Position numbers and translations under genes: made by a program
Notes under the pieces: model-generated
What the model saw: the letters and a program-made list of their open reading frames with translations, nothing else
What the model was told of the DNA's origin: nothing
Databases searched by the model: none
From: Vibrio sp. NTOU-M3
GTDB taxonomy: Bacteria > Pseudomonadota > Gammaproteobacteria > Enterobacterales > Vibrionaceae
Direction of reading: 5' to 3'
DNA: 64,000 nucleotides
Assembly (NCBI RefSeq): GCF_040869035.1
Contig: NZ_CP162101.1
Span: forward strand, 62,001-126,000
Shown here: one piece after another, positions 1-64,000 of the stretch
Position numbering within the stretch: position 1 is the stretch's first letter
Layout of the letters: each line of letters opens with the position of its first letter

Positions 1-230
1 GCTACTTCAGATACTGTCGGTGGAAAATACCCATCTTGAGTTTCTACGTTAAAGTGAAACTCGTTTTTCCTCTCTGACATAAAAAACTGATACCAGTTTT
101 CATAGATGGACTCGACCAATTCTTTTGGAATTGGATGATTTTTTAAAACCCCAAACCCTGTTTCACGTAATGAGGTAACAAATTGCTTCGCTGCATCTTC
201 AGCAAGATAATCAACAGTTTCCAATTTCAT
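1..230 (-). CDS. 2OG-Fe(II) oxygenase, isopenicillin-N-synthase-like (C-terminus outside window)
   Basis: Translation from the ATG at 230 gives a protein beginning MKLETVDYLAEDAAKQFV, then a stretch ending GFGVLKNHPIP, which is the look of the N-terminal DIOX_N domain of non-haem 2-oxoglutarate/Fe(II) dioxygenases. Only about 76 residues are present; the gene runs off the left edge, so the iron-binding HxD...H residues cannot be checked. Vibrio genomes commonly carry a conserved protein of this type, but its substrate is not known to me. The family assignment rests on the N-terminal domain alone. Confidence 0.7.
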   Translation of the reverse strand, partial: MKLETVDYLAEDAAKQFVTSLRETGFGVLKNHPIPKELVESIYENWYQFFMSERKNEFHFNVETQDGYFPPTVSEV

Positions 231-458
231 AGCTTTACTTCTAAGTTTTATTGTTTGAATTTCAAGTCGCAGAGTCTATTTGTTGCAGCTATGTAAATCA
301 AACTTTAATGAAGCGTACTCTCACTAAAATAACTTGATTGTGTGGTTTCTATACTTTTCAACACCAATCGTTAATTCTTTAAATTACAACCACAATTAAA
401 CAGTGTTTTATTGTATGTCATGATGACCTCAACTTTTAGAATGGCATAATGGATAGTT

Positions 459-1073
459 ATGACAACAAACTCACCAGCCCCCTTAAAATGGCTAACGCTA
501 CTTTACAGTTTCGTTTTGGCTTTCTCAGCAATAGCACCTCATTCAAGAGCAGTATGGATCGCGGAGGTCATACCTGCCCTTTTGATATTAGGATGTATTT
601 GGTTAATTACCTACAAATCTGAACCTTTGTCGAAAACTGCCTATTTGCTCATGTTTGTATGGTTAATACTTCACACCATCGGTGCCAAGTATACATTTGC
701 AGAAGTACCATTTGATTGGTTCAACCAACTCATAGGTTCTGAAAGAAATAATTTTGATCGAGTTGCTCACTTTTCGATAGGTTTGTATGCATACCCAATC
801 GCAGAGCACTTGCTGAAAAGCAACAAAATGTCCCCTGCTTACGCAGTTTTGTTTGCTATCTTCGCTATCATGTCACTTGCTGCTGGCTATGAGATTATAG
901 AATGGTGGTATGCAGCTTTGGCTGGCGGTGATGAGGGTATCGCCTTTCTAGGTTCTCAGGGCGACATCTGGGACGCTCAAAAAGACATGCTTATGGATAC
1001 CCTTGGTGCAATTACCGCGCTTGCTATATTTGTGCTTCAACGACGGGTGTTCTCTTCTAACCACGTTAGGTAA
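459..1073 (+). CDS. YjdF/DUF2238-type inner-membrane protein
   Basis: A 204-residue hydrophobic protein with about six predicted membrane helices. It contains the segments FDRVAHFSIGLYAYPIAEHL and YEIIEWWYAAL...GDIWDAQKDMLMDTLGA, which are typical of the DUF2238 (E. coli YjdF) family: charged and aromatic residues (FDR-H, E-EWW, DxQKDM-D) lie inside or beside the helices. The function of the family is unknown. Its 3' end overlaps the convergent cutA gene by about 37 bp. No strong ribosome-binding site is visible before the ATG. Confidence 0.8.
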   Translation: MTTNSPAPLKWLTLLYSFVLAFSAIAPHSRAVWIAEVIPALLILGCIWLITYKSEPLSKTAYLLMFVWLILHTIGAKYTFAEVPFDWFNQLIGSERNNFDRVAHFSIGLYAYPIAEHLLKSNKMSPAYAVLFAIFAIMSLAAGYEIIEWWYAALAGGDEGIAFLGSQGDIWDAQKDMLMDTLGAITALAIFVLQRRVFSSNHVR

Positions 1074-1357
1074 GGATTAAAACCTTGGGTAAACGGAACT
1101 TGGACGATTTGCGGGACATCATAATCATGTGACTCGACAATACATCGCTCAAGTTCCATATAACACCCATTTGTGGTTTTCATAATGATTAGAAATTCTT
1201 CATCAACACAAAGCTTGCCCTCCCAAACATAGTGGCTTTGAATCGACATAGTTTGAACGCATGCCGCTAGTTTTTCAGTCAATACATTTGAAATGATTTT
1301 CTCTTTATTTGATGCACAATTCGTTGTCGTTAACACCATGCAGAACCCAGTATCCAT
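1037..1357 (-). CDS. cutA: Divalent-cation tolerance protein CutA
   Basis: A 106-residue protein of the CutA1 family, a small trimeric ferredoxin-like fold linked to divalent metal tolerance. Family hallmarks are visible: the N-terminal strand FCMVLTTTNC, the segment KLAACVQ, the YVWEGKL...EEFLIIMKT block, and HDYDVPQIVQVP in place of the usual HPYExPxI. The ATG at 1357 was chosen because a GGAGG sequence lies about 7 bases upstream; the open frame extends further 5' but has no ribosome-binding site. The gene converges on and slightly overlaps the YjdF-like gene. Confidence 0.9.
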   Translation of the reverse strand: MDTGFCMVLTTTNCASNKEKIISNVLTEKLAACVQTMSIQSHYVWEGKLCVDEEFLIIMKTTNGCYMELERCIVESHDYDVPQIVQVPFTQGFNPYLTWLEENTRR

Positions 1358-1677
1358 ATTTCCTCCAAACTTACGTGTATTCACATACGACCAAAGAACA
1401 ATAACCCCAACAAATATCAACACAGCATTAACATAAATTAAACTTATTAATGATATTTAACTCATCAACTAGTGGATTAATCCTTATAATTGGCGTTAGG
1501 AAACCACATTTTATGAGTTGACTCTCATACTTCACTGAAACGTCCTAAGTTAGCCCAGTGTACTAGCATCTTAGACTAAAATTGAATTGTAACGAAAGAG
1601 TCGAGCTATTAAGCTGAGAACCAATAAAAATATTAAACTAATTCGACTAACATTCTTCTATTGCTGCTGGAGAATCT
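1358..1677. other. Intergenic region with no gene seen (320 bp)
   Basis: AT-rich divergent region between cutA (minus) and the small zinc-ribbon gene (plus). It presumably holds both promoters. I found no convincing -35/-10 pair, hairpin or additional open frame. Confidence 0.5.
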
Positions 1678-1884
1678 ATGAAAATCAAGCAACTAAAAAG
1701 TATAAAGACGTTGTGCTGCCCGCTCTGCGGTAGTGAGGACTATTTGCTTTCAGAAAGTGACGATATGTTGTGTGCTGAATGCGGATCTTTTTTTAATGAT
1801 GTTACCCATATTAGCCAGATATACAGCAACACCATTAAACCCATTCCAAATATGTACAATACAACACCAGCCGCTTGTCATTGA
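1678..1884 (+). CDS. Small zinc-ribbon protein, function unknown
   Basis: A 68-residue protein with two paired-cysteine knuckles, CCPLCG (residues 13-18) and CAECG (about 32-36), separated by an acidic loop. This is the arrangement of a rubredoxin-type zinc ribbon. GGAG lies 6-7 bases before the ATG, which supports a real gene. The C-terminal half has no recognisable motif. It could be a small regulatory or RNA/DNA-binding protein, but nothing nearby indicates a role. Confidence 0.6.
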   Translation: MKIKQLKSIKTLCCPLCGSEDYLLSESDDMLCAECGSFFNDVTHISQIYSNTIKPIPNMYNTTPAACH

Positions 1885-1905
1885 CATATTTTACTAGCCT
1901 ATAAA

Positions 1906-2553
1906 TTAGAGAAGGCTTTCAAGCTCTTGCAGGTTTTTAATCTGAACAACCTCTTCTGGAGGTTGTTTAGAGCTAAAGCCAAGTAACTGAACTGTTTTAA
2001 CGCCGGCTTTAATCCCTGCCTCCAGCCCCTTCGGGGTATCATCAACGTATATACATTCTTCTAATCGAAATCCCATGGCCATCGCCGTATAAAGTACCAA
2101 GTCTGGATCTGGCTTCCAGCTATTTGTGTCAAAGGCAGAGAAAATTCGATCGCCAAAATAGGACCTTAACCCTGTAAGTTCGAGCGCATTTTCAATCTTA
2201 GTTTTCGGACCATTTGATGCAACACAAAACTCGATTCCTCTACGCTTTAGAACCTCTAACAGCTCAATCGCTCCAGTCATCGGTTTTAAGTGCTCAGCAA
2301 ACAAACGATCAAGATGTTCTCTATATACAGGCTCTAACTCATCCACTGAAACTGCCATGTTCAGGCGTTCCCGCGTGGTAGATAAGATATCAGCAAGTTT
2401 CCCACCTTCGAAATGTTCCATTGCATCGGCAATGGTCATTTCAGCGCCATATTGATTAAACGTATCCCTGATCGCTTCACAACAAAGGCGTTCGCTATCA
2501 ACAAGGGTGCCATCACAATCAAATATTACACAGTGTGTTTTGTTCTCAGTCAT
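1906..2553 (-). CDS. HAD-superfamily sugar-phosphate phosphatase, YieH-like
   Basis: A 215-residue haloacid dehalogenase-type hydrolase. Motif I is FDCDGTLVDS (residues 11-20, nucleophile Asp12 and acid/base Asp14), motif II is CVASNGPK, the motif III lysine is in WKPDPD, and motif IV is YVDDTPKG. The alpha-helical cap between motifs I and II fits the beta-phosphoglucomutase-like subclass, which includes E. coli YieH (6-phosphogluconate phosphatase). The ATG at 2553 was chosen because GAGGG lies about 8 bases upstream; the open frame extends 27 codons further. The substrate is inferred only. Confidence 0.82.
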   Translation of the reverse strand: MTENKTHCVIFDCDGTLVDSERLCCEAIRDTFNQYGAEMTIADAMEHFEGGKLADILSTTRERLNMAVSVDELEPVYREHLDRLFAEHLKPMTGAIELLEVLKRRGIEFCVASNGPKTKIENALELTGLRSYFGDRIFSAFDTNSWKPDPDLVLYTAMAMGFRLEECIYVDDTPKGLEAGIKAGVKTVQLLGFSSKQPPEEVVQIKNLQELESLL

Positions 2554-2724
2554 GTTAATACCCTCGTTCGTATCTTTTTCTGAAATACTATTCTGTATTT
2601 TTCCGATGGAAACGATGGAGTTAACAGTTTGCAAAACTATTTATCGGCAAAGATGAAAAGTACCGTATATGTCACTAGTTTTAGTTGAGAATTGAATGAG
2701 ATATCGCCAAGAGTTAGCTATAAC

Positions 2725-3216
2725 CTAACACTCTACGTAGACATGTTCCGGGGTTTCGCCTTCGGCTTTGAAATATGAGATTAGATTTGATGCAAACGCG
2801 CTAGTATCAGAACAAGGTGATACTAAGTCAGATATCAGCATATCGTTGCCACTTCGCGTTACAATCGCCGCCGCAACGGGTTCGTTGCTATGGAAACCCA
2901 TATATAGGCTACATGGCTCGCTGAAGATGATTTGAGTAAGAAATTCGACAATCAAGGCTTGATCATTTTCGCTCTTCCAGCGTTTCGCTTGGAGTAATGC
3001 AAACATGACAGTTAGCCGATGGAAATCGACAAGATGGATTTCTTCTACGTCCGCTTTCAATGTACTTTGGTTGTATACCTCATAGCTTCTCGATTCTACC
3101 CATCGTTTGTATAGCTCTTTACCTTTTAAACTCTCTTTCGTTGGGAACGCCACATCAATATGATGATATAACCAATCATTTTTTATATGCACGATAGAAG
3201 GAACTGATTTGGACAT
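2725..3216 (-). CDS. Conserved-looking protein of unknown function
   Basis: A 163-residue soluble protein with no signal peptide or membrane segment. I do not recognise a named family. The C-terminal half (CSLYMGFHSNEPVAAAIVTRSGNDMLISDL) reads like the central strands of a GNAT acetyltransferase fold, with a small hydrophobic strand pair, but the acetyl-CoA loop (Q/RxxGxG/A) is not evident, so this is weak. It is divergent from the creA-like gene across a 150-bp promoter region. Confidence 0.6.
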   Translation of the reverse strand: MSKSVPSIVHIKNDWLYHHIDVAFPTKESLKGKELYKRWVESRSYEVYNQSTLKADVEEIHLVDFHRLTVMFALLQAKRWKSENDQALIVEFLTQIIFSEPCSLYMGFHSNEPVAAAIVTRSGNDMLISDLVSPCSDTSAFASNLISYFKAEGETPEHVYVEC

Positions 3217-3368
3217 ATGAGACCCATTGAATTATTACGTTCAATGGAGGTTAAACGTCGGCTTGGTAAGACTCAAGTAAATTATTCGTCTTATATTTTA
3301 ATTGAACCAATAATAAGCACTTAAAACTGATATGCTTAGCAATGTGATAATCCAACCGGAATACAACA

Positions 3369-3839
3369 ATGATAAAAAAAATCGCTCTAATTTCAGTTCT
3401 TGCTTTCGGATTAGCTGGCTGTGACAGTGGTGAAGTGGGTGACGTAAGTCTTGGCTTATTTACCATGAAAGACATTAAACTTAACCATATGCAAGACCCT
3501 ATTGTAAAAGGGGTAACTTGCCATGTTGCTTCAATTGAAGCCGACTTCAGCCTTGCTGACCCAAGTGATAGCTCTATCTCTTGCCGTCAAACAGGGGACA
3601 TTACACCAGAGATGATTGCAGAAATCGACAAATCAAAAAATGGCGAAGTTGTTTTCAAAAAATCGAAAAGTGTATTTTTCAAGGCCATGAAAATTCGCCG
3701 CATTTTTGATGTTGAAAACCAAACACTGATGTACCTGTCATACTCGACTAAAGAAACTTCAGGTAGTTTCAAACATAGCTTGTCGACCGTACCTCTATGG
3801 GGAACAAAAGCATACGGTGCTTTCAAAGAGCAAAAATAA
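3369..3839 (+). CDS. creA: CreA family lipoprotein
   Basis: A 156-residue protein. The first 18 residues form a lipoprotein signal with lipobox LAGC (cysteine 18). The rest matches the CreA family: DIKLNHMQDPIVKGVTCHVAS, then SDSSISCRQTGDI, then GEVVFKKSKSVFFKAMKIRRIFD and LMYLSYS, as in E. coli CreA. The function of CreA is not known. Unlike the E. coli protein, which has an ordinary signal peptide, this one appears to be lipidated. A strong hairpin terminator follows. Confidence 0.88.
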   Translation: MIKKIALISVLAFGLAGCDSGEVGDVSLGLFTMKDIKLNHMQDPIVKGVTCHVASIEADFSLADPSDSSISCRQTGDITPEMIAEIDKSKNGEVVFKKSKSVFFKAMKIRRIFDVENQTLMYLSYSTKETSGSFKHSLSTVPLWGTKAYGAFKEQK

Positions 3840-3857
3840 GCCTCTTTACTCACTCAT

Positions 3858-3886
3858 AGTGCCAGATGTTTGATCTGGCACTTTTG
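3858..3886 (+). terminator. Rho-independent terminator after creA
   Basis: A perfect 10-bp stem (AGTGCCAGAT / ATCTGGCACT) with a 5-base loop, followed by TTTT, 19 bases past the creA stop. Confidence 0.85.
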
Positions 3887-3958
3887 TGTAAATAAAATGA
3901 AAGCAATCTTTTCTGGGTGTGATATCATGCGGCAAAATTTCCAACTCCACTCTCTAAA

Positions 3959-5263
3959 ATGAAGTTTCCTGGACAGCGTAAATCCAAGCACTATTTTCCT
4001 ACTCACGCTCGTGACCCTTTAGTCAACCAAATCAAACAGACACCAAAGCTACATCGCCCTATTATTGTCGGCGTAGGTCAAACAATTGTTGATATCGAGG
4101 CTCGTGTCGATGATAAGTTCCTTGAAAAATATGAGTTAAGTAAAGGTCACTCTCTGGTACTTGAAGAGAGTAAAGCAGATGCACTGTATGATGAGCTTGT
4201 TGAAAAAGGATTGATCACGCATCAATACCCTGGCGACACTATTGGCAATACGTTGCATAACTACTCTGTATTGGCTGACAGCAAGTCGGTCTTGCTTGGT
4301 GTCATGTCTAGGAATATTGAAGTTGGCTCTTTTGCGTATCGCTACCTTTGTCGCACTTCTTCACGCATGAACCTAAATCACTTACAGATGGTAGAAGGCC
4401 CTATTGGACGTTGTTATACGTTAATCTCTCAAGATGGTGAACGCACATTTGCGATTAACGAAGGACACATGAACAAGCTTCACCCTGATAGCGTGCCAGA
4501 AGAGGTGTTTGATAAAGCATCCGCACTAGTTGTCTCATCATATCTGATGCGCGGGAAACCTGAAGACCCAATGCCACAAGCCGTTGCACGTGCCATTGAA
4601 ATTGCAAAAAGTAAAAACGTACCTGTTGTACTAACGTTAGGTACTAAGTGGGTCATTGAAGGCAATGCAAAGTGGTGGCAAGACTACATAAAAGAGAACA
4701 TCACAATTGTTGCAATGAATGAAGAGGAAGGTGAAGCGTTAACTGGCGAAAAAGATCCTCTTCTAGCTGCAGACAAGGCATTGGAATGGGTAGACCTTGT
4801 ATTATGTACAGCTGGCCCTGTTGGTTTGTACATGGCAGGCTATACCGAAGATTCTGTTAAACGTGATACTGAGTTACCGCTATTACCAGGTAACATTCCT
4901 GAGTTTAACAAATATGAATTTAGCCGCGCGATGCGTAAGCAAGATTGCCAATCACCAATCAAAGTTTACTCACATATTGGACCATACCTTGGTGGACCGT
5001 TAGAAATTAAAAACACGAACGGAGCTGGAGATGGCGCTCTATCAGCATTGCTTCACGACATGGCTGCAAACAGCTACCACGTGACCAATGTTCCTAACTC
5101 TTCAAAACACGATGCGCCGTATCTTACTTATTCCTCTTTGTCACAAATTTGTAAGTATGCAAACCGTGTAAGCTATGAAGTACTTACTCAGCACTCTCCT
5201 CGCCTATCCAGAGCACTGCCTGAAAGAGAAGATAGCCTAGAAGAAGCCTACTGGGACAGATAA
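3959..5263 (+). CDS. gsk: Inosine-guanosine kinase
   Basis: A 434-residue ribokinase/PfkB-family kinase that phosphorylates inosine and guanosine in purine salvage. The N-terminus (MKFPGQRKSKHYFP) and length are those of proteobacterial Gsk. The PfkB signature with the catalytic base is NTNGAGDGAL near residue 350-360 (anion hole GAGD), and the substrate-side glycine segment GVGQTIVDIEARVDD is near residue 38. The gene stands alone on the plus strand between a creA terminator and a bidirectional terminator shared with the next gene. Confidence 0.93.
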   Translation: MKFPGQRKSKHYFPTHARDPLVNQIKQTPKLHRPIIVGVGQTIVDIEARVDDKFLEKYELSKGHSLVLEESKADALYDELVEKGLITHQYPGDTIGNTLHNYSVLADSKSVLLGVMSRNIEVGSFAYRYLCRTSSRMNLNHLQMVEGPIGRCYTLISQDGERTFAINEGHMNKLHPDSVPEEVFDKASALVVSSYLMRGKPEDPMPQAVARAIEIAKSKNVPVVLTLGTKWVIEGNAKWWQDYIKENITIVAMNEEEGEALTGEKDPLLAADKALEWVDLVLCTAGPVGLYMAGYTEDSVKRDTELPLLPGNIPEFNKYEFSRAMRKQDCQSPIKVYSHIGPYLGGPLEIKNTNGAGDGALSALLHDMAANSYHVTNVPNSSKHDAPYLTYSSLSQICKYANRVSYEVLTQHSPRLSRALPEREDSLEEAYWDR

Positions 5264-5264
5264 C

Positions 5265-5292
5265 AAAAAGAGCCGCTAAAGCGGCTCTTTTT
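5265..5292. terminator. Bidirectional terminator between gsk and yqaB
   Basis: A 12-bp stem (AAAAAGAGCCGC / GCGGCTCTTTTT) with a TAAA loop. It is symmetric, so it can serve both converging genes. The last codons of the yqaB-like gene lie inside it. Confidence 0.88.
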
Positions 5293-5890
5293 CGTCTAGT
5301 GGCCAGAATTCAAGCTGCCCATCTACTACCATAATGCAATCCATTCCTGCTGCATGCGCTGCTTGTTTTCCCAACTCTGTATCTTCGAATACCACACACT
5401 GCTTATTAGTCAAACCCATTATTGCTGCGGCTTGTGCAAATGTGTCTGGATGAGGCTTATGATTATTTACATCACTCGCTGTGACTAAAGCATCTAACTT
5501 CTCAAGGAAATTGAATCTATCAAGCAAACGCTCGGCATTGACTCGCTGGCTTCCTGTCCCTACTGCGATTTTTTTCTTTCCGCAAAACTCAGAAAAAATA
5601 TCGGACGTACAGCCAATTATGCCACCATGATCTTCTAAACTTGAAAATGCATCCATCTTATATCTTGAAACCATTGCAGCATCTAACGCTAAATCATATT
5701 TAGCATTCACTTCCATGACAATTTTATTACTCGGCATTCCTCCTAAACCATGTATCCAAGAAGCGCTATAAGGAAAATTAAAGTGACTTGCGGTCATTTC
5801 CCAAGCCAACAAATGAGCTGGCATGGTATCAATCAAGGTACCATCCATATCAAAGATCAAGCCTTCATATTTTTTTAACTTATTTTTCAC
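5276..5890 (-). CDS. HAD-superfamily phosphatase, YqaB-like
   Basis: A 204-residue HAD hydrolase close to E. coli YqaB (fructose-1-phosphate / 6-phosphogluconate phosphatase). Motif I is FDMDGTLIDT (residues 13-22), motif II is VGTGSQR, the motif III lysine is in NHKPHPDTF, and motif IV is VFEDTELG. The short four-helix cap region GLGGMPSNKIV is typical of the YqaB/beta-phosphoglucomutase branch. It is convergent with gsk and divergent from the chemoreceptor gene. Confidence 0.85.
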   Translation of the reverse strand: MKNKLKKYEGLIFDMDGTLIDTMPAHLLAWEMTASHFNFPYSASWIHGLGGMPSNKIVMEVNAKYDLALDAAMVSRYKMDAFSSLEDHGGIIGCTSDIFSEFCGKKKIAVGTGSQRVNAERLLDRFNFLEKLDALVTASDVNNHKPHPDTFAQAAAIMGLTNKQCVVFEDTELGKQAAHAAGMDCIMVVDGQLEFWPLDEKEPL

Positions 5891-6040
5891 TTACGGTGTC
5901 CTGTCAAGTAATTCATTTCATCAATTAATTACACCAAACTCTTAATAATCAATAATAATATTGATAAACTAGTGATTAATAACTAACATTTTAGTGAAGT
6001 ATTTCAACTCACAAATCGAATGAAATTATTAGGTAATCTC

Positions 6041-7801
6041 ATGAATATCAAACAAAAGCTGTATTCATTGGGTGCGATTGCCGTTTTAGGTGTTGTATCT
6101 CTTTTAGCAACTACCACGCATTTTGCACAATCGACATCAGAACTTAAACAAGCCAATCAACTGGTCACTGAGCTAGAAGTTCGACTTCTGAACCTCCGGA
6201 GAAACGAAAAAGATTTTTTATTGCGTAAAGACGCCAAGTATTTAAGTAAGTTTGACAAGAATGTCGATATCTTTTTGGGACTTGAGGCACAACTCGCTGA
6301 TATTCTTCAAAACCAATCACTACCATCTAGTCAACAGCTAAAAAGCGACCTTCTTTCTTATCAAAAAGGATTCCAAGCTTTAGTCGCTGCATTCACAGCT
6401 CACGGCCTTAAAAGTGAAGATAAGTTGCTTGGGGCATATAATGACGCTCTAAGTTCTGCTAAATCAAACCTTAACAGTGATCAATTGCTGTCATTGATTT
6501 CATTTGATGAAAAAGTTCGTCAAGGAGAGCTAGACAAGTCTCTCATTCCTTTCGCCCAAGACAATCTAGTGAATACGGCGACTCAGTTAGTTGATCAGAA
6601 GATTAGAATTGGCCTTAAGTATAATGTTGGCCTTTTGGGTGATACTAGAGCCCTATCCCATACCGTAGAAACCCAGTTCAAAGAATTTAACAAAGCATTA
6701 AAAACTCAAAGCGAGAAAGCAGAAGAGCAAGCCTTCTTTATTAGACAAATTGTTACAGCAATTGTTGTTCTATTTATTGTCGGCTTTATTCTTCAAATAG
6801 CACGCTCAATAAACCTTCAAGTCGCCGCATTACTAAGAATAATTCAAGAAATTGCTCAATCAAATAATGTTTCCTTAAGATCAGATTTGAAAGGTAATAA
6901 TGAACTCGTATCAATAGGCAACTACTTTAATAAATTGCTTGATAAGCTTGAGCAGCTTATTTCTGGTACACAAGAAAAGTCTGCAGGATTATCCCAAAGC
7001 ACTAGTAATATGCATGAAGAGCTGCAATCAGTAATTGAGCAATTTCATGCTCAGGCTAATCATACCTCTACCATGGCGACATCAGTGCAAGAAATGGTTT
7101 CAACCATCAACGAAATTTCAGAAAGTACATCGATTGCCGTTGAAGGTGTTCAGCAAGCAGCAGTCAATGCTAAGCATGGTCGTGATGTTGTAGAAACAAC
7201 CGTTAAAAATATTGACGAGCTTTCAACAACATTAGGTGAAAGCCAGCATTCAATTAGCTCATTAAACGAGCATGTCGATAAAATTGGGGATGCAGTTAAC
7301 ATCATCCAAGAAATTGCAGAGCAAACTAATTTACTTGCGTTAAATGCAGCGATTGAGGCAGCTCGTGCGGGTGAACAAGGCCGAGGCTTTGCTGTTGTGG
7401 CTGATGAAGTTCGTGCACTAGCAAGCCGAACTCATCAATCAACTGAAGAAATAACCAAAGTTGTCACTGCAATTCAATCCCAAATGTCGACAGTAGTAAC
7501 GAACATCGACCAATGTAACGAACAAGGACAATCCACGTTGTCAGCATCACAAACACTGGACGATAGCTTGAGTCAAATCATTAGCGATATGACGAATATT
7601 CAAGCAAATTCTGAAAGAATCGCCTCTGCGATTGAAGAGCAAGGGATTGTAATGAATCAAGTCAGTGACTCGATTACAGAACTAAATACGATTTCTGAAA
7701 ACAATATGAATTCTGCACAACAATGTTTAAGTGAAGTGGATATTGTATCTGACCAAGCAAAACAAATGGATCATGCAGTCGCTGAGTTTAGGACTTCGTA
7801 A
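6041..7801 (+). CDS. Methyl-accepting chemotaxis protein with HBM-type sensor
   Basis: A transmembrane chemoreceptor of about 586 residues. After a first membrane helix comes a periplasmic four-helix sensor with the signature [20 protein letters not shown], typical of the helical bimodular (HBM) domain. A second membrane helix ([17 protein letters not shown]) follows at roughly residue 237, then a HAMP-like linker and a signalling domain with the conserved hairpin tip ([20 protein letters not shown] and [10 protein letters not shown]) that binds CheA/CheW. The ATG at 6041 has AGGT 7 bases upstream and is preferred over the in-frame ATG at 6020, which lacks a ribosome-binding site. HBM receptors often sense organic acids or amines; the ligand here is unknown. 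Confidence 0.92.
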
Positions 7802-7811
7802 GACCGATTAG

Positions 7812-7842
7812 AAAAAACGCCTAGCATATGCTAGGCGTTTTT
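7812..7842 (+). terminator. Terminator after the chemoreceptor gene
   Basis: A long perfect hairpin: ACGCCTAGCAT pairs with ATGCTAGGCGT and is flanked by an A-run and a T-run. It is symmetric, so it could also stop the minus-strand T6SS transcript. Confidence 0.85.
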
Positions 7843-7955
7843 GTTGGCTCTTAAAAATCTAGGGCTTTGTGACACTGACTTATGTAGATCCATTTTAGAA
7901 TAGTGATTTCCATCAAAATAGTATGTAAATATCAGAATATTCATATAGCGATATA

Positions 7956-8390
7956 CTACTTACATTGAGTGAGTATATTCCAACCAGAACTTAAAGCTGG
8001 CCCCCCTTTTCCCTCTACAGTCCAACTATATTCATTATTTATTTCATGCCAAAAACCGAACCACTTTAGCGCAACACTATTTTCATCCAGTTGCACTAAT
8101 GTAAATACTCTTTGGGAATTCGAGAAATTATCCCAATCTAATCTCACGCCTCCTGGGCCTAGGTCTGCTGGTTTAGTAAGTAAGAATGTAGTCGTCGTTT
8201 TCTCGTCTGAGCGGACATTTATGTATATTTGATTGGCATTTACCATCACCTCTCCAGTACCATCGCTCGATTCTAACGTAACTGAAAAGTCATTATCTAT
8301 CCCACACGAAGCATAATAGGTATTTGCCTCTGCGTTTATAGAGCAACCCATAAATAAGGTTAAAGTTATTAAGTTCAACGTTTTAATCAC
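7956..8390 (-). CDS. Candidate T6SS immunity protein (exported)
   Basis: A 144-residue protein with an N-terminal signal (hydrophobic core LNLITLTLFMG). It is either a lipoprotein with cysteine in FMGC or is cleaved after AEA. The mature part is beta-rich with a pair of cysteines (YYASCGID near the start, ILTQCK at the end) that could form a disulphide. I recognise no family. Its ATG overlaps the stop of the upstream effector (ATGA), so the two are translationally coupled. An exported small protein directly after a wall-degrading T6SS effector is the usual position and location of its cognate immunity protein; this is inference from context. Confidence 0.6.
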   Translation of the reverse strand: MIKTLNLITLTLFMGCSINAEANTYYASCGIDNDFSVTLESSDGTGEVMVNANQIYINVRSDEKTTTTFLLTKPADLGPGGVRLDWDNFSNSQRVFTLVQLDENSVALKWFGFWHEINNEYSWTVEGKGGPALSSGWNILTQCK

Positions 8391-10861
8391 AAAAAGACCT
8401 CCAAGAAACCATGCTCTAATTTAAGATCACTATCACCATTTCTTTCTTGCTCTAAATACTCCTCAAAAATTGATAATGCATCTTCCATCGTTTTCTGTGG
8501 CTGGCCATATGGTGATGTGGGTAAACTCGCCCATTCATATGCATACCCTCTTTTTTCTCCACCTTCATCTAAAGATATTGATTCTTCGATATTTCCAGAT
8601 ATCAATAACGGCCACGCATACCTACGTTTGTACTTTAGTAATATAACACCAAATAAGTCTTGATTCCGTGGGCTAAAATCGTCAACCTTATACTTACGCC
8701 GCCGTGCGACCATATTGTCATCATCCCATGTTTTTTCCATGACCTGATACGCACCAGCTGCAGTTGACGTTGTGTTTCCAAATGGCCGATGAATTCTAGG
8801 GTGGTCGTCCCATGATTTGTCATAATCTTTTATAAACGACTTTCCTCCAAATAAAGTTTCATATCCTTTATTTCCGACAGTTCCTTCGCCAACCCTTATC
8901 ATTCTCATAAAGGCACGTACATATAATTCTGCCTCAGAAACTTGATGTACAGCTCGATTAGGTACTGGCCACCAGTTCCAGACGTCCTTTGCTAGGCTAA
9001 GATCTGACTCAACATCTGGCATCCAAATTAAGTTATCAATTCTTGATTTTTCATGCTTAATCAAGCTCTTAAACTCTGGGTTACCATACTGTTCAACTAG
9101 CTTATCTAAAAATGGTTTTTCATCTGATTTGGCTGCCCATTCACTTTCATGCTTGGCAACAACGTATTTGCAACTATCCCATGGCGTCAGATTTTCGATG
9201 ATATCAGAACCGGGAATATCTTCTTCTCCCAAGTTCAGTTTTTGAACCAATTCCTTAAAAAAGCTCGATGGTTCATCTTGATCTAAGAAACCGTCGCATG
9301 ACTCAACATCTTCAATAAACTTTAGTTCTTTCAGAGTGTTGCAGTCCTCATTTTCGCCGAGGAAAGCGTCCGTGAAATACGCTGGTGGCTTATCAACAGA
9401 AAACATCTCAAAATGCACTTGATGCCGAGTTTCAAACAGTTGAGGTGTGCTCAATGCCGCTACATCAAACCTTCCTAAATACCCTATATCATCGCCAGCC
9501 TTAACAAATAGTTTCGAGTTTTTTCCAAAGCTATTTACTTTATTAAACTCTACGGGTTCAGCTTTTATCACTTTTACAAACTGCTCTTCAACACATAACC
9601 AAGCAGCTCTAACAACTTGGCCATCTTTGATTACATCATTATTAGGAAAAGAGCAGCGCGCCATTAAATATGTCGAGTTACCTATATTTTGTAAGCTACA
9701 ATCTTTAGCACGGCTGTATTTGATCAAGGTTCCTTTGGGGATGTCATATTGGTGTTCCCCTGCTTCTATTACGCCATTATTAACAGCTGGATCTGTTCTT
9801 CCTCTCAGCAAATCAGTTATTGTTTCTGCTAAGACTTCTGTATAGATCCATTTTGGAAGTTGATATGGCCTTGTAAACCCGTTGAATAAATTGTCAGGGG
9901 CAGGAATTTTTGAATCAGCAATCCATACAGTGGCCTCAGGGGAGACATTAACACTTGTCGAGATTGAACCTTTGTTATCAATGATCTTATACGCAGACAT
10001 CATATAGTTACCACTACGTTTTTCTTCGATGTCTCTTTGCTTAACTAATTTGGAACCAATCGGTAGTGTGAATGAAATCGAATTAATGTCTGCAACTGAC
10101 CTAACGTTACGCCTCTCAATTAGTTCCATACACGAAACTTTAACATCAACACACTGTGAAACTTGGTATTGTCGAATCGTATAATGACTGTTTTTCAAAA
10201 ATGTACTTGTTATATCTTGAGGTTGCTTTTCTTTATAAGTAGCAATCCAAAGTTTATTACCTTCAACCGCTAGTTCGTCTTTATTGCCTTTATTATTAAT
10301 GATGGTAAAGGGTTTAAAAATATATCCGTCGGCAGCAACTTCATTGTCATTTGTTGCTTCTATAATACAGCCTGATTCTAATGTTGTTTTTTCATCAGCA
10401 AGTCCAGCTGATGGTCGAGCATTCCTGTTCTCAGTCATTAAAAAACGTTGATTATCACTCTGCTCACGGTGAGGTATGCAAGCTGGAGCTAAATGCATAT
10501 ATAGCGAGTAAAAGGTAAACTTTTCGCAGGAATCACTAGGATTTGTATATGAGTGCTGAAGTAAACAAAAATCATTGCTGTAAGGAAGCTCAGCCCCTTT
10601 AAAGTTTGAGATTTGATACTGATTGTTAAGTCGACAAGCGACGACACAACCATCTGCAATCGCTCGAACAGGTTTCTGATCTTTAATCCAAGCTGCATTT
10701 TTCTCTGTGAAATGTAACCCGCCGTGCCACGAGTTATTATTCGGATTGTAGCCAAACTGGCCGATAGATTCTTTTTTTACCTGATGTTCAAACTCCTGTT
10801 GATCTTTAAACTCAGTACCATCTTCTTTTGCAATCGGATATAGAAATTTCATTTTAATCAC
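8387..10861 (-). CDS. VgrG-linked T6SS effector: M23-like plus GH104 lysozyme domains
   Basis: An 824-residue protein whose ATG overlaps the vgrG stop (ATGA). The N-terminal part resembles a LytM/M23 metallopeptidase: WHGGLH (His46, His50), VRAIADGCVVA (65-75), YSLYMHL (His123), then, after a gap of about 330 residues, GDDIGYLG (456-463) and RHQVHFEMF (His480, His483). Two positions deviate from classical M23: HxxxH replaces HxxxD, and Gln replaces the first His of HxH. The insertion holds three SH3-like units (about 163-210, 266-317, 373-429), two ending WIA and the third WLC. Residues about 645-805 match the lambda R endolysin family (GH104): VGEGT with catalytic Glu659, STAAGAYQVM, DFSPRNQDLF and YEWASLPTSPYGQ. 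It probably degrades target-cell peptidoglycan after VgrG-dependent delivery. No signal peptide is present, as expected for T6SS cargo. Confidence 0.82.
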   Translation of the reverse strand: MIKMKFLYPIAKEDGTEFKDQQEFEHQVKKESIGQFGYNPNNNSWHGGLHFTEKNAAWIKDQKPVRAIADGCVVACRLNNQYQISNFKGAELPYSNDFCLLQHSYTNPSDSCEKFTFYSLYMHLAPACIPHREQSDNQRFLMTENRNARPSAGLADEKTTLESGCIIEATNDNEVAADGYIFKPFTIINNKGNKDELAVEGNKLWIATYKEKQPQDITSTFLKNSHYTIRQYQVSQCVDVKVSCMELIERRNVRSVADINSISFTLPIGSKLVKQRDIEEKRSGNYMMSAYKIIDNKGSISTSVNVSPEATVWIADSKIPAPDNLFNGFTRPYQLPKWIYTEVLAETITDLLRGRTDPAVNNGVIEAGEHQYDIPKGTLIKYSRAKDCSLQNIGNSTYLMARCSFPNNDVIKDGQVVRAAWLCVEEQFVKVIKAEPVEFNKVNSFGKNSKLFVKAGDDIGYLGRFDVAALSTPQLFETRHQVHFEMFSVDKPPAYFTDAFLGENEDCNTLKELKFIEDVESCDGFLDQDEPSSFFKELVQKLNLGEEDIPGSDIIENLTPWDSCKYVVAKHESEWAAKSDEKPFLDKLVEQYGNPEFKSLIKHEKSRIDNLIWMPDVESDLSLAKDVWNWWPVPNRAVHQVSEAELYVRAFMRMIRVGEGTVGNKGYETLFGGKSFIKDYDKSWDDHPRIHRPFGNTTSTAAGAYQVMEKTWDDDNMVARRRKYKVDDFSPRNQDLFGVILLKYKRRYAWPLLISGNIEESISLDEGGEKRGYAYEWASLPTSPYGQPQKTMEDALSIFEEYLEQERNGDSDLKLEHGFLEVFL

Positions 10862-13047
10862 CCTGAAAAGTTAAATGGTACGAACCCTTTTGAGCTCTTC
10901 TCTTTTTCTGCATCTTCTACCACATCTACATCATTTTTTGAGGACGTTGATGTCGTGTCTACTGTTGCAGATGTATCATTTGTAGGCATCGATTGAATAG
11001 GGGCTTTCTTTTTCAAATCAACATCTGTTATTACATCAGCTTCTGCCCCCTGTTTAGATGCCAAAATAGTGGCTTGTGTTAATTCTTCCGGTGTCGCTAA
11101 CTCTTTAAGTACATTGGGTAATTCAGCTTGTTGACCCGCATATCCACTGCCACTACCCGCACTGCCACCAGAATTTAAATTAATTCCTGCACCCACCATA
11201 TGTACGCCCGCAGGATCTATTTTTACAAAGCTACCTGCTGCTTTCACCGTAATTTCTGAGCCAGCCTCTATAACTACTTTTTGACCTGCCTTAACATGGA
11301 TCTGATTTGCGGCCTCGTTAACCCAAACTTTGCCGGTTTTAACGTGCAGAGAACCGTCCACAATAAGTGTTTTGTTAGACGTTACCTTTTCACGAGACTC
11401 ACCACCCACCGTCACATGTTGGTTGCTCTTTATCTGCGTAAAGCTGTCATTCTCCACCGTCAGGTGCTTATCATGCTTAATGTGTGTGGTGTGGTCATTC
11501 TTGATTTCTGCATCAAAGTCTTTCTGAGCATGCAAGTAAACCTGCTCTACCCCCGCTTGGTCTTCAAAACTGATTTCATTAAAACCACTGCCTTGGTGGG
11601 TTTCACTGCGTATCACGGTTTTGGTTTTATTGTCCGGCAGTGTATAAGGCGAGGTATTGGTCGCGTGATAGGTACGGCCAGTGATAATCGGCTGGTCTGG
11701 GTCGCCGTTTAGGAATGAGACAATGACTTCATGACCAATGCGAGGGATTGCAATCATGCCGTATTGACTGCCCGCCCAGCCTTGTGAGACACGTACCCAG
11801 CACGAGCTCTTGTCATCCCCATTCGAATATCGGTCCCAAGGGAAGTGGATTTTGACCCGGCCATGTTCATCACAGAAGATTTCTTCCCCTTCAGGGCCCA
11901 CGACAGTGGCAATCATCGGGCCATCCACCTGAGGTTTACTTTGGGGCGTAGCCTGCCAAGTGATGTTCGCGGGCACCAGTTTGAACTGGTTGGTGTAAGT
12001 GGTGGTGCCGTTGCCCCCTTCTTCTTCCAAAGCTTGATGCTGAGTCCCTTGATGGTGAACCTGAACCACTAACCAGTCTCGGTTTAATGCCGTATCAAGG
12101 TGCTCTTGCAGGTCAAACTTGTAACCAGACTGAAGCTGCGGGTGGTTACTTTTCCCGGTTGCAGTATGGGCATCACGTCTGAGGTAGTCTAAGCGGATTT
12201 GGTTAAACGCTTTGCCATTATCATCGTCTTTAAAACGTCCCGGTGCATCAAAGTGTTCATACACGTCAGTGCGTTGGTAAGTCATCTCAGTGCCAAGAGC
12301 TTGTTGCTCAAACCCATAAGCGGGCTTTTTAAAGCTGTAGTCTTTTAATGCGGTATGACTGACTTCCGTTTGAGTGTGGGTTTCTAATTGAGAGATGTAA
12401 GGCGTATCGATGGCGCCGCCACTTAATACGTTGTAAGGGACAGGCAAACCAAGTTGAGGGAGGCTTTCACTGGAGTCGGTAAACAACAGGGTGTGTTTTC
12501 CCTCTTCATGGATAAAGCTGTACACCAAACCTTCTTCAGCCGCTAAGCGATGGAGAAAATCTAAATCGGTTTCTCGGTACTGAACACAGAACTCACGCTG
12601 AGCACAGTCACGCTTTAAGGAAAAGGCATAGTCGTTAATCCCCATTTCCTGAAGCAGGACAGAAAGAATTTCAGGGACGGTTTTTAACTGGAAGATACGG
12701 CTGTTATGGCGCAGGGATAAACGTTCAAGGGCAGGAACTAAGGTTAAGGCATAGAAGGTGTGATGATGGCCGGTATCACCCTTGGTGAAGTTACGGGCAA
12801 TACCATGAACCCGTTGAACAATCTGACCGTTGAGTTCAATTTCCAACTGAATGGTCTTATCCACCACTTGGTCAGCGGTGAGGTTGGCTTTACGGCTGGC
12901 CAGTGCCAGTTCATATCGGTAACCGTGACACAGGTTGCCATCATCCAAGCGACTTTGAGAAAGGGAGTCACTGCCATGATATTCCCGAACCACTAAAGTG
13001 CCGTCTTCTAGCCCATCGACGCGCAGATTGAAATTCAACGTTGCCAT
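10858..13047 (-). CDS. vgrG: T6SS spike protein VgrG (TssI)
   Basis: A 729-residue VgrG: gp27-like N-terminal part with REYHGSDSLSQSRLDDG and the YRETDLDFLHRLAAEEGL segment, gp5-like OB fold (DEHGRVKIHFPWDRYS, SCWVRVSQGWAGSQYGM, PRIGHEVIVSFLNGDPDQPIITGR), then the beta-helix repeats of the DUF2345-like needle (VTVGGESREKV...LIVDGSLHV...VVIEAGSEITV). The last ~85 residues form a low-complexity acidic tail (DTTSTSSKNDVDVVEDAEKEKSS) that is not an enzymatic domain. This tail and the following effector look more AT-rich than the vgrG core. The gene follows hcp by about 145 bp and is directly coupled to the effector, so the tail may recruit it. Confidence 0.95.
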   Translation of the reverse strand: MATLNFNLRVDGLEDGTLVVREYHGSDSLSQSRLDDGNLCHGYRYELALASRKANLTADQVVDKTIQLEIELNGQIVQRVHGIARNFTKGDTGHHHTFYALTLVPALERLSLRHNSRIFQLKTVPEILSVLLQEMGINDYAFSLKRDCAQREFCVQYRETDLDFLHRLAAEEGLVYSFIHEEGKHTLLFTDSSESLPQLGLPVPYNVLSGGAIDTPYISQLETHTQTEVSHTALKDYSFKKPAYGFEQQALGTEMTYQRTDVYEHFDAPGRFKDDDNGKAFNQIRLDYLRRDAHTATGKSNHPQLQSGYKFDLQEHLDTALNRDWLVVQVHHQGTQHQALEEEGGNGTTTYTNQFKLVPANITWQATPQSKPQVDGPMIATVVGPEGEEIFCDEHGRVKIHFPWDRYSNGDDKSSCWVRVSQGWAGSQYGMIAIPRIGHEVIVSFLNGDPDQPIITGRTYHATNTSPYTLPDNKTKTVIRSETHQGSGFNEISFEDQAGVEQVYLHAQKDFDAEIKNDHTTHIKHDKHLTVENDSFTQIKSNQHVTVGGESREKVTSNKTLIVDGSLHVKTGKVWVNEAANQIHVKAGQKVVIEAGSEITVKAAGSFVKIDPAGVHMVGAGINLNSGGSAGSGSGYAGQQAELPNVLKELATPEELTQATILASKQGAEADVITDVDLKKKAPIQSMPTNDTSATVDTTSTSSKNDVDVVEDAEKEKSSKGFVPFNFSG

Positions 13048-13080
13048 ACTTCTGTCCTTATCCCGCTATAAGCGTTAAAA

Positions 13081-13119
13081 CCTTAAGCAAGAAACAGCGG
13101 TGCTGCGCCTTGCTTAAGG
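13081..13119. repeat. Inverted repeat between hcp and vgrG (outer hairpin)
   Basis: CCTTAAGCAAG (13081-13091) pairs perfectly with CTTGCTTAAGG (13109-13119) around a 17-base loop. On the minus strand it is followed by TTTT. It lies in the hcp-vgrG transcript and may act as a partial terminator or a 3' stabiliser of hcp mRNA, which is needed in excess over vgrG. Confidence 0.7.
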
Positions 13120-13137
13120 CTTTTCCTTGAGTAATCA

Positions 13138-13165
13138 GCATTGCAGTGATAACGCACTGCAATGC
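13138..13165. repeat. Inverted repeat just after the hcp stop codon
   Basis: GCATTGCAGTG (13138-13148) and CACTGCAATGC (13155-13165) form a perfect 11-bp stem with a 6-base loop. There is no T-run on the minus strand, so an mRNA-stabilising or attenuating hairpin is more likely than a classic terminator. Confidence 0.65.
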
Positions 13166-13191
13166 TGGAGTTACTGAATTCAAGTCAAAGC

Positions 13192-13710
13192 TTACGCTTC
13201 AACTGGCTTACGCCAGTCATCAGAGCCTGAAGTACCTGCGTTTACGTGGTCCCACGTAATTTTACGGTAAGTCAGAGACACAGTTAGGTTTTGCGTGAAG
13301 TCAGACATCGCTGGGTCTTGGCAGTGTGGCATTTCACACTGGATATCAACGATAGAGGCGTTCTCAAGCTTGGTAGTAAAGAAGTTTTCTTGTTTACCTT
13401 CGATTGAAGTGCGGTACCACTTAAGCTCAACAGAAGACAGCTTCTCACCCGATGCCAGTGCGTTGTATAACAAAGGAACGGCTTTGTTCAGTGATACTGT
13501 GAACTGGAATGGTTTGTGAACACGTTGACCTGCTGGCTGACCTGATTGTGGGTCAGTTGGTACTGTCACAACGTGGTCGAATTTTTGTACCAGCATTTCA
13601 TCTTCGTGGCCTTCCACGTAAGAGTCACCGATAGAATCTGCAGTACATGCGCCAGCAGTGATAAGGCCCTGAACCTGACCTTCGATAGAGATATAACATG
13701 GAGTTGGCAT
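13192..13710 (-). CDS. hcp: T6SS tube protein Hcp (TssD)
   Basis: A 172-residue Hcp, the hexameric ring protein that stacks into the inner T6SS tube. Family hallmarks: N-terminal MPTPCYISIEGQVQGLITAGACTADSIGDSYVEG, the HVVTVPTDPQSGQPAGQRVHKPFQFTV segment, and YRKITWDHVNAG...DDW near the C-terminus. The ATG at 13710 was chosen because of the GGAAGGA ribosome-binding site 6-7 bases upstream; the open frame extends 38 codons further without support. A sigma-54 promoter lies about 60 bases upstream, so hcp and the vgrG-effector genes can be expressed separately from the structural operon. Confidence 0.95.
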   Translation of the reverse strand: MPTPCYISIEGQVQGLITAGACTADSIGDSYVEGHEDEMLVQKFDHVVTVPTDPQSGQPAGQRVHKPFQFTVSLNKAVPLLYNALASGEKLSSVELKWYRTSIEGKQENFFTTKLENASIVDIQCEMPHCQDPAMSDFTQNLTVSLTYRKITWDHVNAGTSGSDDWRKPVEA

Positions 13711-13767
13711 CGTAATCCTTCCTTTAATCCATTTTTGAATGAGTGGTTGATTGAACGAAGGGAACAG

Positions 13768-13783
13768 AGCAAGGGGGATGCCA
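13768..13783 (-). promoter_or_regulatory. Sigma-54 (-24/-12) promoter of hcp
   Basis: The minus strand reads TGGCATCCCCCTTGCT, matching the sigma-54 consensus TGGCAC-N5-TTGCW at all the key positions, with GG and GC correctly spaced by 10 bases. The start point should fall near 13757, giving a leader of about 47 bases before the hcp ATG. The cluster encodes its own sigma-54 activator, VasH. Confidence 0.82.
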
Positions 13784-13844
13784 ACCTCAAATCCACTAAA
13801 TTTCAATAAGTTAAAACAAAACAAGCAAATAACTGCCCCTTAAC

Positions 13845-13860
13845 GAGCAAATTATTGCTC
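13845..13860. repeat. Palindrome upstream of the hcp promoter
   Basis: GAGCAA-ATTA-TTGCTC, a perfect 6-bp inverted repeat overlapping the vasL stop codon, about 70 bases upstream of the sigma-54 element. Its position fits an activator (VasH) upstream site or a weak terminator; neither role is shown by the sequence. Confidence 0.4.
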
Positions 13861-15156
13861 TTCAGGCAAGATTTCTGATGGTGCGCCATTTCTTTGTTCT
13901 AATGCCAAGCGCTCTTCTAATTCCACCACCTTCCAACTCAAACTATTTAATCGCTCTTTAAGCACGGAAAATTCCATTTGTGCTTGGTCATAATCGCCCT
14001 GCTCAATGAGATCCTGCACATAACCCACTCGCCCATACACTGGCGATAAGCTCACTGCAAAATCTTCAAGCGATTTAGTTTGTCGCTGCAGTTCTCGCCA
14101 ACGCTCTTTCTTTGCTAACAAAGAGATATTGGCCATGCGGGTTCTTATCTCTTGAAAACGTTCAATAAACTGAGAGGTTAAAAGAAGTGCTTGCTCTTTT
14201 GATAGCGCCACAGATTCTTTTACTTGTTGGGTTAACTCTGAATCAGGAAATAGAGTATTCAGTACTTCAAGCTGTTGTTGGGCCCGAATTAACGGCAGCT
14301 CCACAGATGAATCGATCAAAGTTCCAATAGACTCACTATAAAGCGTTGTAATGCCCTGCTCTTCGTTGGCTACCGACTCCTGAGAATGAATGGTTAAATA
14401 ATGTAATGCTTGCTCCCTTCCCGCCAAATTTGGTGTGGTTAATTGCTGCTGAAAAGATATTTCATGGAACCAAGGCGTATTTTGATAAATAGCGTTCGTG
14501 CCAAATACCGAACCAATTCCCAATAGGAAACAACCAGCTAGCCACCAGCGTTGTTTGGCTTTTCCTTTACGAAGAACTTCAGCCTGATGCTCCTCGTCCA
14601 CTTTAACCAAAGAGTGGTATTTTGTTTCAATTCGATCAATATGCTCAAAAACGGCAAACGCCACCCCCTCAAAATCAACTTGGTATTCGGGTTGCTGATG
14701 TTCGATAAGCAGAAAAATTCGGTCAAAATAATTTTCGCACCGGTACAAGTCACGCAGAGAGTGATAATCAGGCTTAAGATCTTTTAACTCTCTGACGACA
14801 CGTGCATTCATCCAATCGAGAACTTCTTTACGCATTTTGGCCGTTTTGCTATCAGGCTTGTCAGCTCGACTAACACCTAAGCTCAATAATTCAAGAGCAT
14901 TCACGTAACCAGCAAGACCAGAGGTTTTCAAACAAGCCACAACATAATAACCACATAAAAGGAGATCGATACCGGGGCCACTAGCGAGCGTTTCACAATC
15001 AGCCTTTACTTTCTCCCAATCAATACTGCCACCAAAAGGGCCGTTACGGCGGTTAATCTCTTCTCTAACACGCTGATAGGTACTTTGATCTCTCAACGAA
15101 GCTGTGTCATCGACAATATGGAAAGGAACTTGGTCAATAAATAAGATATTGGACAT
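13852..15156 (-). CDS. vasL: T6SS accessory protein VasL
   Basis: A 434-residue protein with an N-terminal ImpA_N-type domain (FHIVDDTASLRDQSTYQRVREEINRRNGPFGGSIDWEKVKADCETL), shared with TssA. It has one membrane helix near residues 203-222 (WWLAGCFLLGIGSVFGTNAIY) and a C-terminal periplasmic helical region rich in Gln/Glu. This architecture and the position right after tssM match V. cholerae VasL (VCA0121). VasL-type proteins are related to TssA and are thought to help sheath assembly at the baseplate/membrane complex. Confidence 0.88.
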   Translation of the reverse strand: MSNILFIDQVPFHIVDDTASLRDQSTYQRVREEINRRNGPFGGSIDWEKVKADCETLASGPGIDLLLCGYYVVACLKTSGLAGYVNALELLSLGVSRADKPDSKTAKMRKEVLDWMNARVVRELKDLKPDYHSLRDLYRCENYFDRIFLLIEHQQPEYQVDFEGVAFAVFEHIDRIETKYHSLVKVDEEHQAEVLRKGKAKQRWWLAGCFLLGIGSVFGTNAIYQNTPWFHEISFQQQLTTPNLAGREQALHYLTIHSQESVANEEQGITTLYSESIGTLIDSSVELPLIRAQQQLEVLNTLFPDSELTQQVKESVALSKEQALLLTSQFIERFQEIRTRMANISLLAKKERWRELQRQTKSLEDFAVSLSPVYGRVGYVQDLIEQGDYDQAQMEFSVLKERLNSLSWKVVELEERLALEQRNGAPSEILPEEQ

Positions 15157-15206
15157 AGATACTTCGTCCTGAATTAAACGGAGCGACTTACGCCGCTCCT
15201 GATAAG

Positions 15207-18200
15207 TTAGTACAGTGTTTTTGATAATTTAAATGACTTAAACAGTCTATCCGTAAATGGGTTCGCATCAGATTCAGCATAAATCCGATAGGTCATGTCA
15301 CCACCATCGACTGCAAACTTAAAGTCAACCGATGTCGGACTTGCTGAAATCACTTCACCTTTCTCCAACAAGCGGAAGAACGCCCAAGGTCCTTGAAGAT
15401 TAATACTGCGTGGAGACTGATTCGGTTTTGCAGGAACAAGCGTGACTTTCGAAACAGCAGAATCACGCAAGGTATTTGGCCAGATAAGATCGACACTTTC
15501 GCGTGGACCATGACTGTACGCCAAGTACTGCCCATCGACGTTCAACACACTACGACGCTTATTATTAGTTAGACGCAGAGGTTCAATTGCAAAGTTCACA
15601 TCCAAGATACCTTTACGATTGAAGAACGCAGCCTGAATACGTTGAGCCTGCTTTATTTGCTCAAGAACATCTTTGCGGATGATGGATTGAGCATTATCGC
15701 CTTCATTCAGTGCCGAAGCATCTTCAATAAACATCTTTAACTGATGATTGTAAAAGCTGTCCAATGTACCATTCGGAGCAAAGAAGGCTTCAAAATCATT
15801 TAACGCTGCATCTTTTTTCGATTTCTGGCTGAAAGGATAACGACTGGCTAGCTTAGTCTCATAGGTTTTGTAAACATCTTCATACCAACGCACTTCCAAA
15901 TGCTTAATCGCTTCTTGCTTAACGACATACCAGCTTTCATCAGCAAGCTTTGCAACCATAGCATCAAGTGGTTGAGGTAAACCAGAAGAGATACGTCTCA
16001 AGGTATAGATCGGATCTGCATTAACGAGCTTTAACCGAGCCTTAGTGGCTTCTAGAGCAGCCATGCCTGCATCCGGAGATTCTTGAATGCCCTTGAGGTA
16101 ATTTTTCAGTTCTTCAACAGACGCCAATACTTCGTTGATATAAGCAGGTTGCTCTCCAACAGGTGCTAACATGTTATTCAGCTCAGAAAATGGTGCTTGG
16201 ATCATTGAAGCCACTTTGTATTTTGGTGACTTTAAGATCTCTTTCTGTGCATCTTCTCCAGTTGGTAATTGGGCGATCACCTGAGTATTAGTATCCAAAG
16301 TGCGGAGTAAACGCTGTAGCGGCTCAATGTTTCCTGTCAGGTTATCCAATACTGCAACGGCATCGTTGATATCCTGGAAGTACTTCATATCAATTTCGTT
16401 CAGTGCCGCTCGCCAAGTATTCACATAATCTGCGACATATAAATCTCGTATTTTGTCACGAAGAACCTGCTTGTCCGCTTCACTAAATTGGGCCGTTTTT
16501 GACTGTCCTAACACCCAGCTATCAATCAATGCTAAATCAGAAACTTGTTCTGACTCCGGAAGGAAATAGTCTTCAAAACCTTTTTTAGTCAACATCTGTG
16601 GAATGAACAACGCAGAACTGCGCTCGACACGCTCTTCGAATACCAGATCAAACACTGGACCAACGAGATTTCTTAAGTTGATGGAAGGGCCAAGTGCTGT
16701 TTGAGCCGTCAATTTTAGATTTCGATATACTCGCTGATCATTAGGCATAGAACCAAGGTCCGCTTGAACCTTTGCAATCATTACATCATAAGGCTTCATT
16801 ACCTGCTCTGCAGCAATATCGCCATTATTTCTGTCGCCAGCTAGATCGGTATGACGCATTGCATAATCAAGGTGCCCAAGGAGCTCCTCTTGCACTTTGC
16901 GTTGACCAGAAAACTCTTGTTGCCAATATTTACCGAAGAAATCGAGCACATATTCTTTGTAGCGCCCACTTTTATCTACCATCATGCGATAAACACGCAG
17001 TACCGCGAGCTTTTCTTCATCAGTTTCAGCTAAGTTAAGCTCAACAACTACATCCGCCATAAGAAGAGGCAAGAAACGGGTCTCCAACAAGTTCAGATAC
17101 GTTTCTTCCACTTTAGGTCCAATAGTATGGCCCTGATAAAGCCCAAAATCAGAAACATACATCGGTTTTTCACGGAAGAAACCGAACTCCAACGTAGCCT
17201 CACGAATTTTGTTTAATGGGATGAGAATGTCTTGCTGCGATGTTAAGCGTGAACTGGATGGAAATTGTTCCTTATATTCATTTACTTTTGACAATACCGC
17301 CGACGCTTGATTGGTATTGACCATGTAATAACGATGCCAAGTACCGACTAACAAAAGCGAAGCAATCGAGCAAGCAACAAATGATAACCCCATCAAACGA
17401 CGCTTTTGCTTAGCAACACGAAAGTTATCCGACGCAAGCCCTGCTTCAGGGTAAATGACGTTGCTAAATAGCTTTTGAGTAAAATAGACGGTGGAATTCT
17501 TTGCCTGTTGAGCTTTATTGACCGCATGAGTCAATCCATAGCGACGTGAGGCTGCATCATCAAATGCATTCGTAGGAACCCCTTGCTGATAAACCGAAGT
17601 AAAGTAGACACCACGAACTAGCGCTGATGTGGAGAACTGATCACTTGATAACGCATCTTGGAAGAACTCCTTCAAAATATCTTTTAAGCCAGCAATTTGA
17701 CGAGTAAAACTGTAAATTGCATTTCGCTCTTCAAGTGACATAGGTGTCGCAGCGGCTTCAGGTAACAGTTCGTTAATTCGCTCAACAAACTGACCATATT
17801 CATTAATAAATTCTTCCAGCCAATGATCAAGTTCATCAACAGAGTCTAATGAGAAGGTGAAACCTAGAACTTCTTCGCGCTGTTTCTTTGTGTATTGTTT
17901 AAAGAATGGTTCAAAGCCGTGAAGTAAGTCGAGTTTAGTCAATGAGACGTACACCGGTAGGCGGGTCGATAATGTTTCCATCAACTCACGTAAGCGAGCA
18001 CGGAGTAAACTAGCATACGCTTTTCGTTCAGTTGCTGTTGCCGTTGCCAAATGTGATAGGTCAAGCGCCAACACAATACCATTTAGCGGTCGACGGCTGC
18101 GAGTACGATCAAGCCAATTGATGAAGTGAAGCCAAAGCCTGCGTTCCATTTCTCCATCATTGTCTTCACTCCGATTGCCTTGAGTAAGCAGTTCACCATC

Positions 18201-18752
18201 TGGATCGATCAAAACAGATTCATCACCTACCCACCAATCAAAAGAATAAGGGTTCTCGCTTTTTTGGCCAGACGCTCTAAGTACCGAAGAGAACACAAAG
18301 TTTTGTCCAGAACGATTAATAAGACTCGTCTTACCCGCATTCTCAAGTCCAAGCACTAAATACCACGGTAAAGCATACAAGTAGTTACGCTTATTCAAGC
18401 TCTGCTTCATATTGACCATCATGTGGTTGAGCTCGTTTTCTTGGCGCTCTTCAAGTAACTTTATTGGATCTTGGCGAAGTGTCTCTTCTCGTTTTTGCTC
18501 CGCTTTAAACCCTTGCAATTTACGCCATTGGACAATACCCCAGATTCCTAGACAGCCAAGCGTAAAAAATCCACTTGCCACTAGACGTGCCATTACACTA
18601 TCAAGCGGTCGGTTACCTGCAATTTCTAACCACGGGCCAGCCCACCAAATTGCCACGTTCACTAAAATGAACGTTGTGAATAGCAAAACAGGTAAAGCAG
18701 CAACCATACCTGGTTTAAGCTTCTTTACTATTCCAACAATAAATTTCCACAT
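15207..18752 (-). CDS. tssM: T6SS membrane-complex protein TssM (VasK/IcmF)
   Basis: An 1181-residue IcmF-family protein forming, with TssL and TssJ, the trans-envelope channel. Two N-terminal membrane helices (about 17-38 and 57-76) precede a cytoplasmic NTPase-like domain with an intact Walker A, GLENAGKTS (135-143), and an IDPDGE segment. A third helix (LSFVACSIASLLLVGTW, about 453-469) leads to a large periplasmic domain ending in a beta-rich C-terminal region that contacts TssJ. Length and topology are normal. It lies 16 bp downstream of tssA and 50 bp before vasL. Confidence 0.95.
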   Translation of the reverse strand: MWKFIVGIVKKLKPGMVAALPVLLFTTFILVNVAIWWAGPWLEIAGNRPLDSVMARLVASGFFTLGCLGIWGIVQWRKLQGFKAEQKREETLRQDPIKLLEERQENELNHMMVNMKQSLNKRNYLYALPWYLVLGLENAGKTSLINRSGQNFVFSSVLRASGQKSENPYSFDWWVGDESVLIDPDGELLTQGNRSEDNDGEMERRLWLHFINWLDRTRSRRPLNGIVLALDLSHLATATATERKAYASLLRARLRELMETLSTRLPVYVSLTKLDLLHGFEPFFKQYTKKQREEVLGFTFSLDSVDELDHWLEEFINEYGQFVERINELLPEAAATPMSLEERNAIYSFTRQIAGLKDILKEFFQDALSSDQFSTSALVRGVYFTSVYQQGVPTNAFDDAASRRYGLTHAVNKAQQAKNSTVYFTQKLFSNVIYPEAGLASDNFRVAKQKRRLMGLSFVACSIASLLLVGTWHRYYMVNTNQASAVLSKVNEYKEQFPSSSRLTSQQDILIPLNKIREATLEFGFFREKPMYVSDFGLYQGHTIGPKVEETYLNLLETRFLPLLMADVVVELNLAETDEEKLAVLRVYRMMVDKSGRYKEYVLDFFGKYWQQEFSGQRKVQEELLGHLDYAMRHTDLAGDRNNGDIAAEQVMKPYDVMIAKVQADLGSMPNDQRVYRNLKLTAQTALGPSINLRNLVGPVFDLVFEERVERSSALFIPQMLTKKGFEDYFLPESEQVSDLALIDSWVLGQSKTAQFSEADKQVLRDKIRDLYVADYVNTWRAALNEIDMKYFQDINDAVAVLDNLTGNIEPLQRLLRTLDTNTQVIAQLPTGEDAQKEILKSPKYKVASMIQAPFSELNNMLAPVGEQPAYINEVLASVEELKNYLKGIQESPDAGMAALEATKARLKLVNADPIYTLRRISSGLPQPLDAMVAKLADESWYVVKQEAIKHLEVRWYEDVYKTYETKLASRYPFSQKSKKDAALNDFEAFFAPNGTLDSFYNHQLKMFIEDASALNEGDNAQSIIRKDVLEQIKQAQRIQAAFFNRKGILDVNFAIEPLRLTNNKRRSVLNVDGQYLAYSHGPRESVDLIWPNTLRDSAVSKVTLVPAKPNQSPRSINLQGPWAFFRLLEKGEVISASPTSVDFKFAVDGGDMTYRIYAESDANPFTDRLFKSFKLSKTLY

Positions 18753-18768
18753 GGAGTATATCCTTCGA

Positions 18769-20172
18769 TTAATCTGACGTTGCGTATCGTTTTAATTCTT
18801 CTACCAATGTAGGTTCCCAATCGGTGACTTTCATTGATAGTACTTGTTCATATAGCGTTTGATATTGTGAGACTGCCATCTCATCAAGATGATTTGCCTG
18901 CAAGAGGTCTGCTGAAAGCATTCTCCAATAGAAACGATCTCGTGGCTCTGTTGCCTTAACTAATCCATCATTTAACATGGACAACGCAACCGCGATTCCG
19001 CCTTCTTTTGCTAAGGAAAATGCTTCCTTTCTTAGCTCTTGCCAATCACCTAAAGCTGATTGAGAGCTGCTTTGTGCTGTATCAGTTCCATTAATCCATT
19101 CAATCACTGATTGCGGTACGAATGGTTCACCACCTTTAAACTTGAGGCTCATTAATTCAGGAAGACGCTGCAAGAATAGACGTGTTTCCGAAGCAATTGA
19201 TTCACACCACTCTTGCTTACCAAGACTTTTTGCTATCTGATAGCTCATTAAGTGGCCTTCAAACCAATACGGAGCCATCGTTAAGCTTTGTTCTACTTGG
19301 CGCCAAAGCACTAGATCAGGCTGCCTAAGCTTATCTTGGTAATCTTTTACTCTGTCAGCTTGCATGCCACGAAGAAGCGTCTCTCCATTAGCATCATGAT
19401 CAGGCAGTGTTGTGATGGCCCCCCATACGGCATAGCGTCGTAAACGGATCCCAATTGAGCTGCCAAATTCCTGCTCACCTAAAAAGTCAGCCACCTTTAG
19501 CAATGACTGTTTTGTCGCCTTATCACTTGTGCTGTCCACCGATACTGAAGATGTACTCGTTGTCGTGATGGGAGCCGCAACATTTTGCTTTATCTCTGGC
19601 TGCTCAGTTTTCTGGCGCTCATCAACTTTGCGTAGTTCAGAAGTAATGGAAATGGCAACCGAACTAACGACATCATTTGTTAACCCTGCCTTTTCAATCG
19701 TTTTCTGCCATTCCTCACATGCTGACAACAAAGCGTCTCTGTCTTGGGTATCAAACAGATTAAAGTCAACCTTTTCCAACACTAAAGAAAAGCGCTGCAC
19801 CATTTGGCTAAAGAATTTACGTCGAGGAAGGTTGCCACGTTTACCTGGAGCCGGGTAACAGGTTTCCCAGTAGTGAGCAATAAAATCATTCATTACTCCA
19901 AAAGAAACGATTAGACGCTGCGGGTTAACTTGATTATGTAAGCACTGCAGTAAGTGAACCAAAAGCTTTATATCTTTGGTTTTCTCACTAAATAACTTAA
20001 CAATACTATGCTCCACTTCATCCCATTGGACACTGCCATGAGATAGCGAACCCACCTTCATCATCTGATCCTCAATAAAATCAAAAAGAGGATCATCGAT
20101 GAGTCGTTCTCCAACCGATGTTTTGGAAGAAATAGGTCGAACTATATGTTCGCGGTACTCTGCTAATTCCAT
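18769..20172 (-). CDS. tssA: T6SS baseplate/sheath-priming protein TssA (VasJ)
   Basis: A 467-residue protein with an N-terminal ImpA_N domain (REHIVRPISSKTSVGERLIDDPLFDFIEDQMMK...GSVQWDEVEHSIVKLFSEKTKDIKLLVHLLQC) and a helical C-terminal domain of the VasJ type. TssA caps the growing sheath or primes tube assembly. The middle part (about residues 195-220) is a Ser/Thr-rich linker. It sits between vasI and tssM as in V. cholerae VCA0119. Confidence 0.92.
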   Translation of the reverse strand: MELAEYREHIVRPISSKTSVGERLIDDPLFDFIEDQMMKVGSLSHGSVQWDEVEHSIVKLFSEKTKDIKLLVHLLQCLHNQVNPQRLIVSFGVMNDFIAHYWETCYPAPGKRGNLPRRKFFSQMVQRFSLVLEKVDFNLFDTQDRDALLSACEEWQKTIEKAGLTNDVVSSVAISITSELRKVDERQKTEQPEIKQNVAAPITTTSTSSVSVDSTSDKATKQSLLKVADFLGEQEFGSSIGIRLRRYAVWGAITTLPDHDANGETLLRGMQADRVKDYQDKLRQPDLVLWRQVEQSLTMAPYWFEGHLMSYQIAKSLGKQEWCESIASETRLFLQRLPELMSLKFKGGEPFVPQSVIEWINGTDTAQSSSQSALGDWQELRKEAFSLAKEGGIAVALSMLNDGLVKATEPRDRFYWRMLSADLLQANHLDEMAVSQYQTLYEQVLSMKVTDWEPTLVEELKRYATSD

Positions 20173-20184
20173 GGTTATCTTCCT

Positions 20185-20850
20185 TTACCAACCACAACGA
20201 TAGCGCAATGCTGACAGCGAATTTTTGAGTTCTGTACTATCGAATTTCAACCCATCAGCAATAGCAGCATTTGAACGAAGCACCAGACGCTTCTCCTTAG
20301 CCATTGCTTTCATCATCTCAATTGCAGGTAATCCGCGAGCAGAAGAAAACAACAACCCTGAGTCATCACTACGCCAATACTGTGTCGGCCCGTAAGCTAC
20401 TGATAATTTAATTCTTGGATCGGAAACAGCTTCTGGAAAAATAAGCTCAACACGACTTAAATTATCAATACAGCTCATCATCAAAATGGGCTTATCATTT
20501 CCCTCAAAGGCCGTTTTGTCGTTCTGTGCTCGTAAAGCAACCCATGCATTACTTTGTTTTTCTTCCCCTTGGGTTTTCAAAACAAGTGGGAGTTCATCGA
20601 CAGAGTCCGAGAAACTTTCCATAGCTCGAACCCATTGTTCTGGTAGTCGTTCCTTGTTAACTACCGGACTTTCAACAGGTGTTGCAAACACCTCATCAAA
20701 ACACTTAAGCCTTTCAATTCTCGCTATCACTTGAGTGCACTCTTTCGCACGTTCAAAAAGCTGACTCGACTCACTTGTTGCATGACTATTGCTAGATAAA
20801 CACACTGAACTTAACGTAATGCTAAGTACTGAAAACAATAACTTTCTCAT
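20185..20850 (-). CDS. vasI: T6SS-associated periplasmic protein VasI (TagO)
   Basis: A 221-residue protein with a clear signal peptide (MRKLLFSVLSITLSSVCLSSNSHA). The mature part carries the cysteine-containing start (CTQVIARIERLKCFDEVF) and the MSCIDNLSRVELIF block typical of VasI/TagO proteins (VCA0118). The ATG at 20850 was chosen because it overlaps the vasH stop (ATGA); starting at the upstream in-frame codon would hide the signal peptide. The precise function in T6SS is unresolved. Confidence 0.88.
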   Translation of the reverse strand: MRKLLFSVLSITLSSVCLSSNSHATSESSQLFERAKECTQVIARIERLKCFDEVFATPVESPVVNKERLPEQWVRAMESFSDSVDELPLVLKTQGEEKQSNAWVALRAQNDKTAFEGNDKPILMMSCIDNLSRVELIFPEAVSDPRIKLSVAYGPTQYWRSDDSGLLFSSARGLPAIEMMKAMAKEKRLVLRSNAAIADGLKFDSTELKNSLSALRYRCGW

Positions 20851-22409
20851 AAGCTTTTTATCTCCAGCTTTTGACATTTGTACGCTAAGGTACGCTTTGG
20901 TATCCCAAGGCTTTGAGCCGCTTTAGCTCTATCACCCTCATACTGTTGCAGACGATCTCGGATTATTTGAGCCTCGTAATCGCTTAGCGCTTGCTTTAAG
21001 TCATCAATGAACTTGATATCATGACTATTCTGACCACTCACCACAGCATGATCGTGTGTTGCCTCTGTCTTTCCGATTTCACACAGTAATGAGATACGCG
21101 AAGCAAAACAGGCTTCTTCAACCTGAGTTCCATCTTCAGTTTGAGCACAACCAAATTCAACAAGGTGTTTTAGCTCACGTACGTTTCCAGGGAAGTCATG
21201 ACGTTTGAGACAATCCAACGCACGATAATGAATACCGCGAATGTTCGTTCCATGCTGCTGATTAAAATTAGCAACAAAGTGTTGGCTCAATTGGTCAATG
21301 TCTTCTTTACGTGCACTTAATCTTGGCAACGTCAGTGGATATTGAAATAGGCGATAATAGAGATCCTGTCGAAACTGCTTATCTCGAACCTGCGCTAGCA
21401 AATTCACATGAGTCGCTGAGACCAGACGAAAGTCAGAAGTCTGCTCCTCTTTACCACCAACAGGCCTGAATGATCGAGTTTCAAGTACTCGAAGTAGCTT
21501 AGCCTGCAAAGACAAAGGCATATCACCAATTTCATCAAGGAATAATGTGCCCCCATTTGCTTGAGCGATTAGCCCTTGCTTATCACTGTCAGCACCAGAA
21601 AAAGCACCTTTCTTGTACCCAAACAACTCACTTTCAAGCAGACTTTCTGGAATTGCGGCACAGTTGATAGCGACAAACGGAGCTTTTTTTCTTGAAGATA
21701 GCTGATGGACGGCCTGAGCAACCAGCTCCTTGCCCGTTCCTGTCTCACCTTGAACCATTACCGACAATTGGGATGTAGCTGCACTTGCAATTTGGCGTCG
21801 CAGCCGCTGCATCACGTCACTTTGACCAATCAAAATAGGTTCTAATGTTTGTGCCAAAGCACGTTGCATAGAATCTTTTTCGAAGTCATCAAATGATGCT
21901 TTCAATACTCGGTGCTCTTGCTCTTCTTTCATCATTTCTGTCAATAAGTTCCACTGCTTCGTGAACAAATCAACGAACTGCAAGAATCCTGCATCCGCAA
22001 AAATGGACGTAATGCAGTCCTGTTCTCCAACCATCATGAGGACACTTTGAACATGACGAGCATCGATGGGCAGCGGCTGAACATGTACAGCCTCAAACAT
22101 GCCCACATTTTCAACCAACTGACTAAAGTATCGATCTCCCCGCCAAAAGACCAAGTCATCTGCAGATAAGGTCATGGATTGAGACGTTTGCAGTACTTGA
22201 GTAAACGGATTATTTAAATCCGTTACTGACCATTGGCATGATAACTCAGCGTTATGGGGCACAAGCATGCGCCCCTCTGGGTTAGGAAACAGTATTAAGC
22301 AACGAGACAATTGGAGCTCGCGAGTTAGTACTTCAACAAATTTTGTAGCTAATTGGTCGGGCTTTTTTAGTCCCACCAACTGCGTGGCAAAAGCTAACCA
22401 ACTACTCAT
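20847..22409 (-). CDS. vasH: Sigma-54-dependent activator VasH
   Basis: A 520-residue enhancer-binding protein: a GAF-like N-terminal sensor region (1-190), an AAA+ domain with Walker A GETGTGKE (about 221-228), the sigma-54-contacting loop GAFSGA (about 268; Ser replaces the usual Thr of GAFTGA) and Walker B GGTLFLDEIGD, then a Fis-type helix-turn-helix (GDRAKAAQSLGIPKRTLAYKCQKL). VasH activates sigma-54 promoters of hcp/vgrG operons in V. cholerae. The sigma-54 element before hcp in this window is the obvious local target. Confidence 0.94.
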   Translation of the reverse strand: MSSWLAFATQLVGLKKPDQLATKFVEVLTRELQLSRCLILFPNPEGRMLVPHNAELSCQWSVTDLNNPFTQVLQTSQSMTLSADDLVFWRGDRYFSQLVENVGMFEAVHVQPLPIDARHVQSVLMMVGEQDCITSIFADAGFLQFVDLFTKQWNLLTEMMKEEQEHRVLKASFDDFEKDSMQRALAQTLEPILIGQSDVMQRLRRQIASAATSQLSVMVQGETGTGKELVAQAVHQLSSRKKAPFVAINCAAIPESLLESELFGYKKGAFSGADSDKQGLIAQANGGTLFLDEIGDMPLSLQAKLLRVLETRSFRPVGGKEEQTSDFRLVSATHVNLLAQVRDKQFRQDLYYRLFQYPLTLPRLSARKEDIDQLSQHFVANFNQQHGTNIRGIHYRALDCLKRHDFPGNVRELKHLVEFGCAQTEDGTQVEEACFASRISLLCEIGKTEATHDHAVVSGQNSHDIKFIDDLKQALSDYEAQIIRDRLQQYEGDRAKAAQSLGIPKRTLAYKCQKLEIKSL

Positions 22410-22411
22410 CG

Positions 22412-25021
22412 TTACTCAACCTCACCAATAAACTCACCATCTTGTGCTGCAAGCCGGATCTGCTTAACATCTTCCTGTGCAGCAAGTTTGTTTAATAATG
22501 CTAGAGACACAGGTGGCAATAGCTGACCTTCAATAATGGCTTCAAGCATACGAGCGCCATTTTCTGAGCGTGTCGCTCGTTTTAAGATCTCTTCAATTAA
22601 AGAGTCTTCAACCATAACTACCGCGTTATAACGCTTCTTCAACAAGGCTTCTAAGCGAGAGAGTTTTCCTTTAACGATCTCCTCCAATACCTCTTTATTA
22701 AGTGGCATGTATGGAACCACCTCCATACGCGCAAGAAGTGCTGGTTTAAAGAAAGCAGCCAGTTCAGGATAGAGCGTTTCGTCCAACGCTTTCGGGTTTT
22801 CTGCGTAATCAACGATTGTTTGGTAACCTAGATTCGAGGTAAGGAAGAACACAATATTCTGGCAATCGATCAAACGCCCTTCTCCATCAGCAAGCTCACC
22901 TTTATCAAAAGCCTGATAGAAAATATTCAAAACTTCAGGGTGCGCTTTTTCTACTTCATCAAGCAGTACAACTGAGTAAGGCATCTTACGAATGGATTCG
23001 GTTAGCACGCCGCCCTCTCCGTAACCCACATAACCTGGAGGCGAGCCGATGAGACGAGATACTGTATGTTTCTCTTGGTACTCAGACATGTTAATGGTCG
23101 TCAAGAACTGCTTGCCACCATACAACTGCTCCGCCAATTGAACGACGGTTTCTGTTTTACCAACACCACTTGGTCCAACCAACAAGAAAGCCCCTTTCGG
23201 CCTTCCAGGACGACGTAAATCAGCTCGGGCGGTAAGTAAATGTTTATGTACGCGCTTGATCGCGTGATCCTGACCTTTAATTTGTTCACCCAAGATCGAG
23301 GTTAAGTGCGTGATCTTATGCAGCTCATCACTGTTCATTTGCTCAATCGGAACACCAGTCCAATCCGCAATCACTTCTGCAACTTGCTCTGCATCCACCT
23401 GCGGATGCATTAGACGTTCGCGATGAGGAATTGACTCTAGCTCTTGGTATTTTTCCTTAAGGTCCAATTTGAGTTGTTCAAAGTCACACTCTTCATCGTG
23501 ACAATCACTTGGTGACATTAACTGTCCACGTAACTCAACAATGGATTCAATCAAGGCTTTTTGATGGTTCCAGCGCTCTGTCAGTTCTGATTTTTCAACT
23601 TCTTCCTGTGCTTCGATGGTTTTTAGCTCGTCCAACCGGGCCGTATCAACCTCTTTACCCATGCACTCCATACGTTCGAGCATGTCGATTTCAAGTTGAC
23701 GTTGATGACATGCACTCTCCAAAAATGCTAAACGCTTTGGTGGCGAAGTCATGTTAATGGCAATTCGAGCACATGCAGTGTCTAAGACATCAATTGCTTT
23801 GTCAGGAAGTTGTCGACCTGAAATATATCGAGCAGACAACTCAGACGCAGACTTAAGCGCATCGTCAGAGATTAATACACTGTGAGATTTTTCATACACA
23901 GGAGTAAGACCACGCAGAATATCTATTGACTGTTCAATACTCGGTTCTTCAAGCTTTACAAGCTGGAAGCGACGAGTTAACGCAGGATCTTTTTCAAAGT
24001 ACTTTTTGTATTCTTTCCATGTCGTTGCAGCAACAGTACTTAACTCTCCCCTTGCTAACGCAGGCTTAAGTAGGTTTGCAGCATCACTGCCACCTTCTTG
24101 ATTTCCAGAGCCAATCAATGTGTGCGCTTCATCAATGAACAGAATAATGGGTTTTGGTGAATGTTTGATCGCATCGATAACACCTTTCAGGCGTTTTTCG
24201 AATTCACCTTTTACAGAAGCCCCAGCTTGAAGTAAGCCCAAATCTAATGAGTAAAGTTCAACATTTTGTAACTGTGTAGGTACTTTCCCATCAGTCACTC
24301 GAAGTGCTAACCCTTCGATCATTGCACTTTTACCTACGCCAGCATCACCGACAACTATCGGGTTATTTTTCCGGCGACGGCAAAGAATATCGACCATCAA
24401 ATTCAGTTCATTTTCACGACACAGAACTGGATCAAGCTCCCCTTTACGAGCCTGCTCAGTTACGTTAGTGCAATATTTAGAAAGAGGCGTTTCACCTTGC
24501 TCTGCAACAGTTTTGCTTGCAGATTTTGTTTTATTACTCGTTACTTGCGTTTCCGCTGAATCAACTAAAACAGTGTTGAAATGCTTTTTAAGTGTTTCTC
24601 GGTTAATCGTTTCAAGCAATTGGGTTAGTTTATAATCCAAATAGCGATCTGCTCGACATAAGGCAGCTAAGAAAATAGCACCAGAGCGCATCTCTGCTTG
24701 ATTCAACTCTGTCGTTGAAAGCAACCATGCTTCTTGCAGTAGCTCAACCAATAAGGGAGAAAATGGCGGGTAGGTATCTAATTCTGCTTCGCGAGTATAA
24801 CTCGCGGTAATCGCCTGTTTCATTGTCTCCGAATCGATATTCGCTTGTTTTAAAATTAGACGAATATCGGAAAGTGGATTTTCAAGTAAAGCTTCTAAAT
24901 AATGTTCAACCGTAATTTCTGGATGGTGTTGCTCAATGCACAATGACGCCGCTTGTTCTAGCGCTAATTTGCTTTGTGCATTAAGTTTTGAAATCAAAGT
25001 GGGTAGTTCAATACGTATCAC
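22412..25021 (-). CDS. clpV: T6SS sheath-recycling ATPase ClpV (TssH)
   Basis: An AAA+ disaggregase of about 869 residues that dissolves contracted TssB/TssC sheath. It has an N-terminal Clp repeat domain, AAA domain 1 with Walker A GDAGVGKSA (about 224) and LFIDEAHTLIGSG, a coiled-coil middle domain, and AAA domain 2 with GPSGVGKTE (about 616) and VLLDEVEKAHP. The start was set at GTG 25021 (protein MIRIELPTL...) because AGGTGA lies 5-6 bases upstream. The GTG three codons earlier (25030) overlaps that ribosome-binding site and is less likely. Confidence 0.94.
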   Translation of the reverse strand: MIRIELPTLISKLNAQSKLALEQAASLCIEQHHPEITVEHYLEALLENPLSDIRLILKQANIDSETMKQAITASYTREAELDTYPPFSPLLVELLQEAWLLSTTELNQAEMRSGAIFLAALCRADRYLDYKLTQLLETINRETLKKHFNTVLVDSAETQVTSNKTKSASKTVAEQGETPLSKYCTNVTEQARKGELDPVLCRENELNLMVDILCRRRKNNPIVVGDAGVGKSAMIEGLALRVTDGKVPTQLQNVELYSLDLGLLQAGASVKGEFEKRLKGVIDAIKHSPKPIILFIDEAHTLIGSGNQEGGSDAANLLKPALARGELSTVAATTWKEYKKYFEKDPALTRRFQLVKLEEPSIEQSIDILRGLTPVYEKSHSVLISDDALKSASELSARYISGRQLPDKAIDVLDTACARIAINMTSPPKRLAFLESACHQRQLEIDMLERMECMGKEVDTARLDELKTIEAQEEVEKSELTERWNHQKALIESIVELRGQLMSPSDCHDEECDFEQLKLDLKEKYQELESIPHRERLMHPQVDAEQVAEVIADWTGVPIEQMNSDELHKITHLTSILGEQIKGQDHAIKRVHKHLLTARADLRRPGRPKGAFLLVGPSGVGKTETVVQLAEQLYGGKQFLTTINMSEYQEKHTVSRLIGSPPGYVGYGEGGVLTESIRKMPYSVVLLDEVEKAHPEVLNIFYQAFDKGELADGEGRLIDCQNIVFFLTSNLGYQTIVDYAENPKALDETLYPELAAFFKPALLARMEVVPYMPLNKEVLEEIVKGKLSRLEALLKKRYNAVVMVEDSLIEEILKRATRSENGARMLEAIIEGQLLPPVSLALLNKLAAQEDVKQIRLAAQDGEFIGEVE

Positions 25022-25045
25022 AGTTATCACCTAGCCTTTTAATTT

Positions 25046-25819
25046 TTAGAGTATTTGGTTTAGTTGGCTCAACACATCTGTTGACTTGGTATGCAGTAAA
25101 TAGGAGTAGCCAAGAAAAACACCTATCCATAAGATCACGAATCCTGCAAAAATCGACCAGACAGGCATTTGCTTGCTCAGCTTGTACTTCGAACGGACGA
25201 CATGATCCGTTGCACTGGTCAATTCAGCTGACGTTTGTTGTTCTTCATCGTGAATTAGGTTGTGTAAACGTTCGATCACTTTCTCACGCTCAACTTGCCC
25301 ACCTTCCATCACTCTGTACTTACCTTCGAAGCCAAGGATTAAGCAGTGATAAATGAACTCAAGCAGAGGCTTATATGTCTGAGGCTCGCCCTCTAAACGA
25401 GAGAGAATGACAAAGACTTTTTCCCCGCCCCAAGTTTCATTGTGAAACCTCGACAGCATTGAGTGTTCAGCCCAAACACAAGACGCTCCCCACTCTGTAC
25501 CCATAACGGCTTCATCTAAAAATGCACATAAAATGTAGCGGTACGCCATGAGAACAGCGTGTTCAAACCCTTGTGAGCTCAACTCAATTTCTATTGCTTT
25601 AATCTCTTCAATAGTCTGTTTGTAAATCTGTTCAATGTTGTCACACTCGGCCAAAGAGCGAACACGAAGTGATAAGCCAAACAACGGCGTTGCAGCATCA
25701 ATTAAGATATTTGGATTGTCGCCACGTAGCTGGAACCAATAATCTTGATCGTGATTAATTTTTTCTACATCATCAAAAAGTAAGTTACTGTACTGACTCT
25801 GTTTTTTATCAAAGCTCAT
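25046..25819 (-). CDS. tssL: T6SS membrane-complex protein TssL (DotU/VasF)
   Basis: A 257-residue DotU-family protein: a cytoplasmic helical domain (LRVRSLAECDNIEQIYKQTIEEIKAIE, YILCAFLDEAVMGTEWG, WGGEKVFVILSRL, FIYHCLILGFEGKYRV) and a single C-terminal membrane anchor (VWSIFAGFVILWIGVFLGYSYLL). It lacks the extra OmpA-like peptidoglycan-binding domain seen in longer TssL proteins. It partners with TssM. Confidence 0.94.
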   Translation of the reverse strand: MSFDKKQSQYSNLLFDDVEKINHDQDYWFQLRGDNPNILIDAATPLFGLSLRVRSLAECDNIEQIYKQTIEEIKAIEIELSSQGFEHAVLMAYRYILCAFLDEAVMGTEWGASCVWAEHSMLSRFHNETWGGEKVFVILSRLEGEPQTYKPLLEFIYHCLILGFEGKYRVMEGGQVEREKVIERLHNLIHDEEQQTSAELTSATDHVVRSKYKLSKQMPVWSIFAGFVILWIGVFLGYSYLLHTKSTDVLSQLNQIL

Positions 25820-25821
25820 GC

Positions 25822-27156
25822 TTAACTCCTGATTGCCCAGAACTGCAGATCTAAGTCTTCAAATGCCGCTGCAACATGAAGAGCGAAACCACTTGAATTC
25901 ATCACGGTATTCCATGCAGGACTCGTCTTATCAAGTTGGTAATACGTATATCCTGCATGGTATGGCAGCTGTCGAGGAGCGACAGGTAGTGAAACCAAAG
26001 GAATACCCGGTAACTGTAACGAGATAAGCTCACGAATTTTCTCTACTGATGAAACTTTTGTTTGCTGTGTGAACAGGCGACGCAATTCGTCAAGCGGCAT
26101 ACGTGCTTTCACAGCAACAATAAACTCTGCGTCAGACATCAACTGAGGATCTTGAATAGGAGCAACCATCAAGCCGTACTTACGCTTGTCCAACTGAATC
26201 GAAACGGCTCTTGGCTCAAGTACTACACTTAGGCTCTGACGTAAATTACGGATCAAAGGCCAAAATGACTCACCCGGCATATCGTGGTTATAACTTGGAA
26301 TGTTCGGTGGCATGCGACTTTCATCGGTAAAAGTGGCCAACTCACCACAAACTGACGCCAACGATTCAAACAATCGCTCAGGATGTAAGCTACGAAGTTC
26401 AGCTAGATGTTGCATTTTAGGCTGAAGTCTATTTAGCGCTTGAAGCAGCATAAAGTCTGAGACATCAGCGACCCCACCTTGTGAAGGAGAACTAATACGC
26501 TGTGCAATATTTTTTGCACGCTCTCTCATCAAGCCAGAGACTTCATTTATGAAGCGATGTAATGCATCGTTACCCACGACATTGTAATGACACGGGATAA
26601 AGTCGTGATCTAATACCACGCTGCCATCAGGACGCTTCTCACGAATGCGTGCAATCGCAATCGACGCGTAAGAGCTTCGATCTTCTTTTTCAAGCATCAA
26701 TTGCATCTTCACAGGAGACACATCAATCGTTGTCGTATCCCCTTGTACCGTGTGAACATCTCGTAGCTCAAGACGACGACTTTCATATCGTCCGGTTCCA
26801 CGTTCGTCAGGCCAATTTATCTCCATCAAGGACTCACTGCGCAATGGGATCGCAAGATAAATTAACTGGTTCGCAAGAGACGCATCATCAATTTCCAATG
26901 CATCTGGCATCTCATCTTCTTGGGGAATTCGGAATACCGTACCGTCTGGCATAACTCCGACAGCACGTTCAATCGCAATCCGCCCAAATGAGAGGTACTC
27001 CGGATTGAGTGACAGTTCTGATATACCATATAAGTAGCGACTTACAGCAATCATGCGCTCATCGACATGGTATTCAACATAGCGTTGTTGTTGCTGGAAA
27101 TGCTGCGGCTTGATAAAAAGCCCTTCGTTCCAAATTACACGGTTACGTGCAAACAT
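25822..27156 (-). CDS. tssK: T6SS baseplate protein TssK (VasE)
   Basis: A 444-residue protein starting with the TssK signature VIWNEGLFIKPQHFQQQQRYVEYHV. The conserved C-terminal block QLPYHAGYTYYQLDKTSPAWNTV...GFALHVAAAFEDLDLQFWAI is present. TssK trimers link the baseplate wedge (TssE/F/G) to the TssJLM membrane complex. It is separated from tssJ and tssL by 2 bp on each side, which indicates tight co-translation. Confidence 0.95.
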   Translation of the reverse strand: MFARNRVIWNEGLFIKPQHFQQQQRYVEYHVDERMIAVSRYLYGISELSLNPEYLSFGRIAIERAVGVMPDGTVFRIPQEDEMPDALEIDDASLANQLIYLAIPLRSESLMEINWPDERGTGRYESRRLELRDVHTVQGDTTTIDVSPVKMQLMLEKEDRSSYASIAIARIREKRPDGSVVLDHDFIPCHYNVVGNDALHRFINEVSGLMRERAKNIAQRISSPSQGGVADVSDFMLLQALNRLQPKMQHLAELRSLHPERLFESLASVCGELATFTDESRMPPNIPSYNHDMPGESFWPLIRNLRQSLSVVLEPRAVSIQLDKRKYGLMVAPIQDPQLMSDAEFIVAVKARMPLDELRRLFTQQTKVSSVEKIRELISLQLPGIPLVSLPVAPRQLPYHAGYTYYQLDKTSPAWNTVMNSSGFALHVAAAFEDLDLQFWAIRS

Positions 27157-27158
27157 CT

Positions 27159-27638
27159 TTATTCCACTCTTTCCAATTTGACGTCATAGTCTTTGAACAG
27201 CATAAGCAGGTGATATTCTCTGCCCTTATTCAAAACTTTGACCGCCTTCTTCCATTCACTAAGTTCAATATCTGAAAAGTTTGCCATCACGCCGATGTAG
27301 TTGGTGTCTTCATCCACTTCAAACGCGGTAACAAATTTGAACTGACCTGGGGTTAATACATAGTCATATACTTCGACAAAATTACTCTTGAGTGCTTTCT
27401 TATGATCTTCCCGTAACTGGTCATAATCAGCAGACATAAACATTGAGTCGTCTTTAAGTTCAAATATCTGTACTTCAACTGGCGAGGTTTCACCTGTGAT
27501 ATTCGGGTTCATGCCTTCATCAGCCACTAAACTGAAAGTAACTTTTGTCGGCATATTTGCAGGATCATATTCTGATGAGCTGCTACTACAGCCGCCCAAA
27601 AAGAATAATGAACACAGCATGATTAGCCATTTATTCAC
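27159..27638 (-). CDS. tssJ: T6SS outer-membrane lipoprotein TssJ (VasD)
   Basis: A 159-residue lipoprotein with signal MNKWLIMLCSLFFLGGCSS (lipobox LGGC, cysteine 17). The transthyretin-like fold features of TssJ are visible: FSLVADEGMNPN, PVEVQIFELKDDSMFMSADYDQL, and VLTPGQ followed by a C-terminal strand. It anchors the TssM periplasmic domain to the outer membrane. Confidence 0.92.
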   Translation of the reverse strand: MNKWLIMLCSLFFLGGCSSSSSEYDPANMPTKVTFSLVADEGMNPNITGETSPVEVQIFELKDDSMFMSADYDQLREDHKKALKSNFVEVYDYVLTPGQFKFVTAFEVDEDTNYIGVMANFSDIELSEWKKAVKVLNKGREYHLLMLFKDYDVKLERVE

Positions 27639-27640
27639 TT

Positions 27641-29116
27641 TCAGAACTCCAATTGTTTTTCACGGATTTTTTTGTCGTATGCTTGTTCAAAGATTTCCCA
27701 GAACAACTTTTCAAAGCCACGTTGGCGGTTTGAGGTCAGTTCTTGGTAGTAGTTTTGGTACATGTTCCAAGCCCACTCACCTTCACTCTGATTCACATTG
27801 TCTGAGCTGCGCTTATAATTTTGGAATCGGCGAGTCAATACGTCGGGCGAAAAAGCATTTAAGATTTGACACAAGGCTTCAGTAGTAGCGTGCTGCATGG
27901 CTTCATTATGAGCACGTACATTTTTCAAACTCTCGGAAATAGCGGCAGGAGCAGAAAGATGAACAAGGCTTTGCTCACCATCGTAAAGCGTGCGCATCGT
28001 TTCTTCGTAAGACAAGCCAAGCCTTAAAGGGTTATCTTCAATAGGCTGAAGGTTTCGATTCATTACACCAAAGCGCCCTTCCTGGACTTGAGCATGGACA
28101 TCTAATAGACCTTTCACACAAGCTTGAAGAGATTCACCGAGCTCACGAGATAACGCATGCATACGTTCCATGTCATGTTCGTAGCTGATGTCTACTCCCA
28201 TGCCATTTAGCATCGGGCCAGTAAGTAAATGTGTTCCACCTACATGGTTTGATTGCGGTTCAACTTGCTCTGGCTTAACACTTTTAGCCACCTCTTCTTC
28301 TAGCAAGTCTAGTACTCGTTCATCCATCTCTAAGCCCTCTAAAACATTGTTGTCTGTTGAATTTGATACAGGTTGTCTATTGGCTGGTGTCTCCTCCGGA
28401 GTCGCTTTATTCTCGGAGTGACGACTACCTGACCATAATTTTTTGAACATTTTTTTCAGCCGTACTGATGAAGATATTTCGAAATCACTATCGGCTTGTG
28501 GAGTAAAATCTGGTTGCTGCAAAGCTAAATTGTTTTCAGGAATTAAAACTCGCTGGCTTTCTTCATCGACCTTAGGCTTCTCGAGTTCATCAATAAGAGA
28601 AAACTCATTTTCTTTGGGCAACACTTCATCTAGTGCTGCTAGCGGATCGATATGCAATGACTCCTCGCTCTCATCAAGCGCGGGTTGCAAATTGTCTTCT
28701 TCTTTTTCATCTGCGATAAGTGCATTACTATCTGTGTTTAATAGTGTTGCAAGTGAAGCATGAGACATCGCATCATCACTATCTTCTCGAAGCACTCGGA
28801 TCACATAAGGGCCAATGTGTATCTCGTCTTTATGATCTAGCCTTGCTAACTCACCTTGCCCAAGTGGCATGTGAGAACCATTGATGTATGTTTCTCCGCT
28901 AAGATCCTTAAGACAAAACACACCATCCACTAATACAACTTCACAATGGAATGGTTTTGTCTTACCTGCACTATCTTTCAGAATCCAGTCAGCAGAAGAG
29001 GAAGAACCAATGATCCCGCCATTCAAATCCCAAGATTTTTGAGCCGTTAAGCCAGCTTCTAAAATCTGGACATTGCTAACCGTGAAGTTCAGTATTGATT
29101 GTTTTTTCACATTCAT
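27641..29116 (-). CDS. T6SS FHA-domain protein (VasC/Fha)
   Basis: A 491-residue protein with an N-terminal FHA-like fold at about residues 30-112 (WDLNGGIIGSSSSADWILKD...FHCEVVLVDGVFCLKDLSGETYINGSHM), a long acidic low-complexity middle (about 120-290), and a conserved C-terminal helical domain (FGVMNRNLQPIEDNPLRLGLSYEETMRTLYD...WAWNMYQNYYQELT...FEKLFWEIFEQAYDKKIRE) as in VCA0112. The phosphopeptide-binding Arg normally found in the GR motif after the first strand is replaced here by Ser (IGSSSS). The window carries no PpkA kinase or PppA phosphatase. Confidence 0.88.
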   Translation of the reverse strand: MNVKKQSILNFTVSNVQILEAGLTAQKSWDLNGGIIGSSSSADWILKDSAGKTKPFHCEVVLVDGVFCLKDLSGETYINGSHMPLGQGELARLDHKDEIHIGPYVIRVLREDSDDAMSHASLATLLNTDSNALIADEKEEDNLQPALDESEESLHIDPLAALDEVLPKENEFSLIDELEKPKVDEESQRVLIPENNLALQQPDFTPQADSDFEISSSVRLKKMFKKLWSGSRHSENKATPEETPANRQPVSNSTDNNVLEGLEMDERVLDLLEEEVAKSVKPEQVEPQSNHVGGTHLLTGPMLNGMGVDISYEHDMERMHALSRELGESLQACVKGLLDVHAQVQEGRFGVMNRNLQPIEDNPLRLGLSYEETMRTLYDGEQSLVHLSAPAAISESLKNVRAHNEAMQHATTEALCQILNAFSPDVLTRRFQNYKRSSDNVNQSEGEWAWNMYQNYYQELTSNRQRGFEKLFWEIFEQAYDKKIREKQLEF

Positions 29117-29117
29117 A

Positions 29118-30128
29118 TTATTGCCTTACTTGAATCAAGACTCGGCGATCTGTTAGTTTCTGCCCAAGGAAAGATGTCCAACCTAAAGCGGGCTTCACCG
29201 CATCATCCAACCGCATTTCCATCACTTCGTTTTCACCCATTGACAGTTCAAGGTCGTACGCCATCTGTTCTCGCAAAATGAATTCGACCAATTTGCAAAG
29301 CGGTTGAAATTCTTTTCCTGACGGCAAAAAGTCAGCAAAACGCTCACGAGAAAGCCCTTTAATTTCAATAATAAATTTGCCTTTACAGTCCATGATGGAT
29401 TCCCCCATGGTACTGTCATAGCCCAAGCTTGCATTCTGTTGGCCCAACGAAAGTTGTTGCGCTCGGGCGATCTTTACTTTTCTTGTCACCCACTGGCGAA
29501 TTTCGACACTATCAAGATCAAAACAGTGCGAAATAATCCCCGCGACAACTTGTGGCGAGCGGCTGCGTCCGGCTAATGTCCCTGCATACGCCAGCATTTT
29601 GCACCAGTTAATTGGTGTTTCACCTCGTAAATCAGGATCCCCAAGACCGACTAAAGCAAAGATTTGTGCTGAAAATGGGTCTTTAGCGTCAGGCTGAAAA
29701 CGTACGTAGTAACGGTATTTGCGCCAGATCCGGTAAACGAGGTTAATCAACCGATTATTAAAGAAATCAAGGAATGGCTGCTTACAGCCACCTCGTTCTT
29801 CCATTGCCAATTGCTCGACAAAAAAACCGGGGAGTGGCGATTGCGAACCTGACAAACCAAAGAAATTGGTCAACATGACCATCCTTTCGTCGATTCGCTG
29901 ATCAATATTCACAACATCAGAGGGTGAAAAGCCAAGACTTGGATTCGCACTGAAAACCAGTTGACAAGCACGTTCCCACTCTTCTGATTCAGGGTTTAAT
30001 TGATTAATCTTTTGCAGCAATTCTACTAACTGGTAAAAGTTGTAGGAATGTACTGACTCCGGTAGCTTGGGCCCAACCGGAGTGTCTACCGCTATATCAG
30101 CGGTTGCATACCCGTTTGAGTTCCCCAT
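29118..30128 (-). CDS. tssG: T6SS baseplate protein TssG (VasB)
   Basis: A 336-residue TssG, part of the TssE-F2-G baseplate wedge. Recognisable segments: YNFYQLVELLQKI, LGFSPSDVV, FFGLSGSQSPLPGFFVEQLAMEERGGCKQPFLDFFNNRLINLVYRIWRKYRY and GRSRSPQVVAGIISHCFD. The start overlaps the end of tssF by 37 bp; an AGAGAAG sequence lies shortly upstream of this ATG. Confidence 0.93.
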   Translation of the reverse strand: MGNSNGYATADIAVDTPVGPKLPESVHSYNFYQLVELLQKINQLNPESEEWERACQLVFSANPSLGFSPSDVVNIDQRIDERMVMLTNFFGLSGSQSPLPGFFVEQLAMEERGGCKQPFLDFFNNRLINLVYRIWRKYRYYVRFQPDAKDPFSAQIFALVGLGDPDLRGETPINWCKMLAYAGTLAGRSRSPQVVAGIISHCFDLDSVEIRQWVTRKVKIARAQQLSLGQQNASLGYDSTMGESIMDCKGKFIIEIKGLSRERFADFLPSGKEFQPLCKLVEFILREQMAYDLELSMGENEVMEMRLDDAVKPALGWTSFLGQKLTDRRVLIQVRQ

Positions 30129-31861
30129 GTATACTTCTCTTGATTTAATGTGTTTATTACGACCAACTCATGAAATGAGTTAATGCTTGCATAAAGCGTA
30201 AAGAAATGACTGAGCACTGTTCCAAATAGATATAAATCACCTTCAGAGCCAAAACCTGCTTGATCAATATACAAAGTCGATTGCAGTCCGCGGACAGGTA
30301 AACCACGCAAAATTTTATCAATAGGCTGAGATTCAATCTTGACGATGCTGTCTAAGCGCTTACGCGCAACACGCTCAGCTTGCCTATCTACTAATGCTCT
30401 AAAATCATAGGCACGCAGCACACAATTCAATGCATCTTTAGAAAGCAATGAAAGGTAGTTAAGTGATAAATTAGAGATCAGAACCCAAAGTAAACTACCA
30501 TCTAAAATTGGCCGTAATGATTGGGAAGGTTCTGTAATATTCCTAAACGTCGCAAACGGTGGTGAGGTGTCGGTCGGTTCACAAATATCACCGACCCCAA
30601 GCTCTAAAGGCAACAATCTATTCGTGCATGTCAACTTAATTGAAACGGCTTCATCGACGTCAACAGACAGGGTTTCATCCCCACGAATAAAGGAAATGAA
30701 AGAGTCAAAACCATCACCACGTATACTGTCTTTTACGCGTGTTCTGTAATATAACGCCTTACGATCTCGAACACGTTCAACTTCATGCTGAAAGCTTTCA
30801 AATGAAGAGTACACTCTCTTCTTGCCACGAATCCTTTGCCCTGTTTGCGTGTTGTCTTGCCAACCAGCCACACTATCTACGCTAAACACTTCATAATGAG
30901 CTGGATACCGGCTAGAAGGTATAATTCTGTATTCCGTCTTACGACCATTTAAGTCAACAGGGTCAGCGTCGTGCTCAAACAAATTAATGACAGGTGTACA
31001 GTAAAGTTGAAAGTTCTCAGTCTGAACGCGAACATCTGCGGGTAAGGTTTTTGAGAAGTTAAGCTGCAGCGTAAACTCGCCATGCACAGACTTCGGAAGC
31101 GCTTTATCGATATCTTTGATGTCAAAAAAGTGGAACGCCTCAGGGAATGATAAGTATTCCTGCAGAATGCGATAACCTTCATATACATTGGTTGGGTACG
31201 GTAATAGCGCCTCATTACTGTCAAAACCAACAATGCTGAATGCACTTTTGGGTAATGCAAACTCGGTTCCATTCACATCTACGGATACTTTGCTTAAATA
31301 ATGATTGAGCCATAAGTAAAGCATTTGAGAGCTATATTTATCGCCTCCCAAATAAAATCTTAATTTATCAAGCAATGCTTCACCAACAGATTGCTCACCA
31401 GTCATTCTTAGGTGGATCTTAATCGTTGTTGCTTCACGTGTATGGTGAGCATGAACCTCAGAGGTTGTCAGTGGAAAAATCTCGACATTTCGACACGTAC
31501 GAAAGTGACATTTGGTGCCAAATATTGCTTTGCTATCAAGCTGGGTTTCTCTTGCAATTATTTGTTTTTCACTGACGCTTTTATCAGGAGAAAAGGCAAC
31601 AACACTCATACTTGGTACTGGACGCAAGTAATTCGGCCAAAGCATGTTGATGATAGAGTGCGTTAACTCAGGAAACTCATCTTCCACTTTTTCGCGCAGA
31701 CGAGCAGTCAAGAAGGCAAAACCTTCCAACAACCTTTCAACATCGGGATCGGTCGTATTGCCATGAAGAAAACGGGATAACTGTGGATGAATTTCTGTAA
31801 ATTCTTTTCCCTGCTCTTTTAAAAACGCCAGTTCTTCCCTGAAATACTTGTCTTGCGTCAT
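30092..31861 (-). CDS. tssF: T6SS baseplate protein TssF (VasA)
   Basis: A 589-residue TssF with the typical start YFREELAFLKEQGKEFTEIHPQLSRFL and the block DPDVERLLEGFAFLTARLREKVEDEFPELTHSIINMLWPNYLRPVPSMSVV. The C-terminal GSEGDLYLFGTVLSHFFTLYASINSFHEL segment is also conserved. Length is normal. It is located 5 bp after tssE. Confidence 0.95.
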   Translation of the reverse strand: MTQDKYFREELAFLKEQGKEFTEIHPQLSRFLHGNTTDPDVERLLEGFAFLTARLREKVEDEFPELTHSIINMLWPNYLRPVPSMSVVAFSPDKSVSEKQIIARETQLDSKAIFGTKCHFRTCRNVEIFPLTTSEVHAHHTREATTIKIHLRMTGEQSVGEALLDKLRFYLGGDKYSSQMLYLWLNHYLSKVSVDVNGTEFALPKSAFSIVGFDSNEALLPYPTNVYEGYRILQEYLSFPEAFHFFDIKDIDKALPKSVHGEFTLQLNFSKTLPADVRVQTENFQLYCTPVINLFEHDADPVDLNGRKTEYRIIPSSRYPAHYEVFSVDSVAGWQDNTQTGQRIRGKKRVYSSFESFQHEVERVRDRKALYYRTRVKDSIRGDGFDSFISFIRGDETLSVDVDEAVSIKLTCTNRLLPLELGVGDICEPTDTSPPFATFRNITEPSQSLRPILDGSLLWVLISNLSLNYLSLLSKDALNCVLRAYDFRALVDRQAERVARKRLDSIVKIESQPIDKILRGLPVRGLQSTLYIDQAGFGSEGDLYLFGTVLSHFFTLYASINSFHELVVINTLNQEKYTWGTQTGMQPLI

Positions 31862-31866
31862 TGTGA

Positions 31867-32304
31867 TTACAGCACTCGATATTTTCGGTTTTGATCCAGT
31901 AATAAACTGAATTCGACTTTTTCATGAATCGCTTCACTATTGATGACTGCAGCGATATGAAACTTCAAAGTTAATGGGCTGTATGCATCAGAAAGTGTAC
32001 GAACTTCAACATCAGTTAATCGCGGTTCATAAAGTTCCAAGCAATCTTGTATAGCCAATTTAATACGAAGAGATAGGTCTAGGGTTTCTAACGTTGCATC
32101 ATTAAAATCAACTAGCCCTAACTTCGGAGCGCTTTGTGATCCACCAACTCGTGTATTCAAAATTGCGGACACATTTCGTTTTATTGAATCCAGTACATCC
32201 TCAGCATCCGGCCCTGATAGGGCCGAAACTGGTTTGGTGTCGGCTTCTAAACGCTCAAAGAAACCAACACCAAATGCACTTTCTTCAGGTGCGAAGTAAG
32301 GCAT
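31867..32304 (-). CDS. tssE: T6SS baseplate protein TssE
   Basis: A 145-residue gp25-like lysozyme-fold protein (FFERLEADTKPVSALSGPDAEDVLDSIKRNVSAILNTRVGGSQSAPKLGLVDFND; EPRLTDVEVRTLSDAYSPLTLKFHIAAVI). The conserved gp25 Glu-Pro-Arg (YEPRL) is intact. It starts 1-2 bp after tssC. Confidence 0.93.
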   Translation of the reverse strand: MPYFAPEESAFGVGFFERLEADTKPVSALSGPDAEDVLDSIKRNVSAILNTRVGGSQSAPKLGLVDFNDATLETLDLSLRIKLAIQDCLELYEPRLTDVEVRTLSDAYSPLTLKFHIAAVINSEAIHEKVEFSLLLDQNRKYRVL

Positions 32305-32305
32305 A

Positions 32306-33781
32306 TTAAGACTGATCTAAACGTCCAACCAACGAGAGCTCAAAGTTTGCTCCCATGTATTTGAAGTGTGGGCGAACGGCCAAAGAGACTTGGTACCAGC
32401 CTGGGTTGCCCTCTACATCTGCAACTTCAATTTTCGCTGCACGCAGAGGACGACGGCTACGTACGTCTGCTGGTGGGTTCTCCTGATCTGCAATGTACTG
32501 TTTAATCCAAGTATTCAGTTCACGCTCTAGATCCTGACGCTCTTTCCAAGCACCAATTTGCTCGCGCTGCAGCACTTTAATGTAATGAGCCAAGCGGTTG
32601 ATGATCATCATGTACGGGATCTGAGTACCTAGCTTGTAATTCGTTTCCGCTTCTTTACCCTCTTTCGTGTTAGGGAAAATTTTCGGCTTTTGAATCGAGT
32701 TTGCAGAGAAGAATGAAGCGTTGTCACTGCCCTTACGCATCGTTAGAGCAATAAAGCCTTCTTCTGCCAATTCAAACTCTTTACGGTCTGTAATCAGTAC
32801 TTCCGTTGGGATCTTACTTTGCAGTGCACCCATCGACTCAAACACGTGTACAGGTAGATCTTCCACTGCACCACCACTTTGAGGACCAATGATATTTGGA
32901 CACCAGCGGTACTTAGCAAAGCTATCTGTTAGACGAGTAGCAAATGCAAATGCTGTATTACCCCATAGGTAATGTTCATGAGAGCCCGTTACATTTTCGT
33001 TGTAGTTAAACGACTTGATTGGGTTTTCTGTTGGATCATAAGGGACACGAAGTAGGAATCTTGGTGCGGTTAAACCAAGGTAGCGTGCGTCTTCAGATTC
33101 GCGCAAAGAACGCCACTTGGTATATTTTGGACTTTCAAATGTAGATTTGAGGTCTTTAATATTCGGAAGCTCTTCAAAAGAATCAATACCAAAAAACTCA
33201 GGACCGACACTTGAGATAAATGGAGCATGTGCCATTGCACCAAGCGCACCCATGTATTGAAGTAGTTTCATGTCTAGTGTTGATGGTGTAAATGCATAAT
33301 TACCGATGATTGCACCTGTTGGCTCACCACCAAATTGACCATAACCAGAAGAATACACATGCTTGTATAGACCTGCTTGCGTCGTTTCTGGTGCAAACTC
33401 AAAGTCTTCTAAAAGCTCTTCTTTTGTCACATGCAGGATGTCAACTTTGTTGTTTTCGCGAAAATCCGTACGATCTACGAAAAGCTTAAGACCACGCCAA
33501 GATGATTCCATCTGCTGGAATGCCTCATCGTGTAAGATCTCATCCATTTGAGCGCTGATTTTCTTATCCAGCTCAACAAGCATTTGATCAACCAAAGACT
33601 TGTTCACAGCTTCATCAGCTTGATTTGAACCAATTAGGTTTTCAATAAAGGCAGCAACGCCTTTTTTCGCCACCTCATACCCTTCTTCGCTTGGTGCGAT
33701 ACGGGTTTGAGCCATAATTTCATCGAGCAAGCTTCCTTCAGCAAGCTCCGGTCTTTCCAATACTGATTCAGTAGCAGACAT
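32306..33781 (-). CDS. tssC: T6SS contractile sheath large subunit TssC (VipB)
   Basis: A 491-residue sheath protein. Typical blocks: AFQQMESSWRGLKLFVDRTDFRENNKVDILHVTKEELLEDFE, SGYGQFGGEPTGAIIGNYAF, AHAPFISSVGPEFFGIDSFEEL, LTAPRFLLRVPYDPTENPIKSFNYNE and CPNIIGPQSGGAVEDLPVH. The C-terminus (HFKYMGANFELSLVGRLDQS) is the normal one. It pairs with TssB to form the sheath that contracts around Hcp. Confidence 0.96.
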   Translation of the reverse strand: MSATESVLERPELAEGSLLDEIMAQTRIAPSEEGYEVAKKGVAAFIENLIGSNQADEAVNKSLVDQMLVELDKKISAQMDEILHDEAFQQMESSWRGLKLFVDRTDFRENNKVDILHVTKEELLEDFEFAPETTQAGLYKHVYSSGYGQFGGEPTGAIIGNYAFTPSTLDMKLLQYMGALGAMAHAPFISSVGPEFFGIDSFEELPNIKDLKSTFESPKYTKWRSLRESEDARYLGLTAPRFLLRVPYDPTENPIKSFNYNENVTGSHEHYLWGNTAFAFATRLTDSFAKYRWCPNIIGPQSGGAVEDLPVHVFESMGALQSKIPTEVLITDRKEFELAEEGFIALTMRKGSDNASFFSANSIQKPKIFPNTKEGKEAETNYKLGTQIPYMMIINRLAHYIKVLQREQIGAWKERQDLERELNTWIKQYIADQENPPADVRSRRPLRAAKIEVADVEGNPGWYQVSLAVRPHFKYMGANFELSLVGRLDQS

Positions 33782-33824
33782 GATTGTTTTCCTAAACTGT
33801 AATAATTAACGTAAGAGGCTTAAA

Positions 33825-34334
33825 TTACTCTTTTGGTTGTTCTTCAGAGCTGCTCACAAGGTTCAATTCAGAAAGCAGTTTCTCGCGAGACTCTTCAGAA
33901 GCAAGCAGGTCTTGAAGACGATCGCGGAATGCCGGAATGTTTCCTAGCGGACCTTTTAGTGCAACCAAAGCTTCACGCAGCTCGATAAGTTTATTAAGTT
34001 CAGGAACTTGAGAAGTGATTGAATCGGGGGAAAAATCAGCCAACGATTTAAAGCTTAACTCAACAGGAAGCTCAGCATTTTCATCATCGCTCAGTTTGTT
34101 TTTGACTGTTGTAGAAAGCTTAAGATCACTCTCACGCATAACAGATTCAAAATTGTTTTTATCTACTGATACTGTACTGCGCTCTTCAACTGGTGTTTCT
34201 TCCGTGTGTCCTTTGAAATCACCAACAACAAGAGTTTTCAGTGGCAGTTCTACTTCAGCCTGTGCGTCTCCAGTAGCCGGAATATACTTGATGTTAATCC
34301 GCTCTTTAGGAGCAACACTTCCTTCTTTAGACAT
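33825..34334 (-). CDS. tssB: T6SS contractile sheath small subunit TssB (VipA)
   Basis: A 169-residue protein with the TssB signature block VNIKYI-like INIKYIPATGDAQAEVELPLKTLVVGDFKGHTEETPVEERSTVSVDKNNFESVMRE and the ClpV-interacting C-terminal helices (LNKLIELREALVALKGPLGNIPAFRDRLQDLL). It is the first gene of the structural operon; GGAG lies 9 bases upstream of the ATG. Confidence 0.95.
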   Translation of the reverse strand: MSKEGSVAPKERINIKYIPATGDAQAEVELPLKTLVVGDFKGHTEETPVEERSTVSVDKNNFESVMRESDLKLSTTVKNKLSDDENAELPVELSFKSLADFSPDSITSQVPELNKLIELREALVALKGPLGNIPAFRDRLQDLLASEESREKLLSELNLVSSSEEQPKE

Positions 34335-35551
34335 ATTACGTCTCCAATACCTATGCCAATTACGTCGTTAAACAAAGTGATGTAAAGCTTCCCTTACCTC
34401 ACCAAATATTCTTATTTTTCTATTGTTATTCTCTAAAGCATTAAGGAGAACTTAATTGACCTTTAATTATTATAAATTGTCTTTAACAGCCAAAATCGAG
34501 CCGTTAGCGTTAAAATAAAGCCTGTTCAACCAAGGAAAACGCCCAAAGAAACGCTTTATTTTTAGCGTATTTCACTTTGAGACAATGCTAATTTAGAGAT
34601 TATTTAAACCAATCTTTAATATTGGTCATACCATAATCCAAAATGATTAAATTCATTATATAGAATTGGTCAAATACGTGATCTGCACCCAATAAAATAA
34701 ACGTAAGTTCCAGCTTAATTAAATTAATAGAGAGTAATCACATTCAAATTACAAATGCATTCAATCAATACCATTCAGAAAACAATTGAAGCAAGATCAC
34801 AATTGCGCAATGACAATAGAACAATTAAACAAACAACAAAAACTCACTAAATTCAATGACATAAATAAAAACAGATAAGATTAAACAGCCTACTTCCTTG
34901 TTGTTGCTAGCTCAATCAACTCTTAACATCAAGTTAAAAATCACCCAAAACATTGAAAGAGATCGAGTAACCTAAAAAGGAATGACACTTTTTCGGAAGT
35001 TATAGTGAGCTTTTGATTAAGGTTCACTTTAAATAATTTTAAAGTTTACTTAAGGACAATTGTTATTAACAAAAAAAACAATAATAGAAGCCGGTTATAA
35101 TATTAATAATTCAATCAATAAAAACTCAAAGTAAAATTCATTTATAAATCATCTCTAGTTTTTATTTAAAAGGTATGACATTTTGTAACAAACAGTTATT
35201 GTGTTTTAAGAAAGTTAGATGAGTTTTTATTTAACTAGAGAGTCAATAATTTAAATATACGATTTACCTCTTATTTACTGTTATCCTTATTGATACTACT
35301 ATCTAATTATAAATACATTAATAAAGCGCGTTAAAATGGATTAAAGGCTTCGAATAAAGTATACATTTTGCTCGCAATCTTCCTTCTCTTTAGCAAGCTT
35401 TAGATACTCATGTGCTAAATCGCATCTTCACACGTATTGACAAGTTACAAAATGTTTCACACTATCTACCCAAGAGTGAAATGATAACCATTATCAACTC
35501 TAATAAAACATCATTACATTTATCGTCTTTTGGTTTATTTGGATATTAGTC
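34335..35551. other. 1.2-kb AT-rich non-coding region between T6SS and siderophore loci
   Basis: No open frame of convincing length, ribosome-binding site or protein family was found on either strand. The stretch is visibly richer in A and T than its flanks, with many poly-A and poly-T runs, as in H-NS-bound regulatory regions. It must contain the promoter of the tssB operon (minus) and that of the DAHP synthase gene (plus, with a Fur-like box at 35477). An imperfect inverted repeat (34506-34521 against 34553-34568, cores GCGTTAAAATAAAGC and GCTTTATTTTTAGCG) could be an RNA hairpin. In V. cholerae the equivalent position holds VCA0105 (PAAR) and VCA0106, both absent here. Confidence 0.6.
35477..35495. 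promoter_or_regulatory. Fur box upstream of the DAHP synthase gene
   Basis: TGAAATGATAACCATTATC matches about 15 of 19 positions of the Fur consensus GATAATGATAATCATTATC, 57 bases before the ATG. Confidence 0.75.
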
Positions 35552-36628
35552 ATGCAACCTTTACACAACGCCATCAACGCAGCGTCAGCCATACAACTGC
35601 CTACCCTTCACACTGTGTTATCTAAATCTGGAGTAGATGAGCGCTTAGCGCGTTTTATTGAAACTCAACGTGACGAGATCAAAGATATTCTATCGGGAAA
35701 AGATCAGCGTATGCTTGTGATCATTGGCCCGTGTTCAATCCATGACCCTAATGCAGCTTTGGAATACGCGAATAGATTAGCCAAAGTTCAAAAACAATTT
35801 AGTCAAACGTTAAAAATTGTCATGCGAACGTATTTCGAAAAGCCGAGAACACGAAAAGGTTGGAAAGGTTTTATCGTCGACCCAGAGTTAACAGGCGATT
35901 TCAATTTAGAGCAAGGTGTCTATCAAAGTCGCTCATTATTGAAATCGATACTAGAGCTTGGCGTCCCTACTGCAACAGAGTTTCTCGATACAAACATTGC
36001 TCCATATATTGCTGATCTTGTTTGCTGGGGGGCGATTGGAGCACGTACAACAGAGTCACAACCTCATCGACAACTTGCATCAGCACTTCACTGTGCTATC
36101 GGCTTTAAAAATGGAACAGACGGAAACACCTCCATATCCATTGACGCAATACATGCGGCAGGAGACTCTCACTTACTGGTGACATCCGGTTCCAATGGGC
36201 ATCCGGTCGCACTCCAGACACCAGGCAACCCTCATTGTCATGTCATTCTTCGTGGAGGATTGGCTCCAAACTACTCAAGTCCAAATGTTCGTAGTACTGC
36301 TTATCACCTTGAGTACAACAAGTTATCACCTAGCCTCATTATCGACTGCAGTCATGGCAACAGTGGTAAGATTGCAAAAAACCAACTCAATGTTATCAAT
36401 AACATTTGTGATCAATTAACCGCAGGTGAAACCAGCATTTCAGGTGTGATGTGTGAAAGCTTTTTGCAAGGTGGTAACCAAGCATTGAATTCAGGAGAGT
36501 TGTGTTACGGCAAGTCGATTACCGACGAGTGTTTGAACTGGGATGATTCTGTCAGCTTCTTATCTAAACTCGATGAAGCTGTTAAGGTCGCTTACCAAAA
36601 TGAATACCTTCATTCTGAGATCGCTTAA
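35552..36628 (+). CDS. vabG: 3-deoxy-7-phosphoheptulonate (DAHP) synthase
   Basis: A 358-residue class I (AroG/F/H-type) DAHP synthase, the first step of the shikimate pathway. PEP and metal-site motifs are intact: VIIGPCSIHDP, MRTYFEKPRTRKGWKGF, WGAIGARTTESQPHRQLAS, IDCSHGNSGK, CESFLQGGNQ and KSITDECLNWDD. The Fur box and siderophore neighbours indicate a dedicated iron-regulated isozyme that raises chorismate supply for 2,3-dihydroxybenzoate, the role of VabG in the vanchrobactin locus. The gene symbol is assigned by context. A bidirectional terminator follows. Confidence 0.88.
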   Translation: MQPLHNAINAASAIQLPTLHTVLSKSGVDERLARFIETQRDEIKDILSGKDQRMLVIIGPCSIHDPNAALEYANRLAKVQKQFSQTLKIVMRTYFEKPRTRKGWKGFIVDPELTGDFNLEQGVYQSRSLLKSILELGVPTATEFLDTNIAPYIADLVCWGAIGARTTESQPHRQLASALHCAIGFKNGTDGNTSISIDAIHAAGDSHLLVTSGSNGHPVALQTPGNPHCHVILRGGLAPNYSSPNVRSTAYHLEYNKLSPSLIIDCSHGNSGKIAKNQLNVINNICDQLTAGETSISGVMCESFLQGGNQALNSGELCYGKSITDECLNWDDSVSFLSKLDEAVKVAYQNEYLHSEIA

Positions 36629-36634
36629 CTATTT

Positions 36635-36655
36635 AGCCGGGCATAATGCCCGGCT
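36635..36655. terminator. Bidirectional terminator between vabG and vabA
   Basis: AGCCGGGCA-TAA-TGCCCGGCT, a perfect 9-bp stem between two convergent genes. The flanking T-runs are weak. Confidence 0.75.
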
Positions 36656-36658
36656 TCA

Positions 36659-37438
36659 TTAGTTGTCTAACGTTGCTCCTCCGTCCACACGAAGATCATG
36701 CATTGTGATCTGTTTAGCACCATCAGACATCAGAAAGAGAACGGCTTTAGCTATGTCTTCTGGTTCTGCCATTTGCCCTAATGGAATCCCCAATCGATAC
36801 TGTTCTAAGTTCCCTTTTATGACTTCATTCTCGCCGTAGTTGGCGTTCCATAGCTGAGTTTGCATGCCTGTTCTCGTTGAACCAGGGCTAACAAGATTGC
36901 AACGAATACCCTTTTCAGCAAGTTCCAAACCAACGCATTTCACTAGCATATGTAAGGCTGATTTTGTTGCTGCATATGCCCCAATATTCAACCTAGGTGT
37001 ATTTGCCGAATTTGAGCCAATTACGACAATGTTTCCCTGCAGCCTATCTTTCATGCCGTTTGAAATCGCTTGGACCAACGCCAAAGCACCAAAGGTATTT
37101 ACATCAAACATTTGTTTGATCTCATCCAGAGGCATATCGTTCACTGCACCAAGATGCAATATCCCAGCACAACTCACTAAATGGTCAAACTGAAACTCAC
37201 GATCGAGTTGGCAAACTTTGTCGTTCACCTCATCGTGTTTTAATAAATCCAATTCGAAACAACGTAGCCTAGATTCATCAAAGCGAGCTCTAAGACCTTC
37301 AAGGCTTTGGCTCAACAACGAAATATCCTTATCTGTCGCTACCACTCGATAGCCATTTTCTAACAGATGTTCCAACACAGCATAACCAATACCTTTACCT
37401 GCTCCAGTAAGGAGTACCGTTTCAAAAGTACTATTCAT
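36659..37438 (-). CDS. vabA: 2,3-dihydro-2,3-dihydroxybenzoate dehydrogenase
   Basis: A 259-residue short-chain dehydrogenase of the EntA/VabA type, oxidising 2,3-dihydro-DHB to DHB with NAD+. It has the dinucleotide-binding GAGKGIGYAV (about 12-21), CAGILHLG, a catalytic Ser in VIGSNSAN, YAATKSALHM (Tyr-x3-Lys) and the C-terminal VDGGATL. It is divergent from the isochorismate synthase gene with a Fur box between them. Confidence 0.88.
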   Translation of the reverse strand: MNSTFETVLLTGAGKGIGYAVLEHLLENGYRVVATDKDISLLSQSLEGLRARFDESRLRCFELDLLKHDEVNDKVCQLDREFQFDHLVSCAGILHLGAVNDMPLDEIKQMFDVNTFGALALVQAISNGMKDRLQGNIVVIGSNSANTPRLNIGAYAATKSALHMLVKCVGLELAEKGIRCNLVSPGSTRTGMQTQLWNANYGENEVIKGNLEQYRLGIPLGQMAEPEDIAKAVLFLMSDGAKQITMHDLRVDGGATLDN

Positions 37439-37520
37439 TTACCTTACCCCAACGTTTAAGTGGTAGCAGAAATCTGACGTCATTTATCACTCCTTATCAA
37501 AATGCAATTAATTATCGTTT

Positions 37521-37539
37521 GATATTAATAATTATTCTC
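37521..37539. promoter_or_regulatory. Fur box in the vabA-vabC divergent promoter
   Basis: GATATTAATAATTATTCTC agrees with about 15 of 19 positions of the Fur consensus. It is centred between the divergent vabA and vabC homologues and could control both. Confidence 0.7.
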
Positions 37540-37615
37540 ATCTATACTCTAGCACTGTATTCGCATACGAAACAATTCGCAAATATAAGTAACAGAATAT
37601 TTAGAGGTTAGGTTT

Positions 37616-38797
37616 ATGAAACGTGAAGTTGTTGGATTCTCCAAAATGTCTGATGAGATTTTGGATGCGCGATTAGATGAGTCCCCTTTCTTCTTTGCTT
37701 CCCCCCATAGTTCGATGCTAGGCGTCGGTATTGAACAACAACTTGAGCAAGCCATTCCATTTTCACAACTGGCAGTTCAAGCCAATGAAATGTTGGAAAA
37801 AGCAAAGTCTGAACACAACGATAACCCTGTCTTGTTTGCCACCGTTCCTTTCGATGAAAATACGCCAACAAGATTTGTTATCCCAGAGAAGCTTTATGTT
37901 TCCAGTAGCCACAGAGCAAGAGGACAAGATAAACAAAGTTCAAATAAAGCGACCATAGTGTCTGCTCCAACAGGAAACGATTACAAACAAGGTGTATCTA
38001 CTCTCTTGAATTTGTTTGATACCACAGAGCTATCAAAGGTCGTACTTTCACGCTCAGTCAGACTGGCAACAGATCACACGATCGACCAAACAGTGCTACT
38101 GCGTAACTTATTATCCATCAATGCCAATGGTTACACCTTTGCTGCAGACATTGGAAGTGGCGCTAAATTGATGGGAGCCAGTCCGGAACTGCTACTGGCC
38201 AAAAAAGGTGGCCATGTAATTTCTAACCCGTTAGCCGGCTCTCGTCCCAAGTCTAAAAACACTCAAGAAAACCTTCATTTACGTGCTTCTTTGTTAGATA
38301 CCCAAAAGGATCTGAATGAACATAGTTTTGTTGTCGAGGAAGTCGAAAAAGTCTTGAGTCGTTATTGCCATAACCTGTTTACTCCAATGGTGCCTTCAGT
38401 GATTGAAACGGAAACAATGCTGCACTTGTCGACCGTATTGGAAGGTCAGGCAGACGATCCAACAACAAATGCACTGCAAATCGCGGCTGAGCTCCACCCT
38501 ACTCCAGCGGTTTGCGGGTTCCCGAGACATTCGGCTTATCAAGCCATTAAGCAGATAGAGAACTTTGACCGTGGCTACTTTACTGGCATGGTTGGTTGGT
38601 GTGATGCAAGGGGTAATGGTGAGTGGGTGGTAACAATTCGTTGCGCAGAAGTAAGCCAGCACGAAATGTGTGTGTTTGCGGGTGCAGGTATCGTCACGGA
38701 CTCTTCACCTCAGAGTGAGCTAGATGAAACAGGAGCTAAGATGGGAACAATTTTACGTGCTGCTGGTATTCAAATTGACGAACTACTTACGGTATAG
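37616..38797 (+). CDS. vabC: Isochorismate synthase
   Basis: A 393-residue member of the chorismate-utilising family (EntC/DhbC/VabC) that converts chorismate to isochorismate. Typical blocks: [55 protein letters not shown], and the [25 protein letters not shown] segment with the Mg-binding Glu residues nearby. Located 5 bp before the DHB-AMP ligase gene, forming a two-gene operon. Confidence 0.92.
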
Positions 38798-38802
38798 AAC
38801 GC

Positions 38803-40422
38803 ATGACGAACACACAGCACACGCTAGATTTTACACCATGGCCAAAAGAGTCCGCTCAGTACTATCGAGCAAAGGGATATTGGCAAGATAAAACATTATT
38901 CGACCATTTTCTGGACTCGGTTAAGACTCATCCAGATGCTTTAGCCATCATCAGTGGTGAATGCTCATACACCTATCAACAGTTGCATGACAAAGTCACC
39001 CAGCTCGCTGCAGGATTCATTACATTAGGCCTGAAATCGGGTGACAATGTTGTCATGCAAATCAGCAATCGAGCGGAGTTTTATATCTGCTTCTTTGCTC
39101 TGACCATGCAAGGGATAAAGCCAGTTGTTGCACTGCCGGCCCACCGAACTCTTGAGCTCGGCTATTTCTGTCGTCACGCACAAGCAAAAGCGTATATTTT
39201 CTCTGATGACACGCCGGGTTTTGATGCCCAAAAGACGGCCTTAACTTTGCAGGATGAATGTGCATCATTGTCATACCTCATTCACACAGACCAATCGATA
39301 GATTCTCAAATTACCGAATTAAGCACGCTTTATGAAGCACAAGGTATTGCTCAAAACAGCAATGCTGACCATGTCGCTTTCTTCCAGCTGTCTGGTGGCA
39401 CTACAGGCACTCCAAAGCTGATCCCAAGAACACACAATGACTATGCATATAGCGTTATCGCAAGTAATGCAATCTGTGACTTCAGTGAACAAACACGCTA
39501 TCTGTGCGTATTGCCAGCAGCGCATAACTTCCCATTAAGTTCCCCGGGTGCATTAGGCGTTTTCTTTGCTGGGGGCTGTGTGGTACTGACACAAGATAGC
39601 TCACCACAAAATGCGTTCAAGCTGATAGAACAACATAGGATCACCGTCTCCGCTCTTGTACCACCACTCGCGTTACTTTGGATGAAACATGCAGAGACTG
39701 CCTGTGACGATATTTCTAGTCTTAAATTTGTGCAAGTTGGCGGCGCCAAGTTCAGTGAAACCGCAGCCAGAGAGCTACCTAATAAGCTAAACTGCCAATT
39801 ACAACAAGTCTTTGGAATGGCGGAAGGTTTGGTCAACTATACACGTTTAGATGACCCGATTGATGTCATCGTAAAAACACAAGGGCGGCCAATGTCGCCA
39901 GACGATGAAGTGCTCGTGGTTGATGACGAAGGCAAACCCGTCCCTGTTGGTGAAGAAGGTGCACTATTAACCCGAGGCCCATATACGATCCAAGGTTATT
40001 TCCGCGCCAAAGAACACAATCAACGTTCATTTAACGCAGAACGATTTTACGCCACGGGAGATCTCGTTCGGCTAACCTCTGACGGCAACATCATTGTTAC
40101 TGGACGTGATAAAGACCAAATCAACCGAGGAGGAGAAAAAATCGCCGCAGAAGAAGTAGAAAATCTGATACTTCAACATGACAGCGTACATGATGTCGCT
40201 TTAGTCGCCATACCTGATGAGTTTCTGGGCGAGCGCAGCTGTGCGATTATTGTTCCTGAAAACAACCAGAAGCCAAAGCCTGTTGAACTAAAACGCTTCT
40301 TGCACAGTCAAGGACTTGCTCAATTCAAGATTCCTGACCAAATCCATTTTGCTGAAGCCTTACCCAAAACTCCGGTGGGTAAAATAAACAAGAAAGTGCT
40401 AAGAGAACAATTCTCTTCATAA
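38803..40422 (+). CDS. vabE: 2,3-dihydroxybenzoate-AMP ligase
   Basis: A 539-residue stand-alone adenylation enzyme of the EntE/DhbE/VabE type that activates DHB as its adenylate and loads the aryl-carrier domain of the VabB homologue. It begins with the family-typical FTPWPKESAQYYRAKGYW. The P-loop is LSGGTTGTPKLIPRTHNDY; the core motifs GMAEGLVNYTRLDD, YATGDLVRLTSDGNIIVTGRDKDQINRGGEKI and PKTPVGKINKK (A10 lysine) follow. Downstream is a strong bidirectional terminator. Confidence 0.93.
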   Translation: MTNTQHTLDFTPWPKESAQYYRAKGYWQDKTLFDHFLDSVKTHPDALAIISGECSYTYQQLHDKVTQLAAGFITLGLKSGDNVVMQISNRAEFYICFFALTMQGIKPVVALPAHRTLELGYFCRHAQAKAYIFSDDTPGFDAQKTALTLQDECASLSYLIHTDQSIDSQITELSTLYEAQGIAQNSNADHVAFFQLSGGTTGTPKLIPRTHNDYAYSVIASNAICDFSEQTRYLCVLPAAHNFPLSSPGALGVFFAGGCVVLTQDSSPQNAFKLIEQHRITVSALVPPLALLWMKHAETACDDISSLKFVQVGGAKFSETAARELPNKLNCQLQQVFGMAEGLVNYTRLDDPIDVIVKTQGRPMSPDDEVLVVDDEGKPVPVGEEGALLTRGPYTIQGYFRAKEHNQRSFNAERFYATGDLVRLTSDGNIIVTGRDKDQINRGGEKIAAEEVENLILQHDSVHDVALVAIPDEFLGERSCAIIVPENNQKPKPVELKRFLHSQGLAQFKIPDQIHFAEALPKTPVGKINKKVLREQFSS

Positions 40423-40423
40423 T

Positions 40424-40455
40424 AAAAAAACCGATTTCATCAGAAATCGGTTTTT
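40424..40455. terminator. Bidirectional terminator between vabE and vabB
   Basis: An A-run, then ACCGATTTC-ATCA-GAAATCGGT, then a T-run: a symmetric hairpin between convergent genes. Confidence 0.88.
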
Positions 40456-40464
40456 ACTTTAGCT

Positions 40465-41346
40465 CTAAGCGGCAACTTCCAAATTCGATTCAATCATTTG
40501 CCACCATTCCCTTAAGGTGGTTTTTTGCATGATGTCCGAAAAGGCAATATCAATGCCTTGCTTTCTCCAAGCTTCAAATAACGTCATTGCTCTTATGGAG
40601 TCTAGGCCTAAAAACATTAGGTTCTCATCAACATCAACGTCTTCAAGATCCATATCTAGAATCTCTGCGACATCAACGCGCATGGAAGCTAGGCTCAGCT
40701 CTGACTTCAGTTGCCCACCCTGTGCTATTTCATTGATAACCTGCGACATTGATTTAATGCAACCCGCTCTGCCTGCAACGTATTTCAACGCGTACTGGTG
40801 ATCTTCCAAAGAAAAGTCTGCAATCGCATCCCCGACAATGAAGGGCTTAATGTCTAGCATAAATGCATCTAGCGCAGTGGACAAAATACCGATATGACCG
40901 TAAACCCCGACAATAATCAGTTGGTCACGCCCCGTTTCTCTCATCCAATCTAATAGAGGCGTCTTCTTAAACGCGCTATAGCGCCATTTTTTATACTGAA
41001 TATCACCTTGTTCGGGGGCAACTTCTGCAATGATTTCTGTTTCTTGCGTGAGCCCAGTTCCCCAGAAATCCGTTAGTAAAGCACGTTCCTTAGGATCTTG
41101 ATTCGCAGGTTGCGCCGTATAAACCACGGGGATATTCGCATGACGAGCTGTCTGTGCGATATTTTGTACATTGCGAAGTAAGTGTGGGATAGGTTGCTTG
41201 GCCTTATCAAAGAAGTTAATAAAGTATTCCTGCATGTCGTGAACCAATAACACCGCTTTGTCTGGCTCAATACTCCAGTTGACTTTGTTATCAGGGAAAG
41301 TATCAACTTCTGGTATTTCGTAGCCAGCAATCTTGGGAATCGCCAT
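40465..41346 (-). CDS. vabB: Bifunctional isochorismatase / aryl-carrier protein
   Basis: A 293-residue EntB/VabB-type protein. Residues about 1-205 are the isochorismatase domain ([44 protein letters not shown]), giving 2,3-dihydro-DHB. Residues about 215-290 form the aryl-carrier domain with the phosphopantetheine site [10 protein letters not shown] (Ser250). It carries DHB to the first condensation domain of the NRPS. No phosphopantetheinyl transferase gene is in the window. It is divergent from the periplasmic binding protein gene, with Fur-like boxes between. Confidence 0.92.
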
Positions 41347-41418
41347 TTTTTATAATCCTTAGTAAGTTATTTCCTATATAGGAATTGGTTGACGTTGTTT
41401 ATGAACAAAGAAACAAAT

Positions 41419-41490
41419 GGTAACAATTATCATTTAACCAATAGTAAGCAGCAGCAAAGACAAAATCAATTGATAATGATAGTAGTTCGC
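41419..41490. promoter_or_regulatory. Two Fur-like boxes in the vabB-fepB divergent promoter
   Basis: GGTAACAATTATCATTTAA at 41419-41437 (about 12 of 19 consensus positions) and GATAATGATAGTAGTTCGC at 41472-41490 (about 14 of 19, with a perfect first ten). One lies nearer each divergent gene. Confidence 0.65.
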
Positions 41491-41562
41491 AATAAAGTAG
41501 CTACCTTCTACCAAAAATGAAGTCATATGCGTTCGTTATAGAGCAATTAACCACGGGAACTG

Positions 41563-42564
41563 ATGATGAGACACCACTATGCGAGAATTTTTATAGGGCT
41601 GCTTTTTCTGACCTTATTGTCGGCATGCAATGATGCTGCAATTTCAGACCAGCAGTCTAAGCCATTAACTGTTTCAGACGGTTGGCCAAAGAAAATAACG
41701 TCAAGCTATGGTGACATCACACTGACATCGCCACCCAAGCGAATTGTTTCCACCAGTGTTTCGATCACAGGAACGCTTTTGGCTATTGATGCTCCAGTGA
41801 TTGCTTCGGGTGGGACGCTTTCCAACAGTCCTGTCGCAGATAAAGACGGGTATTTTTATCAATGGCGCTCCGTTGCCAATGAAAGAAACGTTAAACCACT
41901 GTATCAAGGCCTAGCTAATGCAGAAGCCGTCGCCAAAGAACGACCAGATTTGATTATTGTGTCCGCAACGGGTGGTGACTCTGCAATAAAAATGTATGAC
42001 CAGTTCTCAGCTATCGCTCCGACTCTGGTTATTAATTATGACGATAAAAGCTGGCAAGAGCTTGCCCGACTATTAGCATCATTTACTGATCGGGAAACGC
42101 AAGCGGAAAACGCAATTCAACGCTTCAATCATAGGGTTGTCGAAGTCAAAGAGCGCATTAAACTGCCACCTCAACCAACTACTGCCATGGTGTATTATGG
42201 CGATGGTCGTGGTGCTAATTTTTGGACAGTAAACTCCGCCCAAGGAAAAGTTTTGCAAGCCTTAGGGTTTGAGTTAAGTGAGATCCCAGAACCACTCACA
42301 GACAATCATCAAATGGGACGACGAAAAGACATTGTTCCAGTCAATGGTGAGAACTTTGCCGATGCGATAACAGGTCAATCCATACTTTTATTCGCCGCAG
42401 AAACACCTGTGATTCAGCAATTACGAGAAAATAAGTTCATCGCCCATTTGAAAGCGGTTCGAGATCACCATGTTTACGCAATGGGTAATGACTCATTTAG
42501 ACTTGATTATTACAGCTCCATGAATTTACTTGAGAACATTGAAACACTATTCACTACTCAATAG
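41563..42564 (+). CDS. Ferri-siderophore periplasmic binding lipoprotein, FepB-like
   Basis: A 333-residue class III substrate-binding protein. The signal ends at lipobox LLSAC (cysteine 22), so it is probably anchored to the inner membrane. The core shows GDITLTSPPKRIVSTSVSITGTLLAI, ANAEAVAKERPDLIIVS and the C-terminal ENIETLF helix expected of FepB-type catecholate-binding proteins. It delivers ferri-siderophore to the FepDGC-type permease encoded just downstream. A hairpin terminator follows. Confidence 0.9.
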   Translation: MMRHHYARIFIGLLFLTLLSACNDAAISDQQSKPLTVSDGWPKKITSSYGDITLTSPPKRIVSTSVSITGTLLAIDAPVIASGGTLSNSPVADKDGYFYQWRSVANERNVKPLYQGLANAEAVAKERPDLIIVSATGGDSAIKMYDQFSAIAPTLVINYDDKSWQELARLLASFTDRETQAENAIQRFNHRVVEVKERIKLPPQPTTAMVYYGDGRGANFWTVNSAQGKVLQALGFELSEIPEPLTDNHQMGRRKDIVPVNGENFADAITGQSILLFAAETPVIQQLRENKFIAHLKAVRDHHVYAMGNDSFRLDYYSSMNLLENIETLFTTQ

Positions 42565-42567
42565 AAA

Positions 42568-42594
42568 ACAAACCGCCCATATAGGGCGGTTTAT
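42568..42594. terminator. Terminator between the fepB-like gene and the MFS exporter gene
   Basis: AACCGCCC-ATATA-GGGCGGTT, a perfect 8-bp stem followed by TTATT, between convergent genes. Confidence 0.8.
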
Positions 42595-42595
42595 T

Positions 42596-43885
42596 CTAAC
42601 TTGTCGCTGTGGCTTCTTTTGCTGAACCGGTTGGCTCTGGTGGCGGAGCCAAAGCAGGATCAAATAGCTTTGCTCGGCGCAGCGGGCGGAACAGAATAAC
42701 CATTAACATCCCTATCCCTGTCGCCCCCAATCCAAATGAAAATATCGACATTGCTGGCGCCATAACCTTACCTAAAGCACCTAATCCAATAGCACCCATT
42801 GAGTCTCCAGTTACGTCTTGCGCTGTCCATAAACTGCTTACACGGCCTAATAAGTGATCTGGGGTATGTCCTTGGACAATAGAATATTGAATAAGCGAAG
42901 CCACAGAACCTAAGTATCCGTATATCACCAATATACCAAGGAATAACCAGTAGTTTCCTGCCAATCCCATGGCCACAATGGCTAAAAATGTTCCCATGGT
43001 TGCGTAGATCATAACCATTCCCGGCCGTTGAGATTGCTTTACCCAGCCTGACGTTAATGCACCGACCATCGCACCTAATGGGATCGCTGAGTACATCAAA
43101 CCAGCATTCGCGGCATTCCCGGTAAATGTTTCAAGAGCCAACGCGGGAAACATAACTCTAACCGCCGTTGCGAGTGTTTCTAAGGTACCAAAAACAACCA
43201 CACACCCCACAACTTTGTTCGAAAAGAGAAACTTTACGCCTTCATACAATGACAACAACGGATTTTCTGGTGCGTCATGACTCGGTTTCATGGAAGGAAG
43301 TCTGAACAACGGGAATAAGGTGCACAAGGTACCAATTGAAGCAGCAAGGTAGTTCCAGCTGACATCACCAAACGAGATGAGCAACCCACCAATCGCTGGT
43401 GACAAAACCATTCCCATGCGAACGGTAAGCATGCTCAGTGCCGCCGCTGAGGGCAAATTCTCTCGCCCAACAATAACGGGCAACGAAGCCATCAAGGCCG
43501 TCATTCCCATCGCACCAAAAAAGCCATCCCACACAGAAAGTACATAAAGTGCAACCAAGGAAGATTCCGCCAATAGGCTGTTTAAGGCTAACGCCCCAAA
43601 TCCAATGCCACACGTTGTTCTGGCGAATAAAATGAGTTTGCGTCGGTCGTATTTATCTGCCAAAACGCCTCCGATGAGCAACCCGACAAACATGCCGATG
43701 CCATCTAATGCCATGATCATTCCGACTTGAAGGGTTGAGCCAGTCATTTGATGTATCTGTATTGGTACAGCGACGGTCATCATGCCAAGAGCAAGAATCG
43801 ACATCATCCTTGCAATAAATACCATTCTAAAATTCGGGTTTTCTTTAAGTAAGCTGAAATCCAGCATAATTTTGGGCATTTTCAT
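42596..43885 (-). CDS. vabS: EntS-like MFS siderophore exporter
   Basis: A 429-residue 12-helix major-facilitator protein of the EntS/VabS type, which exports catecholate siderophores across the inner membrane. It shows the MFS loop 2-3 motif GGVLADKYDRRKLI, NPNFRMVFIARMMSILALGMMTVAVPIQI at the N-terminus, and HTPDHLLGRVSSLWTAQDVTGDSMGAIGLGAL in the second half. It is divergent from the fepD-like gene with a Fur-like site between. The symbol is by context. Confidence 0.87.
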   Translation of the reverse strand: MKMPKIMLDFSLLKENPNFRMVFIARMMSILALGMMTVAVPIQIHQMTGSTLQVGMIMALDGIGMFVGLLIGGVLADKYDRRKLILFARTTCGIGFGALALNSLLAESSLVALYVLSVWDGFFGAMGMTALMASLPVIVGRENLPSAAALSMLTVRMGMVLSPAIGGLLISFGDVSWNYLAASIGTLCTLFPLFRLPSMKPSHDAPENPLLSLYEGVKFLFSNKVVGCVVVFGTLETLATAVRVMFPALALETFTGNAANAGLMYSAIPLGAMVGALTSGWVKQSQRPGMVMIYATMGTFLAIVAMGLAGNYWLFLGILVIYGYLGSVASLIQYSIVQGHTPDHLLGRVSSLWTAQDVTGDSMGAIGLGALGKVMAPAMSIFSFGLGATGIGMLMVILFRPLRRAKLFDPALAPPPEPTGSAKEATATS

Positions 43886-43978
43886 TATTTCTTACGTCAA
43901 ATATTGTGAGTCGTGAAATCAACACGTTGAAAGAGGATGCTTATTGCTTGAACATTCTACGCATCAAGTTACAATAAT

Positions 43979-43997
43979 AGCAATGATAATTATTTAC
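43979..43997. promoter_or_regulatory. Fur-like box before fepD-like gene
   Basis: AGCAATGATAATTATTTAC, about 13 of 19 consensus positions with the core AATGATAATTATT intact, 11 bases before the fepD-like start and 94 bases before the divergent exporter gene. Confidence 0.6.
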
Positions 43998-44007
43998 AAT
44001 TGTATTT

Positions 44008-45087
44008 ATGAGTGTTCATAAGTTGCCTTTAATCTCTTCTCTCTTACCAAGTAAAACGGCACTCCCCCAAACGCCAGACTCCCGTAAAAAACGTACTTAT
44101 CGCCACTCTTTAACGTTATTTTCTTTATGTGCTCTACTGCTGTTCACATGCATCTTAAGCTTGGTGATCGGTGCCAAAAGTATATCGCCAAGCATTGTGT
44201 TTGAAAGCTTGCGAGGCACAGTAACATCAACAGCAAGCCAAATAATCCTCGAAGCAAGAGTCCCACGAACCCTCGTTGGACTGCTGGTCGGAGCGGCGTT
44301 AGCTGTGGCAGGTGCCTTAATACAATCTTTGACACGAAATCCCCTTGCAGATCCCGGCATCCTCGGTGTGAATGCTGGTAGCAGCTTTTTCGTGCTTATT
44401 GGTGTCGCAATTTTCGGTAACCATTTGATGAGTGAACACCTGTGGTTCGCTTTTATCGGTGCTCTCGCCACAAGTTTATTTGTCTATTTCATAGGAACAT
44501 ATAAAGAAGCCCGAGTGAATCCATTAAAAATTACACTTGCAGGTGTGGCTCTAGGTGCTCTTCTTGCGGGGGTGTCGTCATCAGTGACACTCTTAAACCC
44601 TCAAGCCTTTGACGAAATGCGTTTCTGGGACGCTGGCTCATTAGATATCAGAAACCTCTCTTTGACTTTTACGGCCATCGCTCCCATTACATTTGCATTG
44701 ATAGTCGCGTTATTGATTGCACCAGGGTTGGATAACTTAGCCCTTGGTGAAGATGTTGCGCAAGGACTGGGGACGAATGTCAAACAGACGCAAGCTTTAG
44801 CCCTGCTAGTGATCGCTATTTTATGTGGCAGTGCCACAGCGCTTGCTGGTCCAATTGGCTTTGTTGGCTTGATGATCCCACACGTAGCTCGAAAGCTGGC
44901 TTCTTCAAGCCAACGCTGGTTGACGCTTTATGCAATGGTTCTTGGTCCTCTCCTTTTGATTAGCGCCGATATCATTGGCCGTGTTATTGCTGTCAATGAA
45001 GTCCGAGTCTCTATTGTGACAGCATTTGTCGGGGCTCCAGTCTTAATCTACCTCGCTCGTAAACTGAACTCCTTTGGTAAACTCTAA
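44008..45087 (+). CDS. Ferri-siderophore ABC permease, FepD-like
   Basis: A 359-residue FecCD-family permease with about 9-10 membrane helices. Hallmarks: RVPRTLVGLLVGAALAVAGALIQSLTRNPLADPGILGVNAGSS, and the ATPase-coupling region GPIGFVGLMIPHVARKL near the C-terminus. Its stop overlaps the next gene's ATG by one base (TAATG). Confidence 0.92.
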   Translation: MSVHKLPLISSLLPSKTALPQTPDSRKKRTYRHSLTLFSLCALLLFTCILSLVIGAKSISPSIVFESLRGTVTSTASQIILEARVPRTLVGLLVGAALAVAGALIQSLTRNPLADPGILGVNAGSSFFVLIGVAIFGNHLMSEHLWFAFIGALATSLFVYFIGTYKEARVNPLKITLAGVALGALLAGVSSSVTLLNPQAFDEMRFWDAGSLDIRNLSLTFTAIAPITFALIVALLIAPGLDNLALGEDVAQGLGTNVKQTQALALLVIAILCGSATALAGPIGFVGLMIPHVARKLASSSQRWLTLYAMVLGPLLLISADIIGRVIAVNEVRVSIVTAFVGAPVLIYLARKLNSFGKL

Positions 45088-46127
45088 TGCAACCATCAGG
45101 TACTTACCTACTTGGCCGCAAAAGTGGTCGTTTCAATTTTCTATTATCCAAACGGACTGTCGCTTGGTGCATTTTGCTTACGATAGCCACAACAATCATT
45201 GCCACCTTCGCTTTGTCTCAAGGAGAGCTAAGAACAAGCCTGACCGATCTTGTTGAGGTAGCGTTCGGCACCGCTGAACAATTCACTTCAATTGTGATTC
45301 TTGAATGGCGACTACCGAGGTTATTTGCATCGCTTGTTTTTGGCGCAGCGCTCGGAGTCAGTGGTGCACTTTTTCAATCACTCATCCGTAATCCATTAGG
45401 AAGCCCTGACATTATTGGCTTTAACACTGGTGCATACACAGGTGCACTAGTCGTCATCATTGTATTTGGGGGAAGCTATTTTGAGGTTGCATTTGGTGCA
45501 ATCGCAGGCGGCTTAATTGCAGCAACTGCTGTATACCTGCTGGCATACAAACAAGGAATCCAAGGATTTAGATTAATCATCATTGGTATTGGCATCAGCG
45601 CCATGTTAAGCGCTTTTAATAGCTGGCTGATGCTCACAAGCAAGTTGGAGACAGCGATGACAGCCGCCATATGGGGTGCTGGTACATTGAATGGACAGGG
45701 ATGGAGTAAAATTTTGCCATCGTTTGTTTTTATTGCTGTCGCTTTTGTCATATCTGCAACACTTGTCAGAAAGTTGAACATTTTAGAAATGGGTGATGAC
45801 AATGCCGCAATGCTTGGCGTAAGTGGTGAACGCACTCGGCGGCTGGCGATGCTATCTGGCGTCATTTTGACAGCAGCAGTCACTGCTGCTACGGGCCCGA
45901 TTTCATTCATCGCTTTAGTCGCCCCACAACTTGCTAAAAAGCTAACCAAAGATGGCTCGGTGGGACTGACGGCCTCTGCATTGATGGGAGCGATGTTACT
46001 CACTCTATCTGATTTCACCGCCGTTAATTTATTTGCACCAAACCAATTACCCGTCGGCGTGATAACCATAAGTATTGGAGGTATCTACTTGCTGTATTTA
46101 CTTATTCGCCAATCAGAGAGATCATAA
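45087..46127 (+). CDS. Ferri-siderophore ABC permease, FepG-like
   Basis: A 346-residue second FecCD-family permease, partner of the preceding one. It shows WRLPRLFASLVFGAALGVSGALFQSLIRNPLGSPDIIGFNTGA and GPISFIALVAPQLAKKLTKDG, in which the usual Gly-Leu-x-x-Pro-H of the coupling loop is varied (ALVAPQ). Translationally coupled to the upstream gene and followed immediately by the ATPase. Confidence 0.92.
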   Translation: MQPSGTYLLGRKSGRFNFLLSKRTVAWCILLTIATTIIATFALSQGELRTSLTDLVEVAFGTAEQFTSIVILEWRLPRLFASLVFGAALGVSGALFQSLIRNPLGSPDIIGFNTGAYTGALVVIIVFGGSYFEVAFGAIAGGLIAATAVYLLAYKQGIQGFRLIIIGIGISAMLSAFNSWLMLTSKLETAMTAAIWGAGTLNGQGWSKILPSFVFIAVAFVISATLVRKLNILEMGDDNAAMLGVSGERTRRLAMLSGVILTAAVTAATGPISFIALVAPQLAKKLTKDGSVGLTASALMGAMLLTLSDFTAVNLFAPNQLPVGVITISIGGIYLLYLLIRQSERS

Positions 46128-46128
46128 T

Positions 46129-46950
46129 TTGACTAACGCAACACAACATAAAATAAACTCGCGCTATCGATTGCAGGCGGAACAAGTCACACTTGCCTAC
46201 CAAGATAACGTCATATCTCAATCTTTGTCAGTTGGCATCCCAGACAATAAATTCACTGTCATCTTAGGACCAAACGGCTGCGGTAAATCAACATTGCTAC
46301 GCGGATTAAGCAATCTGCTCATGCCCAAATCTGGATCTGTTTTGTTAGACGGCAAAAATCTCTGCCACTTTCCTCGTCAAGAACTGGCAAAGCAGTTGGG
46401 ACTACTGCCCCAATCTGCAATTGCGCCATCTGGCTTAACTGTTCACGATCTCATATGTCGAGGACGCTTCCCTCATCAATCATTTTTGAAACGCTGGACA
46501 CAAGCTGACGAACAGGCCGTACAACAAGCGATAGAGGCAACTCAGGTTGAGCCATTACTAGGCCAAAACGTTGAAGCATTATCCGGGGGACAGCGGCAAC
46601 GTGTTTGGGTTGCTATGGTTCTGGCGCAAAAAACACCTTATTTGTTGTTAGATGAACCGACAACTTATTTAGACATTGCACATCAAATCGAACTATTGGA
46701 TCTATTTAGAAAACTGAATCGGCAAAACAGTTCAACCATCGTTGCGGTGCTGCACGATCTCAATCATGCATGTCGTTACGCTGATCATTTAATCGTGATG
46801 AATTCAGGACAAGTCGTTGCAGAAGGAACACCCAATACGGTGATCACAGAAACACTGATCCAGCACGTATATGGGCTACGTTGTTTGGTAATGCCCGATC
46901 CTCTAACCAAGACACCAATGATCATTCCTCGAGATTCTAGAGTCGATTAG
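46129..46950 (+). CDS. Ferri-siderophore ABC transporter ATPase, FepC-like
   Basis: An ATPase of about 273 residues. Walker A is GPNGCGKST, the signature is LSGGQRQRVWVAMVLAQ, Walker B is YLLLDEPTTYLD, and the switch histidine is in VLHDLNHA, all as in FepC/FhuC-type importers. No ATG is available: the start was set at TTG 46129, with GAGAGA upstream, one base after the fepG stop. The open frame extends to an ATG at 46075 inside fepG, but that extension (MEVSTCCIYLF...) does not resemble the family. Confidence 0.9.
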   Translation: MTNATQHKINSRYRLQAEQVTLAYQDNVISQSLSVGIPDNKFTVILGPNGCGKSTLLRGLSNLLMPKSGSVLLDGKNLCHFPRQELAKQLGLLPQSAIAPSGLTVHDLICRGRFPHQSFLKRWTQADEQAVQQAIEATQVEPLLGQNVEALSGGQRQRVWVAMVLAQKTPYLLLDEPTTYLDIAHQIELLDLFRKLNRQNSSTIVAVLHDLNHACRYADHLIVMNSGQVVAEGTPNTVITETLIQHVYGLRCLVMPDPLTKTPMIIPRDSRVD

Positions 46951-46996
46951 CGTTTCTGACGATATCATGCATTTCACATAAAGAATCTACACCAAT

Positions 46997-47028
46997 AAAA
47001 AACCGGCGAAATCGCCGGTTTTATTTTT
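46997..47028. terminator. Bidirectional terminator between fepC-like gene and NRPS gene
   Basis: AAAACCGGCG-AAAT-CGCCGGTTTTA followed by TTTTT: a strong symmetric hairpin between converging operons. Confidence 0.9.
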
Positions 47029-47029
47029 G

Positions 47030-50000
47030 TTATTTCAAGCTTGGGAGTCCACTAAGCAACGTGTTTAGCTGCTCCCCAACATCACCAACGTTTTCAGGCG
47101 CGATAATATCTTCGTGCGAACACTCAAAATAATGCTTGTGCAACCTGGTAATAAATGGCTTCCAATGCGCATCAATGTCATACCCCTCCGGTAAGGTACG
47201 TTGAGCCACAAATAAGTTCACTTCACCATCATAAGGTGATGATTTTGCGCTAGATAATAGCCGGACAGCATCTTCATAGTTCGAGGTAATATCTTTAAAC
47301 ATCGCCATACGTTGCTTGTCCAACTCATCATCTGTAATGTCATTTGCTGCTAAGAACAAATCCTTTTCTCTTTCGATCTCATCTTGCGCCTCTTCATTCA
47401 TTGGCCCTTCCCAATCTTGGCCTTCAGGTGGATAGGTATCTAGCAAGCCTAAGAACGCAACTTCTTCACCTTGACGTTGCAGTTTAGATGCCAATGCCTG
47501 AGCTACTGTTCCACCAAAGGAATAGCCTAGTAAATGGTATGGTCCTTCAGGCTGTAATTGCTTCAATGCTTTCATATGAATATCACAAGCATCTTCCATA
47601 TCTCGCCCCGCAGAGATGGCACCATTTGGACGTGGTGATTGCAGGCCAAACACTGGATAGTGACCATCCAGATATTTAGGTAAACCTGTATATTGCCACG
47701 CGAAACCAGAGGCGGAATTGATGCAGAAGAGCGCAGGACCAGATCCCGCTCTTATTGGCAGGACTTCACCAAAGCCAGCAAGAGTTGGATCGTTTAGCGC
47801 TTCATCGTCTAATAATAATGCCGTCAGTTTCTCGGGTGTTGGATTCACCATGATTTGACCAATGGTCACAGGAACATTAAGAATTCGACGAATATCTGCT
47901 GCTAACTTCATTGCCATTAATGAGTGACCACCTAAGGCAAAGAAATCATCTTCTGCAGACAGAGTATCCAGCCCTAACACGTCAGCAAATATGCTCACAA
48001 GTTGCGTTTCCATCCCTGGTCGTGCTGTCCGCCCAGAACCAGTGACAACGTCACTCGGAAGGGGCAATGCTTTGCGATCAAGTTTGCCGTTGGCACTTAA
48101 CGGGTATTCTTCCATCAAGATAATGGCAACAGGAACCATGTGCGCTGGTAAATGCTCTGCCAGTTTGTTGCGCAGAGTTTCGCTCTCTGTTTCGACATCA
48201 TCATTGAGGATCACATAACCCACAAGTTGGCGATCATCCGCACCCGCCATAGCCTTTTCATTACTCAAGGATTTTGCACAGACAAGGGCCTGCTTAACAC
48301 CTGCAAGCGATTGAAGCGCCGTTTCGATTTCTCCCAGTTCAATCCGTTGACCACGAATTTTTAATTGATCATCACTTCGACCAAGGTATTCGATTTTTCC
48401 AGAGGGTAACCAACGAACAACATCCCCAGTACGGTACATACGCTCCCCACTCGAGAACGGATTCGCAATAAACCTGTCTGCTGTTAATCCACTGCGGTTC
48501 AAGTAGCCGATAGCCAATTGATCACCAGCTAGATACAACTCACCGGGGACACCCACTGGCGTTTCTCTCAGGAAGCTATCTAGCACATACACCTGCGTAT
48601 TCCATACTGGTAAACCGATCGGCACACTCGTCCCTAAGCTTTCAGCTAAAGCAGAACCAAAAGCCGGGCAATACGTCACATCAACCGCCGCCTCAGTTGG
48701 ACCATATAAGTTGTGTAATGGCGCCTCTATCCAGCGTGCATATTGATTAGACAGTTCTTTCGATAATGCCTCACCAGAACAGAAAACACGCTGTAAGCTT
48801 CGAGCGACACGCTCACCTTGTTCATGACTGTTTTCTATCGATGCCATAAACGCAGCAAGCATAGAAGGTACAAAGTGCATGGTTGTCACTTTGTAGTCAT
48901 TGATGATCTGCATTAACCACTCTGGATCTTTATGCGATTCCGGTGGTGCCATGACCAAGCTCGCACCTTCAATCAGCGGCCAGAAGAACTCCCAGACGGA
49001 AACATCAAAACTGCACGGCGTTTTTTGCAAGACCACATCTTGCGCATTGAGTGTGTATTCATGCTGCATCCATTTCAGGCGGTTTACGATAGCCTGATGC
49101 GAAACTAACACGCCTTTCGGATTCCCTGTCGAGCCAGATGTATAGATGATGTAGGCCCCATGATAAGGCGCAAGTCCATCCTTCTCTTCAGTCAGCGTGG
49201 AAGCCACTGGCTCAGGAAGGTCATCCAAAATCAGCAACTCTCCGAATGCAGAAAAGCGCGCTTGGTGCTCAGATGCCGTGATGATCAGCTTAGGTTTCGC
49301 ATCATTGACCATGTACGCCAACCTTTCATCTGGATAACCCACATCAAGCGGTAAGTAAGCGGCCCCACATTCAATAATACTATTGAACGCAAGACTTAAC
49401 TTCGTGCTTCTTGGCAAAGCAACGGCAACAATATCGCCAACACTCACATTGTGCTGCCAAAGTAACTCCGCTATCGCTTTTACCTGCCCTCTCATTTCGC
49501 GATAAGTGAAACTTCGTTCTTCATCAATCAAAGCAAGTTTTTCGGGCGTTTTCTCAGCTTGTTGTGCCATCAATGAACGCAAGGTTTGCTCTGGTAACGC
49601 AACTTTGGTCTGGTTGACATGCTGCTGCAACTCAACTTCATCAGCAAGACGTAAATCTAACTGGGTCAAGCTTGCCTCTGGTGATGCGATAATCGCATCT
49701 AACACTTGTTCAAAGCGCTGCATTACTTGCTCAGCGACACCCGCTGTATCGCGGTATTCAAACAGAATATGGATCTGCTCACCGGGTAACACTAAGATCG
49801 TTAATGGGTAATGAGTGTAGCCACGGTTATGAATATCGCACAGCTGTGCTCCAGCATAGTCTTTGTTAAACCAATCTGAATGATCTGGATAGTTCTCAAC
49901 CACCAGCAGCGTATCAAATAGCGTTTCGCCGCCGGCCAATTGCTGAATTTCACCCAAACCAAGCTCATCATGCTCTAGTAATTGAATCTGAATTTCTTGA

Positions 50001-53000
50001 TGCGCTTTTAGCTGCTCAAGCAAACTTAGATCTGGTTTGAGTTTCATCCTTACCGGAATGGTATTGCTGAACAAACCAATATGTTCATCAATCCCTTCCA
50101 CATGACCAAAGCGGCCTGATATCGGCGTACCAAACACTACATCTTCTCTACCCATCATGCTGCCAAGAATGCTCGACCAAACACCTTGCATTAATGAGTT
50201 CATGGTAAGGCCATAGTGGCGAAGTAGCTGATTGATCGCTCGAGTCTTGTCTTCTGGGATAAACAGTTCGAGCTCGTTGAGCTTATCTGTGACGGGGATA
50301 TCTTCAAATGCAATGGCTGGATTCACGCCCTGTAACACATCCACCCATCGTTGCTGAGCGGCTTTTTTATCTCTTCCTGTAAGCTGCTCAACAACGCTGG
50401 CATAACTTGCGCTAATCGGCGTTAAGACATCAACACCACTCGCATATGCCGTTAGGAAATCTCTCAACAAAATCGGCGTCGACCAACCATCAACCACCAA
50501 GTGATGAGCTGAGATGTACAAAGTACTTTGGTTATCACCATGATAAATCACACTCGCATTTAATAGTGATTGTTCAGGGTTGCTGAGATCAAACTGGCGC
50601 GTCAGTTCACTTTTCTCAAAACGAGTCAGATACGCTTGCTGTTCGCTTTCTTCCATCGAAGTAATGCTATGACTTTCGATTGGCCACTCACCGAGCTCCT
50701 TAGGAATAAGCTGAACGGTTTTACCCAGCATATCGCTATCAAACTTAGCCTTTAATTGAGGATGACGGCTTATCACCACATTAAGAGCACACTTAACATG
50801 TTCAATATTGATCTCACCGTCAAAGGTTAATCGCGTTGTTGAATTGTAATTACTGTTCTCATCACCCAGTTGTGACTGGAATAACAATCCTTCTTGTAAA
50901 GGCAAGGCCGGAAGCACATCTGCAAGCTCTCCATATCGCTTTTCAAGGCTTGAAGCTTGTGGCAATGAAATACCGGCAACCGTCAATTCTGCTGGCACTT
51001 TTAGCTCTTCAGCCAACATTGTTCTCGAAGAAAGCCAATTAGCAATGGAATTCAGATTCTCTTCAATTTTGTCACTAAGAACGTCGATTTCACTTTGGTT
51101 AAACTGGAATTCGTTCCATGACCAGTTCAATGCAAATGCGGGCGCGGCTGCATTTTCATCGACAAAAATATTCAGTTCGAGATCGTGCTGTAATGCTTGT
51201 TCACTGTCTAACAGAACAGCAAAGGTATCAGCAAATTTTCCAGCTCGACTTTGCGGCGACCATTTCTCTGACGATTGCTCAAATCGGCCCAAGTAGTTGA
51301 AGAGTACTGACGACTTATAACGACTTGCTAGTCCTTTTAACTCGTTACGATGCGGATTATCAAGATGGAGCAAGGCCATATACCCCAACCCTTTATCCTT
51401 GATACTCCGTTTGGCTTGCTTTACCTCACGCAGCAAGTCAACCGTTGTCCCTGATTCCGGCAACGCCACAACCAAAGGATACTCTGTGGTAAACCAACCC
51501 ATGGTTTGGCTTAGGTTGATAGACGAGTCAAACTCTTCCCGCCCATGAGATTCAAGATTGAATTTAATCGCCTCGTTGCCAAACACATTTGCAATGGCTG
51601 CACTTACGGATGAAAGTAAGATTTCTTCAATATCAATCGACTCTAACAGTTGACCGAACTCAAGCACACGTTCTGTGGTAGCGGCTGCCAGTTTATTTCG
51701 GCAATGCTTAACCCGACAATCCTCTTGCGTAGGTTTGAACGGCATGACAGGACGACTTTCTCGTGCTCGCCAATCCGCCATTTGCTGTGCCGCGACATCC
51801 AAATAATTGTGCAGCGCATGAGACCACGTATTGATACCCGTGACTTCATTTGGAATGACGATGTCATGACCGGAAACTTCCGCGCGAGTTAGTGATTTAA
51901 GCTGAGGCAACAACACACGCCAAGAGACACCATCAATCAACAGGTGATGGGCTAAGATCATCAGGCCACATTGCCCTTTACTATCACTTAGCATCACTAA
52001 CCGTAGTAGCTGACCATTAGCCAAGCTCATTGTCTTAGCATACTGATCAAATATGGCATCAATATCGGCATGTTTTAGCTCGTCGACTGTTAGATGCTCC
52101 ACCCACGATGCGACATCAAGTTGATCTATCGATTCGATATAATATTGCGATTCTTTCTTTATCAAGCGACACACCGAATTCATCGATACCAGTTTCGCCA
52201 GCGCTCGTTGTAGCGCACTCGACGTGACATCAGCTTCGATTTCGACAAAGACACTTTGAACATAGCTGGTGTCCTCCGAGAAGGTATCTTCAAACCATTG
52301 CCACATTGGCAACGGCTTTATTTGCCCTTCTTGCGCCACATGCTCTTGCTGGTTTAGTGGCTTCATCACTTTCGCCATATCACCAACTCTACGGGCGGCA
52401 AAGATTTCTTTGGGGCGCAGTTCGAAGCCAACTTTACGCAAAATGGTGCCAAGCCCCATTGCAGAGATACTATCCCCACCGAGGTTAAAGAAATCATCTG
52501 AAATACCAACATCAGCAACACCAAGCAATTCTGCAATGGCACGACATAGAGCAACTTCTTCTGCTGTAACCGGAGCGATCACTTCTTCGCGATTGGTAAG
52601 ATCAATGTTTGGTAATGACTTTCTGTCGATTTTCCCGTTGACGTTTAACGTGAACGCGTCAAGGATCATCAAACCTGCCGGAACCATGTATTCTGGTAAA
52701 GCCTGACTCATTTCATCGAGTAACTGCTGCTCAGAGATAAGCCCCTTCGCATGGCTGACTAACGTGCAATACGCAATTAAACGGTGTGAATCTCCAAAAC
52801 GTTCTGCAATCACCACTGATGAATCCACATCCGGGATATTGTTGATTGCGCTTTCTACGTCACCAAGTTCGATACGGAAACCACGAATTTTGACCTGATC
52901 ATCTGTTCGACCAATAAAGTCTAACTGCCCATTCTCGCGCCATTTTACTAAATCACCCGTACGGTACATGATCTGACCGTGCTCAAATGGATTGGCAACA

Positions 53001-55492
53001 AATCGATCTGCTGTCATTCCCGGTTGATTCAAATAGCCTTTCGCCAGCCCTGCGCCTGCAAGGTATAACTCACCGGCCACGCCAACAGGCACTTCTTGCA
53101 ATGCATTGTTCAAAACATAGGCTTTAGCGTTGAGTATCGGACGACCAATTACAGGAGTGGTATCTGCATTTAGAGGAGCACTCACGGCATCTACGGTAAA
53201 TTCTGTTGGACCATAGAAGTTTTCTACCAACAGCTGAGGGTAATTCCCCACCCGATCCCACAGTTTTTCTGGTACCGCTTCACTACCGATGAGAACCAGA
53301 GTCGGCATATAAACCTGCTCCATAAGCCCGCTATCAAGCATCTGATTAAACAGCGATGGGGGTAAATCCATTGCATCGATGTGGTCGTTTGCTACACATT
53401 CAACTAATTCATAGGCATCTTTGCGCTGTTCATCATCATAAAGGTAAAGCGTGTGACCGCATAACATCCAAATGACCTGTTCCCAAGATGCATCAAATGA
53501 GAATGAAGTCGTATGTGAGGCCCTGACCGTAATCTTTTCCGGCTCAGTCGAACGATTTGTCGCTAGGCTTGATATCGCTTTCGCAAAGATAGAGTTTTGA
53601 TGAGAATGAAGTAAATTAAGTAACGCGCCATGCGTGTTCATAACACCTTTCGGCTTACCTGTTGAACCCGAGGTAAATACGATATAAGCAACATCATGCT
53701 TGGAAATATCAATCTGTTCTGGTGTTGAAATCTGTTGAGCGGTTAATTCAGCAAGTGTTGTGCAGTTTGCTAATTCCCCCCATGATAGGTTTTCTTTATC
53801 TTCAACAATAACTGTTTGAGGTTGAGCCTGTTCAAGGATCGTCTCTATGCGCTCTTGGGGATAATCAAGATCTATTGGCAAGTAAGCCCCACCACAGCGC
53901 ATGATAGCCAGCATAGTAACCACGGTTTCAGGACTTCGAGGCAATGCCACGCCTACGACATGCTTTGGCTTTATACCCAAAGTACGCAACTGAGCAGCGC
54001 GCTGCTCAATGGCTTCACGCAGTGACTGAAAGCTCCATTTTTGTTGCTTATAAACGAGCGCAGTTTCATCTGGTTTTTGTGCAGCATTGCGTTCAAAAAC
54101 ATCAAGAACAGATTTATCTTGATGCGGATCTCGCCATCGATTGCCAACAGACCAATCAGCGATACTTTGCTGCTCACTTTGAGGAATAAATGCAATCTCA
54201 GCAAGTGTAATGGATGGGTTTTGCGCGATTTGCTCCACCATGTTGGCAAATCGATCAGCATGAATCGCTAATGATTGCGTATTGTACTTTTGCGCATTGG
54301 CAGTGAGCTCAATCTCAAGCTTGCTGTTACTTAATGCAGGAGAAAACTCAATATCATCGATCGGACCTGCAGATAAGATATGCGTTTTCGATTTAATGCT
54401 ACCAACATGCAGTTCATCTTCAAATGGCTTGAAGTTGAGCATTGGGCCGTACAAGGGTTGCCCTACTTTGCCTAAATCACGCGAGATTTGCTCTGCATCA
54501 TACATTTGGTAACGACGAGCTTGTCTGATGGCTTTATTCATCACCCGAGCGACATCAGTAATACTCATAGTTTTATCAACAGAAAATGCCAAAGGTAGTA
54601 CATTCACAACCGCACCAGACGCACTCATTGCCGAACTGCCCATTCGGCGCATAAACGGGAAGCCGACACAGACGTCATCATTACCGCTGTGTAAATGTAA
54701 ATACGCAAACACAAGAGCCATTGCGAGCTCTGAGGGTAGTACATTATTGCCTTGGGCATGTAGCCAATCGCCACCACGAAGGCTAATGTGCTGCTTAACA
54801 ACACCAAAACGTGCCTTATCGGTTCCGCCAGTGGTTAAAGAAGGCGGAGCGGGCAACAAACTTCCGGCCTCCTTCCAAAAATATCGTGCTTTGTCGTATT
54901 GCTCTGATTCGGTAAATTGACCATGTTCCGCGACTACCTTGGCCATTGGTGTAAAACCTTCAGGCTCGGACGTTCCGAGTGTCATGTGATTGTAGTGACG
55001 GGTGATATTTTGGCTAATTGCGTTAAAACTGAATCCATCAACATCAATATGGTGATAACGCTGGTACCAAAGCCACTTTGGTGTTTGCTTGGAGCCAATT
55101 TGAATTAGGCAGTGACGGTAGCGTCTTTCATTGCCTTGAATATCGATGGCCGTTTGTAGATCTTTTTCCATCCATTCCAATGCAGCATTTTTTGGCTGCT
55201 CTAAATGGGAAAAATCGAAAACCTCCAGCACCTCTTCTAAAGCCTTTCCTGCTTGAAATTGCTGTTTGATCACGCCTTCGACTTCTACATAACGACAATG
55301 TAATGAATCTGCAGTGTTAAGCCCTTTTGCCACTGCCTGCCTAAAAATCGACGTATCAACTTGACCTTCGATTTCTACATAATGTGCGACGTTGAATTCT
55401 TCAGGGTTTGGCATCACTTGCTGAGCGAACCAAATTCCTTGTTGTGTGCCCAATAGGGGCCATAAATTATCTTGCACTTGTTGAGTGTGCAT
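47030..55492 (-). CDS. vabF: Two-module siderophore NRPS, C-A-PCP-E-C-A-PCP-TE
   Basis: A 2820-residue synthetase. Domains by motif: C1 (HHIDVDG, 147-153); A1 (core to about 960); PCP1 (LGGDSI, Ser near 1007); epimerisation domain (HHLLIDGVSW near 1182 plus SHGREEF and MGWFTTEYP); C2 (HHLVVDGWS near 1662); A2 (YGPTEAAVD near 2261); PCP2 (LGGHSL, Ser near 2523); thioesterase (GYSFGGT near 2657). Read against the GrsA pocket positions, A2 gives DVWHFSLVDK, the EntF serine code. A1 gives approximately DAEDVIFVDK, with acidic residues at 239 and 278 suggesting a basic amino acid. Expected product: DHB-D-basic residue-L-Ser, monomeric or joined through serine esters. The organisation equals that of VabF for vanchrobactin (DHB-D-Arg-L-Ser). 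The symbol is by similarity of layout. Confidence 0.92.
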   Translation of the reverse strand: MHTQQVQDNLWPLLGTQQGIWFAQQVMPNPEEFNVAHYVEIEGQVDTSIFRQAVAKGLNTADSLHCRYVEVEGVIKQQFQAGKALEEVLEVFDFSHLEQPKNAALEWMEKDLQTAIDIQGNERRYRHCLIQIGSKQTPKWLWYQRYHHIDVDGFSFNAISQNITRHYNHMTLGTSEPEGFTPMAKVVAEHGQFTESEQYDKARYFWKEAGSLLPAPPSLTTGGTDKARFGVVKQHISLRGGDWLHAQGNNVLPSELAMALVFAYLHLHSGNDDVCVGFPFMRRMGSSAMSASGAVVNVLPLAFSVDKTMSITDVARVMNKAIRQARRYQMYDAEQISRDLGKVGQPLYGPMLNFKPFEDELHVGSIKSKTHILSAGPIDDIEFSPALSNSKLEIELTANAQKYNTQSLAIHADRFANMVEQIAQNPSITLAEIAFIPQSEQQSIADWSVGNRWRDPHQDKSVLDVFERNAAQKPDETALVYKQQKWSFQSLREAIEQRAAQLRTLGIKPKHVVGVALPRSPETVVTMLAIMRCGGAYLPIDLDYPQERIETILEQAQPQTVIVEDKENLSWGELANCTTLAELTAQQISTPEQIDISKHDVAYIVFTSGSTGKPKGVMNTHGALLNLLHSHQNSIFAKAISSLATNRSTEPEKITVRASHTTSFSFDASWEQVIWMLCGHTLYLYDDEQRKDAYELVECVANDHIDAMDLPPSLFNQMLDSGLMEQVYMPTLVLIGSEAVPEKLWDRVGNYPQLLVENFYGPTEFTVDAVSAPLNADTTPVIGRPILNAKAYVLNNALQEVPVGVAGELYLAGAGLAKGYLNQPGMTADRFVANPFEHGQIMYRTGDLVKWRENGQLDFIGRTDDQVKIRGFRIELGDVESAINNIPDVDSSVVIAERFGDSHRLIAYCTLVSHAKGLISEQQLLDEMSQALPEYMVPAGLMILDAFTLNVNGKIDRKSLPNIDLTNREEVIAPVTAEEVALCRAIAELLGVADVGISDDFFNLGGDSISAMGLGTILRKVGFELRPKEIFAARRVGDMAKVMKPLNQQEHVAQEGQIKPLPMWQWFEDTFSEDTSYVQSVFVEIEADVTSSALQRALAKLVSMNSVCRLIKKESQYYIESIDQLDVASWVEHLTVDELKHADIDAIFDQYAKTMSLANGQLLRLVMLSDSKGQCGLMILAHHLLIDGVSWRVLLPQLKSLTRAEVSGHDIVIPNEVTGINTWSHALHNYLDVAAQQMADWRARESRPVMPFKPTQEDCRVKHCRNKLAAATTERVLEFGQLLESIDIEEILLSSVSAAIANVFGNEAIKFNLESHGREEFDSSINLSQTMGWFTTEYPLVVALPESGTTVDLLREVKQAKRSIKDKGLGYMALLHLDNPHRNELKGLASRYKSSVLFNYLGRFEQSSEKWSPQSRAGKFADTFAVLLDSEQALQHDLELNIFVDENAAAPAFALNWSWNEFQFNQSEIDVLSDKIEENLNSIANWLSSRTMLAEELKVPAELTVAGISLPQASSLEKRYGELADVLPALPLQEGLLFQSQLGDENSNYNSTTRLTFDGEINIEHVKCALNVVISRHPQLKAKFDSDMLGKTVQLIPKELGEWPIESHSITSMEESEQQAYLTRFEKSELTRQFDLSNPEQSLLNASVIYHGDNQSTLYISAHHLVVDGWSTPILLRDFLTAYASGVDVLTPISASYASVVEQLTGRDKKAAQQRWVDVLQGVNPAIAFEDIPVTDKLNELELFIPEDKTRAINQLLRHYGLTMNSLMQGVWSSILGSMMGREDVVFGTPISGRFGHVEGIDEHIGLFSNTIPVRMKLKPDLSLLEQLKAHQEIQIQLLEHDELGLGEIQQLAGGETLFDTLLVVENYPDHSDWFNKDYAGAQLCDIHNRGYTHYPLTILVLPGEQIHILFEYRDTAGVAEQVMQRFEQVLDAIIASPEASLTQLDLRLADEVELQQHVNQTKVALPEQTLRSLMAQQAEKTPEKLALIDEERSFTYREMRGQVKAIAELLWQHNVSVGDIVAVALPRSTKLSLAFNSIIECGAAYLPLDVGYPDERLAYMVNDAKPKLIITASEHQARFSAFGELLILDDLPEPVASTLTEEKDGLAPYHGAYIIYTSGSTGNPKGVLVSHQAIVNRLKWMQHEYTLNAQDVVLQKTPCSFDVSVWEFFWPLIEGASLVMAPPESHKDPEWLMQIINDYKVTTMHFVPSMLAAFMASIENSHEQGERVARSLQRVFCSGEALSKELSNQYARWIEAPLHNLYGPTEAAVDVTYCPAFGSALAESLGTSVPIGLPVWNTQVYVLDSFLRETPVGVPGELYLAGDQLAIGYLNRSGLTADRFIANPFSSGERMYRTGDVVRWLPSGKIEYLGRSDDQLKIRGQRIELGEIETALQSLAGVKQALVCAKSLSNEKAMAGADDRQLVGYVILNDDVETESETLRNKLAEHLPAHMVPVAIILMEEYPLSANGKLDRKALPLPSDVVTGSGRTARPGMETQLVSIFADVLGLDTLSAEDDFFALGGHSLMAMKLAADIRRILNVPVTIGQIMVNPTPEKLTALLLDDEALNDPTLAGFGEVLPIRAGSGPALFCINSASGFAWQYTGLPKYLDGHYPVFGLQSPRPNGAISAGRDMEDACDIHMKALKQLQPEGPYHLLGYSFGGTVAQALASKLQRQGEEVAFLGLLDTYPPEGQDWEGPMNEEAQDEIEREKDLFLAANDITDDELDKQRMAMFKDITSNYEDAVRLLSSAKSSPYDGEVNLFVAQRTLPEGYDIDAHWKPFITRLHKHYFECSHEDIIAPENVGDVGEQLNTLLSGLPSLK

Positions 55493-55545
55493 TGGTGTAT
55501 TCCTTAAAAATTTAATTATTATCGTTGTGGCTATTTGTTTGTTTT

Positions 55546-55740
55546 TTACACACGAATGTCATGCCAATTCGCTTCGATATAATCAATGCAGTCTTGCTTT
55601 AATGACGGACCAAATGTGCTTTTCCAGCCAGAAGGGATCCCTTTGAATTCCGGCCATAAGCTATATTGATTGTTGTGATTAATCAGCACAAAGAACTGGT
55701 TTTCAGGTTCGTCAAAAGGATTAATGTATTTCTCAGACAT
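55546..55740 (-). CDS. MbtH-like NRPS accessory protein
   Basis: A 64-residue MbtH-family protein (NPFDEPENQFFVLINHNNQYSLWPEFKGIPSGW, then DCIDYIEANWHDIR). It contains the NxxxQYSLWP core and the two tryptophans that contact A domains. MbtH proteins are needed for folding or activity of partner adenylation domains. The ATG at 55740 follows GGAG closely; the upstream TTG of the open frame overlaps this ribosome-binding site. It sits between the esterase and NRPS genes in the same operon. Confidence 0.92.
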   Translation of the reverse strand: MSEKYINPFDEPENQFFVLINHNNQYSLWPEFKGIPSGWKSTFGPSLKQDCIDYIEANWHDIRV

Positions 55741-55763
55741 AGTTAACTCCAATAATAGAAAAA

Positions 55764-57086
55764 TCAGGATTCAAAATTAAAAACATACGACAACCCATCG
55801 ATGAGGCCTCCGCGCCAACACAGGCGTTCATGCCCACCATCAAAGGTGCGAAACGATAACCGATGGTTTTGTTGCTTAAGTTGCTGGTATAGGTCTTGGC
55901 TCAAGTCCACCATGACGTCCTCTCCTAATCCAACCTCCATAAACACACTTAACTTTACGTTAGAACCAAGGCCAGAATGAACTAATTGACTCATTTGAGT
56001 TAAAGGTTCGCTTGTTTGGAAGGGAGAATATTCACTAGGTGGTTTCACTAACGAAAAATCAGGCCACCAAAATGAACCCGATTGACAAACAACCGCACCA
56101 AAACGATCCGGATGGTTCAATCCGGCATACATCGCACTTAAACCACCAAGGCTTTGCCCAACAACAGCCGTACGATTTGCGTCATTAGTAATTGGGAAAT
56201 AACGACCAACCAACGGCAGTAGTTCTTGAGTGATAGCCTGCCAAAACAAAGGGTTGCAACTGAGCTCTTCGCTACGCAGCGCTCCATTGATTTCATCAAT
56301 GAAGACATACAAGGCAGGTGGAAGTTGACCGCTGCTCGTCGCATCGGTCAGCGCACTAAACAAAGGCATGGATTGAGACCAAAATTGACCATCTAAGATC
56401 AAAACCAACGGCAGTTCAGCTATTTGGTCAGTGCTGGCTGTCGAATACAACCAAACATGGCGCTCATTACTTAAACACTGGCTCGTCCAAGTCAGCTGCA
56501 TGTTCGCTCGTGCCTGAACATCGCCATTTTTTGTATCGAACCTTGACCAAGCACTTTGCGATACTGCCTTTGGCATAGATAGCGGCGTTTTCGAACGTCC
56601 CCATTCGCAGGCTGACAAATTGTTTTTACTTAAATCATCGCGAACACTAAGAGGAAAAATGGTTCTCAACCACTCCCGATGCTTGGTGCGTTTCTCTTGG
56701 TATGTTCCTTGGTACGCTGGTTGGACGCGTTCATGTGTTACTGGAATAAACGCGTAGCTCCCCCGCCACGTACTGTTTACCCTTGTCTTATAAAACCAAA
56801 CATCCGTTCCTTTAACATGGGTAAGCCTTTCCATATCAAAGCTGTGATGATCAGTAATACCGTTGATATCAATGTATATTTCTTCAACACTGTCATCCGT
56901 GTTTCGCCAAAGAAATAGCAGCTCAGCACTTGTATTATCTTGGGAAAGGATAAAAGGTGTTCCTTTTGTCTGCACCTCGTCCCACCAACATGGAGCTCCT
57001 ACTTCTTCATTAGCTTCAAGCAAACCACTTAAAGCACTATTGATATTCTTATTTTCTATTGTTCGATAAGCCTTTATATCCATCAC
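55764..57086 (-). CDS. vabH: Enterochelin-esterase-like siderophore hydrolase
   Basis: A 440-residue Fes-family esterase. An N-terminal beta-sandwich (about 1-160, WWDEVQTKGTPF...WRGSYAFIPV) precedes an alpha/beta hydrolase domain with the nucleophile elbow VGQSLGGLSAMYAGL and the catalytic histidine in GGHERLCWR. It should cleave serine ester bonds of an oligomeric ferri-siderophore in the cytoplasm to release iron, which fits a product that is at least partly oligomeric. First gene of the esterase-mbtH-NRPS operon. The symbol vabH is by context. Confidence 0.87.
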   Translation of the reverse strand: MMDIKAYRTIENKNINSALSGLLEANEEVGAPCWWDEVQTKGTPFILSQDNTSAELLFLWRNTDDSVEEIYIDINGITDHHSFDMERLTHVKGTDVWFYKTRVNSTWRGSYAFIPVTHERVQPAYQGTYQEKRTKHREWLRTIFPLSVRDDLSKNNLSACEWGRSKTPLSMPKAVSQSAWSRFDTKNGDVQARANMQLTWTSQCLSNERHVWLYSTASTDQIAELPLVLILDGQFWSQSMPLFSALTDATSSGQLPPALYVFIDEINGALRSEELSCNPLFWQAITQELLPLVGRYFPITNDANRTAVVGQSLGGLSAMYAGLNHPDRFGAVVCQSGSFWWPDFSLVKPPSEYSPFQTSEPLTQMSQLVHSGLGSNVKLSVFMEVGLGEDVMVDLSQDLYQQLKQQNHRLSFRTFDGGHERLCWRGGLIDGLSYVFNFES

Positions 57087-57165
57087 AAATCCAACTTGTA
57101 CGTCGAAACTTCATGCATATCTTCTAGTAATGAGGTAGCACAAACTTATATCATTATTGTTGTAA

Positions 57166-57184
57166 ATAATAATAATTATCATTA
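57166..57184. promoter_or_regulatory. Fur box in the esterase/receptor divergent promoter
   Basis: AATAATAATAATTATCATT, about 14 of 19 consensus positions, in the 184-bp gap between the esterase operon (minus) and the receptor gene (plus). Confidence 0.68.
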
Positions 57185-57270
57185 GTATTATTGCCGCAAC
57201 ACTTTTTTACATAAATGTTGTTACAACATCAAATGTTTTCTTCTTTTTTTTATTAAGGAATACTCAGGTC

Positions 57271-59346
57271 ATGAAGCCCATGGATTTAAACAGTGGCATC
57301 ACCATCACTAATACTGGCAAAACTAAACTTGCCATGCTCATTGGTGTAATTTGCCTTGGAGCCAGCACCACTCTTTCAGCAGAGCAAGTGGACAACAGCA
57401 ACACGAAGAAAGGCCAAGAAACCATTGTGGTACTTGGTGAGAAACTCGGTGGTACACTTGCTGAGAACACAAGCTCAGTCACCGTTTTTACTGATGAAGC
57501 AGACAATGGCGAAGATCAAACATACTACGATCTACTCGATCGCGTCCCGAATGTACTGAATGCCCCATCTGGTATTCCACATATTCGAGGTGTAGATGGT
57601 CGTGGACCTGGTGAAGGCTTCCTTTCCTTCATGACAGGAGCGACACCAAGGGTGAATACGACCGTTGATGGCGTGTCAGAGTCATGGACTGGTGAGGCCT
57701 TTGGTAAAGCCGGATTGTGGGATACAGAACAAGTAGAGATTTATAAAGGCCCTCAATCAACCAACCAAGGCCGAAATAGTATTGGCGGCGCGGTGGTCAT
57801 CAAAACCAAAGATCCAACGTTCCACTTTGAAAGTAAAGTTCGTGGTGGCTATGAAAACGAAGATGGCAAATATCATTTAGCGGGTGTTGTTTCTGCCCCA
57901 ATCGTGTCTGAAAAGCTCGCATTTCGATTAGCCGCTGAGGGCACAAAGGGTAATACACCAATTGATTACTCGCTGCCCGATAATGACCAATATCCATGGG
58001 ACCCTTCTGAAGTTGAATCTCATAATGTGAGAGGTAAGCTGTTATTCAAACCGATGTCTAACGATAAGCTTACGCTAAAACTGACATTGGCGAGCCGTAA
58101 TGAAGAAGGTCAATATACAAATCTGGTTTCTGAAAAAGGCAAGTTTGAATATATCGATGAAAACGGTACTCGACGTCAAACCACTGAAAGTTGGAATGCA
58201 AATTTTGACGTAAATTACCTGATCAATGATGAATTAACCCTTGATGTATTGCTTGCGCGCCGGGACTACAATACGAAATTCAAAGCTTATCCACGTACGG
58301 ACTGGTGGGGTGATGTTGATGAAAAAAACTACACCGCAGAAGCGAAGCTGTCTTATAACTCGTTAGATGACAAATACAATGCCATTGTCGGGGTAAGTAG
58401 TTTTTACAAAGATCAAGATACGCAAACAGACTCGATGAAGCGTAAAGATAAAGTTCTGACCAACTCAATTTACTTCGATTCAAAAGTCCAACTCAACAAC
58501 CGTTGGGGCTTGCTACTTGGCGCTCGTTACGAAAAAGATGAGCTGAAGCGTGATTTTGACCACGCAAGGTTCCCACTCGATTTCAATGCCGATGAAAGTA
58601 ACGGTATTTTGCTACCAAAAGTCGGTGTAACGTTAAATGTATCAGACAATTCAATGCTTGGGCTTACTGCTCGTAAAGGATACAACGCTGGCGGACTTGG
58701 GTACAACGAGTACCAACAACAGGTGTTTGTGTTTGAGCAGGAAGAAGTCTGGACTTATGAGCTAAGTTCCCGTTCAACTTTCCTTGAAAATAGACTTGGT
58801 TTAACTGCAAATGTCTTCTACAACGACTATGAAAACTATCAAACGGTCGTATTTGGCGACAGTGGAAATCGTTTCGACAATTACATCGCAAACATCCCTA
58901 AAGGAAAAACATACGGTACTGAAGTTGAAACCAATTACTGGTTTGACTCAGGTCTGGACGTATTCGCATTTGTAGGCTTGTTAAAAACAGAAATCACCGA
59001 AGGGCCAAGCGGTACTATTGAAAACTTAAATGGGAATGAGTTCAGCTATGCACCTGAAGTGTCGGCAGGTCTTGGTTTTACCCAGCAGCTAGATTCGGGC
59101 ATTTTCTTTGGTGCTCGTGTTAATCACGTAACGGATTACTTTACAGATCTCGCCAATACCCGAAGTACGTCAGCAGGCGACTTCACAATATTAAATCTTA
59201 ATGCAGGTTATGCCATGGATGATCTCACCATTCGAGCTTACATTAAGAATGCAACAGATGAAGATTACGTTCTTCGCCATAAGAATGATCTTATCGAAAT
59301 GGGCGGACCTCGTACATTCGGCCTTGTGGCTGACTACCAATTCTAA
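57271..59346 (+). CDS. fvtA: TonB-dependent ferri-siderophore receptor
   Basis: A 691-residue outer-membrane receptor. The signal peptide is followed by a TonB-box-like segment (QETIVVLGEKL), a plug domain (YYDLLDRVPNVLNAPSGIPHIRGVDGRG...VEIYKGPQSTNQGRNSIGGAVVIKTKDP) and a 22-strand barrel with C-terminal GGPRTFGLVADYQF ending in Phe. Context makes it the receptor for the siderophore made here, equivalent to FvtA for ferri-vanchrobactin. The signal region starts with an unusual ~15-residue polar extension before the hydrophobic core. Confidence 0.88.
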   Translation: MKPMDLNSGITITNTGKTKLAMLIGVICLGASTTLSAEQVDNSNTKKGQETIVVLGEKLGGTLAENTSSVTVFTDEADNGEDQTYYDLLDRVPNVLNAPSGIPHIRGVDGRGPGEGFLSFMTGATPRVNTTVDGVSESWTGEAFGKAGLWDTEQVEIYKGPQSTNQGRNSIGGAVVIKTKDPTFHFESKVRGGYENEDGKYHLAGVVSAPIVSEKLAFRLAAEGTKGNTPIDYSLPDNDQYPWDPSEVESHNVRGKLLFKPMSNDKLTLKLTLASRNEEGQYTNLVSEKGKFEYIDENGTRRQTTESWNANFDVNYLINDELTLDVLLARRDYNTKFKAYPRTDWWGDVDEKNYTAEAKLSYNSLDDKYNAIVGVSSFYKDQDTQTDSMKRKDKVLTNSIYFDSKVQLNNRWGLLLGARYEKDELKRDFDHARFPLDFNADESNGILLPKVGVTLNVSDNSMLGLTARKGYNAGGLGYNEYQQQVFVFEQEEVWTYELSSRSTFLENRLGLTANVFYNDYENYQTVVFGDSGNRFDNYIANIPKGKTYGTEVETNYWFDSGLDVFAFVGLLKTEITEGPSGTIENLNGNEFSYAPEVSAGLGFTQQLDSGIFFGARVNHVTDYFTDLANTRSTSAGDFTILNLNAGYAMDDLTIRAYIKNATDEDYVLRHKNDLIEMGGPRTFGLVADYQF

Positions 59347-59352
59347 CAACAC

Positions 59353-59375
59353 AAAGGGCTCCGCTGGAGCCCTTT
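59353..59375 (+). terminator. Terminator after the receptor gene
   Basis: AAAGGGCTCC-GCT-GGAGCCCTTT, a perfect 10-bp stem 7 bases after the stop; only a pyrimidine-rich, not pure T, tail follows. Confidence 0.75.
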
Positions 59376-59559
59376 CCTTCTCATTGAACCTTTACTAACT
59401 TCAGTTTTAAGTTTTTATTAATACCAAATTTAAGACAAACCTAATAAACCTTGGCGTAACTAAGGACATATCGCGAGTCCAAACTTTCGTTTATAGCGAG
59501 TCAATTGTTCGTCTTCTATCTAATAATTGACAGTTCTGATAATTATAATGGACAGACCT

Positions 59560-60558
59560 ATGACGAAACAAATAACTAGACTTTCTACACTCGCGATCGC
59601 TTGCATTTCTGCCTTTTCAATGGCCAACGATACCATTGAGAATCGCGATAATCGTGCACAAACAGTGGCAGACGTCATCACCCAATCTGGTGTCTTAACA
59701 CCAAAGGGGCGATTTAACGTCGAAACTTCTTTGAGTTACACCCAAAACTCATCGAACAAGGTTTCTGTTGTTGGCTACACCATCCTACCTACGCTCATCG
59801 TCGGCCGAATTGAAGTCAGTGATTCTGACCGAACCACTATAACAGCAGGCTTAACCGCACGTTATGGTTTAACTGAAAGTACGGAATTGGAACTTCGGCT
59901 CCCTTTCGTATACAGAAATGACCAAATATCAACAAGGCCAATTCAAGATGGTGCAGCTGCAAATACGATCAATACAACACTTGATGGGGGTGGATTAGGC
60001 GATATTGAATTTGCAATTCGCCACCAGATTAACTTCCAAAGCACACCATATTGGATCGCAGGTGTGAAAATAAAAAGTGATACCGGGCGTTCTCCCTATG
60101 AGGTTGATATCGACACAACAACCAATACATTCACCGAAGTTCCAACTGGGTCAGGGTTATGGAGTGTAGAGCCAAGCGTCACCATGATCTACCCTACCGA
60201 CCCCGCCGTGCTGTTTATGAACCTTGGGTACATCTACAACATTGAAGATGATGTCAGTGTCGGGGGCGAAAACGTTAAAGTCGATATCGGAGATACCCTA
60301 TCATTAGCTGCAGGGTTAGGTTTTGCCGTGAACCCCGATCTGTCTTTGTCGTTTGGCTTAAACCACAAGACCATCTTAAAAAGTAAAGTGAATGGTGAGG
60401 AAAGTGATGATGCAAAATTGCTTCAATTGGATACCATCAGTATAGGGATGAACTACGCCTTTTCTGATCAAACCTCTATCAACGTCAGTGCTCAAGCAGG
60501 CCTCACTGAAGACTCTCCTGATTTCCAATTGACCATGCGTGTTCCGTTCACCTTTTAA
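59560..60558 (+). CDS. Outer-membrane beta-barrel protein, FapF/MetA-phenol-like
   Basis: A 332-residue exported protein: signal peptide MTKQITRLSTLAIACISAFSMA, a short polar linker, then alternating beta-strands with the family-like stretch SGVLTPKGRFNVETSLSY...SVVGYTILPTLIVGRIEVSD...LTARYGLTESTELELRLPFVYRND, ending in Phe. Barrels of this kind include FapF, the pore that exports Fap amyloid in Pseudomonas; the long N-terminal coiled coil of FapF is not evident here. The ATG at 59560 gives a clean signal peptide; upstream in-frame ATGs (59548, 59527) are poorer. It converges on the amyloid-like operon, so a secretion role is inferred from context. Confidence 0.72.
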   Translation: MTKQITRLSTLAIACISAFSMANDTIENRDNRAQTVADVITQSGVLTPKGRFNVETSLSYTQNSSNKVSVVGYTILPTLIVGRIEVSDSDRTTITAGLTARYGLTESTELELRLPFVYRNDQISTRPIQDGAAANTINTTLDGGGLGDIEFAIRHQINFQSTPYWIAGVKIKSDTGRSPYEVDIDTTTNTFTEVPTGSGLWSVEPSVTMIYPTDPAVLFMNLGYIYNIEDDVSVGGENVKVDIGDTLSLAAGLGFAVNPDLSLSFGLNHKTILKSKVNGEESDDAKLLQLDTISIGMNYAFSDQTSINVSAQAGLTEDSPDFQLTMRVPFTF

Positions 60559-60576
60559 TACCCTTTTTATCCACGC

Positions 60577-60607
60577 AAAAAAATCCCCCTTGTCATTGGG
60601 GGATTTT
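60577..60607. terminator. Bidirectional terminator between barrel gene and amyloid-like operon
   Basis: An A-run, then AAATCCCCC / GGGGGATTT around an 8-base loop, then TT: a symmetric hairpin between convergent transcripts. Confidence 0.82.
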
Positions 60608-60631
60608 GAATTGCTTTGAGTTATGTTTCTC

Positions 60632-61222
60632 TCAGTACAATTGCATTTGCAGCGCTTCTTGTAAGCGAAGGTTAGCTCTCAAATCTCGGAGTGCACCACT
60701 CACCTGTGAATCAATATCTACCACAGTATTGAGCCCAATCACGCTATCATTTTGCGTATTCTGAACCACATGACTCAACAATGTAGCCCCCTGATTTACA
60801 GCTAGGTGACTCACAACAGGTGTGCTATCAATTGGCTCTATATTCGATGGCTGGGTAGTTTCACTCTCGACCACGGGCAAGCTATTTTCTGTCGATTCGG
60901 TTGGAACCACCTGATTATTCTCGCCAACCTGCACGACATTTACGCCACTGTCTGCTATCCCTGAAGAAATGATCTGCCCATTACGAATTACCAGATCAGC
61001 AATGTGCGAATTAAAAATTGTATTTCCGTTAATAGAGGTAACAACACTCAACCCAATATTAACGACATAATCATTCGCAACACCAAAACCGCCACGATAT
61101 TCCATCAATTCAACATCAGTCAGCGGATTCAGCGTGAGCAGGGAGCTCACTTTTGCTTGAACATTGCCTGCTACCGAAAATGAAGCTAAGGCAATCAGAA
61201 GCACCCTAATGAAGTTAGACAT
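60632..61222 (-). CDS. Exported protein with double-glycine leader, Fap-like cluster
   Basis: A 196-residue protein with signal peptide ending NVQA (residue 23). Twenty residues later is LTDVELMEYRGG (34-45), which reads as a bacteriocin-type double-glycine leader, then FGVANDYVVNIGLSVVTSINGNTIFN. The middle (about 105-135) is Ser/Thr/Glu/Pro-rich, and Asn/Gln-rich segments (NVVQVGENNQVV; SHVVQNTQNDSVIG) resemble the motif in the sister proteins. I know no named family. It is the last gene of the operon, 3 bp after the C39 peptidase gene. Probable roles are minor fibre subunit, nucleator or chaperone. Confidence 0.72.
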   Translation of the reverse strand: MSNFIRVLLIALASFSVAGNVQAKVSSLLTLNPLTDVELMEYRGGFGVANDYVVNIGLSVVTSINGNTIFNSHIADLVIRNGQIISSGIADSGVNVVQVGENNQVVPTESTENSLPVVESETTQPSNIEPIDSTPVVSHLAVNQGATLLSHVVQNTQNDSVIGLNTVVDIDSQVSGALRDLRANLRLQEALQMQLY

Positions 61223-61225
61223 AGG

Positions 61226-61903
61226 TTAATATTCTCCTGACTCCGGCAAAGTGATAGTGAATTGGCCGATCGAGTCTCGAGGCAGTGAGCTATCCAATGG
61301 TGCTCGGTTGTAAAGTCTATACTGGGCCACATCAATGAAGGTTTCTTTTCCTACCTCTGCATGATTGCGAACTAGCAATACAATGCCCTGATAAAACTGA
61401 ACAAACTTGGTCTTGCTCATCACTATTGTCCCTCGAGAAGGGTCACCTAATATCACGTCACTTTGATTGATACCTTTCACCACAACGAAGTGACGGTAAC
61501 CATCAAAATCAACCAGAGTAATGACCGGTAATCCAATCGACTCTATCTTCTCCAACGTCAGTTTATACCCTTCTGACTTAAATCCTTGACTCATCAAATA
61601 CCGCTTCATATCAAGTAACGAAAAGCCCTGTTTTTCAATAAGTTCCCGATTGCCATTTGCGAACATCGCTTTAAATATATCGGCTTCATCTTTGGGGGTT
61701 CGATAATGATAGGTCAGCAGTGATGCTAATGCCGCAGAGCCACAACTGAAGTCATACTGTTGGCGAATCACATCACCAAACTGTATTTCTTTATAGCTTC
61801 TAACAGGCACCTGAAAACTTCCTCTTTCAGGCAACCAATTTAAGGCGGCCGCATAGCAAGGTGTGAGTAAAACAAACGAAATGAAAAATTGCCGGAGTTT
61901 CAT
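61226..61903 (-). CDS. Periplasmic C39-family cysteine peptidase (FapD-like)
   Basis: A 225-residue peptidase with a signal peptide (hydrophobic core FFISFVLLTPCYAAA), so it acts in the periplasm. The C39 catalytic set is intact: Gln49 and Cys54 in RQQYDFSCGSAALASLL, His138 in YRHFVVVKG, Asp154 in ILGDPSRG. It is a stand-alone protease, not fused to an ABC exporter as in bacteriocin systems; FapD of the Pseudomonas Fap amyloid system has this form. The genes on either side encode exported proteins with double-glycine motifs, the cleavage site used by C39 enzymes. Confidence 0.88.
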   Translation of the reverse strand: MKLRQFFISFVLLTPCYAAALNWLPERGSFQVPVRSYKEIQFGDVIRQQYDFSCGSAALASLLTYHYRTPKDEADIFKAMFANGNRELIEKQGFSLLDMKRYLMSQGFKSEGYKLTLEKIESIGLPVITLVDFDGYRHFVVVKGINQSDVILGDPSRGTIVMSKTKFVQFYQGIVLLVRNHAEVGKETFIDVAQYRLYNRAPLDSSLPRDSIGQFTITLPESGEY

Positions 61904-61904
61904 T

Positions 61905-62231
61905 TTACTTAAGTGTTAAATTAACAACGGTGGAATTTTGAATCAGCACATTGTTACCGCTGTTCTGGATAACGTTCGTGATCCCTGAACTTGCTGCTAA
62001 CGCACCAGCAGCAATGGTATTGTTTCCTGTAACCACATGCTCGGCTACGTTACCTGAACTGATTCCTTCCACGGTTGAGGTTGCCGCGATGCTGTCGAGG
62101 TCAATGTAATACTGACCACCACGAGAGCTGTCCAGTTCTGTTTCAGACAGCTCAAAGTCAGTCAGCACTAGATCATCAGCATACGCAAATGTTGGAATGA
62201 GTAATCCCAAGACGAACAGTGCTAAACGCAT
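61905..62231 (-). CDS. Small exported protein with double-glycine leader
   Basis: A 108-residue protein: signal peptide to Ala18 (TFAYA), then DDLVLTDFELSETELDSSRGG (19-39), a double-glycine leader that aligns without gaps with that of the 196-residue protein, then a mature part of about 69 residues. The mature part ends with SGITNVIQNSGNNVLIQNS (82-100), a Gly/Asn/Gln motif shared with the repeat-rich protein encoded upstream. The low complexity and alternating Asn/Val pattern suggest a small fibre-forming subunit. It lies 1 bp before the C39 gene. Confidence 0.74.
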   Translation of the reverse strand: MRLALFVLGLLIPTFAYADDLVLTDFELSETELDSSRGGQYYIDLDSIAATSTVEGISSGNVAEHVVTGNNTIAAGALAASSGITNVIQNSGNNVLIQNSTVVNLTLK

Positions 62232-62246
62232 GGCGAATCCCTCTAC

Positions 62247-62840
62247 TTACTTGGTAAACACAGAGGCGTTAGTGGTTACGGCTTGTTGCACCATAGAATT
62301 GGCCCCAGCATTTTGACCAACCGTTGTAATACCTGCTGTACCAGAGAATCCGTCTAGTGAGTTAGCACTTGAGACACGCTGATAGCCTAACAACGCAAGC
62401 TGGGTATTCGTTGCCGAAACGTTTGAAATACTACCGTTAAGATCGGCATCTGCGACTACCATATCGCTTTCTAAAGAAATTGATGTATTGGTTGTCGTAG
62501 TTGTCGTATTCAAACTGTCTGACCATGAATTGTTACCATCGTCACCATTTTCGTTATAGCTAAAGCTATTACCATCATCACCACCACCAATTGTCGTGGT
62601 GTTTCCATCGTTTCCGTTCTCGTTATAACTGTTACCGTCATCACCATTACCGATGGTCGTATTGGTGTTGGTATGGTTATGCGTGTTGTTGTTACTAGCG
62701 ACTGCGTTGTTACTTAATACATCATTGTGACTGGCTACATCATCACTACCAAAGGAATCATTAGAATTATTTGCTAACACGGCACCGCTGAATAGAAGAG
62801 CGGACACTGCTACTGCCAAGCCTGTTTTTTGTAGATTCAT
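62247..62840 (-). CDS. Repeat-rich exported protein, candidate amyloid subunit
   Basis: A 197-residue protein with signal peptide ending AVLA (residue 23). It contains two tandem Asn/Gly/Asp repeats: TTIGNGDDGNSYNENGNDGN (61-80) and TTIGGGDDGNSFSYNENGDDGN (82-103), a Thr-run, and a C-terminal region with GITTVGQNAGANSMVQQ (170-186). The composition (Asn, Gly, Ser, Thr, few charged or aromatic residues) is typical of functional amyloids. It lacks the R-G-G leader of the two sister proteins. The ATG at 62840 has GGAGTG 8 bases upstream; the longer open frame has no support. First gene of the operon. Confidence 0.76.
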   Translation of the reverse strand: MNLQKTGLAVAVSALLFSGAVLANNSNDSFGSDDVASHNDVLSNNAVASNNNTHNHTNTNTTIGNGDDGNSYNENGNDGNTTTIGGGDDGNSFSYNENGDDGNNSWSDSLNTTTTTTNTSISLESDMVVADADLNGSISNVSATNTQLALLGYQRVSSANSLDGFSGTAGITTVGQNAGANSMVQQAVTTNASVFTK

Positions 62841-62893
62841 AATATTCACTCCATCGTGTTTTGAAGGTTTTGTCCTTTCGATATGCCCGAAAG

Positions 62894-62970
62894 CAAAGTG
62901 ATTATAGGAATCTATGCGCCACAAAAATTCTCATAAATGAGATGGCATTTTACGCAACTCATAGAATGAG
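62894..62970 (-). promoter_or_regulatory. Promoter of the amyloid-like operon with tandem palindromes
   Basis: The minus strand has a perfect TATAAT (plus 62901-62906) with a poor -35 (about 62923-62929). Directly upstream are two copies of one palindrome: CTCATAAATGAG at 62930-62941 and CTCATAGAATGAG at 62958-62970, each followed by AT on the plus strand. A weak -35 with adjacent operators is the layout of an activator-dependent promoter. The CsgD/LuxR-type regulator encoded divergently is the obvious candidate; this link is inference. Confidence 0.6.
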
Positions 62971-63041
62971 ATAATACGAAGGTTAACAAAGATATTTAGT
63001 TACTAAATTTCATAGGCTTACTGTCGGCTTATTAGAAAAGT

Positions 63042-63305
63042 ATGAAAAAACCCATGGAATTAGCATTAGATTTCTATCACCCAAATCGAGCAGGTCTAAT
63101 ACTCTTTGTTGCGCAACAGTAAAAGGGGGAAACCGATCATACTAACTGGGAAAAAAAAGACCAATCAAACCTTATTTTATTAGCAAAACGTTTATTACTA
63201 ATAAATAAATCTAAACCTGACGACTACTCAAAAATGGCTATCTCTACAACCTATTTACCATTTTTAAAACGCTTTCAAGAGTTTAACTTATACTTCAATC
63301 AATAG
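63042..63305 (+). pseudogene. Possible gene relic with one in-frame stop
   Basis: Starting at ATG 63042 the frame reads MKKPMELALDFYHPNRAGLI...FVAQQ, meets TAA at 63120-63122, then continues open in the same frame for about 60 codons (KGETDHTNWEKKDQSNL...YLPFLKRFQEFNLYFNQ) to TAG at 63305. The peptide looks protein-like but matches no family I know, and no ribosome-binding site is clear. It may be a decayed gene or chance in AT-rich DNA. Confidence 0.25.
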
Positions 63306-63306
63306 G

Positions 63307-63322
63307 ACGTTATTCATAACGT
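63307..63322. promoter_or_regulatory. Palindrome upstream of the CsgD-like regulator gene
   Basis: ACGTTAT-TC-ATAACGT, a perfect 7-bp inverted repeat 46 bases before the ATG, in the position of an operator or promoter-proximal site. Confidence 0.4.
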
Positions 63323-63367
63323 ATCTAAATACAACGTTTTATTGGCTATGCATACGGAAAGGCTATT

Positions 63368-64000
63368 ATGGCTCCAACAACGCTCGTCATTCTGTCGGAC
63401 AACAATTTGCAAAGTAACTTAATCGAACAACAGCTTTTATGTTTAAGCGATGTTACGACTACCGCCGTGCATCCAGATAAGTTCAATCACCTTTGCAGTC
63501 GATTGACGATGGACTTGGTGATTCTCGATTTTCATTACCTCACCTACCTTGAGGATCTCGACATACTGCCTGATTTTGACCTACTTAATCTTGATATATT
63601 GGTTTACAACATTCCAGAATTGGGGCTTAACCACCCTTTTGTTCGCTGGCGCACATTAAGAGGGATGATCCTACAAACTGCGTGCGCGCAACACTTAATT
63701 GATGGTGTGAAATGTATTTTACAAGGTGGTATGTGGATACCACGACGGTATCTGGAAGAATTGATCATGCTTTATCGAGATCCGAGTAACATACGCGATT
63801 GCAGCTTTGATCAACTGACCGAAAGGGAGCGGCAAGTCCTCGATTTAGTGGTTCAGGGAAGCACAAACAAAGAGATCGCAAAGTTGCTATACCTATCAGA
63901 AAACACCGTTAAAACACATATTTACAAGGTATACCGCAAACTTAATGTCCACTGTAGAAGTGAAGCCAGCAAACTGGTTAAGCAAGCTCGAGGAAATAGC
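63368..64000 (+). CDS. CsgD/VpsT-like LuxR-family regulator (3' end outside window)
   Basis: At least 211 residues, open to the window edge. The N-terminal half is a receiver-like domain (TTLVILSDNNLQSNLIEQQLL, MDLVILDFHYL). The C-terminal LuxR helix-turn-helix is FDQLTERERQVLDLVVQGSTNKEIAKLLYLSENTVKTHIYKVYRKLN. In VpsT the linker helix carries W[FLM][TS]R, which binds cyclic di-GMP; here the aligned text is GGMWIPRRYLEEL, a deviating version. AAGG lies 8 bases before the ATG. Family members control curli, cellulose or Vibrio polysaccharide; its position makes the amyloid-like operon a likely target. Confidence 0.85.
   Translation, partial: MAPTTLVILSDNNLQSNLIEQQLLCLSDVTTTAVHPDKFNHLCSRLTMDLVILDFHYLTYLEDLDILPDFDLLNLDILVYNIPELGLNHPFVRWRTLRGMILQTACAQHLIDGVKCILQGGMWIPRRYLEELIMLYRDPSNIRDCSFDQLTERERQVLDLVVQGSTNKEIAKLLYLSENTVKTHIYKVYRKLNVHCRSEASKLVKQARGNS

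Follow-up and report, generated by a model that had tools for sequence, protein, structure and literature searches.

What does a C39 peptidase cut when it stands alone in the periplasm, apart from any ABC transporter? The question is raised by a locus within a 64,000-nucleotide stretch of Vibrio sp. NTOU-M3 DNA (the whole stretch analyzed, hereafter the window), in which the gene of such a peptidase is flanked by genes for two exported proteins. According to the open reading frame (ORF) list and the translations, the three genes follow one another on the minus strand as 61905-62231 (108 aa), 61226-61903 (225 aa, C39), and 60632-61222 (196 aa); "upstream" and "downstream" refer below to the 108-aa and 196-aa positions relative to the minus-strand peptidase gene. 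A preliminary description had these three genes as they are found here and omitted two likely parts of the locus, a FapC-like protein and a FapF-like protein.

The locus and its stand-alone peptidase

59548..60558, plus strand: FapF-like outer-membrane barrel that lacks FapF's N-terminal part; the ORF is open from TTG 59527
60632..61222, minus strand: 196-aa exported protein with signal peptide, RGG leader, and then predicted strands; FapE-like by position and leader
61088..61123, minus strand: leader core LTDVELMEYRGG, residues 34-45 of the 196-aa protein; a helix is predicted at 36-42, ahead of RGG, and the first strand at 53
61226..61903, minus strand: stand-alone C39 peptidase with signal peptide, FapD-like, Gln48/Cys54/His138/Asp154
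61905..62231, minus strand: 108-aa exported protein with signal peptide, RGG leader, and one C-terminal Fap-like repeat GITNVIQNSGNNVLIQNSTVVNL (likeness by eye)
62115..62150, minus strand: leader core LSETELDSSRGG, residues 28-39 of the 108-aa protein
62247..62840, minus strand: FapC-like exported low-complexity protein (N/G/D/T-rich) with one C-terminal Fap-like repeat; ORF also open from TTG 62924
63368..64000, plus strand: VpsT/CsgD-type LuxR regulator (PF21155, 29.4 bits, cut-off 27), running off the window

The peptidase passes the gathering score of PF03412 (Peptidase_C39) with 76.4 bits against a cut-off of 22. The complete Gln/Cys/His/Asp set and the signal peptide first ascribed to it were borne out: Cys54 was located by counting, and Gln48, Cys54, His138, and Asp154 are all present and invariant in an alignment of 41 stand-alone homologues of our own selection. 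It reaches 140 bits with the FapD equivalog model NF058616, below the cut-off of 330, and is filed as FapD-like, not FapD; with the FilB model NF050078 it reaches 111 bits, below the cut-off of 475. In PCATs the C39 domain is fused to ABC transmembrane and ATPase domains; here the peptidase is a 225-aa stand-alone protein. The folds closest to its predicted model are those of PCAT1, ComA, and a peptidase-leader complex. Unlike PCATs (PCAT1, ComA, and structure 6mpz, which we take to be LahT), the window system has no transporter domains, its enzyme and putative substrates would both be periplasmic, its leader comes after a Sec signal peptide, and the last leader residue is relaxed.

At the level of its genes, the locus as a whole resembles the Fap amyloid system of Pseudomonas. 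Both have a periplasmic C39 enzyme (FapD in Fap), a FapF-type barrel, N/Q-containing repeats, and a protein in the FapE position directly downstream of the peptidase; the leader spacing that we observe in FapE is also that of the window. Unlike FapF, the window barrel lacks the N-terminal part and is encoded on the opposite strand, and it matches NCBIfam FapF NF058560 with 163 bits over positions 96-420 of 420 (cut-off 700). The 196-aa and FapC-like proteins have no NCBIfam match (FapE NF058559, FapC NF058558), no FapA was seen, and the window has an extra small subunit with an RGG leader upstream of the peptidase.

A leader of this type was not seen in the sequence of the FapC-like protein (62247-62840), which has no match in Pfam or NCBIfam. 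Pfam gave no match for the 108-aa protein and none above cut-off for the 196-aa protein, for which AsqO_C was rejected at 18.3 bits (cut-off 27); Rfam gave no match over 56000-64000. A barrel homologue is present in 49 of 50 long window-type loci (defined below), with the peptidase gene on the other strand in 49/49, and a homologue of the VpsT/CsgD-type LuxR gene in 20/50; judging by association only, this gene is likely the regulator of the locus. TonB-dependent receptor-like and esterase-like genes adjoin the locus at 55764-59346; inspected by eye in the sequence, they appear siderophore-like and unrelated.

Candidate leader tags beside window-type peptidases

The signal peptides of the 108-aa and 196-aa proteins are followed by LSETELDSSRGG (residues 28-39) and LTDVELMEYRGG (residues 34-45), hereafter called tags; counting in the translations confirmed the Gly38-Gly39 and Gly44-Gly45 leaders reported at the outset. 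When set against the C39 leader consensus M(R/K)ELX3E(I/L)X2(I/V)XG(G/A), as it stands in the accessible part of PMC3140520, the window tags have L, E, L, G, and G at matching positions, and position -4 is S or Y, not I/V. A scoring matrix made from 101 tags of relatives, window excluded, gave the two tags scores of 28.5 and 20.5, and the next of the window's 37 signal-peptide-like ORFs a score of 6.6; shuffled N-termini of other loci score 12 or more in 0.007% of cases. Signal peptides were called by our own rule (a hydrophobic stretch plus a basic n-region), not by SignalP; the rule found 41/65 downstream proteins, and counts by homology were used instead for the family.

The preliminary description proposed a search for the tag beside stand-alone, signal-peptide-bearing C39 genes in general. 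Over the loci and the window, a relaxed GG consensus is matched by 67/498 distinct signal-peptide ORFs near stand-alone C39 and by 0/794 elsewhere (58/447 and 0/703 with duplicate loci removed), counts that include related loci and a consensus relaxed after the tags had been seen.

For an unselected count, we turned to the family, taken as Vibrionaceae. A window-type peptidase was found in 68 of 296 genomes searched, two of them broken, and 66 window-type loci were read, the window's own copy included; they were chosen without regard to the tag, and the best homologue per locus was likewise taken irrespective of it. Genomes G137 and G072 were left out, as was locus L035, whose peptidase frame exceeds the length limit. 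The downstream protein is present in 66/66 loci and ends its tag in RGG in 65 and in RAG in one (L014), with L or M at position -7 and Phe at +1 in all 66. The upstream protein is complete in 65 of the 66 loci (in L011 it is cut by the contig) and has RGG in 52, RGK in 5, RGT in 3, RGQ in 3, RGR in 1, and RAG in 1 (L053); position -7 is M or L in 65/65, -4 is Ser in 49/65, where the consensus has I/V, and E is in the minority at -8. Homologues without the motif next to the peptidase had been named as evidence that would speak against a leader; instead, RGG is kept in 65/66 downstream proteins and RG-x in 64/65 upstream proteins, and both exceptions are RAG. Because the loci are related, these numbers do not represent independent events; at 90% identity, the peptidases of the 66 loci fall into 44 clusters. 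Positions conserved at ≥97% number 13 in the downstream and 17 in the upstream protein, tag residues among them; the C-terminal repeat is also among them, and the tag is thus not the sole conserved part. In alignments A3 and A4 the sequences were picked by a recognized tag, which makes their invariant R-G partly a matter of choice.

The 196-aa family goes with the peptidase. It occurs in all 68 genomes with a window-type peptidase and in one further genome of the 296, as a 58-residue frame with a stop. A protein search with the 196-aa protein alone returned 3 proteins, and the profile search of genomes did better; a contig scan of genomes with the window peptidase gave 8 loci, with V. hepatarius and V. 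nereis as named matches. In two genomes, G072 and G201 (L078), the peptidase gene is broken or split yet tagged neighbors are kept (in L078; in G072, the 196-aa homologue only). A comparison of 25 enzymes whose downstream protein has RGG with 13 of RGR/K type gave class-specific residues including 49, 50, 56, 142, 144, 156, and 157; the two classes coincide with clades, and no conclusion on specificity is drawn from these residues.

FapD, FilB, and their neighbors

The NCBIfam FapD model matched in 93 of 398 Pseudomonadota genomes, 8 of them over the cut-off, and the best 48 matches were of stand-alone size; those below were nearly all of ABC-transporter size and were left out, together with a 408-aa frame (G344:C179). 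In 14 control genomes the model matched in 7, none over the cut-off, as expected from ABC-type C39 domains. The best 48 matches, minus three already in the family set, fell into 43 loci, which were joined by 4 loci of Sphingomonas and 4 canonical-looking Fap loci of the family itself to give 51 other loci. The canonical-looking loci (L055-L058) come from 4/296 family genomes; of these, G163 carries a window-type locus as well.

A matrix trained on window-type loci only was applied to these 51 loci, "near" meaning on the peptidase strand within -3.5/+2.5 kb. At a score of ≥9 it picked 42/214 distinct signal-peptide ORFs near the peptidase versus 1/473 elsewhere, the lone elsewhere match being the FapF-like protein of L097; shuffles score ≥9 in 0.19% of cases, and at least two of the 42 near matches look spurious (L079, 429 aa, in the FapC position; L087, 373 aa, overlapping the end of the signal peptide). 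Without the signal-peptide filter, a same-strand match is found in 37/51 loci and an opposite-strand match in 1/51. Among the 14/51 loci below the threshold of 9, the tag is visible by eye in 10 (L037, L103-L105, L107, and L115-L119); in the remaining 4/51 (L110, L112, L113, and L121) a tag near the peptidase was not seen by matrix or eye. Two of these four, L112 and L113, are FilB loci, and DUF6160 genes are found in other parts of their genomes. In L087 and L100, modules of subunit and peptidase are tandemly duplicated.

Among the FapD neighbors, the downstream protein of L083 is FapE (NF058559, 345 bits, cut-off 250). A search with 12 FapE sequences gave at least 1572 homologues; the best 120 were listed, the named ones all from Pseudomonas or Pseudomonadaceae, and all 120 of these carry [LIV]-x-D-x-x-[LM]-x-x-[LM]-R-G-[RK], which ends at residue 40 in 119. 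Across 12 divergent FapE proteins the -2 Gly is invariant and the preceding Arg nearly so. In L100, a protein distantly homologous to the 196-aa protein matches FapE over 1-52 only, with 21.4 bits. In the accessible portion of PMC5557850, FapD is described as acting in the periplasm, FapE as the only Fap protein with complete N-terminal processing, and the Fap proteins as lacking canonical C39 sequences; the paper reports no FapE peptides from roughly the first 70 residues, where the tag extends to residue 40, and finds FapA peptides throughout the protein. The substrate of FapD was "yet to be determined" in 2018 and open also in 2017; a GG in FapF was noted in 2016, cleavage of FapF near a GG has at one time been proposed, and a 2025 review has FapE and FapF "thought to" be processed (available passages of PMC6173800, PMC5135000, PMC5557850, and PMC12822426). 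These passages leave the substrate open or suspect FapE and FapF; the initial remark was that the substrates of stand-alone C39 enzymes such as FapD are not known to be established as GG-leader proteins.

Other Fap proteins contain stretches that recall the tag. FapA-position proteins of L079, L083-L086, and L089-L093 have a mid-protein leader-like stretch, roughly [LM]-x-D-x-D-[FYI]-x-x-[VMLI]-x-[SGA]-[GA] (for instance, LSDSDFAGVTSG), in which the -2 Gly is mostly missing. FapA is reported as unprocessed despite this stretch, and may therefore be a pseudosubstrate of FapD. In FapB-like proteins of L087, L089-L095, and L097, a weak leader-like stretch (for instance, IDGNALAGASGA) immediately precedes IAVNQAAGD, the first amyloid repeat; it is missing from the FapB of Pseudomonas in L083. 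FapF-like barrels of L097, L103, and L105 have tag-like sites (LAPDDLVTMRGR, IGTEVLATKRGG, and IAPSQLDRLRGT) within their first 70-105 residues.

The putative FilA-FilB-FilC pilus (NCBIfam names) also has a stand-alone C39 enzyme (FilB), a barrel (FilC), and exported FilA/DUF6160 proteins with the same leader spacing. The window proteins are far below the Fil cut-offs, TGQ takes the place of RGG, and DUF6160 proteins are also scattered genome-wide. FilA-like proteins of L114 and L119 (NF050077, PF19657) and four DUF6160 proteins beside FilB (L115-L118) carry [ML]-x-D-x-x-[LM]-x-x-x-T-G-Q after the signal peptide. PF19657 (DUF6160) is found in 10/398 genomes, including all 8 with a FilB-like C39 (p ~3e-15, relatedness ignored). 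This FilB group was drawn by eye and then confirmed with the FilB model, which gives 283-310 bits in the 8 genomes and about 130 for the next best, none over the cut-off of 475; one of the eight (G550) has an internal stop. Several DUF6160 matches span only the N-terminal part (about positions 8-50), as would be expected if the family is partly a shared leader on different bodies.

Proposed maturation route and alternatives

We favor with good confidence the reading that the locus encodes a Fap-like amyloid or fimbria export system with two-step N-terminal maturation, in which signal peptidase would act first and the periplasmic C39 enzyme would then remove a bacteriocin-type leader. Since the tags come after signal peptides and the peptidase has a signal peptide of its own, processing would take place in the periplasm, independently of any ABC exporter, which supports the separation of C39 cleavage from ABC export suggested in the preliminary description. 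Sec would carry the subunits across the inner membrane, where the signal peptide would be removed; the C39 enzyme would bind the second leader, which is predicted to form a short helix and is conserved at -12, -7, and -4, and, from family knowledge and conservation, would probably cut at the RG-G/x junction. Removal of the leader may ready the 108-aa and 196-aa proteins to pass through or activate the FapF-like barrel, and the FapC-like protein, which has no such leader, would rely on these accessory proteins once they are released. The corresponding sites would make FapE a substrate of FapD and the FilA/DUF6160 proteins substrates of FilB. The predicted model of the 196-aa protein (26 sequences), which is weak (mean pLDDT 73.8, pTM 0.47), has a helix at 36-42, a mean pLDDT of 60 over residues 41-50, and a first strand at 53, and is compatible with a leader that is helical, followed by an exposed junction and a body rich in strands; a fold search with it returned nothing significant (best E 1.2).

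The term "double glycine" is too narrow for the RGK, RGT, RGQ, or RGR ends of 12/65 upstream proteins, the RGR/RGK of FapE, and the TGQ of FilA. The -2 Gly is nearly constant across tags and the last residue is not. That P1 is not Gly/Ala in FapE (R/K), FilA (Q), and 12/65 upstream proteins counts against the favored reading, as do the -4 and -8 residues of the upstream family, the published statement that Fap proteins lack canonical C39 sequences, the FapE and FapA peptide data, the four loci in which no tag was seen near the peptidase, and the low FapD score of the window peptidase. Either the enzymes tolerate R/K/Q at P1, or they may cleave directly after the Gly, ahead of the variable last residue.

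The variation at P1 lends something to an unlikely alternative, in which the C39 fold or FapF would read the tag as a signal for docking or export and leave it uncut, the peptidase serving as a chaperone. Chaperone roles are known for some C39-like domains in type 1 systems, and with R, the -2 Gly, and -7 kept while P1 varies (G/R/K/Q/T), the constraint on recognition appears tighter than that on the scissile residue. However, the catalytic residues are invariant in the 41 aligned peptidases, and, as the available text of PMC5557850 has it, the FapD C38A mutation abolishes FapC secretion in the Pseudomonas system, the catalytic Cys thus being needed, and FapE is found without its N-terminal peptides. 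Another reading, which we consider quite improbable, takes the tag for a structural feature preserved within a single family of homologous subunits and having nothing to do with the peptidase. The upstream and downstream family profiles do cross-match, making common ancestry of some subunits possible, but the tag precedes dissimilar bodies (the 196-aa protein, the 108-aa repeat protein, FapE, and DUF6160), is nearly absent elsewhere in the same loci, and has no fixed spacing from the signal peptide (6-24 residues downstream among the values listed, by a crude cleavage rule; tens of residues in L103-L105, L107, and L108). A bacteriocin or microcin maker whose C39 protein has been split off from a PCAT exporter would share the leader spacing, but is hardly credible with signal peptides on the putative substrates and the peptidase, an operon without an ABC transporter, and a FapF-like barrel and repeats in its place.

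Beyond the window, two-step maturation by a Sec-then-C39 route is probably general in Pseudomonadota: FapD, FilB, and window-type C39 enzymes of the periplasm would process bacteriocin-type leaders of Sec-exported surface-fiber proteins, the route would have a code of its own (RGG, RGR/K, TGQ), the FapD site of FapE would lie at about residue 40, and FapA would mimic a leader as a pseudosubstrate, a role that would account for both its regulatory effect and its lack of processing. What we take as new is the leader code, together with the FapE site and the window-type locus; Fap-like export with a periplasmic C39 enzyme was known before. No description of a leader of this kind was found in the accessible parts of the non-subscription literature on FapD/FapE, FilA/FilB, C39, double-glycine leaders, and DUF6160. 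The RGR/RGK ends may explain why searches for "GG" in Fap proteins missed the leader, and, being trypsin sites, they would keep tryptic mass spectrometry from separating a FapD cut from a trypsin cut. The weight of the finding lies in FapE, a suspected FapD substrate, having a leader of the same spacing: a 12-residue site extends from Vibrio relatives to Pseudomonas FapE, recognized by a matrix that never saw Pseudomonas. It would set C39 leader processing apart from ABC export and offers a testable answer to what FapD, a protease of amyloid biogenesis, cuts.
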